Source: Hellea sp. (GTDB taxonomy: Bacteria > Pseudomonadota > Alphaproteobacteria > Caulobacterales > Maricaulaceae). From it: a DNA stretch of 40,783 nucleotides. Location: assembly GCA_020629195.1 (NCBI GenBank), contig JAHDDT010000004.1:1-40783 (forward strand), given 5' to 3'. A program made the position numbers and the translations under genes. How positions within the stretch are numbered: position 1 is the stretch's first letter; the number at the start of each line of letters is the position of its first letter. Positions 1 to 40,783 of this stretch are shown piece by piece. The notes below the pieces were generated by a model. The model made no database searches, was not told the DNA's origin, and was given only the letters and a program-made list of their open reading frames with translations.

Positions 1-567
1 TTTGATGTGCATTGAGTTATCACGCCCGTCCTTTGACAAGAATAGCTTTAACGTCCCATCCTTCTCCTCGGGCGTTATATTCATGGTTTCATATCTCGGC
101 GTTTGGTTTTCGACATTCGGCAATAGCCAGATTTGCAGAAAAGCCATTTCTTCGGTCTCGGACGGATTATATTCAGAATGCAAAACGCCTGAGCCAGCAC
201 TCATATATTGAATACCTCCTGCTTTGACGGTCGAACCATTACCGAGCGTATCTTTGTGAGAGAGTGCGCCGTCAAGAACATAGGAGAAAATTTCCGCGTT
301 TTGATGTGGATGCATTGGAAACCCTTTGCCCGCCGCAACGCAGTCATCATTTATGACCCGCAAACTTTCAAATTGCAGATGCTCTGGGTCAAAATAATTG
401 GCAAAGCTAAAACTATGAGCAGATTTCAGCCAACCATGGTCGGCCATACCTCGGTTCTCTGCTGCACGTAGGTAAAAACCTGAAGCTGGAGTGGTAGCTG
501 AGGCTTTTATATTTGTAGGAGCTATAGAAGCCGCTGTGGATCCTGTTATCATCTGGCGTCGGGTCAT
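1..567 (-). CDS. Pirin family protein, C-terminus truncated by window edge
   Basis: Reverse-strand translation from ATG at 567: MTRRQMITGSTAASIA...ENRGMADHGWLKSAHSFSFANYFDPEHLQFESLRVINDDCVAAGKGFPMHPHQNAEIFSYVLDGALSHKDTLGNGSTVKAGGIQYMSAGSGVLHSEYNPS. Pirin cupin motif; frame open to window start, so absent from the ORF track. Confidence 0.9.
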   Translation of the reverse strand, partial: MTRRQMITGSTAASIAPTNIKASATTPASGFYLRAAENRGMADHGWLKSAHSFSFANYFDPEHLQFESLRVINDDCVAAGKGFPMHPHQNAEIFSYVLDGALSHKDTLGNGSTVKAGGIQYMSAGSGVLHSEYNPSETEEMAFLQIWLLPNVENQTPRYETMNITPEEKDGTLKLFLSKDGRDNSMHIK

Positions 568-760
568 AATTTTCTCCAAAGCTTAAAGTGCTATAAAATT
601 ACATTTTTGCTCATGTGGGTCGAAACTACTAATTTGCAAGAGCTAGCCAAGAACGGCGCAGTCACATCAATAATAACGCAATAGCACAGAGTTGTGAGTG
701 AATGTGTGAAGCTTTTTGGCTTTTGCTGCGTTAAGTTAGTCTCAACTTAAGGAAACTCAT

Positions 761-1810
761 ATGTTACGTACAGCATTATATCTTTCAATTAGCTTTGCCG
801 TTTTAGACTCAACGGCATTGGCCCAAGGGTCAACTTGCTTATCCAAGAAAAGTCTTGGCACTGAGAAAACAGATCAATCAACATCGCTTAGGCCAATGAC
901 TGTCTCCGCGCCATCGGTGACAGTTTCACAAGTTCCAACACCGCGTCCTTCAACATCTATGGCTGTCATCCCGTCTCCCGCCATAAATGTTGAGCCCGGT
1001 GTTGAAACCCCTTACCTAGATACGAGGACAGAGACATCATCGCCATCAGTTCCTATTTTCAAGATGGCAGAAGCCCCCGCAAAGGTGGATAAAACAGAAA
1101 AGAGTGAACCTATGACATCTTCGCTGCACGCTCCTTGGAATGATATTTTGCAATCTTATGTTAGCGCGCCTGATGAAATGGGCCTCACGCATTTCGACTA
1201 TGCGCGTTTGAAATCCTCATCAGAGGATAAACTCAAACTAGACCGTTACATAAAGAGCCTAGAGGCAAAAGATCCAAGCGCTCTTTCTGAAAATGAAGCC
1301 ATCGCATTCTGGGCTAACCTTTACAATGCTGTTACAATTCAAGTTGTGACAGATAATTATCCAGTTAAATCTATTCGTAAATTGGGATCGTTTAATTCGG
1401 GCCCATGGAAGAAAAATTTAGTGACGGTTAACGGAGCTGAGATGTCACTTGATGATATTGAACACGGAACATTACGTAAAAAATATCCTTCTCCCTATAT
1501 TCATTACATGGTGAATTGCGCATCGGTAGGATGCCCCAACTTACTGAATGAAGCTTGGGAAGCTGATAGCTTAAGGGTTAAGCGAAAGGCAGCCGCAGCA
1601 GATTATATTAACTCTCCGCGTGGCGCTGTAGCGTCTGGTGACAAATTAACTGTTTCGTCGATTTATGATTGGTTTGAGGAGGATTTCGGCGGAAGCAAAG
1701 AGGGCGTTATTGAGCACATCAGAAAATATGCGACAGGTGACCTAGCTGATGCGATTAAAGGCGGGGCTAAAATTAAAAAATATGACTATGACTGGTCACT
1801 CAACAATTAA
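761..1810 (+). CDS. DUF547 domain-containing secreted protein
   Basis: Signal-like N-terminus, P/T/S-rich linker, then WNDILQSYV...FWANLYNAVTIQVV...HYMVNCASVGCPNL typical of DUF547. Confidence 0.85.
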   Translation: MLRTALYLSISFAVLDSTALAQGSTCLSKKSLGTEKTDQSTSLRPMTVSAPSVTVSQVPTPRPSTSMAVIPSPAINVEPGVETPYLDTRTETSSPSVPIFKMAEAPAKVDKTEKSEPMTSSLHAPWNDILQSYVSAPDEMGLTHFDYARLKSSSEDKLKLDRYIKSLEAKDPSALSENEAIAFWANLYNAVTIQVVTDNYPVKSIRKLGSFNSGPWKKNLVTVNGAEMSLDDIEHGTLRKKYPSPYIHYMVNCASVGCPNLLNEAWEADSLRVKRKAAAADYINSPRGAVASGDKLTVSSIYDWFEEDFGGSKEGVIEHIRKYATGDLADAIKGGAKIKKYDYDWSLNN

Positions 1811-1830
1811 AAAATATAAAAGAGAATATT

Positions 1831-2577
1831 ATGTCTAATGCAACAGATATGGAAGACGTGGTGAATGCGCCAAAAAGTACGCTCAAACGTTTTGCGCCAA
1901 TTATTGTTATCGTCTTGGCTTTGGCGGCATTCTTTGCGCTTGGCGGTCCAAAATATGTCAGTCTTGAAAGCCTAAAGTCTAATCGCGCCGCGCTAGCAGT
2001 ATTTGTTGAAAATAATTTCCTGACGGCCATAGTAGGGTTCATTGCGCTTTATGCAGTACTAACCGCAATTTCTTTTCCAGGCGCAAGTTTCCTGTCTATT
2101 TTCGGCGGTTTTCTGTTTGGAACAGTTGTAGGTGGTAGCGCCATTACAGTCGGGGCCACGATTGGAGCTGTGGGCATATTCTTAGCTGCTCGATATGCTT
2201 TGGGAGATAGTCTGACGAAAAAAGCAGGGCCTTATATGCAAAAATTTGAAGCTGGGCTTAAAGAGAATGAGCTCTCATATCTCTTCATTCTTAGACTTAT
2301 TCCAGCATTTCCATTTTTTATCGTGAATGTTGTGCCTGCCTTATTTGATGTGAAGCTTAGAAATTATGCGATCACAACATTTTTCGGTATTATTCCAGGG
2401 TGTTTTGTTTATGCCAGTGTCGGCGCAGGTGCAGGGGCTATCTTGGATCAAGGCGGCGAATTACGGCTTGGCGGATTAATGACTCAGCCCAAAGTGCTAT
2501 TGCCCGTTTTAGGGCTAATAACTTTGGCGCTACTTCCTATAATTTATAAGAAATTTTTTAAAAAAACGGCTGTCTAG
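1831..2577 (+). CDS. TVP38/TMEM64 (DedA/VTT superfamily) membrane protein
   Basis: Multiple hydrophobic helices; FPGASFLSIFGGFLFGTVVGG and LRLIPAFPFFIVNVVPALFDVKLRNYAITTFFGIIPGCFVYASVG motifs. Confidence 0.88.
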   Translation: MSNATDMEDVVNAPKSTLKRFAPIIVIVLALAAFFALGGPKYVSLESLKSNRAALAVFVENNFLTAIVGFIALYAVLTAISFPGASFLSIFGGFLFGTVVGGSAITVGATIGAVGIFLAARYALGDSLTKKAGPYMQKFEAGLKENELSYLFILRLIPAFPFFIVNVVPALFDVKLRNYAITTFFGIIPGCFVYASVGAGAGAILDQGGELRLGGLMTQPKVLLPVLGLITLALLPIIYKKFFKKTAV

Positions 2578-2601
2578 AGCCGATCCTAAGAGAGAAACTC
2601 C

Positions 2602-4041
2602 ATGTCTAAAAAACAATATGATGTCGATATTTGCATTATCGGCGCAGGCTCTGCAGGGCTGTCTGTAGCCTCAGGGGCCGCGCAATTAGGTCGCTCGGTT
2701 GTCCTTTTCGAAGCCGATGAAATGGGCGGTGATTGCTTAAATTATGGTTGCGTTCCTTCCAAGGCTTTAATCGCGGCTGGGAAACATGCTCATGCTTTTT
2801 CAAGCGGTGAAATTTTTGGCGTCAAAGTTGAAAAGCCAACTGTAAATTTTGAAACTGTGAAATCTCATATTCAAGGCGTGATCGATCATATTGCGCCTGT
2901 CGATAGCCAAGAACGTTTCGAAGGTCTGGGTTGTACAGTCATACGTGAACGTGCGCGTTTTAAAGATGCCAATACAGTTGAGTCAGATACGACGGAAATT
3001 AAAGCCAAGCGCTTTGTTATTGCTGTAGGCTCACGCGCTTCGGCGCCGCCTATTCCAGGATTAGCCGATACGCCTTATCTGACGAATGAAACAATTTTTT
3101 CTGTTGAGACACAGCCCAAGAAACTTCTCGTCATTGGAGCGGGGCCGATTGGTCTTGAACTTGGACAAGCCTTTAAGCGTTTAGGGTCAGATGTGGAAAT
3201 CGTTGATATTGCCGCCCCCCTCGGACGTTCGGAACCTGAACACGCAAAGGTTTTGGTAAAGTCCCTAGAAGCTGAAGGCGTCGTCTTTCACGCTCCTGCC
3301 AAGACAAAGCTTATTAGAAAGACGAAGACGGGTGTGGCTATTGATTTTGAAGATGGCACTACTCTTACAGGGTCGCATTTGCTAGTCGCTGCGGGCCGCG
3401 CGCCCAATGTTGATGGGTTGGAGCTTGAGAATGCGGGCATTAAATATGACCGACGCGGCATAGATGTCTCTGAAAGCCTTCGCACCTCAAATAAACGCGT
3501 TTACGCAGCGGGTGATGTGGCGAAGGGTATGGGAGGGCTAACCCATGCTGCGGGGTATCATGCGGGTCAGCTTATACGCAATTTTTATTTCTCACCGCCA
3601 TTTATGGGCGATATGTTGGGCAAAGCAAATACAACACGTATGCCCGCCGCCATTTATTCAGAACCAGAGCTTGCAAGTATTGGCATGACGGAAGCTGAAG
3701 CTCTTGATGCTGGACATAATGTACGATGCGTATCTTGGGACTTCGAAGAAAATGACCGGGCTATTGCGGAACGCTCTAACCATGGCGGCGTCAAAATTGT
3801 AGCTACCAAGAAAGGCAAAATTCTTGGCGCGTCAGTTGTCGGAGAAAGTGCAGGTGAAATCATTCATATGATCTCTGTAGCAATGACAAATAAAGTTAAG
3901 ATATCGGGATTAGCTCAAATAATTTCGCCTTATCCAACTCGCTCTGAGGCAGTAAAACGTGCGGCTTCAAGCTGGTACACAGATGCACTCTTCAGCTCCC
4001 GAACGCGAAAAATCGCAGGATTTTTGACAAAATTCCAATAG
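2602..4041 (+). CDS. FAD-dependent pyridine nucleotide-disulfide oxidoreductase (MerA/Lpd-like)
   Basis: GAGSAGLSVASGAAQLG, GGDCLNYGCVPSKAL redox disulfide, GAGPIGLELGQAF, AAGDVAKG motifs; dimerisation domain at C-terminus. Confidence 0.88.
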   Translation: MSKKQYDVDICIIGAGSAGLSVASGAAQLGRSVVLFEADEMGGDCLNYGCVPSKALIAAGKHAHAFSSGEIFGVKVEKPTVNFETVKSHIQGVIDHIAPVDSQERFEGLGCTVIRERARFKDANTVESDTTEIKAKRFVIAVGSRASAPPIPGLADTPYLTNETIFSVETQPKKLLVIGAGPIGLELGQAFKRLGSDVEIVDIAAPLGRSEPEHAKVLVKSLEAEGVVFHAPAKTKLIRKTKTGVAIDFEDGTTLTGSHLLVAAGRAPNVDGLELENAGIKYDRRGIDVSESLRTSNKRVYAAGDVAKGMGGLTHAAGYHAGQLIRNFYFSPPFMGDMLGKANTTRMPAAIYSEPELASIGMTEAEALDAGHNVRCVSWDFEENDRAIAERSNHGGVKIVATKKGKILGASVVGESAGEIIHMISVAMTNKVKISGLAQIISPYPTRSEAVKRAASSWYTDALFSSRTRKIAGFLTKFQ

Positions 4042-4072
4042 CTATTGGCGGTGTGAGACGGTAATTTAGCTT

Positions 4073-5482
4073 ATGATTGAGGGTTTCATCTCGCGGCGAC
4101 TTTCTGGCAAGTTATTGCTTATGACAATTGGCTTCGTCATGTTAGCGGAGCTTGTAATTTTCGTGCCGTCTGCGGCCACTTTTCGTCAGGATTGGCTTAA
4201 TGACCGGGCCCAACAAGCTGGATTGCTAGCGCAAGCGCTTACTGGAGTACCTGATTATGAAGCTAGCGAAATTCTGACAGACCAGTTTATGCAGGATACT
4301 GACGTTATCATGATGTCAGCTAAGCGCGACGGTATGAGTGAATTTATGCTGGGCAGTCCGCCTGACGGTGCCAAGCTTGAAATGATAGATTTACGCGAGA
4401 CGAGGCGCCTCCCACGTTATAGAGATGCCTTCCGTACCTTTTTCGGAAATGCTGATGGATGTTTAAGAGTTTTGGCGGCGTCGCCAGTAACAGGACAAGA
4501 TGCACTTGAATTATTGATTCCGAAAAGCAAACTTAAATGGGCCATGCGAGATTACGCGAAGCGTATTGCTGTGCTCTCTCTGGCGATTGCTGTGATTACG
4601 GGATTGCTAATTTACCTCGCTATGCTGTTTATGATTATTAGGCCCATTGAGAAATTGGCGGCAGGCCTTGCTGATTTTCGAGAGGACCCAGAAAAAAGAC
4701 GCAGTAATTTGCCGCCATCAAGCCGCAAGGATGAGATTGGGCAGTTGCAACGTGAGTTTTACGATATGAAACAAGGGGTCCGCGCAAGCTTCAAACAGCG
4801 CGAACGCCTCGCGACTTTGGGTATGGCAGTCGCGAAAATAAATCATGACCTGCGAAACGTCTTGGCATCGGCCTCACTTGTCTCTGACAGATTAGCGAGT
4901 GATCCTGAAGAGCGCATTTCAAAAATGGGAGCCCGTCTCACGCGGTCAATTGACCGGGGTATAAAGCTTACAAGTGAAGTGCTAAATTTCAGCCTAAGCG
5001 GGCAGGATGAAGCTGAACTGGAAGTCGTTCGTATTTCATTGCTTGTTGGAGAAGCCGCAGGGGATACTTTGGGAAGCTTTGGAACCGGAGCGCGGCGTAT
5101 TAGTTTTACAAATAAAATCCCGAGCGAGCTGATCGTAACAGCGGATAAAGATCACACTTACCGCATTTTTCATAACCTCTTCAGAAATGCGGCCCAAGCA
5201 ATGGCGAAGATGCCAGAGGATAATGTGACTCGAAATCTCTCAGTTGAAGCCATCCCTGCGGGAGACCATATCTCAATTTTGGTCAAAGACACGGGCCCTG
5301 GCCTTCCTGATAAGGCTAAAGATAATTTGTTTAAAGCCTTCGCATCGGCCTCAGGCCGAGGGAGCACTGGTTTGGGCCTGACCATCTCACAAGACTTAGC
5401 CCGAGAGCAGGGCGGCGATATTGTTTTGGAAAGCACATCAAAAGATGGCACTGTCTTTGCTGTGAGTTTGCAAAAAGCTTAA
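4073..5482 (+). CDS. Sensor histidine kinase with HAMP-like region
   Basis: Two TM segments; H-box KINHDLRNVLASASL; N-box FHNLFRNAAQAM; G boxes DTGPGLP and GSTGLGLTISQDL. Confidence 0.9.
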   Translation: MIEGFISRRLSGKLLLMTIGFVMLAELVIFVPSAATFRQDWLNDRAQQAGLLAQALTGVPDYEASEILTDQFMQDTDVIMMSAKRDGMSEFMLGSPPDGAKLEMIDLRETRRLPRYRDAFRTFFGNADGCLRVLAASPVTGQDALELLIPKSKLKWAMRDYAKRIAVLSLAIAVITGLLIYLAMLFMIIRPIEKLAAGLADFREDPEKRRSNLPPSSRKDEIGQLQREFYDMKQGVRASFKQRERLATLGMAVAKINHDLRNVLASASLVSDRLASDPEERISKMGARLTRSIDRGIKLTSEVLNFSLSGQDEAELEVVRISLLVGEAAGDTLGSFGTGARRISFTNKIPSELIVTADKDHTYRIFHNLFRNAAQAMAKMPEDNVTRNLSVEAIPAGDHISILVKDTGPGLPDKAKDNLFKAFASASGRGSTGLGLTISQDLAREQGGDIVLESTSKDGTVFAVSLQKA

Positions 5483-5486
5483 GCGT

Positions 5487-6371
5487 TTAAAAATCCAGAA
5501 CAGATGGTGCAGTCCAACCGCGGCGAGAGCAGGCGGCTATCACAGTATTTCGTAACAAACATGCAATTGTCATGGGGCCTACTCCGCCTGGGACGGGGGT
5601 AATAGATCCTGCAACAGCTTTGGACGGTAGGTAATTCACATCACCAACTAGCCGTGTTTTTCCGGGCCTCTTTTTGCTTGGCACGCGGTTGATTCCCACA
5701 TCAATAACGCAGGCTCCTGCTTTAATCCAATCAGCTTGGACCATTTGTGGACGGCCAACTGCTGCGACAAGGATATCTGCGCTTCTGCAAACGCCTTCAA
5801 GATTTTGCGTACGGGAGTGGGCGATTGTGACAGTGCAGTTTTGCTCCAAGAATAAGAGGGCCGCAGGTTTGCCGACCAAAATAGATCGTCCTAAGATTAC
5901 ACAATTTTTGCCGGACAGGTCACCTAGCGCATCTTTGGCGAGCATAACGCAACCCGTCGGGGTGCAGGGGCGCAGCCCTGGCTTTCCCAAAGACAACCGT
6001 CCCGCTGAGGCTTCGGTCAATCCGTCAACATCTTTGTCGGGATGAATTTCTTCAATGACGCGGTCTGAATTCAGGCCTTTGGGAAGCGGAAGTTGAACTA
6101 ATATGCCGTCCACTTCATCATCAGCATTAAGCTGTCGAACCAAAGCGACAACATCGGTTTCGGTCGCGTCAGCTGGCAATTTATGTTCTAATGAGCGCAT
6201 ACCGCATTCAACAGTGAACTTAGCTTTGCTGGCGACATAGACCTGACTGGCAGGGTCATCACCTACGAGTACAACAGCTAGAGTAGGTTGATGGGGCAAG
6301 ACGCTAACGGCCTTGGTCACACGTTCGCGCAATCCTTCGGCATAAGCCCGTCCGTCAATTTTTGTAGCTGT
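5487..6371 (-). CDS. folD: Bifunctional methylenetetrahydrofolate dehydrogenase/methenyltetrahydrofolate cyclohydrolase
   Basis: [73 protein letters not shown] opens at 6386; MTATKIDG at 6371 is the more likely start. Confidence 0.95.
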
Positions 6372-6577
6372 CATTTTTGTCTCCAAGTTTGCCGCAGGAT
6401 TTTTATGAAAACTTCGTTAGTCCAATGAAGTCGCCATGTTTCTGACATATTTATCGCCATTTCTATGCGTGATTTGCAACACATTGTTAAGCGCGTTGAA
6501 CTATAAAAATTGCTGATAATGTCTTGCTTCGGCAAAAGGCTTGGGGGCCGACATAAATCAGACGGGGAGTTTCGCTG

Positions 6578-8344
6578 ATGTTTTGCCAATATGGGATAAT
6601 CCCAATTAAAAAAAGCCTATTACGGTTCACAGCAGTTTCATTGACCGCCATTGCATTGGTGGCATGTGGGGGTGGTGAAAGTTCACCTCCTGCAACGGTT
6701 ACGCCGCCAGCTGTTATTATTCCACCACCACCTCCTCCTCCTTCTGGTCAAGAGAGTTTGACGCTGGATAGCGCTCAGAAAGCGGCCAGTTTTCTTTCTA
6801 AGACAAGTTTTGGCGGAACATCGGAACGGATTGAGTCGATACAAGGCATGTTGCCATCAAAGCTTTTACAGGCGGAGTTCGCAAAAACGCCCAGCTATAT
6901 TCTCCCGGCTTTGCGAACGAGTTTTGAGGCTGGAGAAGACGTTGATAATCGCGCTCATGCGAGTGCTTTTTGGAACGCTATGATCGAAGCGGATGATCAA
7001 CTGCGTCAACGTATGGTTTTTGCTTTATCCCAAATTGTTGTCATTTCAGATAATCCTATGGGAAACAAGCCGCTGACAAACGCGCAATATATTGACACGC
7101 TTACTCAACACGCTTTTGGCAATTATCGTGATCTTTTGAAAGACGTTACATATACGCCCGCTATGGCGCGATATCTAACTTATTTGCGCAACCGTAAAGG
7201 AGATGAACGTACGGGGCGAATGCCTGATGAAAACTATGCGCGCGAGTTCTTACAGCTTTTTACAACGGGTTTAGTTGAGCTCAATATGGATGGTACTCAA
7301 AAGCTCTCCAATGGCAAAGCGATTGAGATATTCGATAATGAAGATATTGTTGGATTAGCAAAAGTCTTTACGGGGCTCAGCTATAAAGGTTCTGGATTTT
7401 GGGATGCTGATGAAGACGGTGAGTACTCACGACTTGAGATGTATCAGGACAAGCACAGTCCCTTGGAAAAGTCCTTCATGGGTAAGACAATCGCGGCCAG
7501 TACTGCGGGCGATGACGCAATAAACCAAGCCATAGACTATATATTTGATCACCCGAATTTAGCGCCATTTATTTCGCGTCAACTTATTCAGCGTTTTACG
7601 GCCAGTCATCCAGACCCTGCATATGTCACGCGGGTCGCAAACGCTTTTGAGTCTGGTCGTTATACGTCCGTTGATGAAATACAATTTGGCACAGGAAAAC
7701 GAGGCGACTTACAGGCTACGCTTGCGGCCATATTGTTAGATGAAGGTCTTTATGGGGGGCGTACTTTATCCTCTGAGGAAGGAAAAGTGCGCGAGCCCGT
7801 TTTGCGGTTTGTGCATTGGGCAAGAGCTTTTGATGTCGGTAACGTGATGTCAGAGAATGAATGGCATCTTCTATATAATGCGGGAAAAAATACGCGGTTG
7901 GGACAACAACCTTTTCAGTCGCCTTCGGTATTTAATTTTTATCGTCCAGGTTTCATAGCTCCTGGTACAGCGTCGGGCGCAGCAGGATTAACGGCCCCTG
8001 AATTACAGACCGTCAATGATGGCGCAGCTATAGGCTATGCCAACTTTATGCTCAATTATGTCTTTAATACCTCGCCAACGCGTAATGATGCTGTGGACAG
8101 TTTTGTACCTGATTATAGCGATGAAGTGGCTTTGGCTGAGACACCAGAGGAGTTAGCCGAGCATTTAAATACTTTGTTACTTGGCGGGAGGATGAGCGCA
8201 GTCACAAAGACACGATTGGTGGATGTTTTAAATGAAATACCTATCCGAACAGACCCGACGGAAGCGGCTGAGGACAGAACAACCCGGGCGGCTCTAGCTG
8301 TTTATATGGCGGTGACGTCACCAGCTTTTGCATTGGAATTATAG
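6578..8344 (+). CDS. DUF1800 family protein (lipoprotein-like N-terminus, polyproline linker)
   Basis: FLSKTSFGGT...RAHASAFWNAMIEADDQLRQRMVFALSQIVV...NYAREFLQLFTTGLVELN...DIVGLAKVFTGL; paired with DUF1501 gene. Confidence 0.88.
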   Translation: MFCQYGIIPIKKSLLRFTAVSLTAIALVACGGGESSPPATVTPPAVIIPPPPPPPSGQESLTLDSAQKAASFLSKTSFGGTSERIESIQGMLPSKLLQAEFAKTPSYILPALRTSFEAGEDVDNRAHASAFWNAMIEADDQLRQRMVFALSQIVVISDNPMGNKPLTNAQYIDTLTQHAFGNYRDLLKDVTYTPAMARYLTYLRNRKGDERTGRMPDENYAREFLQLFTTGLVELNMDGTQKLSNGKAIEIFDNEDIVGLAKVFTGLSYKGSGFWDADEDGEYSRLEMYQDKHSPLEKSFMGKTIAASTAGDDAINQAIDYIFDHPNLAPFISRQLIQRFTASHPDPAYVTRVANAFESGRYTSVDEIQFGTGKRGDLQATLAAILLDEGLYGGRTLSSEEGKVREPVLRFVHWARAFDVGNVMSENEWHLLYNAGKNTRLGQQPFQSPSVFNFYRPGFIAPGTASGAAGLTAPELQTVNDGAAIGYANFMLNYVFNTSPTRNDAVDSFVPDYSDEVALAETPEELAEHLNTLLLGGRMSAVTKTRLVDVLNEIPIRTDPTEAAEDRTTRAALAVYMAVTSPAFALEL

Positions 8345-8353
8345 GAGAGAGAT

Positions 8354-9787
8354 ATGGCTAATATTAACCGAAGACGATTTCTTCAATCTTCCTCCGCTAT
8401 GGGTTTTGCCGCTGGCACAGGTCTTTTGGCTGCTATGGGAAGTTCACGCGCTTTTGCGGCGGACACTAGCGGCTATAAAGCTTTGGTCTGTGTCTTTTTT
8501 AAAGGGGGTATGGATAGTTTAGATTTGATCCTACCTAAAGATGCCGCTTCACATGATGCTTTGGCGGCTCTCCGCCCAGGGCTTTTTGGGGCTTATGGCG
8601 TTGGCAGCGGAGCCTCTTCACGTGACCGTGAGAATATTTTAAAGATTAATCCATCAAACAGTTCTGATTTTGGAGGGCGAGAATTTGGCTTTGCGCCTGA
8701 GATGTCTGGCTTGCAGAGCTTATTTGAGGCAGGAGATGCGGCCATTTTGGGTAATGTTGGGCCTTTGATAGAGCCGACCACCCGTGCAAGCATGGATAAC
8801 TTCTCAGCTCAAATTCCAGATAGGCTATTTTCCCATAATGATCAGCAATCGACCTGGATGAGCTTTGGTACCGAGGGCGCGCAAAGTGGTTGGGGTGGAC
8901 GGTTTATAGAGGCAGCCTTAAAAGAGGACGCGATTTCGAATTCAACGTTTGCAGCTATCTCTACGTCGGGCAATGATGTCTTTTTGTCAGGAGATAATGT
9001 CCGCCAATTCTCTGCACCAAGTAATCCTCAGTCTGCTGATATTTTAAGACAAAAATGGCGCCTAGGTTCGGGTTATAACTCTGATGCGGCGAGAGCTATT
9101 CTCCGAGATCACTTGGCAAGTTCGGGCATAGAGTCGACAAATTTATTTGGTCAGGATCTTATTGGCGTGAATAGCCGTGCCATACAAAATGTCGAAACTT
9201 ATAAAGCGGCGATTGAAGGCGGCACGGCCGTTGCGACGGTATTCCCTGAAAGTAAACTGGGAGGTCAGTTAAAGACCGTTGCCAATACGATCGCGGTACG
9301 GAATGCTTTGAATGTCAGGCGGCAAATATTCTTCGTTTCGATTGGAGGCTTTGATACTCATGATAGTCAAAAAAACTCCATGCCAGGATTGCAGACTGAA
9401 ATCTCAACCTCAATTACAGCGTTTCAAGCTGCAATTGTTGAATTAGGTTTATCTGATAGCGTAACACTTTTTACAGGTTCTGATTTTGGTCGAACGGCTA
9501 TTGATAACGGTGACGGTACAGACCATGGTTGGGGAGCACATCACTTTATTGTTGGCGGCGCGGTGCAAGGCAAACGTATTTATGGAGCGTTACCAGAATA
9601 TGATTTAAGCTCTCAGGCCTATACTAAAAGTCGAGGACGCCTCATTCCATCTGTCTCTGTAGATCAATATGCGGCCACATTAGGAGGTTGGTTTGGCCTT
9701 GATCAGGGTGAGATCAATGAGGCGCTACCCAATTTGTCTAATTTTACGCAAAAAGATCTTGGCTTTTTTTCAGCGAATAATAGTTAG
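8354..9787 (+). CDS. DUF1501 family protein, Tat-type signal
   Basis: Twin-arginine start NRRRFLQSSSAMGFAAG; ALVCVFFKGGMDSLDLILP; FVSIGGFDTHDSQ; FTGSDFGRT...DHGWGAHHFIVGG. Confidence 0.9.
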   Translation: MANINRRRFLQSSSAMGFAAGTGLLAAMGSSRAFAADTSGYKALVCVFFKGGMDSLDLILPKDAASHDALAALRPGLFGAYGVGSGASSRDRENILKINPSNSSDFGGREFGFAPEMSGLQSLFEAGDAAILGNVGPLIEPTTRASMDNFSAQIPDRLFSHNDQQSTWMSFGTEGAQSGWGGRFIEAALKEDAISNSTFAAISTSGNDVFLSGDNVRQFSAPSNPQSADILRQKWRLGSGYNSDAARAILRDHLASSGIESTNLFGQDLIGVNSRAIQNVETYKAAIEGGTAVATVFPESKLGGQLKTVANTIAVRNALNVRRQIFFVSIGGFDTHDSQKNSMPGLQTEISTSITAFQAAIVELGLSDSVTLFTGSDFGRTAIDNGDGTDHGWGAHHFIVGGAVQGKRIYGALPEYDLSSQAYTKSRGRLIPSVSVDQYAATLGGWFGLDQGEINEALPNLSNFTQKDLGFFSANNS

Positions 9788-9868
9788 TCAGTTTAGATAT
9801 AAAGAGGGAAGGAAAAGGCTTTCCCTTACACTAACAATTCGCTTTAATCTCCACAATACGGTTGGGAG

Positions 9869-11485
9869 ATGATTATGTTAAGAACAAAAAAGGAAACTCT
9901 TTTAACGGCGGGGTTAGTAATTCTAACCTTGGCCGCATGTGGGACAGAAAAAGTCTTAAATGATGCAGTTCATGATTCTGAAGTTAAACGAGCTACAACA
10001 GATAAATTAGCAGAAACCGTTTTCGCGCCAACTTTACCTAATGCAGGAACGTCTTCCGAAAAATTAGTGCGCCAAGCCTTGGACCGTATTAATGCGATTG
10101 ATCGCAACGGTCCTAAATTGCAATCGGTTCTCTCTCTGAACCCTGAGGCCTTAAATATTGCAAAGGCTCTGGATGATGAGCGTGCAGAAGGTAATCTTCG
10201 CGGGCCGCTTCACGGCATTCCTGTGCTGCTCAAAGATAATATTGAGACCAAAGATGACTTGCCAACGACGGCAGGTAGTTGGGCGTTGATTGATAATAAG
10301 AACGGACGCGATGCACCTCTGGCCGCTAAATTACGTGAAAATGGCGCGGTTATATTAGGTAAAGCCAACTTATCTCAATGGGCAAATTTTCGATCTGAGG
10401 ACTCGGTAAGCGGTTGGTCTGCTGTGCGTGGGCAAGTGCGTAATCCGCATAGTCTTAATCGTTCTCCTTGCGGGTCAAGCTCAGGCAGCGGCGCAGCTGT
10501 GGCGGCAGGAATTGTGGCGGCAGCTATCGGCACGGAAACAAATGGCTCAATCATTTGCCCAGCTTCAATGAACGGCATTGTCGGGTTTAAGCCGACGGTT
10601 GGCGTTATTTCACAAGAGCTCATTGTTCCGATTTCTTCTACACAAGATACAGCGGGGCCTATGACTTTGACAGTGACTGGCGCAGCCATGATGATGGACG
10701 CTCTTACAGAAAACGATGGTAGTTATATGTCGGCACTAACGGCTTTAGAGCCAGCTGAGACACGCATTGGTATTTTAAATTTTGCCATAGGGTCTAATGC
10801 GGGTGTTCAAGCCAATTTTAAAACAGCCCGCGATGTTCTGGAAGCAAAAGGCTTTACATTAGTTGAAATAGACGCGTGGGAGCCGGGTGAGGGGTTTGGA
10901 AAAGCGTCCTATGATGTTCTGAAATATGAATTTAAAGCGACGCTTAATGAATATCTTGCCTCAACCACGGACGCTGTGAAAGCACGCAGCCTTGCTGATC
11001 TTATAGAGTTTAATAAAAATGACCCTCGTGAAATGGCTGTTTTCACACAATCAATTTTTGAGGACTCCGAAGCTTTGGGTGATTTGGATAGTGAAGAGTA
11101 TAAGACGGGACTGGCTATGGTATTGAAAGCCACGCGTCAGGACGGCATTGATAAAATGATGTCAGAGAACAATGTTGATTTTCTTATGGCTCCGAGTACA
11201 GCCCCGACCTTCCTCATCGATCATATGTATGGTGACAGTTACCCTGGGGGGACGGGCGCGGGATGGGTGGCAGCCATCGCAGGTTATCCGCATATTACCG
11301 TTCCGATGGGGACATATAAGGGCCTTCCAACTGGAGTTTCTTTTATGAGTACAGCTGGTACGGATAAGCAAGTCGTCGCTATGGGCTATGCCTATGAGCA
11401 AGCTAGCGGAGAATTGCGCGTGAAACCTAATTTCCGTAGCTCATTAGAACAGTCTGAAGATGGAAAAATGTTCGGAGCCGATTAG
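9869..11485 (+). CDS. Amidase-signature family protein with lipoprotein signal
   Basis: LTLAACG lipobox; GPLHGIPVLLKDNIET (catalytic Lys), RSPCGSSSGSGAAVAAG Ser-rich signature, GTETNGSIICPAS. Confidence 0.9.
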   Translation: MIMLRTKKETLLTAGLVILTLAACGTEKVLNDAVHDSEVKRATTDKLAETVFAPTLPNAGTSSEKLVRQALDRINAIDRNGPKLQSVLSLNPEALNIAKALDDERAEGNLRGPLHGIPVLLKDNIETKDDLPTTAGSWALIDNKNGRDAPLAAKLRENGAVILGKANLSQWANFRSEDSVSGWSAVRGQVRNPHSLNRSPCGSSSGSGAAVAAGIVAAAIGTETNGSIICPASMNGIVGFKPTVGVISQELIVPISSTQDTAGPMTLTVTGAAMMMDALTENDGSYMSALTALEPAETRIGILNFAIGSNAGVQANFKTARDVLEAKGFTLVEIDAWEPGEGFGKASYDVLKYEFKATLNEYLASTTDAVKARSLADLIEFNKNDPREMAVFTQSIFEDSEALGDLDSEEYKTGLAMVLKATRQDGIDKMMSENNVDFLMAPSTAPTFLIDHMYGDSYPGGTGAGWVAAIAGYPHITVPMGTYKGLPTGVSFMSTAGTDKQVVAMGYAYEQASGELRVKPNFRSSLEQSEDGKMFGAD

Positions 11486-11564
11486 CGCATCTTAAGTAAG
11501 ATTCACTTTGCAGAAGCTGTAACTCATATATAGCTTAATTTGTTAGAGGGCTTAAGGACAAAAA

Positions 11565-12431
11565 ATGGCGGCAGTCGCAATAGATAAAAGATTAAATTGG
11601 GTGTTGCGCAGTGTAGCAGCTTTACTTTGCCTTGCGCTCATATTTCTTTTTGTCAAAACTGTCATTGCTTTTACAAATCCTGAAAGCGTTTGGAAACAGC
11701 CCGCCATGGTGCCAATCAAAACTCAAGCGACAAGCGTTGGCGCAGGCCAGACCTTTAGTTTCACGACAGACCCTTTTAACCGAAAGGCTCAAATTGAGTC
11801 CGAAATCATTACCGAAACGGGGGAAGATGCCCCCGAGACGACATTGAACTTGACGCTTACAGGTCGCACAGCCGGATCTAATGGAACGGCTATTTTACGA
11901 ACACCAGACAATAAAGAGGGAAATTACCGTTTGGGTGATGAAATCGTTTCTGGCGTAACACTCCAAGCCGTGAATAAAGACTTCATTGTTTTGGATGTGG
12001 ACGGAGAAATTCAGCGTCTTACCTTTGAGAAAGGCGAAGAGACAGGACTTTTAGTAACGACCGTAGAGCAAGAAAAAAGTAATTCACAAATTATGATAAC
12101 GCGCTCGGATAATTCGCTCATGACAACTGGGGCTAAGTCTGTTGTGACATCGGGGAATGTTACCAGCTTGTTCCAAAATGTTTCTTTGCGCCGGGTCATG
12201 AAAAACGGACGGCTCTTAGGATATTCCGTTAAAGCTAATCGCCCTGGCGTTGATTTGTCGCCCTACGGCTTTTCCAAAGGTGATGTGGTGACAGCAATCG
12301 GCGGAACAGATATTACGCGCGGCCGTCCTGACTTTCTCGCGCTGTTTGAGGAAGCGGCTCAAGGGGGAAGCACAGAGGTGACTGTTCTTAGGAATGGTCA
12401 AACCAAAACAATCAAGCTAGGAACACCTTGA
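11565..12431 (+). CDS. gspC: Type II secretion system protein GspC (PDZ-like C-terminus)
   Basis: Single N-terminal TM, C-terminal PDZ-like ...SPYGFSKGDVVTAIGGTDIT; overlaps gspD start. Confidence 0.75.
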   Translation: MAAVAIDKRLNWVLRSVAALLCLALIFLFVKTVIAFTNPESVWKQPAMVPIKTQATSVGAGQTFSFTTDPFNRKAQIESEIITETGEDAPETTLNLTLTGRTAGSNGTAILRTPDNKEGNYRLGDEIVSGVTLQAVNKDFIVLDVDGEIQRLTFEKGEETGLLVTTVEQEKSNSQIMITRSDNSLMTTGAKSVVTSGNVTSLFQNVSLRRVMKNGRLLGYSVKANRPGVDLSPYGFSKGDVVTAIGGTDITRGRPDFLALFEEAAQGGSTEVTVLRNGQTKTIKLGTP

Positions 12432-14344
12432 TGAATATCAAGCACTCATGTTTTACTGCCAGATTTATATTGGCTGCCGCGATGGGGGGTCTTTCGGCTC
12501 CGTCTTATGCGGCGGGTGATCACCTTATTACCATGCAACAAGCGGATATTCGCGCCTTTATCAATGATGTGTCTATGGTGACTGGAAAAACTTTCATTGT
12601 TGACCCGCGTGTCCAGGGAAAAGTCACAATCTCTTCTGAGCAATCTTTGTCCAAAGGCGAAGTCTTTGAGGTTTTCAAAGATGTTATGCGCGTCCATGGT
12701 TACACCTTGGTGCGTACAGCTACAGGCGAGTATCGTATAACGCTCATACAGGGGGCGGCTCAAGACGCCCCGTTTACAGACGGCAATGGCTTTAACGGAC
12801 GTTTTGCAACGACTGTTATCAAGCTTAACAATACTGACTCAGCTGAGGCGGCGCGGCTAATAAAGCCCGTGATGCACAGCCAAGGTCAATTAACGGCCAA
12901 TCCTGGTGGTAATGTTTTAGTTATTACAGATTTCCCTGAAAACTTGCGTAAAGCCCGCGAGATCGTAAAGGCGATGGATGTTAGCGACTCTGTGATTGAG
13001 ACGATACGTTTGGCTAACATTTCTGCGATTGATGCCGAAGAGGCGCTCAAAGCTTTAGGCGGACCAAAGCCTGCTTATCGCGTTGTCGCTATTCCTGGTT
13101 CAAATAGTATTATCCTTGAGGGAACCTATGCGGCTGTAAATAAAATGCGACCTATTTTGAATTCTATGGACGTAGGAGGCTCTTCCCCGCGCGGCGCAGT
13201 CAGTGTTGTTCCGCTGCGTTTTGCGGATGGCGAGTCTATCATTGAGCTTTTGAATACTTTGTTGCCTGCCTATGAACGTGAAGGTCAAGCTGTGCCGACA
13301 GTGGCTTATGAGCCTGGCAGCAACACGCTTGTCATCAGCGCATCTGGTGAAACACAGCTTGCACTTGAGCAAATCATTCGCCGTTTAGATGTTCGCCGTC
13401 CTCAGGTCTTGGTCGAAGCCATTATTGTAGAAATCTCAGATACAACAGCCAAAGAGTTGGGTGTGGAATTTGCTATTGCAGGTTTGAATGGGAAAAATGT
13501 TCCGCTGCTCTCCTCAAATTTTTCACGAGCTGCCCCGAATATTCTAGGTGTTGCCGCCATCGCAGCTGGCGCTCAAGATGGTTTCACAGTTGAAGAACAA
13601 GCGAATCTAGTGAGCTCGCTTGTCGGTCTTGACGGCGGCATTGGCGGAATTAGTGGCGTCAGTAATGACACCCTTTATTCTGTTGTCGTTAATGCGCTTG
13701 AAACAGATGAAGACTCAAATATTCTTTCAACGCCATTTGTGACAACGCTTGATAATGTCCCTGCAACATTTCTTGTGGGCCAAGAAATCCCAATTACGAC
13801 AGGCGAAAGCTTGGGTCTTGGTACAACAAATGTGAATCCGTTCAGAACATTTGAACGCAAAGAAGTTGGTATTAAGCTAGAAGTCCTACCGCAAATTTCT
13901 GAGGGCGACGTGATCCGTTTAGAAATTAAGCAAGAGGTTTCATCAATTGCGGGGGCCATCACATCTTTATCCTCTGATTTTGTGACTAATAAGCGCGAAA
14001 TTGAAACAACTGTCTTGGCTAATGATGGCGAAATCATCGTACTTGGAGGTTTGCTTCAAGATGACGAGCAAATTGATCTCGCAAAGGTTCCTATTTTAGG
14101 TGATATCCCAGTGATTGGTCGTGCCTTTCAATCCAAGGGTAAGTCTCGCAAGAAAACAAATTTAATGGTTTTTTTGCGTCCAAAGATTATTCGTACTGCC
14201 TCGGATGCCCGTCCGCTGACTCAAGATCTGCTCAACAGGGCCCGCTTTGAGGACATGCAGCAATCCGGGCGTCCAAGTTCTAAGATCGACGATTATGTTC
14301 CAAATCTTAATGCGCCTGTAAGCCGGACATATAACGGGCAATAG
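12431..14344 (+). CDS. gspD: Type II secretion system secretin GspD
   Basis: N-domains (ADIRAFINDVSMVTGKTFIVDPRVQGKVTI), secretin core VLVEAIIVEISDT...LSTPFVTTLDNVPATFLVGQEIPI...VLGGLLQDDEQIDLAKVPILGDIPVIGRAFQ. Confidence 0.95.
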   Translation: MNIKHSCFTARFILAAAMGGLSAPSYAAGDHLITMQQADIRAFINDVSMVTGKTFIVDPRVQGKVTISSEQSLSKGEVFEVFKDVMRVHGYTLVRTATGEYRITLIQGAAQDAPFTDGNGFNGRFATTVIKLNNTDSAEAARLIKPVMHSQGQLTANPGGNVLVITDFPENLRKAREIVKAMDVSDSVIETIRLANISAIDAEEALKALGGPKPAYRVVAIPGSNSIILEGTYAAVNKMRPILNSMDVGGSSPRGAVSVVPLRFADGESIIELLNTLLPAYEREGQAVPTVAYEPGSNTLVISASGETQLALEQIIRRLDVRRPQVLVEAIIVEISDTTAKELGVEFAIAGLNGKNVPLLSSNFSRAAPNILGVAAIAAGAQDGFTVEEQANLVSSLVGLDGGIGGISGVSNDTLYSVVVNALETDEDSNILSTPFVTTLDNVPATFLVGQEIPITTGESLGLGTTNVNPFRTFERKEVGIKLEVLPQISEGDVIRLEIKQEVSSIAGAITSLSSDFVTNKREIETTVLANDGEIIVLGGLLQDDEQIDLAKVPILGDIPVIGRAFQSKGKSRKKTNLMVFLRPKIIRTASDARPLTQDLLNRARFEDMQQSGRPSSKIDDYVPNLNAPVSRTYNGQ

Positions 14345-14348
14345 TCTC

Positions 14349-15056
14349 ATGCGGAAACGCTTTATAGCTTTGGGGATTATCAGCGCCGTCGCGGCGACCC
14401 TCATAAATTTGCCGCTAAAATGGGTGGCTCCACATTTTATGCCTGACGGCTTGGGACAGACAGTAGATTATACAGGTACGATCTGGAATGGTCAGGTCAG
14501 AGGCCTTGATTATGTGGGTTCAGCGAATTTTGAAATCAGCATTAAAGAATTGTTTTCAGCTGGCCTACCTCTCAAGTTTAAGAGCGAATCTCCCGTGATG
14601 ATGGTCTCGGGACATGCTTCTCAAAATCAATTGAAGGACATACGATTTACTGGGACATTAGCAAAACTTCCTACACGTGATGGCCGCCTAAAAGAGCTTG
14701 CGGGGCAAGTGAATATTTTGCTTGCTGAAATGCAAATAGCTGAGGGTCACTGCACATCCGCACAAGGACAGATCACAACAGATTTCTTGATGCTGAATCG
14801 GGCGCGATGGCAATGGCAGGGCCCTGAACTTACCGGGCCTGTAAGGTGTGAGAACGGCGAGCTAGTCGTCACTCTAACGGGCAAAGACAATAACCAAGAT
14901 ATTCGCGCAGATTTACGGCTGTTCAAGGATGGGCGATATGCCGCGAATTTCACGGTTCAAACCTCACAGCCCGAAGCAGGAGTGGTTTTGCCCTTATACG
15001 GTTTCGAATTAGTGGGCCGTGATTATAAGCTGACAGAGCAAGGACAATGGCGTTAA
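14349..15056 (+). CDS. gspN: Type II secretion system protein GspN
   Basis: Position directly after gspD; YTGTIWNGQVRGLDY and WQGPELTGPVRCENGELVVTLTG typical of GspN. Confidence 0.7.
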   Translation: MRKRFIALGIISAVAATLINLPLKWVAPHFMPDGLGQTVDYTGTIWNGQVRGLDYVGSANFEISIKELFSAGLPLKFKSESPVMMVSGHASQNQLKDIRFTGTLAKLPTRDGRLKELAGQVNILLAEMQIAEGHCTSAQGQITTDFLMLNRARWQWQGPELTGPVRCENGELVVTLTGKDNNQDIRADLRLFKDGRYAANFTVQTSQPEAGVVLPLYGFELVGRDYKLTEQGQWR

Positions 15057-15059
15057 ACT

Positions 15060-15491
15060 GTGTGCATGCGTCTATACTTTCTAAGCCTAGTTTTATTTTT
15101 GTCAGCTTGCGAGACGCTGTCTCCCAATATTGAAAAACCCAACGAAAATATAATGGCTGGAAAAACTCTAGCTCCGGGTGAATGCGGACTTTATGTTTGG
15201 ACGGCGGATGCGGCCAAAACTTTTACGCTTTTCGCGTCTCCGTCTGAAATCAGCTATTTTGAAAAATCTGTAGAAATCCTGCTGACCGAAACTAACAATG
15301 CTAATCCTCAATCCACCATTCGCAACTTTACAGATGAAACGGGTAAAATCTTTAACCTCACATTATTGTCGCCAGAGAATATAGAAGGCGGGATACGTTA
15401 TAAAGCGGGTCGGCTTACCAGTTTGTCTTCTGACGGGTGGGAAAAAGTTGTGCCTATTGTCGGATTTTATGCGTGTCAGCCATTGCTCTGA
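15060..15491 (+). CDS. Hypothetical small lipoprotein
   Basis: MRLYFLSLVLFLSACETLSP lipobox; 4 nt after gspN. Confidence 0.6.
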   Translation: MCMRLYFLSLVLFLSACETLSPNIEKPNENIMAGKTLAPGECGLYVWTADAAKTFTLFASPSEISYFEKSVEILLTETNNANPQSTIRNFTDETGKIFNLTLLSPENIEGGIRYKAGRLTSLSSDGWEKVVPIVGFYACQPLL

Positions 15492-15946
15492 ACGTAAATA
15501 TTTGCCGTCCAAACCATAAGAATAGCTAAGGCTAAAAAAGGGCCAAAGGGGATGCGGCTATTTTTGATGTAGTCTCTCATAGTGGGTAATAAGGTTACTG
15601 CGAGTCCCAAACCACTCGCAATAAGCACGATGAAAGGTAAACCCATCCATCCGCACCATGCGCCTCCTGCGGCCAAAAGTTTTGCATCGCCCCGCCCAAG
15701 TCCGTCTTTTCCGCGCAGCGTTTTGAACCCTTTTTCTATAATCACAAAAACAGAATATCCCAAAATGAGGCCTATCCCGCGAGCCATAAGATCACTTGAA
15801 AGGTAACCTTCGAGCAGTCCTAGGCCCATGAGAGGGAATGTGTAGATATTGGGCAGGCGGTAGCTTCTAATGTCTGTCCAAGATAAGAGCGTTAGCCCCA
15901 TCAAAAGAAGAGCGCCGAACAAAACTGTGATAGGGCTGATTAGCAT
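15476..15946 (-). CDS. A24-family prepilin peptidase (peptidase domain only)
   Basis: Catalytic Asp motifs LSWTDIRSYRLPN and GLGRGDAKLLAAGGAWCGW; several TM helices; 3' end overlaps the convergent lipoprotein ORF. Confidence 0.85.
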   Translation of the reverse strand: MLISPITVLFGALLLMGLTLLSWTDIRSYRLPNIYTFPLMGLGLLEGYLSSDLMARGIGLILGYSVFVIIEKGFKTLRGKDGLGRGDAKLLAAGGAWCGWMGLPFIVLIASGLGLAVTLLPTMRDYIKNSRIPFGPFLALAILMVWTANIYVQSNG

Positions 15947-16031
15947 AATTTTCTTTGCCCTTTCCGCTTTAACTTCTCAAGTCTTCCCCTCATAAAGCCT
16001 TAAAGCAAACATTACATCAAAGGAGACGGCG

Positions 16032-17396
16032 ATGGAAACCTCAACGACATCTGACCAGCGCGATCCTGATATTGATGAGAATAAAATTGCTAAAGCTCTG
16101 CTCGATGAAGAGACAGGCGCTTTAGATTTTCTTATCGGAGATATGCACCCCGCAGACTTCTCTGATCAGTTTGAAGAACTCACAACGGAACAGCGCGAAA
16201 ACCTAATCGACCGTGCTCCAGAACTGATTACGGGTGACGTCCTTACCGAGCTTGAGGATGATGTTGTTGAAGATATTCTTCCGCTTATCTCGTCTGATCA
16301 ATTAGCCGATGCCATTACAGATCTGGATAATGACGAGGCGACTCAGATTATCGAAGAGATGGAGGATACGCAGCGCGAGGAGGTTATGGAGGCCCTTGCA
16401 CCTGCTGATCGGGCGTCACTAAAAGCTGCTCTTGAATTTGATGATGAGACGATTGGCCGTCTCATGCAGCGCGAATTTGTAGCGGCTCCACCTTTTTGGA
16501 CGGTTGGCGATACCATTGATCATATGCGCTCTACATCTGCAGATTTACCTGAAGTATTTTATAATATTTATATTGTCGATACGGCTTTCAAACCTATCGG
16601 TTATATTCCCATATCCAATGTCATGCGCCAAATGCGCGATGTGCCTCTTGAAGATATAATGGATGGTAATCTGGTCACTATTGAGCAATCCATGGATCAA
16701 GAGGACGCCGCCTATTTATTCGAGAAGTATAATTTGATTTCCGCGCCCGTTATCGATGCCTCTGGGCGCCTAACAGGCATGATGACTGTTGATGATATTA
16801 TCGAAATTATCCAAGACGAGAACAAAGAAGACATGCTGGCTTTGGCGGGGGTTAAAGAATCTGGCCTTACGGATACAGCGCTTGATATTGTTCGTGCGCG
16901 CGCGCCATGGCTTTTCATTAATTTAATGACGGCTATTTTGGCGTCTATTGTTATTGCCCAATTTGATTACGCGATTGCGGAGATTGTAGCTCTGGCTGTG
17001 CTAATGCCGATAGTCGCCTCTATGGGGGGGAATGCGGGTACACAGGCTCTGACGGTGGCTGTGCGTGACTTGACAGAAAAAGATCTAAATCAACGTACCT
17101 CATGGCGCTCCGTTCGCAGGGAAGGATATGCAGCGGCGCTGATAGGCGTAATCTTTGCCATAGCCTTGGCGTTGATCGCTTATATCTGGTTTCGAGATGC
17201 GCAATTGGCATTCGTCGCCTTTGTGGCCATGATCATAAACCACATTTTTGCTGGTCTTGCGGGTATATTGGTGCCGCTGGGCCTTAAGAGGTTTGGCGCT
17301 GACCCCGCTGTCGCCTCTTCCGTTTTTGTGACAACCGTGACGGATATAGTCGGGTTTTTTGCCTTTCTCGGATTTGCGGTTCTTATCTTGCTCTAA
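16032..17396 (+). CDS. mgtE: Magnesium transporter MgtE
   Basis: Acidic N-domain, CBS pair, TM domain with VLMPIVASMGGNAGTQALTVAVRDL. Confidence 0.93.
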   Translation: METSTTSDQRDPDIDENKIAKALLDEETGALDFLIGDMHPADFSDQFEELTTEQRENLIDRAPELITGDVLTELEDDVVEDILPLISSDQLADAITDLDNDEATQIIEEMEDTQREEVMEALAPADRASLKAALEFDDETIGRLMQREFVAAPPFWTVGDTIDHMRSTSADLPEVFYNIYIVDTAFKPIGYIPISNVMRQMRDVPLEDIMDGNLVTIEQSMDQEDAAYLFEKYNLISAPVIDASGRLTGMMTVDDIIEIIQDENKEDMLALAGVKESGLTDTALDIVRARAPWLFINLMTAILASIVIAQFDYAIAEIVALAVLMPIVASMGGNAGTQALTVAVRDLTEKDLNQRTSWRSVRREGYAAALIGVIFAIALALIAYIWFRDAQLAFVAFVAMIINHIFAGLAGILVPLGLKRFGADPAVASSVFVTTVTDIVGFFAFLGFAVLILL

Positions 17397-17421
17397 AGCC
17401 CATGAAGGCTAAGATGTACTC

Positions 17422-18732
17422 ATGAAAAAAATTGTTTTTATCTCTGCGCTTTTCCTTGTAGCAGCTTGTAGTCCAACTGAAGTGAAGGCGCCCGCTGAAA
17501 CTGTAGAGACTGAAGCGTATCAATATTCATTAAATCAAGCTGGGGAAGATTTTGTAAAATTGGCTTTGCGTATGGGCGAAGTCGATAGTGATTATGTGGA
17601 CGCTTATAGCGGACCTAAAGAATGGCGAGAGGCTATTAAGGGAACACAAGTCGACACGGATAATCTTGCCAAAGATATTGAGGGGCTTCGCAAAAAAATC
17701 GGGATGTTAGATGTTTCTTCGTCTGAAAATGTGCGCCGTAAAAATCTAATGAAGCTGCTCCGTGCCATGGCGGTGCGTTTGGATGTGGTAACAGGTAAGC
17801 CTGTCTCTTTTGATAAAGAAGTTTCAGATATTTATGACGTGAAGCCGCCGCGTTATAATTTGTCTGAATATGATGCTGTACTGGCCGAACTGGACGCTCT
17901 CGTGCCTGGTGAGGGAAGCGTCGCTGAGCAGGTGAATAATTTTCGTAATAAATTTGCAATTCCCAAAGATAAATTAAAGCCCGTATTTGACCGGGCTATT
18001 GCTGAATGTCGCGCTAGAACATCTGTTTATTTTGATCTTCCCGATCGCGAAAAATTTACTATGGAATTCGTGACGGATAAAAGCTGGTCAGGGTATAATT
18101 ATTACCAAGGTAATTATGAAAGCCTTATACAAATCAATACTGACTTTCCTATCACCATTGATCGTGCAGTTGATTTAGGGTGTCATGAGGGATATCCAGG
18201 TCATCATGTTTGGAACCTGTTTATTGAACGTGAACTTGTCGGGAAACGGGGGTGGATTGAGTATAGCGTGAATCCACTTTTTGGCCCCTTTGGTCCTCTT
18301 GCAGAAGGCTCTGGTAATTTTGGGATAGAACTTGCTTTTCCAGGGGACGAAAAAATGGCTTTTGAGAAACAGGTTTTATTCCCTATGGCAGGTCTTGATA
18401 CATCAGAAGCAGAGCTGTTTGAACGTGTTTTGGCTTTGGAAAGCAAGTTATCACATGCCACAAATGATATCGCGCGCCGCTACTTGGACGGAGAACTCAC
18501 CAAAGATGAGGCCGTGCCTCTTATCCAAAAATATTATCTGCAAAGCCGTGAAAAGTCTGAACAACGCTTGCGTTTTATTGAAAAGTATCGCGGCTATGTG
18601 ATCAATTATAATATCGGGCAAGATATCGTGCGCAGCTACGTGCAAGACATTGGTGATACGCCTGAGGCGCAATGGACAGCTTTTCGCGACATGCTTACAA
18701 TCCCACTTACTCCGGGCGATATGCAGGAGTAA
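17422..18732 (+). CDS. DUF885 family lipoprotein (putative metallopeptidase)
   Basis: LVAACS lipobox; DLGCHEGYPGHHVWNLFIE conserved HExxPGHH-type motif. Confidence 0.82.
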   Translation: MKKIVFISALFLVAACSPTEVKAPAETVETEAYQYSLNQAGEDFVKLALRMGEVDSDYVDAYSGPKEWREAIKGTQVDTDNLAKDIEGLRKKIGMLDVSSSENVRRKNLMKLLRAMAVRLDVVTGKPVSFDKEVSDIYDVKPPRYNLSEYDAVLAELDALVPGEGSVAEQVNNFRNKFAIPKDKLKPVFDRAIAECRARTSVYFDLPDREKFTMEFVTDKSWSGYNYYQGNYESLIQINTDFPITIDRAVDLGCHEGYPGHHVWNLFIERELVGKRGWIEYSVNPLFGPFGPLAEGSGNFGIELAFPGDEKMAFEKQVLFPMAGLDTSEAELFERVLALESKLSHATNDIARRYLDGELTKDEAVPLIQKYYLQSREKSEQRLRFIEKYRGYVINYNIGQDIVRSYVQDIGDTPEAQWTAFRDMLTIPLTPGDMQE

Positions 18733-18751
18733 TAGTCCAAAATTAAGACCC

Positions 18752-18775
18752 TACTAACCCTGCAATTGGTTAGTA
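18752..18775. promoter_or_regulatory. Dyad TACTAACC-N8-GGTTAGTA upstream of SpmX-like gene (possible enhancer site or weak terminator)
   Basis: Perfect 8-bp arms, centred about 80 bp upstream of the predicted sigma-54 start site; no T-tract. Confidence 0.4.
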
Positions 18776-18816
18776 AGGCTTATCCCCATCCGTAAAGATA
18801 TCGCGCTATTCCCTTC

Positions 18817-18832
18817 TGGCGCGAGTTTTGCA
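18817..18832 (+). promoter_or_regulatory. Candidate sigma-54 promoter (TGGCGCGAGTTTTGCA)
   Basis: GG(18818-18819)-N10-GC(18830-18831) with TGGC and TTGCA core, 30-45 nt upstream of candidate start codons. Confidence 0.6.
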
Positions 18833-18861
18833 CAAATCCATTCCGAAGAACTAACTTTGTA

Positions 18862-20196
18862 ATGGATTGGGACAAAATGGGTCGTCAATTTAATATTTCT
18901 GACATGGGGCTTAAGCTTATCAAGGCTTATGAAGGCTTTCGCCCTGTAGATCGCACACTTGTCTCAGGGCAGCGTGTGGTCGGTTATGGTCACCGCTTGA
19001 TGGATGATAAAGCCGTGATGCTTTCTAAGCCAGAAGCTGAAAAGATTTTAAAAGACGATCTTGCGCCTTTTATTGATATGATTAATGAAAATGTGCATGC
19101 GCCATTGTCTCAGAGTCAGTTTGATGCTTTGGTTTCATTTGCTTATAATATAGGGCCAAAAGCCTTTTTAGAATCCGATACATTAAGAGCTTTAAATAAT
19201 GGCCGTCCTCTAGATGCCGCCAACGGTTTCGATATCTGGCGAAAGTCTGAAATTGAGGGAAAAACTTATGTCGTCGATGCGCTTATGCGCCGCCGTACAG
19301 CTGAGAAAGCGTTGTTCTTGCGGCCTGAAGGCCGCGCATTAAGTGCTCCAACTGTGGATTTGCCTCCCGTAGAAGATGAGACCATTGCGCTTCTCACAAC
19401 AGAAGATGCATTGCCCGTCTTCACAGCCGATGATGCCGCAGGGGTAGTGATAAATGCTCCATACTCAGCAACATCCGCACAAAACCGTCGCCGTGAAGAC
19501 GGCCTGTCGGGGACTATGAGCCTAAGCGAAATTACGGGTGATGCCGAAGTGATAGAAAATGGCCTTTATGAAGAGGATTCACCGTTCATTCCTGACACCT
19601 ATAAAGTTATGGATGATGACAATGAGCCTGAGCAGACTCGCCCATCTCTAATTGCGGCAGAAGATGAAAAACTGAAAGACAGATTAGACGCTTTGATTGA
19701 GGACGTAAAATCTGATCAAAAAGCAGCTGACACAGCAGATTGGCCAGAAAGCTTTATTGATATAGATACCCAAAGCGCGAATAAAGGCGCAAATATCATC
19801 CCGTTTTCAATCGAAAAACAAGATGATATTGTCATTACGCCTGATTTGTTGGTTGACGCCGAGGTGGAGCAGGGGGCTAATGATAGGATCATTATTGAAG
19901 ATCACGCAGCGGATGATGCAATCTTGCAGTCTCGTACAGAAGACAGTGCAAGCCGCTATATTGATTTAAATGCACGTCCCGAAGACAACGTGCCCGTTTC
20001 GACCATACCTTATATGATTATGATGTTTTTGGGTTCAGTTCTTTTTGGGGGCGGCATTGCTTCATGGCTTAAAAACAAAGGTTTGATGTTCGGAGAGTTT
20101 GGCCCGATGCTGATTATGTGCAGTATTTTTATCGGTGCGATGATGTTGGCAGGCGCCTTGTATTATGCTGCGCGTCAAAGCTTTAAGCGTTCATAA
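18862..20196 (+). CDS. spmX: SpmX-like GH24 lysozyme-domain protein with acidic linker and C-terminal TM helices
   Basis: GH24 domain (LIKAYEGFRPVDRTLVSGQRVVGYGHR...FDALVSFAYNIG), long D/E-rich middle, two C-terminal hydrophobic helices (IPYMIMMFLGSVLFGGGIASWL, PMLIMCSIFIGAMMLAGALYYAA): the Caulobacter SpmX architecture. MGRQFN at 18877 is an alternative start. Confidence 0.8.
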   Translation: MDWDKMGRQFNISDMGLKLIKAYEGFRPVDRTLVSGQRVVGYGHRLMDDKAVMLSKPEAEKILKDDLAPFIDMINENVHAPLSQSQFDALVSFAYNIGPKAFLESDTLRALNNGRPLDAANGFDIWRKSEIEGKTYVVDALMRRRTAEKALFLRPEGRALSAPTVDLPPVEDETIALLTTEDALPVFTADDAAGVVINAPYSATSAQNRRREDGLSGTMSLSEITGDAEVIENGLYEEDSPFIPDTYKVMDDDNEPEQTRPSLIAAEDEKLKDRLDALIEDVKSDQKAADTADWPESFIDIDTQSANKGANIIPFSIEKQDDIVITPDLLVDAEVEQGANDRIIIEDHAADDAILQSRTEDSASRYIDLNARPEDNVPVSTIPYMIMMFLGSVLFGGGIASWLKNKGLMFGEFGPMLIMCSIFIGAMMLAGALYYAARQSFKRS

Positions 20197-20282
20197 ACCT
20201 TATGTTTCAAGAAAATATTCAACCTATTATTCTAACAGTATTAAGAAAATTTCTGTGCGGCGTCACAATATAAGGTAATAAA

Positions 20283-21221
20283 ATGACATCTATGCTTAAA
20301 GATTGGACTGAGAGCCACTCTGCTCGTTTTCAAAAAGAAATCATGCCTTTCGAACATGGTTTACAGGATACGGGTTTGTTTTCAGATGAGGCTTTGATTG
20401 ATCTTTTGAATAAGCATCCCAAGAGCTTACTTGATGTTTGTACGATGGGTAACTCTGAATGCGGACTTTTTCCTAACAGAATGAAAACGGGCGATTTTCG
20501 TGGTGTTGATGGAAAGGTTCTACTCGAAGCCGCGAAAGCTGGTAAAATCTGGATTAATGTTCGTCGTGGTATGAATGTTCATCCTGAGTATAAAGCTGTA
20601 CTCGACCAGATGTATGGGGGTATTGCAGAGGAAACAGGTAATAAGGCTTATAATGCGAATGGCGGCATCTTAATTTCCTCACCGATCGCAAAAGTGCCAT
20701 ACCATTTTGACAAGACAGAAACCATTCTTTGGCATGTGCGCGGAAAAAAACGCATGTATCTGTACCCGCTGACGGAAAAGTTTATTCCAGATCGGGCTTA
20801 TGAAGCTACGATGCTGAGCGACCTTGAAGATGACCTCCCATATATATCTGATTTTGATAAAGAGGCGACAATTATTGATTTAACTGAAGGGCAAGCTTTG
20901 TCGTGGCCGCTAAATATGCCACATCGCGTAGATAACCAAACATTTTGCGTGTCTGTTACAACAGAGTACTCGACCAAAAAATCGGGTATGAAAAACGCAG
21001 CTATGATTGCCAATGCAACTTTGCGTCATCGATTTGGGATTGAGTCTAGTTATTCCAAGGCTGGCCCTGTTAATCGTCAGCTTAAGTCAGTATTTGGACG
21101 TGTGATCCGCAAAGCTGGCTTGGCGGTAACAAATGATAAAATTGATATGGTGACCTTCAAGGTTGACCCAGATGCGCCGGGATACGTCGTTAACGTCGAT
21201 CCCTATCAAAGAGATTTTTGA
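20283..21221 (+). CDS. JmjC/cupin-like putative Fe(II)/2OG oxygenase, paralogue A
   Basis: GGILISSPIAKVPYHFDKTETILWHVRGKKRMYLYP (HxD) and distal LNMPHRVDNQ (His); near-collinear with the next ORF. Confidence 0.6.
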   Translation: MTSMLKDWTESHSARFQKEIMPFEHGLQDTGLFSDEALIDLLNKHPKSLLDVCTMGNSECGLFPNRMKTGDFRGVDGKVLLEAAKAGKIWINVRRGMNVHPEYKAVLDQMYGGIAEETGNKAYNANGGILISSPIAKVPYHFDKTETILWHVRGKKRMYLYPLTEKFIPDRAYEATMLSDLEDDLPYISDFDKEATIIDLTEGQALSWPLNMPHRVDNQTFCVSVTTEYSTKKSGMKNAAMIANATLRHRFGIESSYSKAGPVNRQLKSVFGRVIRKAGLAVTNDKIDMVTFKVDPDAPGYVVNVDPYQRDF

Positions 21222-21319
21222 GCCTAAGTTTGATTTAAATGGAATTTCTGTTTTAAAAACTATATATCAATATTTTTGAATTATTCTTCATACCAGACAA
21301 GCGCTTTTAATACGCAGAT

Positions 21320-22270
21320 ATGGTGGTAGAAATGGATAATTTAGTCCGAGATTGGTCTCAAAAGCACACAGAACGTTTTGAGAAGGAGATCGTCACATTC
21401 AAGCATGGTTTAAATGAGACGGGCCTTTTCACGGATGAAGCCTTAATCGAACTATTGGAAAAACACCCTCATGAAATGATAGATGTGTGTACGATGGGAG
21501 ATCCTGAACATCCAATTTATCCAAACCGGTTCAGAACTGGAGATTTTCGTAATGTTCCAGGTGAAGTCATTCTTGAAGCTGCCAAAGCTGGGAAAGTATG
21601 GATTAATCTTAGGAAGGGTATGAATTTACATTCGGAGTATAAAGAGGTTCTTGACCAAATGTATGGTGACCTTGGCTCACAAATTTCCAGAAAACCTTAT
21701 AATGCAAATGGTGGCATTTTGATCTCGTCCCCAATTGCCCAGGTGCCTTATCACTTTGATAAAACTCATATCATACTTTGGCACGTTAGAGGTAAAAAAC
21801 GAATTTATATTTACCCAGAAAATGAAACATTTATTCCTGATAGAGCTTATGAAGCCAAGATGTTGAAATATTTGGATGATGATTTGCCTTATAAGGCGGA
21901 ATTTGAACGCGAGGCGCAGTGTTTCGACCTCGAAGACGGGCAGGCGATTACTTGGCCGCTAAACTCCCCGCACCGTGTTGATAATAGAGAATTTTGTGTC
22001 TCCGTGACGACAGAGTATTCAACGCATCAAAGTAAAGTTAAAAATGCTTGTATGGTCGCCAATGCAACATTGAGGCATAATTTTGGAATTGAGTCGAGCT
22101 ATAGGCAATCAGGCCCTGTGCAACGACAGCTTAAATCTATTTTCGGATATGGGCTCAAAAAAGCAGGGCTGGTTCCCACTGATGATACTCAAGATCTAGT
22201 AACATTCAAAATTGACGCCAATGTTCAAAATTACATCCTCGATACAGAACCTTATCAACGTAATTTTTAG
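21320..22270 (+). CDS. JmjC/cupin-like putative Fe(II)/2OG oxygenase, paralogue B
   Basis: GGILISSPIAQVPYHFDKTHIILWHVRGKKRIYIYP and LNSPHRVDNREFCVSVTTEYST; tandem paralogue of 20283..21221. Confidence 0.6.
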   Translation: MVVEMDNLVRDWSQKHTERFEKEIVTFKHGLNETGLFTDEALIELLEKHPHEMIDVCTMGDPEHPIYPNRFRTGDFRNVPGEVILEAAKAGKVWINLRKGMNLHSEYKEVLDQMYGDLGSQISRKPYNANGGILISSPIAQVPYHFDKTHIILWHVRGKKRIYIYPENETFIPDRAYEAKMLKYLDDDLPYKAEFEREAQCFDLEDGQAITWPLNSPHRVDNREFCVSVTTEYSTHQSKVKNACMVANATLRHNFGIESSYRQSGPVQRQLKSIFGYGLKKAGLVPTDDTQDLVTFKIDANVQNYILDTEPYQRNF

Positions 22271-22314
22271 GCTTAGACCTAGTCTAAACGGATTTCAAAC
22301 CCGTATGCAGGGTT

Positions 22315-22749
22315 ATGACCTTGCATCTGCAAAAGCTATCTGTTGGCTCTGAATCTATTGCCACACTTCATGACTGGCAAAAAATGGTCGTGCGCCGCCG
22401 TAAGAAACGGGGGCTGTCGCCTTACCACGAACATGTCACGCGGATGTTCCCCAAACAGGCTGAGGCCTTGCTAGAGGGTGGGTCTATTTATTGGGTGATT
22501 AAGGGCCTTATACAATGCCGCAATGAGATCGTCGCGCTTGACCAAGTCCAAACACAAGATGGTCGAAAAGCTTGCTCCATTCTCATGTTACCGCAACTTA
22601 TTCCGGTTGTGCCTACGCCTAAGCGTCCTTTCCAAGGATGGCGTTATTTAAAAGCCGAAGATGCGCCTGCGGATTTGGGGAAGGTCGGTGGAGCCAATGA
22701 TTTACCGCCAGAGCTTCGCGCGAAACTTGCTAATCTCGGCGCTTGGTAG
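22315..22749 (+). CDS. DUF1489 family protein
   Basis: MTLHLQKLSVGSESIATLHDWQ...YWVIKGLIQCRNEIVALDQV...RPFQGWRYL typical of DUF1489. Confidence 0.85.
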   Translation: MTLHLQKLSVGSESIATLHDWQKMVVRRRKKRGLSPYHEHVTRMFPKQAEALLEGGSIYWVIKGLIQCRNEIVALDQVQTQDGRKACSILMLPQLIPVVPTPKRPFQGWRYLKAEDAPADLGKVGGANDLPPELRAKLANLGAW

Positions 22750-22758
22750 TCCACTCAT

Positions 22759-22784
22759 AAAAAAAACCTCGGTCGAAACCGAGG
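22759..22784 (-). terminator. Rho-independent terminator of the TonB receptor gene
   Basis: CCTCGGT-CGAA-ACCGAGG (22767-22784) next to an 8-A run read as a T-tract on the minus strand. Confidence 0.85.
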
Positions 22785-22810
22785 CTTTCTGATTTAATCT
22801 ATAAGATCGC

Positions 22811-25651
22811 TTAGAATGTATAGCGAGCTTTGACGTAATATTGGCCACCTGCGAAACCGATAGGTGAGGCTTCAGGATAAAGTTGGCCAGAGCCGCCTTG
22901 TCCTGGGTTCTCATCTGGATAGTTATCGAAGAGGTTGTTAGCGCCAATCATCAGTTCAACGCCTTCCATAACTTCAGCACCGATTTCAGCATCGATAAGG
23001 ATTTCAGAACCGACGTCAAAACCGTTACCGCTATCAAACCATGAACCATAGTAATTAGCGCGGACCATGCCGTTCCACATACCTTGTGAGTGTAGAAGCG
23101 TGGCAGAACCTTTGACATTTGGAAGAAGGTCCTCAAGAGCACGAACGCGTGTATCTGAAATTGGTCCCTGACGAGTAACTTCAGTATCTGTCCAGTTAGC
23201 CGCTACGATGAAGGTTGAGTCACCTCCTGCCATTTCGAACTTATAATCACCGCGAACATCGATACCTTGTGTTTTTGTATCAAAGCTGTTTGAGAAGAAA
23301 CGGAACTGAGCCAAATCGTCTAGACCTAAGAAGTCTTGGCGGTTGATTGTACCATTTGCATCAAGTTCTGCAATCGCTCCGCTGATTGAATTTGCTGTGG
23401 CACCAGCGAATTGTAGGGCGTCAAGGAAGTCAACGTTAGCACCAAGAGCCACGCGATCGTCAACTTTGATATTAAAGTAATCGACAGTCCAGTTAAAGCC
23501 GCCTGTATCAAAAGCTACGCCAAGTGAAATATTGCGTGCATCTTCGGCTTGAAGAGTTGGACGCTCACCTGTTGAAGCAATGAAGTCTGCAGCTAATTGA
23601 CCCGCCGCAGTGTTCAAAGGAAGTGTACCTTGGTCAACAAGGACACCATTGACGTTTTGCGTTGTCACATTTGTGATATTCGCTTGGCCACCTGTAGGAG
23701 CGTGGAAGCCTGTTGAATATGTGCCGCGAACACGAACATTGTCATTGATTTTATAGAGGGCTGCAAGCTTGTAGTTCAGAGTATCTCCAAAGCTGGAATA
23801 ATCTTCGTAACGTAGAGCCGCCTGTAATGTCAGGGCATCAGTTACATCGCCTTCAAGATCAATATATCCCGCATAAGAGTCTTGCGAGTTAGATGAACTG
23901 TTCGGGAAACCACCAAAACCATTTGAGCTTGATGAGAAGCCCTGTCCAATTGGGAAGGCAGGTGTCGAAATAGCCAGTGGTCCAAGTGCAAAGGAGTTGT
24001 TATCGCCAGCAAAGAGGTCAAATGTTTCTTTGCGATACTCAGCACCAAAACCGATATTCAGATCAGACGCCCAACCATCCATCGCTATTCCATAGCCAAA
24101 GTCAGCATTTACAATCGTTTCTTTTTGTTTTTGTCCGCCTGGGATGAAGTCACGAACGACTTCTCTGTTGCCGGAGCCCGCAATTGGTCCAAGAGATGCG
24201 TTTACAGTATTTGTGATAAAGAACTGAACTTCTGATGAGCCATGTGTCACAGAAAGGTCATATGAAAGACCATTTCCGAAATCGAGGTCCCCACGAATAC
24301 CAGCACTTAAGCCAATATCTTCAAGGTCACCACCAAAACGTGGCACAAATCCACCAGGAATGGCCTCAATAAATGAGAAGCAATTGTCATCTGCAGCAAC
24401 TGTTGCAAGCACTCCGGCATTTGGAATAAGTCCGTCAGTTCCTGTTAAAGGAATACCTTGAGGGCAAACATTCGGGTCGAGTCCTGCAACGTTACCAACG
24501 CGTACGGAAGCACCTGTTTCAGCATCTGTTAAATCTACGCCTGAAAGACCGCGGGTGAAGGCACCAGGGTTCATTGGATCAGGCGTGTAAGTGATTTGCT
24601 GATAGAGGTCATCCGAAGTGTCTTCAGTGCCCATATCGTCTGTCAATTCAACTTCGAAACCATTGAGGTTGTTAACACGTGGCCCGCGATATACACCGCC
24701 GCGATTTGTAGGGTTACGATAGAAGAACCCGCCTGTTGTGGTTCGCTCAGCATATGTACCGAAAGCGTAGAGCTCTGCACTTTCATTCAGCTCAATACCT
24801 GTATTGATGGCAAGTTTAAGATCATTCTCTACATCAGGCTGACCCCAATATTGAGCAAATTCATCTGTGTAAGAGTTGATCGTAAGGTTGTCAGCGGCCG
24901 CTGTGTTTCCGGCTGCGATTAGGGCAGCAACATCTGTACGCTGTGCGGCACGAACTGTTCCGTCTGTATCGCCATATTCACCTGAGATGTTTACAAAACC
25001 GGCATCGCCAAGCGGAAGGCCGACATTACCTGCGATAGAGTAGTTATCGCCGTCGCCATCATATGTAGAGCCATATTTAACTTCAAACGACCCGCCTTCT
25101 GAAGCGTCCTTTAGATCAAATCCGATAACACCAGCAATCGCGTCAGAACCGTATTGCGAAGAAGCGCCATCACGTAGGACTTGAACTTGCTTAAGTGCAA
25201 TGGAAGGTAGAGATGAAACATCCACGCCTTGCGCGCCATCAGCAATACCGCCGCCAAGGAATGAAATAACGGCGCCGCGATGACGACGCTTTCCGTTTAC
25301 AAGAACAAGTGTGTTGTCAGGTGACAGGCCACGTAGATTAGCCGGACGAACAATAGATGCCGCATCAGAGATAGGCTGTGTATTTACATTATATGACGGA
25401 AGCGCTGTGCGTAGCAGGTCTTGTACATCATTGGCAGCGTTTTGCGTAAACTCAACACCTGAAATAACGTCAACGGGTGCTGGCGTATCAGCAGCTGATC
25501 TAGCTTGGCGGCGCGTACCAATTGAAATGATTTCGTCTTCGGCATTGAAACCGTCAGATGTTTGGGCGTGGGCTGGAGCAGCCATTGCGCCAGCGAGTAT
25601 AGCGGCGGAAGCCGATACTGTGAGCGCGGATTTAAGTGAAAAACGTTGCAT
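22811..25651 (-). CDS. TonB-dependent outer membrane receptor
   Basis: Signal peptide, plug domain (LRGLSPDNTLVLVNGKRRHRGAVI...LKQVQVLRDGASSQYGSDAIAGVIGF), C-terminal beta strand ending QYYVKARYTF. Confidence 0.95.
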   Translation of the reverse strand: MQRFSLKSALTVSASAAILAGAMAAPAHAQTSDGFNAEDEIISIGTRRQARSAADTPAPVDVISGVEFTQNAANDVQDLLRTALPSYNVNTQPISDAASIVRPANLRGLSPDNTLVLVNGKRRHRGAVISFLGGGIADGAQGVDVSSLPSIALKQVQVLRDGASSQYGSDAIAGVIGFDLKDASEGGSFEVKYGSTYDGDGDNYSIAGNVGLPLGDAGFVNISGEYGDTDGTVRAAQRTDVAALIAAGNTAAADNLTINSYTDEFAQYWGQPDVENDLKLAINTGIELNESAELYAFGTYAERTTTGGFFYRNPTNRGGVYRGPRVNNLNGFEVELTDDMGTEDTSDDLYQQITYTPDPMNPGAFTRGLSGVDLTDAETGASVRVGNVAGLDPNVCPQGIPLTGTDGLIPNAGVLATVAADDNCFSFIEAIPGGFVPRFGGDLEDIGLSAGIRGDLDFGNGLSYDLSVTHGSSEVQFFITNTVNASLGPIAGSGNREVVRDFIPGGQKQKETIVNADFGYGIAMDGWASDLNIGFGAEYRKETFDLFAGDNNSFALGPLAISTPAFPIGQGFSSSSNGFGGFPNSSSNSQDSYAGYIDLEGDVTDALTLQAALRYEDYSSFGDTLNYKLAALYKINDNVRVRGTYSTGFHAPTGGQANITNVTTQNVNGVLVDQGTLPLNTAAGQLAADFIASTGERPTLQAEDARNISLGVAFDTGGFNWTVDYFNIKVDDRVALGANVDFLDALQFAGATANSISGAIAELDANGTINRQDFLGLDDLAQFRFFSNSFDTKTQGIDVRGDYKFEMAGGDSTFIVAANWTDTEVTRQGPISDTRVRALEDLLPNVKGSATLLHSQGMWNGMVRANYYGSWFDSGNGFDVGSEILIDAEIGAEVMEGVELMIGANNLFDNYPDENPGQGGSGQLYPEASPIGFAGGQYYVKARYTF

Positions 25652-25714
25652 GAATTATCCTCTGAATGATTTGCAAACTGGAGATCGTATTGATCTATTG
25701 CATTCCCTATTGTT

Positions 25715-25732
25715 TTGTTCGAAACCGAACAA
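25715..25732. promoter_or_regulatory. Dyad TTGTTCG-AAAC-CGAACAA, candidate operator
   Basis: Perfect 7-bp arms, 64 nt upstream of the TonB receptor start. Confidence 0.45.
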
Positions 25733-25769
25733 GTTATTTGAGATACAATTTATATTTTGTTTTTCCTGT

Positions 25770-25785
25770 GTGTCATATATGACAC
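25770..25785. promoter_or_regulatory. 16-bp perfect palindrome GTGTCATATATGACAC, candidate operator
   Basis: Perfect self-complementarity in the divergent TonB receptor/GNAT intergenic region. Confidence 0.5.
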
Positions 25786-25855
25786 TACTTCACGCAAGGA
25801 GCTTATAGTTAAGGCAAGTTATGCTAATTTTGTGGTTTATTTGTGAGTTTACAGG

Positions 25856-26395
25856 ATGTTTTACCCTGTGTTAGAGTTAAATACCGCGAAATATTCTGAT
25901 ATTCCTAATATCAGAAATCTAATGAATTTAGCTATCTTAGAGCTTCAAAAAGGTTTTCTGACAGACGCGCAAATTCAAGCGTCTTTTGGGGCCATGGGAC
26001 TTGATACACAGCTGATTCAGGATAGGACTTATTTTTGCGTGATGGACGGCCCAGAGCTTGTAGGGTGCGGAGGGTGGTCGCGTCGCGCGACGCTTTATGG
26101 GGGTAATCACAGCGCGGGTAGGGATGCCAAAATCCTAAATCCTGAAACAGACCGCGCTCGAATCCGCGCAATGTACACGCATCCTAAGCATATAAAACGG
26201 GGCATAGGGAAAATGATAATTGAGGCCTCAGAATTAGCGGCAAAAGCAGAGGGGTTCAATAGTTTGGAAATGGCCGCGACAATGGCTGGTGTGCCGTTTT
26301 ACAAAAAATGCGGTTATCACATCGAAAGCGAATGGGAAGATACGAATGGAGATGTTCCTGTTCCACTATGTACGATGGTCAAGCATATGCGCTAG
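25856..26395 (+). CDS. GNAT family N-acetyltransferase
   Basis: GCGGWSRR...RIRAMYTHPKHIKRGIGKMIIEASELAAKAEGFNSLEMAATMAGVPFYKKCGY. Confidence 0.9.
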   Translation: MFYPVLELNTAKYSDIPNIRNLMNLAILELQKGFLTDAQIQASFGAMGLDTQLIQDRTYFCVMDGPELVGCGGWSRRATLYGGNHSAGRDAKILNPETDRARIRAMYTHPKHIKRGIGKMIIEASELAAKAEGFNSLEMAATMAGVPFYKKCGYHIESEWEDTNGDVPVPLCTMVKHMR

Positions 26396-26443
26396 TGTTG
26401 GATATCTGCCTCTGACCCATAGCTGCATTAGTCGGCATAAGCC

Positions 26444-27313
26444 TTATTTGGGTTTAGCCTTAACCGGAAAGTTATCGATCAAACGGACGCCTCGACAATG
26501 GGCTGCAACCAAAAGTCTGGCGGGGCCATTTAGAATGCCGCCTTCTAAAACCGTCAGAGAGTTAGGGCTTCTGACTTCCACATAATCAACAGAGCTAAAG
26601 CCGGCTGCCAAAAGCGCTTTCTTTGATCGATCCATAGCCAAATTCACATTTTCACCTTTTGACATTTGTAACGCGCAAGAGCGCATAATTTCATTGAGCC
26701 GCCTCGCGATTTTAAGGCCTTCTTCATCAAAATATTTATTTCGGGACGACAGCGCCAAGCCGTGTTCATCTCTCGCGATTTTTGCACCTATAATTTTAAT
26801 GGGCATGTCTAGGTCTTCAACAAGCCGCCTAATTGTTGCGAGCTGTTGATAGTCTTTTTCGCCAAAAATGGCGTAATCGGGCGCGACACGGTTAAGTAAT
26901 TTTGTCACGACCAAGGCCACGCCATCAAAAAAGGTTGGGCGATGATCTGTCTCAAGTCCTTCTGCGACGCCGCCAACCTTTATTTTTGTGGCGTGGTGCA
27001 CATCATACATTGAGGATGGTTTTGGAATATAAACCACATCTGCCCCTTCGGCTTTGAGTAGGGCCACATCATGTTTTTCGGTGCGGGGATAGGCGTCGAA
27101 GTCTTCACCCGGCGCAAACTGAGTAGGGTTTACATAGATCGACGCAATGACGCGATCGGCTTTTTTTTTCGCCAAGCGAATAAGGCTCATATGACCATCA
27201 TGCAGAGCGCCCATAGTCGGGACAAATGCAGTTGTTTCCCCAAGGCCTCTATATTCCCAAACCTGACCTCTTATACCGCGCTCAGAGCGAATAATTTTGA
27301 TAGTCTTAGCCAT
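26444..27313 (-). CDS. panC: Pantothenate synthetase
   Basis: FVPTMGALHDGHMSLIRLAKK, SIYVNPTQFAPGEDFDAYPRT, FGEKDYQQLATIRRLVEDL, LALSSRNKYF. Confidence 0.96.
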   Translation of the reverse strand: MAKTIKIIRSERGIRGQVWEYRGLGETTAFVPTMGALHDGHMSLIRLAKKKADRVIASIYVNPTQFAPGEDFDAYPRTEKHDVALLKAEGADVVYIPKPSSMYDVHHATKIKVGGVAEGLETDHRPTFFDGVALVVTKLLNRVAPDYAIFGEKDYQQLATIRRLVEDLDMPIKIIGAKIARDEHGLALSSRNKYFDEEGLKIARRLNEIMRSCALQMSKGENVNLAMDRSKKALLAAGFSSVDYVEVRSPNSLTVLEGGILNGPARLLVAAHCRGVRLIDNFPVKAKPK

Positions 27314-27323
27314 GCATCGCCTT

Positions 27324-28544
27324 TTAATTAGAGGTGATAATCAAGCATCCCGATGTCAATTTCGCAAGCGATTTACAGACCTCTTGTGCGTCTTTTATAG
27401 ACAGGCCTTCAAAGCGGGCCCGGTAAAGGGTTTGCCCATTGCGCGTGAGTGGCCTTACCTTAGCTTCGGCTTTTGATAAGGCGTGTAAGCTGCCAATCGT
27501 GCTAATCTGTTCATCAGCTTCTGATTTTTTCAGAAAGGCCCCGACCTGCACGCCCCAGCTTTTATCTGTCTCTATCTCGGATAGGAGCAGGGATTTGTCA
27601 TTACTGATGGTGATAGGTTTTTGATTGCGCCCCCGTAATCTCACGGCCTCTGTGACGCGCGGGGTGCTAGCGATTTGCGGAGCTTTGCGAGTCGGTACGG
27701 CCTCTCGCTTAACTGTAACCGGAGGAAGAGATTTAACCGGTTTGACACCCATGATATCAAAACCGCGTTCAATAAGGTCCTGCATATGTGAATTACGGGA
27801 CGCTCCGCTAGCCCCGCCCAAAACGACCGCTATCAGGCGCCGCCCCTCGCGTTGTGCCGATACAATAAGGTTATATCCGCTATCATTTGTGTAACCTGTC
27901 TTGAAACCGTCAACACCTTCTAACCAATGTAATAATTTGTTTGTGTTTTTATATGTTCGCCCTCCATAGCGAAAGCGTTCTTGACCAAAGTAATTATAAT
28001 AACGGCGGTGATGTAAAAGAATATTAGAGGCGAGTTTCGCCATGTCTCGCGCCGATGTTTTTTGTTCGGGATGGGGTAAGCCGTTGGCCGTTTTAAACGT
28101 CGTCTTGGTCATGCCTAAGTCCCGGGCTTTGGCCGTCATATGGTGGGCAAAGTTACTCTCTGAGCCTGCGAGCCTTTCAGCGAGTACAACAGCGGCATCA
28201 TTCGCACTTCTGACAGCCACGGCTTGGATCAGTGTCTCGACGGTAATCGTTTGCCCCGTCCGTAGTCCGAGTTTTGATGGCGGTGTTCGCGCGGCATTAG
28301 CTGAAACTCGAATGGGCTCGTCCAATTTCAATGTGCCCGCATTGAGGGCATCAAATGTAAGATATAATGTCATGACTTTTGTCAGAGAAGCTGGATATCT
28401 TAGCTCATCTATCTGCCGCGCGTGAATGATTTCCAGCGTATCTGCATCGACAACAATAGAGGCGTATCGCCGGGGTTGATCTTCGGCAAAAGCGGGTAGG
28501 CTTAGCGATATCAGCAGCAAAAAAGATATGAGCACGCGCAACAT
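27324..28544 (-). CDS. Serine-type D-Ala-D-Ala carboxypeptidase with C-terminal SPOR domain
   Basis: RYPASLTKVMTLYLTF (SxxK), VRSANDAAVVLAE (SxN), DGFKTGYTNDSGYNLI (KTG); SPOR-like WGVQVGAFLKKSEADEQI. Confidence 0.93.
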   Translation of the reverse strand: MLRVLISFLLLISLSLPAFAEDQPRRYASIVVDADTLEIIHARQIDELRYPASLTKVMTLYLTFDALNAGTLKLDEPIRVSANAARTPPSKLGLRTGQTITVETLIQAVAVRSANDAAVVLAERLAGSESNFAHHMTAKARDLGMTKTTFKTANGLPHPEQKTSARDMAKLASNILLHHRRYYNYFGQERFRYGGRTYKNTNKLLHWLEGVDGFKTGYTNDSGYNLIVSAQREGRRLIAVVLGGASGASRNSHMQDLIERGFDIMGVKPVKSLPPVTVKREAVPTRKAPQIASTPRVTEAVRLRGRNQKPITISNDKSLLLSEIETDKSWGVQVGAFLKKSEADEQISTIGSLHALSKAEAKVRPLTRNGQTLYRARFEGLSIKDAQEVCKSLAKLTSGCLIITSN

Positions 28545-28650
28545 AAATGGAGAATAAAGCCTTGAATATTTAATCAGGGTTAACGGGTCTTAATATGTGC
28601 TGTGATTTGTGCTTATGCGCAATCTAATAAACTGGCTCTTTACAGCTAGA

Positions 28651-29238
28651 CTAATATAGTTTTTGTGCGCCCCAGAGATTATAGCGCTGTGTCCACCCTT
28701 TAATGCCATTTGCCGATCTTACTTTGCACCAGTCGGCCTCATTACACTCTTCTAGCTCTAACAGAGCATTACGCTCTACAAGAGCGGTGACGCGTGCAGA
28801 ATTTTTAGCTTTCGCATGGAGGTCCGTTTGTTCCAAGACTAGGACGCGACGAATGCCTGAAAGAGCAGGTTTGTGGATCCAGCTTTCATCGCCCGTGACA
28901 TCACGTACTTTTCGCCACATCTCAGTCTCTGCGACAACGATGAGCGGGAGGCCTTTTCGTCGATATTGCCACGCAATAGGGTGTTTTCGAGAGGGACCTA
29001 TACGCCCATTCACTTTACCAACTTTTAAGCTGACATATCGTGGGACCGGAAAGCCGCTAGGCGTTTTCGCCCCTGAGACGCGGTAAATATTATTCAATGT
29101 CGGGGCTTGGGATGGAATATCTTCGACGACCCGTTTAATAGGTCGCTCAGTCTCAGCGCTTAAGATATCCTGTGCAAAGCTTGGGCTTGTAAAGGCAAAG
29201 CTAATCGTGAGCCCTAATATGAGTGAAAAGCGATTCAT
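28651..29238 (-). CDS. SH3-domain secreted protein
   Basis: Signal peptide; SGFPVPRYVSLKVGKVNGRIGPSRKHPIAWQYRRKGLPLIVV and DWCKVRSANGIKGWTQRYNLWG. Confidence 0.85.
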   Translation of the reverse strand: MNRFSLILGLTISFAFTSPSFAQDILSAETERPIKRVVEDIPSQAPTLNNIYRVSGAKTPSGFPVPRYVSLKVGKVNGRIGPSRKHPIAWQYRRKGLPLIVVAETEMWRKVRDVTGDESWIHKPALSGIRRVLVLEQTDLHAKAKNSARVTALVERNALLELEECNEADWCKVRSANGIKGWTQRYNLWGAQKLY

Positions 29239-29339
29239 GGGCTGTTAATGCGCAAATAGCCTAAACCAAAGGTAAATTTTGTGCCTATTGACTGCGTTTA
29301 GACTTGAGAATTCACAGCAAAAGTCGTCTAGTAGTGTCT

Positions 29340-30329
29340 ATGAGTTTTCCTAAACATTCCCGTCCGCGCGTTACCGTCACGCGCCGCCTTCCAAAAGCTG
29401 TAGAGGACCGTATGTCGGATTTATTCGATACGACCCTCAGGGCGGAGGATGTCGCAATGAGCCAAGCTGATCTCAAAGCTGCAATTGCGGATTGTGATGT
29501 TCTGGTCCCTACTGTCACCGATGATATCAATTCGGATGTAATTTCTGCCGCTTCGGATAAACTTAAGTTAATCGCAAATTTCGGGGCAGGAACCGACCAC
29601 ATAGATGTAGCCGCCGCACATCAGCGCGGTATTATGGTTACGAATACGCCAGGTGTTTTGACGGAAGATACGGCTGATCTAACAATGGCCTTGATACTCG
29701 CCGTTCCGCGAAGATTGGTCGAAGGTGATCGCCGCACGCGAGACGGCAACTTTAAGGGATGGTCACCAACCTTTATGCTAGGTCATCGTGTACGCGGAAA
29801 AAAACTGGGTATTATAGGTATGGGGCGTATCGGACAAGCCGTGGCCAGACGTGCACATGCCTTTGGTCTTGATGTTCATTATCATAATCGCCGTCGCTTA
29901 CCAGGCGGGATAGAGGATACTTTGGATGCCACTTATTGGCCTGAACTTGACCCCATGCTCACGGCTATCGATATTTTAGCCATCACCTGCCCCAGCACGC
30001 CAGAGACATATCATATGATTAACGCGGAGCGCCTCGCATTATTGTCTCCTGAGAGCTATATTGTTAATACTTCACGCGGCGAGGTGATTGACGAGGCCGC
30101 CCTCGCAAAAGCGTTATCCAAAGGTGACTTGGGCGGAGCAGGGCTTGATGTGTATGAGCTTGAACCGAAGGTGCATCCTGATCTCATGGATTTACCTAAT
30201 GTTATCCTCGCGCCGCATATTGGCTCAGCAACGCATGAAAGTCGCCGCGAAATGGGCGAGAAGGTGATGATAAATATTCGGGCGTTAATGGATGGGCATG
30301 CTTTTCCAGATCGCGTCTTACCGCTTTAA
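29340..30329 (+). CDS. D-2-hydroxyacid dehydrogenase (glyoxylate reductase/D-glycerate dehydrogenase-like)
   Basis: GKKLGIIGMGRIGQAVARRA, NTSRGEVIDEAALAKAL, GLDVYELEPKVHPDL, LAPHIGSATHESR; ORF opens at 29304. Confidence 0.9.
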   Translation: MSFPKHSRPRVTVTRRLPKAVEDRMSDLFDTTLRAEDVAMSQADLKAAIADCDVLVPTVTDDINSDVISAASDKLKLIANFGAGTDHIDVAAAHQRGIMVTNTPGVLTEDTADLTMALILAVPRRLVEGDRRTRDGNFKGWSPTFMLGHRVRGKKLGIIGMGRIGQAVARRAHAFGLDVHYHNRRRLPGGIEDTLDATYWPELDPMLTAIDILAITCPSTPETYHMINAERLALLSPESYIVNTSRGEVIDEAALAKALSKGDLGGAGLDVYELEPKVHPDLMDLPNVILAPHIGSATHESRREMGEKVMINIRALMDGHAFPDRVLPL

Positions 30330-30369
30330 ATTTAATGGGGCTTCTTCGAGCCCTTCATGGGAGAAGATA

Positions 30370-31302
30370 ATGTTGAAAAAAATGATTTTAAGTGCCGCCG
30401 TGATTGGCCTTGCAGCTTGCGGCGCAGAAACTACAGCGGCGCCTCAGGACACTAAAACATCTACCAATGAAGTTACTGCATCTAAACAGGATATTACGAC
30501 CCAAGAGCTGGGTAATGGATTTTACATGCTTTTGGGTCCGGGCGGTAATATCGGCGTTTCTGTCGGCGAGGATGGTGTCTTTGTCATAGATGATAAGTTC
30601 TCACGCTTTGCAGATCAAATTATCGGACAGATTCGCGGGATAACGGATGCGCCTATTCGCTATGTTATCAATACACATTATCACGGCGATCACAGCGGCG
30701 CGAATGCTGAAATGAAAGAGACAGGGGCTGTCGTCGTTGCCCATGATAATGTGCGCAAGCGCATGGGCATGAGTTTTGAAAACAAGGCTTTCGGACGTAC
30801 TGTAAACGCTGTTGATGAAGCGCTCTGGCCTGACTTAACATATTCAGAAAATGCGACCTTCCACTTTAATGGTCAAACTGTTGAAGCTATTCACACTCCA
30901 AGCGCTCACACAGATGGCGACTCCATTCTTTATTTTAAAGAAGCCAATATTTTGCATATGGGGGATAACTTTTTTCTGGGTCTTTTCCCATATATTGATG
31001 TTGATGGAGGCGGGAGTCTTGCGGGTATGATTGCTTCTCATGAAAGAGCTTTAGAGCTTGTTAATGATGAAACTAAAATTATTCCCGGTCACGGACCATT
31101 AGCGGTAAAAGATGACCTTATTAAGACGCATCAGATGTTGAAAATAATTGAGACCCGTGTCAGTAACGAAATTAAGAGGGGCGCTTCTCTCGATGACATT
31201 TTGAAAAAGGATATATTGGCGGATTATGCCGAGTTTTCATCCTTTATAGATAAGGACAATATGGTCAAAATTGCACACCGCTCTATCCTAAAAACGCAAT
31301 AA
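30370..31302 (+). CDS. MBL-fold metallo-hydrolase, lipoprotein signal
   Basis: MILSAAVIGLAACGAE lipobox; NTHYHGDHSGAN (HxHxDH), HTPSAHTDGDSILYF, HMGDNFF, IIPGHGP. Confidence 0.92.
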   Translation: MLKKMILSAAVIGLAACGAETTAAPQDTKTSTNEVTASKQDITTQELGNGFYMLLGPGGNIGVSVGEDGVFVIDDKFSRFADQIIGQIRGITDAPIRYVINTHYHGDHSGANAEMKETGAVVVAHDNVRKRMGMSFENKAFGRTVNAVDEALWPDLTYSENATFHFNGQTVEAIHTPSAHTDGDSILYFKEANILHMGDNFFLGLFPYIDVDGGGSLAGMIASHERALELVNDETKIIPGHGPLAVKDDLIKTHQMLKIIETRVSNEIKRGASLDDILKKDILADYAEFSSFIDKDNMVKIAHRSILKTQ

Positions 31303-31345
31303 AATAGAGTCTGGTTTGCGCCTGAGCGAGCGTAAAGATGCGGAC

Positions 31346-31414
31346 ACCCTCCCCCAATTGGGTATCGTAGCTTTACAATCGATGGCCCTCCTTCGGCGCA
31401 AGCTGAGGGAGGGT
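31346..31414. repeat. Nested palindromic intergenic element
   Basis: Outer arms ACCCTCCC (31346-31353)/GGGAGGGT (31407-31414); inner palindrome CCCAATTGGG and inner CCCTCC...GGGAGG around TTCGGCGCAAGCTGA. Confidence 0.6.
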
Positions 31415-31484
31415 TATTTCGTTTAACAAAGCGCCATGATCCTAGATTAAGTGCTGATTCGACTCTGGCCGCCACCCATGCATA

Positions 31485-32318
31485 ATGACGTTAATGCTAA
31501 GTTGGAAACCAAACATATGTTCCAAGAATGTGATAATGCTGATGAGCGCATGTCTGCTCTCGGTAACAGGATTTGGTATGAGCACAGATGATTTAACCCT
31601 CGGGGAAAAGGGAACCGTAAGATCTATTTCCGATGGCGATACACTCTATTTGGATGACGGTCTTAAAGTGCGTTTGTCAGCCATACAGGCACCCAAATTA
31701 CCCCTTGGACGCGTAGGATTTAAAGCTTGGCCATTGGGCGATGAGAGCAAAGCAGCTTTGGCGTCTTTGGTGAAAGACAAAACTCTTCAGCTTTATTATG
31801 GTGGAGAGAAAAGAGATCGCTACGGGCGAGCTCTGGCGCAAACCTTTACTCTAAATGCTAAGGGTGAACGGGATATCTGGCTTCAAGAGGAGATGGTGAG
31901 ATTGGGGATGGCCCGCGTCTATACTTGGCCCGACACCTTTCAAGATGCGGAAAAACTATATGCGGCAGAGATTGCTGCGCGGGATGCTAAGCGCGGTATT
32001 TGGGGGCATGATTATTATCGTATTAGATCTCCTGAACCTAATGCTTTGGCCCAAGATATTGATAGCTATCAAGTTATTCAGGGTATTATTACATCTACCG
32101 CGGATGTGCGTGGACAAATTTATCTTAACTTTGGCGCGGATTACAAAACAGACTTTACGATTGCCATCGCTAAACGGGATCGGAAGCGGTTTAAGGCTGC
32201 GGGTATTGATCCGCTTTCTTTGGAAGGCGCGACTGTGAGGGTGAGGGGCTGGGTTGAACTCTCAAACGGTCCAATGGTATGGCTAGATCACCCAGAACGT
32301 TTAGAGGTCTTGAATTAG
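31485..32318 (+). CDS. SNase-like thermonuclease family protein
   Basis: GTVRSISDGDTLYLDDGLKVRLSAIQAPKL, RDRYGRALAQTF, WLQEEMVRLGMARVY, AAEIAARDAKRGIWG. Confidence 0.88.
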   Translation: MTLMLSWKPNICSKNVIMLMSACLLSVTGFGMSTDDLTLGEKGTVRSISDGDTLYLDDGLKVRLSAIQAPKLPLGRVGFKAWPLGDESKAALASLVKDKTLQLYYGGEKRDRYGRALAQTFTLNAKGERDIWLQEEMVRLGMARVYTWPDTFQDAEKLYAAEIAARDAKRGIWGHDYYRIRSPEPNALAQDIDSYQVIQGIITSTADVRGQIYLNFGADYKTDFTIAIAKRDRKRFKAAGIDPLSLEGATVRVRGWVELSNGPMVWLDHPERLEVLN

Positions 32319-32696
32319 GGGTTTGCAACCCACGCCCTGAACAGAAACTTTCTCACCTGTTTCTCGGTTTACGACATAGCAATCATTGCCCATCATTATA
32401 AGATCTACATGACTAGGACGTTCTAAAGTTCGGCCATCAATGATACGTCCATCACGTTTGTTCACAGAAGCAGGTTCAATCGTCACTGAGGATTTTTTCA
32501 TAAAGCTGTCTGGCGCTAATGTCACATTGGAGCCCACAGCTTTCGACACCGCTAAGGTCAGGGCGTCCTTTGCGCCTTCATCCATCTGGGTTAAAAGCGC
32601 AGGGCTCGCCTCAGGGCTAGGCGTTGTCTTACAGGCGGCCAAAAACACTGCACTTAAAAGCGAAAACCATACCATATGTTTTGTTGAAAATATCAT
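32301..32696 (-). CDS. Hypothetical small lipoprotein
   Basis: LLSAVFLAACKTTP lipobox; ATG overlaps stop of upstream S41 peptidase (TAATG). Confidence 0.65.
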   Translation of the reverse strand: MIFSTKHMVWFSLLSAVFLAACKTTPSPEASPALLTQMDEGAKDALTLAVSKAVGSNVTLAPDSFMKKSSVTIEPASVNKRDGRIIDGRTLERPSHVDLIMMGNDCYVVNRETGEKVSVQGVGCKPLIQDL

Positions 32697-34336
32697 TATT
32701 GGCCTGTCGGCGTATAAAGAATACGGCTGTTTTCGAGGGCAAAGCGGTTACGAATGCGCTCTTCGTTTAGCAGTGACGCGGCTGGGTCACTCTCAAATCT
32801 AATTTGAGATTTAGCTTGTGTGACCGCTGTTGAGCTTGCGGGGCAAGTTCCATTCGCGCGGTAAGACAGGGCTGTAGCCAGCATGTTTTCAGTCTCATCG
32901 CCGAGCTGGCTTGAAAAATCGTCGGTGGCAACGCACCCTGTAATTTTCTCGCCTACAGCTGAGCTTGCATTATTAGGCGCAAATCCGTCTGCATAATCGC
33001 CAAAGTTTTTGTTATTTACGCCGCGAAATTGAATCGTAAAATAAGTCTCGCCGCAATTATCCGTTCCGTAAAAACCATAAGGCTTTCCGCACGTTTTACT
33101 GCCAATTAGTATAACTTCTACATCAATACCTCTTAGGCCGTTAATAACGGCTTCACTCGCACTGCAAGTATTATCTGTCGAGAGAATGAATATGCGGGGC
33201 AAATCAACGGTGTCTAAATCGCGGCCTTCTGGAAAGGCGTCATTAAACCCAAGACTTTCTTTGTAGAAAGGTGTTGGCGTGATTGTTCGTCCTGTTACAG
33301 GATTTATTGTGGGGTGCTTGTCATTAAACTGGAGTGTCTCAAAGTTAGCATTAGCTGTGCGCGTATCTCCAGCAGTCATATAAGCAATCTGACTCGCGAT
33401 CGCGAGGAAGCCGCCGCCATTATAACGAAGGTCTAGTACAAGGTCGTTGATACCTGCATTCTTCATATTCGTATAGGCGTTTGCAATTTGTTGCTCTGCT
33501 GTTGAGACGCCAAATGTTGTAAAGAGAATATACCCCACTTTGCCGGTGGGTGTATCAATAATCTTAGTGGTGTTAACGGGTTGTTCGGCAACGACATCCG
33601 ATGTCAGAGTCACAGTGCGCGTGGCTTGTGAGCCAACATCACGTACTAAGAATGTGTGGCTTTCCCCTGCAGCGGATGGAAATAATCCAGCATTTAAGAC
33701 AGCTGTATTGTTACCATTTATTGCGTCTTCGCCGTCTATTTCAAGAATTTCTGTACCGCGCAAGAGGCTGTTATTGGCGGCAGCAGGCGAACCTGGCTGT
33801 ACCAAAGCAACTCTAATATCGCGGGGCGGGGAAGATTCTATTAAGACGAAATCTGCACCATATCCTGCTGATGCGCCCGTTGCGACGCGCTGTTCATACT
33901 CATCCGTTGGAATGTTGAAGTGAAACTGGTCTCTATTTGTGCCTGATGCTGTTGTCGCCGATGTTCTTAGTTTATCAAAATAAGCTATGCGGTCATCACT
34001 ATTCGCGGGATTTATATCTGGAACTTCATTATACCAAAGATAGGTTTCGTCAGTCCACGATCTAAGCCAGAATTTTTCACGTGTCGTTGAACCTGCCACA
34101 TCTGGATAAGGGTCTCCGTTAATATCGCGAGTGGTACGAGGGGTGGCGCATTGATTTTTAAAACTAGAGGCCGGCGCGTACGTGCCAGCTGTCCATGTAG
34201 GTTCGCTTGAACCGGCTGGTGTTGTGGGCGTTACGCCAATGGGGGCACTGCTACTACTTCCGCCGCAAGCGGTCAGTAGTGTGGCAGACATTGTGAGCGC
34301 TGCTGTTGCGAGTAAGCGGGATGTTAATCGGGTCAT
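32696..34336 (-). CDS. S41-family peptidase, lipoprotein
   Basis: LTACGGSSSS lipobox; PDZ-like region; KVGYILFTTF, DLVLDLRYNGGGFL, STDNTCSASEAVINGL (catalytic Ser). Confidence 0.9.
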   Translation of the reverse strand: MTRLTSRLLATAALTMSATLLTACGGSSSSAPIGVTPTTPAGSSEPTWTAGTYAPASSFKNQCATPRTTRDINGDPYPDVAGSTTREKFWLRSWTDETYLWYNEVPDINPANSDDRIAYFDKLRTSATTASGTNRDQFHFNIPTDEYEQRVATGASAGYGADFVLIESSPPRDIRVALVQPGSPAAANNSLLRGTEILEIDGEDAINGNNTAVLNAGLFPSAAGESHTFLVRDVGSQATRTVTLTSDVVAEQPVNTTKIIDTPTGKVGYILFTTFGVSTAEQQIANAYTNMKNAGINDLVLDLRYNGGGFLAIASQIAYMTAGDTRTANANFETLQFNDKHPTINPVTGRTITPTPFYKESLGFNDAFPEGRDLDTVDLPRIFILSTDNTCSASEAVINGLRGIDVEVILIGSKTCGKPYGFYGTDNCGETYFTIQFRGVNNKNFGDYADGFAPNNASSAVGEKITGCVATDDFSSQLGDETENMLATALSYRANGTCPASSTAVTQAKSQIRFESDPAASLLNEERIRNRFALENSRILYTPTGQ

Positions 34337-34410
34337 GCGAGGTCCTTATTAATTTCCATTCAAATATAGCTTAACTTGGTGCTTCCCTAGCGTAAACGCT
34401 TCATAACATT

Positions 34411-34440
34411 AAAAAAGCATCCTGTGATGAACAGGATGCT
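34411..34440 (-). terminator. Rho-independent terminator downstream of carD
   Basis: AGCATCCTGT-GATGA-ACAGGATGCT perfect 10-bp stem, T-tract on minus strand. Confidence 0.9.
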
Positions 34441-34465
34441 TCAACTTTTGGTGATGAGAAATACG

Positions 34466-35080
34466 TTAAGCTGCAGCGGTTTCTTCGCTATTATCGTTTT
34501 CTTCTGCCTCTTTTGCAGCTTTAGCGGCTTGGCGCGTCCGCGCTTTTGTCAAAGTTTCAAGAACTTCTTCAAGAGCTGCACCACGGTCAATTTTTTTGAT
34601 CGCCGCCACTTCGCGCACCATGCGATCAGTTGCACGCTCATATAATTGGCGCTCTGAATAGCTTTGTTCGGGTTGTGCATCTGTACGGTGAAGGTCTCTA
34701 ACAACTTCTGAGACAAGTATCAGGTCGCCAGAGTTGATTTTGGCTTCATATTCCTGCGCGCGTCGGCTCCACATCGTACGCTTTATGCGCGCACGGCCCT
34801 TGAGTGTTGTGAATGAATCTTTGAGGATAAGCTCATTGGAAAGAGCCCGCATGCCTGACGTGGCGGCCTTATCTGTTGGGACGCGCAATGTCATTTTATC
34901 TTGCTCGAAGTGAACGACATAAGTTTCAATATCAAAACCTGCAATAACGTCTTGCTCTATGCCTGTGACTTTACCCACACCATGGGCTGGATAAACGATA
35001 TGCTGTCCTGCTTTAAAAAGTTTCTTTTTGGATGCCGTTTTTTTCGCTGTCTTTTTGGCAGCTGATTTCTTTGTCGCCAT
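34466..35080 (-). CDS. carD: CarD family transcriptional regulator
   Basis: Lys-rich N-terminal tail then FKAGQHIVYPAHGVGKVTGIEQ...LRVPTDKAATSGMRALSN...RAQEYEAKINSGDLILVSEVVRDLHR. Confidence 0.95.
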   Translation of the reverse strand: MATKKSAAKKTAKKTASKKKLFKAGQHIVYPAHGVGKVTGIEQDVIAGFDIETYVVHFEQDKMTLRVPTDKAATSGMRALSNELILKDSFTTLKGRARIKRTMWSRRAQEYEAKINSGDLILVSEVVRDLHRTDAQPEQSYSERQLYERATDRMVREVAAIKKIDRGAALEEVLETLTKARTRQAAKAAKEAEENDNSEETAAA

Positions 35081-35248
35081 GTCTGGAAATATCCTTTGAT
35101 CTTTGATCCCACAAACAGGATGCCTTTAGAATAACAAAACGACGCGGCTTTTGAGGTCGCATCGTTCTTAATTACGTATAATATATCACAAAAAACGATA
35201 GATTGCGAGTCTGCGGGAATTTTATTTCAGTTGTCCTTCAATTAAGGC

Positions 35249-35593
35249 TTATTCATCGCCTGTACCTGGTTTTTCACTGAAATATTTTTCAAATTTACCT
35301 GTCTCGGACTCGAACTTCTCGCGGTCTTCTGGTGGGTCTTTTTTAATTGTGATGACGGGCCAAAGTTCTGCATATTTTGAATTAATCGCGAGCCATTTTC
35401 CGTCTGGGTCGTCTTCTGTGTCGGGAACAATAGCGTCAACAGGACATTCCGGCTCACAAACGCCGCAATCAATGCATTCGTCAGGATGAATCACGAGCAT
35501 ATTTTCCCCCTCATAAAAGCAGTCCACCGGACAGACTTCTACGCAATCCATAAATTTACATTTTACGCATTCGTCTTTGACGATGTAAGTCAT
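35249..35593 (-). CDS. fdxA: Ferredoxin FdxA (7Fe type)
   Basis: [55 protein letters not shown]. Confidence 0.96.
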
Positions 35594-35643
35594 TTGGGCA
35601 TTCCTTATTTCAGATGGCGATGTGGCAATACAGGCGCAAATTG

Positions 35644-35964
35644 TCAAGCGGCGGAATGGTCACGATAAAGCGATTGGGCCTCTGGTGCAGGGCCGCGCCG
35701 CGTGCCCGCGCTGAGCATTTCAATCTGCATGAGAACCTTTCCGCGCATAAATGTCACCTCTTGGCCAGGCCTTATTTGTATGCCGGGTTTGCGAATGCGT
35801 TCTGTCTGGCCATTTCGCGTGAGCCTAATTTTACCGCCTAATATCATTTTAGTCGCGAGACTTCGTGTTTTAAATATTCGTGTGCGGTAGAGCCAGACAT
35901 CCAACCGACAGCCCTCATCGTGGGTCTCATTTAGAGTATTAACCGCGTGTTGGCGTCGTCCCAA
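35644..35964 (-). CDS. S4 RNA-binding domain protein (HSP15-like)
   Basis: [43 protein letters not shown]; apparent TTG start 1 nt after helicase stop. Confidence 0.85.
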
Positions 35965-35965
35965 G

Positions 35966-38878
35966 TTAATCTTTCTTATTATCTTTTAACGCTGCAAGTG
36001 CAGCAAATGGAGAGTTTTCAGCTTTGCGTGCTGGTCTGACTTTGGGCGTATAATTTTGCTCTGAGGGTTTGCGTTTGCCTTTGAACTTGCCTTTGGTGCC
36101 TCCGCCTTGGCGTGCATTTTTATTACGGGGTTTAAATTGAGGCTTCTTGCGAGGCATATACCAAAACTCAGTATTGAGAACTTCAGCCGTTGTGCCGTCC
36201 TCTTGTTCTGCGCGGTGATGATAAATATTAAGTTCTTTATCGCGTTTGCTTTGTTTTGGAGGAGATTTTTTCTCAGGGGCAGCAGCTTGTTTGTTCTCAT
36301 TTGCTTCTGTTATCTGCGCCGTTTCAGCCGCCGAGTTTTCGGTAATAACACTATCCGCGCTTGTTGAGATTGGCTTGGTTTTATCGTTATCGGCAACCGC
36401 AACGTCTATTATCTCTTTATCTGTTTTTTGCTCAGGCGCAGGCGGTAAATCCTCGATTTCAATGGTTTCCGACTGAAACCCTAAGGCTTTTAATACGCCC
36501 TGCATATCCTCATAACCGCACCCCATAATAGCAAGCATTTCCTGCATAATTTGAAATTTCTTCCCGCGGCCCAAAGCTTCATTCTGTTTCTGGGCTTGGC
36601 GAATTTGGTTGCCAAGACGATTGAGAATGTCAAAACGGGCAATGCGCGGTCCCACAGCTTTATAACCTGCCAGTGTCAAGGCTTGCTCAGAGAAGTTCTC
36701 GCTTGCCAAATCACCTTCATTAGGAATCGAGGTCACGCCTGCAAAAGGAATGAAAGGTTTACGATCACCACCCGCGCCATAAGCCGACAATATGCTCAAC
36801 ATGCGTGCGGCTTTGGGCTTTATAAGGTCACGAATATATATGTTATATTGCCCAAATTGAACATTGGCTTCACGTAATTGAGCGCGTGCCTTTTGATCCA
36901 GATCGCGGAGTGTCTTCCAATGGTCTTTACGTTCAACCGTTCCAAAGTTCTCATAGAGCGTGTAAGCAAAGCCTTTGGCTTCAGGTAAGCTTGTTTCGCG
37001 CGCTTGAATCTCTTGGAGTTCAAGCAAAGGCTTAAAATAATTGGCGGCTTCTGCACGTAAGTGATCGCGCATACGAGAAATCGCTAAATTTTTGAGCGTT
37101 TCATTTCCAAGTTCACCTCCGACAAGTTCGGCGTCGGGGTTCATTGGGGTGCCGCCGGCGCCGACTTTACCAACAATTTTACCTCCCCATAAAATTTCGC
37201 CGCGATCAGAAAGAGTGAAAATGCTATGGACACCGCCGCAAAGGCTCGTAAGACGGCGGTCAACTTCTGGTGCGACCGCTTTTTCAGCGGCGGATTGGAG
37301 AGCTTTGGCTTCGAGCTCTGAATGACTTTCAGAAGGCGTAAATTTCAGGCCTTCTAAATGTCCGATAATTTGGTCGTCCACCAGAACGTCACCATTGTCT
37401 TTTACAGTTGCATTCATATAGATCTCTGATCCTATGCCTTTTAAGAGCCTGTTTGTTCTGCGATCGACAAACCTAGCCATGAGCGCTTCGTGTAGCGCAT
37501 CCGATAGCCTGTCTTCAACCTCGCGTGCACGATTTACCCAATTATTTTCATGGCTCATCCAAGTGGCTTTATTGGCACAATAAGTCCATGTACGAATATT
37601 CGCGAGGCGTGATGACAGAATATCAACATCGCCTAATGTTTCATCCAAGCGCGTGATATGCTTTTCCATAAAACTATCAGGAATTTTTCCGCCATTGGCG
37701 TAAAGCAATCTGTAAACGTCTTGCAAAAGGCGCACATGGGCATCAATTGTCAAGTTTCTAAAGTCTGGAATTTGGCAGACATCCCAAAGCTGCTTGACTT
37801 GTGCAGGTACTTTTATCCCGTTCGATACCTCGTCTATAGCGACCATACGCTCTAGCGCGGCTTCATCATCTGCGCCTCTTATGCGGCGTAATCGCTTATG
37901 CGGCTTTGGGGCATGAAGACTTTCCGAAAGCGACTCAAGAGATTTAAAGTCTAAAACCGTATTGCGCCACTCGGCGGAATGCAGCGGCTCAAAATCGTGG
38001 TCTTCAATACGCTTGACCAAATCTTCATCCATGGGCAAGCAGTCTGCTGTCGTGCCGAAAGTCCCGTTATTACGAAAGCGTCCCGCTCGCCCTGCAATTT
38101 GTCCCGCTTCCATAGGGGTGAGGTATCGTCTGCGCCGTCCGTCATATTTGGAAAGACTCGCAAAGGCGACATGATCTGTATCTAGATTTAAGCCCATGCC
38201 CACCGCATCTGTTGCCACAAGGAAATCCACATCACCATTCTGAAACATCTCAGCTTGGGAATTACGGGTGCGCGGGGACAGTCCGCCCATCACAACCGCC
38301 GCGCCGCCGCGATAACGCCTGATAAGTTCAGCAATGGCATAAACCTCAGCCGTTGAAAAAGCGACCACGACAGAGCGTTTCGGCAAGCGTGTTAATTTTG
38401 TGGCTCCGGCAAAGGATAATTCAGAGAAACGTTCGCGATATTCAAAACGAATTTTAGGGAGGAGAGCTTTCAGAACGGGACGCGCTGTTTCCGCGCCGAG
38501 TAATAATGTTTCTTCTGTTCCGCGCGCATATAAGACGCGGTCGGTAAATATATGCCCGCGCTCGTGATTAGCCATAAGCTGCACTTCATCCACGGCCAAA
38601 AATGCAAAACGCTTTTCGACGGGCATGGCTTCGACGGTGCAAACATAATAGCGGGCATGAGGCGGTATGATTTTTTCTTCGCCCGTTATTAGAGCGCATT
38701 GCGCTGCGCCTTTTTTGGCAACAATACGGTCGTAAATCTCCCGGGCCAAAAGCCGTAGCGGCAATCCGATAACGCCCGACTGACGGCCCAGCATACGTTC
38801 AACCGCATAATGCGTCTTACCCGTATTGGTCGGGCCTAGGATCGCTGTTAATGTTGAAGGGTTTAAGGGGGAGGCCAT
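35966..38878 (-). CDS. SUV3-like (degradosome-type) RNA helicase
   Basis: AILGPTNTGKTHYAVERML, AVDEVQLMANHERGHIFTDRVLYARG, GMGLNLDTDHVAFASLSKYDG, QIAGRAGRFRNNGTFG; Lys/Arg-rich C-terminus. Confidence 0.93.
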   Translation of the reverse strand: MASPLNPSTLTAILGPTNTGKTHYAVERMLGRQSGVIGLPLRLLAREIYDRIVAKKGAAQCALITGEEKIIPPHARYYVCTVEAMPVEKRFAFLAVDEVQLMANHERGHIFTDRVLYARGTEETLLLGAETARPVLKALLPKIRFEYRERFSELSFAGATKLTRLPKRSVVVAFSTAEVYAIAELIRRYRGGAAVVMGGLSPRTRNSQAEMFQNGDVDFLVATDAVGMGLNLDTDHVAFASLSKYDGRRRRYLTPMEAGQIAGRAGRFRNNGTFGTTADCLPMDEDLVKRIEDHDFEPLHSAEWRNTVLDFKSLESLSESLHAPKPHKRLRRIRGADDEAALERMVAIDEVSNGIKVPAQVKQLWDVCQIPDFRNLTIDAHVRLLQDVYRLLYANGGKIPDSFMEKHITRLDETLGDVDILSSRLANIRTWTYCANKATWMSHENNWVNRAREVEDRLSDALHEALMARFVDRRTNRLLKGIGSEIYMNATVKDNGDVLVDDQIIGHLEGLKFTPSESHSELEAKALQSAAEKAVAPEVDRRLTSLCGGVHSIFTLSDRGEILWGGKIVGKVGAGGTPMNPDAELVGGELGNETLKNLAISRMRDHLRAEAANYFKPLLELQEIQARETSLPEAKGFAYTLYENFGTVERKDHWKTLRDLDQKARAQLREANVQFGQYNIYIRDLIKPKAARMLSILSAYGAGGDRKPFIPFAGVTSIPNEGDLASENFSEQALTLAGYKAVGPRIARFDILNRLGNQIRQAQKQNEALGRGKKFQIMQEMLAIMGCGYEDMQGVLKALGFQSETIEIEDLPPAPEQKTDKEIIDVAVADNDKTKPISTSADSVITENSAAETAQITEANENKQAAAPEKKSPPKQSKRDKELNIYHHRAEQEDGTTAEVLNTEFWYMPRKKPQFKPRNKNARQGGGTKGKFKGKRKPSEQNYTPKVRPARKAENSPFAALAALKDNKKD

Positions 38879-38901
38879 ACCCCCTTATCCGTGATTCCAA
38901 T

Positions 38902-39798
38902 TTAGTCCGCAATAACTTCGGCCACGCCGCCAGGCTTTTTAATGACCATTTCATCTAGCTTTATGACAGCCTTTATGGAGCTAATCTTATAGGTGAAGCG
39001 CACGGGCACATATAGGCCCAATTCAGGGAAGGCTTTCATATGCATCACAATCGGTGTTCCGCCTTCCTCAGCATCTGGCAAGTCTTCTGGATCAAATCCT
39101 GAGATAGGTTCATAATAGATGTGGCATTTAATCGTATCGACCTTGTCGCCTTCAAATTTAGCGCGATCTGCACCTTGGTTTTCCATCCGCAAATTATAAT
39201 GCTGTTTAGAATCAAAGACGCGTACGCCTCCAGAGCAGACAGGGCCGTCAATTTTTTGGCCGCGCATCATCATATTCAAAACAGCTGAAATTGTATCATC
39301 AGCGTTGTAACGTTCGGCTGGACTGGCCGCTGGAATGCCTTGGCTACCAATAGGCGGCTCAATGGCCACATGGATATAGCCGCGATTATTATTGTAATTC
39401 ATCTCAACGCGGCGGTTTTTTTTGTCCATATTTTGTTGGATATGAAAATCAGGCGTTAGGCCAGAGCGCGTGTAAGTCCCCGCGGTGACGGCCCAGATCT
39501 CCAGCTTTTTTAGGAGAGCGCCTAAGCCAGAAGTTTTGAGGTCAGAATATACGGCATAATCTCGCTCACCATACCAACCCGTATAATTTGCCGTGATCAT
39601 TTTAAACCCAAAGACATAGCCTTTGAGCTTAAAGTCAAATTCAGTAGCATCAGGACCCGCCGCGGGAACGGTGTAAGTCTTAGCCATAATGTTACCGTCA
39701 TTAAGCGCGGCCATATTCCGACTTTGATCGATAAAGGCGGCGCTGGCGGCTCCTGACATAGCGAGGCCGAGTGCGGCTGTGGTAAAAATGCGTTTCAT
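38902..39798 (-). CDS. DUF3108 domain-containing secreted protein
   Basis: Signal peptide; FDFKLKGYVFGFKMITANYTGWYGERDYAVYSDLKTSGLGALL...VPVRFTYKISSIKAVIKLDEM. Confidence 0.8.
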   Translation of the reverse strand: MKRIFTTAALGLAMSGAASAAFIDQSRNMAALNDGNIMAKTYTVPAAGPDATEFDFKLKGYVFGFKMITANYTGWYGERDYAVYSDLKTSGLGALLKKLEIWAVTAGTYTRSGLTPDFHIQQNMDKKNRRVEMNYNNNRGYIHVAIEPPIGSQGIPAASPAERYNADDTISAVLNMMMRGQKIDGPVCSGGVRVFDSKQHYNLRMENQGADRAKFEGDKVDTIKCHIYYEPISGFDPEDLPDAEEGGTPIVMHMKAFPELGLYVPVRFTYKISSIKAVIKLDEMVIKKPGGVAEVIAD

Positions 39799-39937
39799 GT
39801 CCAAATCCTGTTCGGGCGTTTGTTAGCCTCCTTACCAAGACATAACTAGCGTTAAGCTGAATAAAACCCACGATTCACATGAAAAATTGGTTATATTCAT
39901 ATCCTGAGCTTAAGCATCAGTAACGCTGGAAAAAGGG

Positions 39938-39966
39938 TTGACGCGCGGCGATTCTCCCTCTAATTC
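39938..39966 (+). promoter_or_regulatory. Candidate sigma-70 promoter of rpmB
   Basis: TTGACG (39938-39943)-N17-TAATTC (39961-39966); a GATTC (GANTC) site lies in the spacer. Confidence 0.55.
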
Positions 39967-40027
39967 GCCCCAACTGTCCTGAGCCCGCCCATGTGTGGGC
40001 CTTTTATATTTAAACTAGGTGCGAAAA

Positions 40028-40330
40028 ATGTCACGTCGCTGCGATCTTCTCGATACAGGCCCAATGTCAGGCCACAATGTATCCCACGCCAAAAACAGAA
40101 CGAACCGTCGTTTTAACGTCAATCTGTGTAATGTAACGCTTCCGTCCGACACACTCGGCCAAAAGTTCAGAATGCGCATTTCAGCGGCAACCCTTCGCAC
40201 AGTCGATTTCAAAGGCGGACTTGACGGCTTCTTAATGGGCACAAAGAACCATAAGCTTACAGACAAAGCCAAGAAGATCAAAAAGCAGATCGTGAAAGCG
40301 AAAGCTGATTTGGAAGCTGCTAACGCTTAA
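40028..40330 (+). CDS. rpmB: 50S ribosomal protein L28
   Basis: MSRRCDLLDTGPMSGHNVSHAKNRTNRRFNVNLCNVTL...FRMRISAATLRTVDFKGGLDGFL. Confidence 0.97.
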   Translation: MSRRCDLLDTGPMSGHNVSHAKNRTNRRFNVNLCNVTLPSDTLGQKFRMRISAATLRTVDFKGGLDGFLMGTKNHKLTDKAKKIKKQIVKAKADLEAANA

Positions 40331-40351
40331 AACTAGACATATTTTTGAAGA

Positions 40352-40388
40352 ACCGCTCTGCGTTTGTAAACGCAAGGGCGGTTTTTTT
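40352..40388 (+). terminator. Rho-independent terminator of rpmB
   Basis: ACCGC-TC-TGCGTTT-GT-AAACGCA-AGG-GCGGT followed by T7. Confidence 0.88.
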
Positions 40389-40489
40389 ATGCGGCGTTTT
40401 TATTGGTAAGGCACAGAATTTATTCAATTTCGCGAATTCCCGCATCTATCTTCAACGCTTTAGGTCATCCTGCGCACCTTTCAATGCTT

Positions 40490-40593
40490 TTGATGGAAAC
40501 AAAATCGCTGCGATGTTTATTAGGCTACAGCATCTTTTCTTTCCCCGATGCGACAAACTTCACGCCTGGGCCTCGTCCCAGGCTTTTTTTTTT
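40490..40593 (+). ncRNA. Candidate small RNA ending at an orphan terminator
   Basis: GCATC-N12-GATGC hairpin (40530-40551, pyrimidine loop) then GCCTGGG-CCTCGT-CCCAGGC-T10 (40564-40593); no convincing ORF here. 5' end unknown. Confidence 0.35.
40564..40593 (+). terminator. Strong Rho-independent terminator without an assigned gene
   Basis: Perfect 7-bp GC-rich stem, 6-nt loop, 10 T. Confidence 0.88.
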
Positions 40594-40637
40594 AAATGTT
40601 TGCATCTTTAGGCCTTTAGTCGCCTAATCTTCTCGAA

Positions 40638-40656
40638 TTAACCCTTTGCTAACCAT
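40638..40656 (+). promoter_or_regulatory. Candidate CtrA box TTAA-N7-CTAACCAT
   Basis: TTAACCCTTTGCTAACCAT matches TTAA-N7-TTAA with one mismatch; upstream of a gene running off the window. Confidence 0.4.
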
Positions 40657-40783
40657 GTTTCGCCCAAGCTTTGTCTAAGCGTTATGGGGATAACGTGAGA
40701 TATTGTCCTGGTGGCGCTGTCGTTAAATGCAACAGTACAAGGACATTTATGCGCTGCACATATGGTAATCATGCTTTCAGGCC

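Follow-up and report, generated by a model that had tools for sequence, protein, structure and literature searches.

SpmX marks one cell pole in stalked bacteria, and TacA is responsible for part of the transition from swarmer to stalked cell in Caulobacter. The stretch of Hellea sp. DNA analysed here (contig JAHDDT010000004.1, 40,783 nt, hereafter the window) carries an spmX-like gene behind a sigma-54-type element, and the locus raises the question of where near this promoter the activator would bind. The original prediction placed a candidate TacA-like enhancer at a perfect dyad about 80 bp upstream of the implied start site and regarded the stalked-pole circuit as conserved. We examined the identity of the gene, its promoter and the two palindromes that flank it; the coordinates are collected in Table 1.

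Table 1. Features of the spmX locus, in positions of the window.
Feature	Position	Strand	Basis or remark
Preceding ORF, 436 aa	17422–18732	+	Between mgtE and spmX in the window's lineage; no Pfam match
Upstream dyad	18752–18775	+	Most likely 3'-end hairpin of the preceding transcript
Sigma-54 −24/−12 element TGGCGCGAGTTTTGCA	18817–18832	+	Top-scoring 16-mer of the window; conserved in spmX leaders of the order
Transcription start (inferred)	18844	+	Spacing mapped in Caulobacter (PMC4287350)
Downstream palindrome TGTAATGGATTGGGACA, candidate TacA site	18858–18874	+	Member of TGTCYC-N5-GRGACA; leader alignment, motif finding
spmX CDS, 439 aa	18877–20196	+	Probable start ATG 18877; ORF as listed opens at ATG 18862
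GH24-like muramidase domain	18922–19305	+	PF00959, residues 21–148 of the 444-aa reading; alignments with 6h9d and 8app
Acidic linker	19342–19989	+	D+E 53, K+R 16 in 225 residues (156–380)
Two C-terminal hydrophobic (TM) segments	19990–20160	+	Kyte–Doolittle peaks

A Pfam profile search identified a Phage_lysozyme domain (PF00959, E 1.2e-27) in the translated ORF, and the acidic composition of the linker and two Kyte–Doolittle peaks at the C-terminal end (residues 372–398 and 403–432) complete the architecture that had been predicted. The closest structure in the PDB is 6h9d (E 2.1e-36), named SpmX-Mur-Ae, the muramidase of Asticcacaulis SpmX (PMC11594527); the runner-up, an endolysin, follows at 6.5e-22. 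In the alignments, the active-site Glu is retained, and the Asp and Thr of endolysin 8app are replaced by Leu and Val in the window protein and by Leu and Met in 6h9d. The protein thus combines the features that characterize SpmX, namely a muramidase domain nearest to a known SpmX, a long linker rich in charged residues and a pair of C-terminal TM segments. We give practically no credence to the idea that it is a phage endolysin or a prophage remnant; the PF00959 domain and the endolysins among the PDB matches would fit it, but SpmX-Mur-Ae is the best match by far, the active-site Asp and Thr are replaced as in SpmX, the linker and TM segments are present, and the locus adjoins mgtE in many relatives. 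SpmX orthology rules the endolysin identity out. Judged by its sequence, the window gene is a true SpmX orthologue, and the original assignment, for which a closest homologue among the phage endolysins was the counter-indication, is strongly supported by the orthologues.

The coding sequence is probably shorter than listed. In four relatives (L002–L005) the stretch between the two candidate start codons is one base longer, which puts the upstream ATG out of frame; the reading frame from ATG GGT CGT CAA is kept in all of them. Since only this start is conserved, translation probably begins at 18877 and yields a protein of 439 aa. The ATG at 18862, although in frame, probably does not serve as a start, and automatic annotation would add five residues to the protein. 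Two tandem and clearly similar cupin-like ORFs lie 3' of spmX (20283–21221 and 21320–22270), the first with a weak Cupin_8 match below the cut-off.

The promoter element has the GG-N10-GC spacing that had been noted for it, with near-consensus flanks. No other stretch of the window matches TGGC-N7-TTGCA exactly, and the element is the highest-scoring sigma-54-type 16-mer on either strand (22.7; the second scores 21.7). Taken alone, the box proves little, because matches with at most one mismatch are as frequent in the window (16) as in shuffled sequences (15.3). Conservation was therefore scored in 80 Caulobacterales spmX loci (named records) against random windows from the same loci: the box exceeds the 95th percentile of random windows at 92.5% of the loci and the 99th percentile at 62.5%. 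Some weak or misplaced matches, such as those at L114, L127, L145, L146 and L148, should not pass for boxes. The boxes lie mostly at similar distances from the start. The GG/GC element is thus conserved across the spmX leaders of the order, and with RpoN encoded in the same genome (G000:C115, PF04552, E 1.8e-57), the prediction of a sigma-54 promoter has gained strong support from the orthologues. In Caulobacter, the RpoN motif of spmX is located at −26 of the mapped primary start (PMC4287350). Carrying this spacing over, we infer that spmX transcription in the window's organism starts near 18844.

Caulobacter spmX needs TacA (PMC7010744), and a candidate for this activator is encoded in the window's genome. 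In every Caulobacter, Asticcacaulis and other-family genome tested, the sigma-54 activator G000:C142 has one counterpart at 62–66% identity, and the second-best protein is below 50%. In a Caulobacter orthologue (L394), the residue that accepts the phosphoryl group is D54, as is known of TacA (PMC7010744). We take G000:C142 to be a one-to-one TacA orthologue. The helix-turn-helix (HTH) of the orthologues is of the Fis type, and its recognition helix is nearly identical throughout the sequences of the order that were compared; D54 is conserved as well.

Within the genus, the stalked-pole circuit was followed through RpoN, TacA, SpmX and PopZ. Two congeners with genomes of 1.8 Mb, G001 (97% complete) and G002 (92%), jointly lack spmX, rpoN, tacA and popZ (PF10691), an apparent loss of the stalked-pole module. 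G004 has rpoN, tacA and popZ and gave no spmX match; as this assembly is 88% complete, the absence may be an assembly gap.

Given that TacA has one and the same recognition helix throughout the order, its binding site should also be conserved, and the upstream dyad departs from this expectation. The sequence itself, TACTAACC-N8-GGTTAGTA, is exactly the perfect 8-bp dyad originally described. When the 144-bp intergenic region is shuffled with its dinucleotides kept, a dyad of this kind arises in about 1.3% of cases, and over the whole window there are 15 against 7.6 expected. It is present in L001, changed in L003 and L074, and absent from the closest sister (L002) and from L004–L006. As RNA, it folds into a hairpin of −14.9 kcal/mol (z −4.4), 19 nt past the stop codon of the preceding ORF; the hairpin keeps its pairing in L003/L074 through the paired change TGCTAAC/GTTAGCA (−11.1 kcal/mol), and L002 has no hairpin. 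The dyad is confined to the lineage in which mgtE and spmX have the extra ORF between them. In many other relatives mgtE comes immediately before spmX and the intergenic DNA is short; in several of these, the −24 element follows the mgtE stop codon at a distance of only about 25–35 bp, so that a similar site could fit only inside mgtE. No dyad of this kind was seen upstream in other genera, and motif searching upstream returned the conserved coding end of mgtE rather than a regulatory site.

It is most likely from these sequence features that the dyad forms the 3'-end hairpin of the preceding ORF's transcript. That it serves as a TacA enhancer we consider very improbable: its distance from the inferred start is the usual one for an enhancer, it is unlikely to arise by local chance, and L003/L074 retain it in changed form, but L002 and L004–L006 do without it although their sigma-54 boxes are intact, nothing similar stands upstream in other genera, and its position just past a stop codon and its good RNA fold point to a transcript end. 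On the minus strand (18748–18779), the same hairpin has a T-rich tail behind it and obtains a terminator-like score. The original interpretation is partly supported: of the proposed circuit, RpoN, the TacA orthologue and SpmX are all encoded in the window's genome, and the choice of this dyad as the TacA site finds no support.

A second conserved element emerged when the spmX leaders were aligned on the sigma-54 box. Motif finding on 76 non-redundant leaders gave TGTctcgatTTGGgACg, and the palindrome-constrained search gave TGTcCCaaattGGgACA. Its log-likelihood of 433 compares with 20–33 for shuffled sequences, and within the 75 bp upstream the best palindrome reaches 124. No palindromic signal around the promoter is stronger than this dyad; since the leaders share descent, these values reflect conservation and not independent origins. 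In the window, it spans about +15 to +31 relative to the inferred start, and its left half, TGTAAT, matches the consensus only in part. The left TGT is nearly invariant among the leaders.

The distance of the dyad from the −12 element falls into discrete classes: 20–25 bp in 58 leaders, 33–35 in 12 and 43 in one, with none between. The classes lie about one helical turn apart, and the class has changed four times along the SpmX tree, which suggests that the helical phase relative to the −12 element matters. Ribosome binding may account for part of the conservation of the right half and part of the phasing, since this half-site lies at Shine–Dalgarno distance from ATG 18877 in the window and from the ATG in the window's family; the interval is often exactly 3 nt, even where the spacing to the −12 element is of the longer class.

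The last observation bears on whether the element works in RNA, as a leader hairpin or an extended ribosome-binding site. It does lie within the 5' leader, and GGGAC or GGAAC stands at Shine–Dalgarno distance in many relatives. Pairing between the half-sites (0.733), though, is below that in column shuffles (0.772), with 1000 of 1000 shuffles reaching the observed value, so that the hairpin form can be rejected for want of covariation between the halves. The near-invariant left TGT, the distance from dyad to start codon, which ranges from about 0 to 13 in most rows, and the dyads located well upstream of the start codon at the two Caulobacter genes described below also speak against a function in RNA, and we regard it as rather improbable. 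The dyad instead has the form of an NtrC-type operator, with two 6-bp inverted half-sites and a 5-bp spacer, conserved as DNA and not as RNA pairs.

The same arrangement recurs before other genes. In Caulobacter, a gene for a TPR-like protein (L342, L346, L337, L381) is preceded by a box, a gap of 26–27 and the palindrome, with constant half-sites TGTCCC/GGGACG and a spacer of GGGTT, GGGGT or GCCTT; a gene for a 100-aa protein (L362, L381, L387) has a box, the same gap and the dyad TGACCC/GGGAC. Neither protein has a Pfam match. The 100-aa gene follows the TPR-like gene, each with its own box and dyad at the spmX spacing (L342, L362, L381, L387). With gaps of 24–28, the module also precedes three further genes: L234 has it at a sugar transferase gene (PF02397), L235 at a gene for a 60-aa protein, and two genomes of genus g12 (L258, L259) at a gene for a glycine-rich secreted protein. 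A similar glycine-rich protein of the window's own genome (L297) has a box without the dyad.

The patterns used to find these modules prescribe most of the half-site bases; the consensus is thus not independently defined by them, and the independent part of the evidence lies in the boxes, the spacing and the varying spacers. In an order-wide scan, non-spmX matches with a correctly placed GG occurred at about chance frequency, the Caulobacter promoters apart, so that the best support outside spmX comes from the two Caulobacter promoters. A search with the composite box–dyad pattern returned credible matches mainly at spmX. Three genomes of the genus were examined for sigma-54-like boxes with the dyad: the majority of the boxes fall within coding sequence, and none except that of spmX has the full dyad; in the window's genus, the module was seen only at spmX. 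In two genomes, one of them the window's own (L309 and L316; G000:C72, G006:C5), a conserved GGCGCGGCTCTTGCA box stands about 62–63 nt before a DUF1465 (RcdA-type) gene and is followed by GGGGACTGTCC; this may be a sigma-54 promoter of a gene that regulates CtrA turnover.

Another protein could occupy the downstream palindrome, for example a repressor of spmX outside the swarmer-to-stalked transition, with TacA using an undetected site or no specific site. A position directly after the start suits a repressor, and some sigma-54 activators need no bound enhancer, a point taken up in PMC12421884. Against this, the dyad accompanies sigma-54 boxes at several genes and at similar spacing, it has the geometry of NtrC-type sites, and no further conserved dyad remains for TacA; we hold this alternative to be unlikely, if somewhat less so than a role in RNA.

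On balance, we lean towards the explanation that TacA activates the spmX sigma-54 promoter from the downstream palindrome. Transcription would proceed from the sigma-54 promoter to a start near 18844; the activator would be the TacA orthologue of the window's genome, bound to the conserved palindrome just past the start, on a side of the helix that is conserved with respect to the −12 element, from where its AAA+ ring would open the polymerase complex. TacA is proposed at about +15 to +31 given the TacA requirement of spmX in Caulobacter, the Fis-type HTH and the NtrC-site geometry. The joint absence of spmX, rpoN, tacA and popZ from G001 and G002 and the recurrence of the box–gap–dyad module before two other Caulobacter genes argue for this explanation, and the chance-level non-spmX matches across the order and the partial left half of the window's site weaken it. 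A site so close downstream is also unusual for a sigma-54 activator, which counts against the proposal. No description of a TacA binding site was found in the literature searched.

More tentatively, the arrangement could be an order-wide TacA module, in which a −24/−12 box is followed by TGTCYC-N5-GRGACA about 22–28 bp on or one turn further, and activation occurs at close range from downstream without a long loop; if so, the TacA regulon would be definable by sequence. The spmX gene and its promoter are of a known kind, and the downstream palindrome may be the novel part, as a variation on sigma-54 promoter architecture. Should the reading of the palindrome as a TacA site be right, the TacA regulon would become predictable across Caulobacterales, and spmX would offer a clean case of a sigma-54 activator acting from just downstream of the start. 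A conserved candidate site at a promoter with a mapped start, as in Caulobacter, permits a direct test.

Among known systems, the NtrC binding site, TGCACY-N5-GGTGCA, is close in form: it is likewise a palindrome 17 bp long, in which 6-bp half-sites stand on either side of a 5-bp spacer (6-5-6), whereas the dyad has TGTCYC or TGACCC half-sites and lies past the start. With the SpmX proteins of Caulobacter, Asticcacaulis and Hyphomonas neptunium, the window shares the GH24-like domain with its altered active site, the acidic linker, the two C-terminal TM segments and the sigma-54 box; the protein is essentially alike, and the locus differs in the extra ORF that separates spmX from mgtE, its neighbour in many relatives. 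In H. neptunium, SpmX localizes to the stalked pole and recruits DivJ (PMC7200025). The ShkA–ShpA–TacA/sigma-54 control of Caulobacter (PMC7010744, PMC4287350) has its counterparts here in RpoN, the TacA orthologue and the box at the expected distance, and the difference lies in the conserved palindrome downstream of the start, which the literature searched does not describe. A parallel in position is FleQ, an NtrC-family activator regarded as working from the downstream side of a sigma-54 promoter, whose sites are given, in the work cited in PMC10723142 (Jyot et al. 2002), as lying atypically downstream of the RpoN site; as far as that citation goes, it concerns another protein and another site, while the dyad of Caulobacterales stands at a close and fixed spacing.
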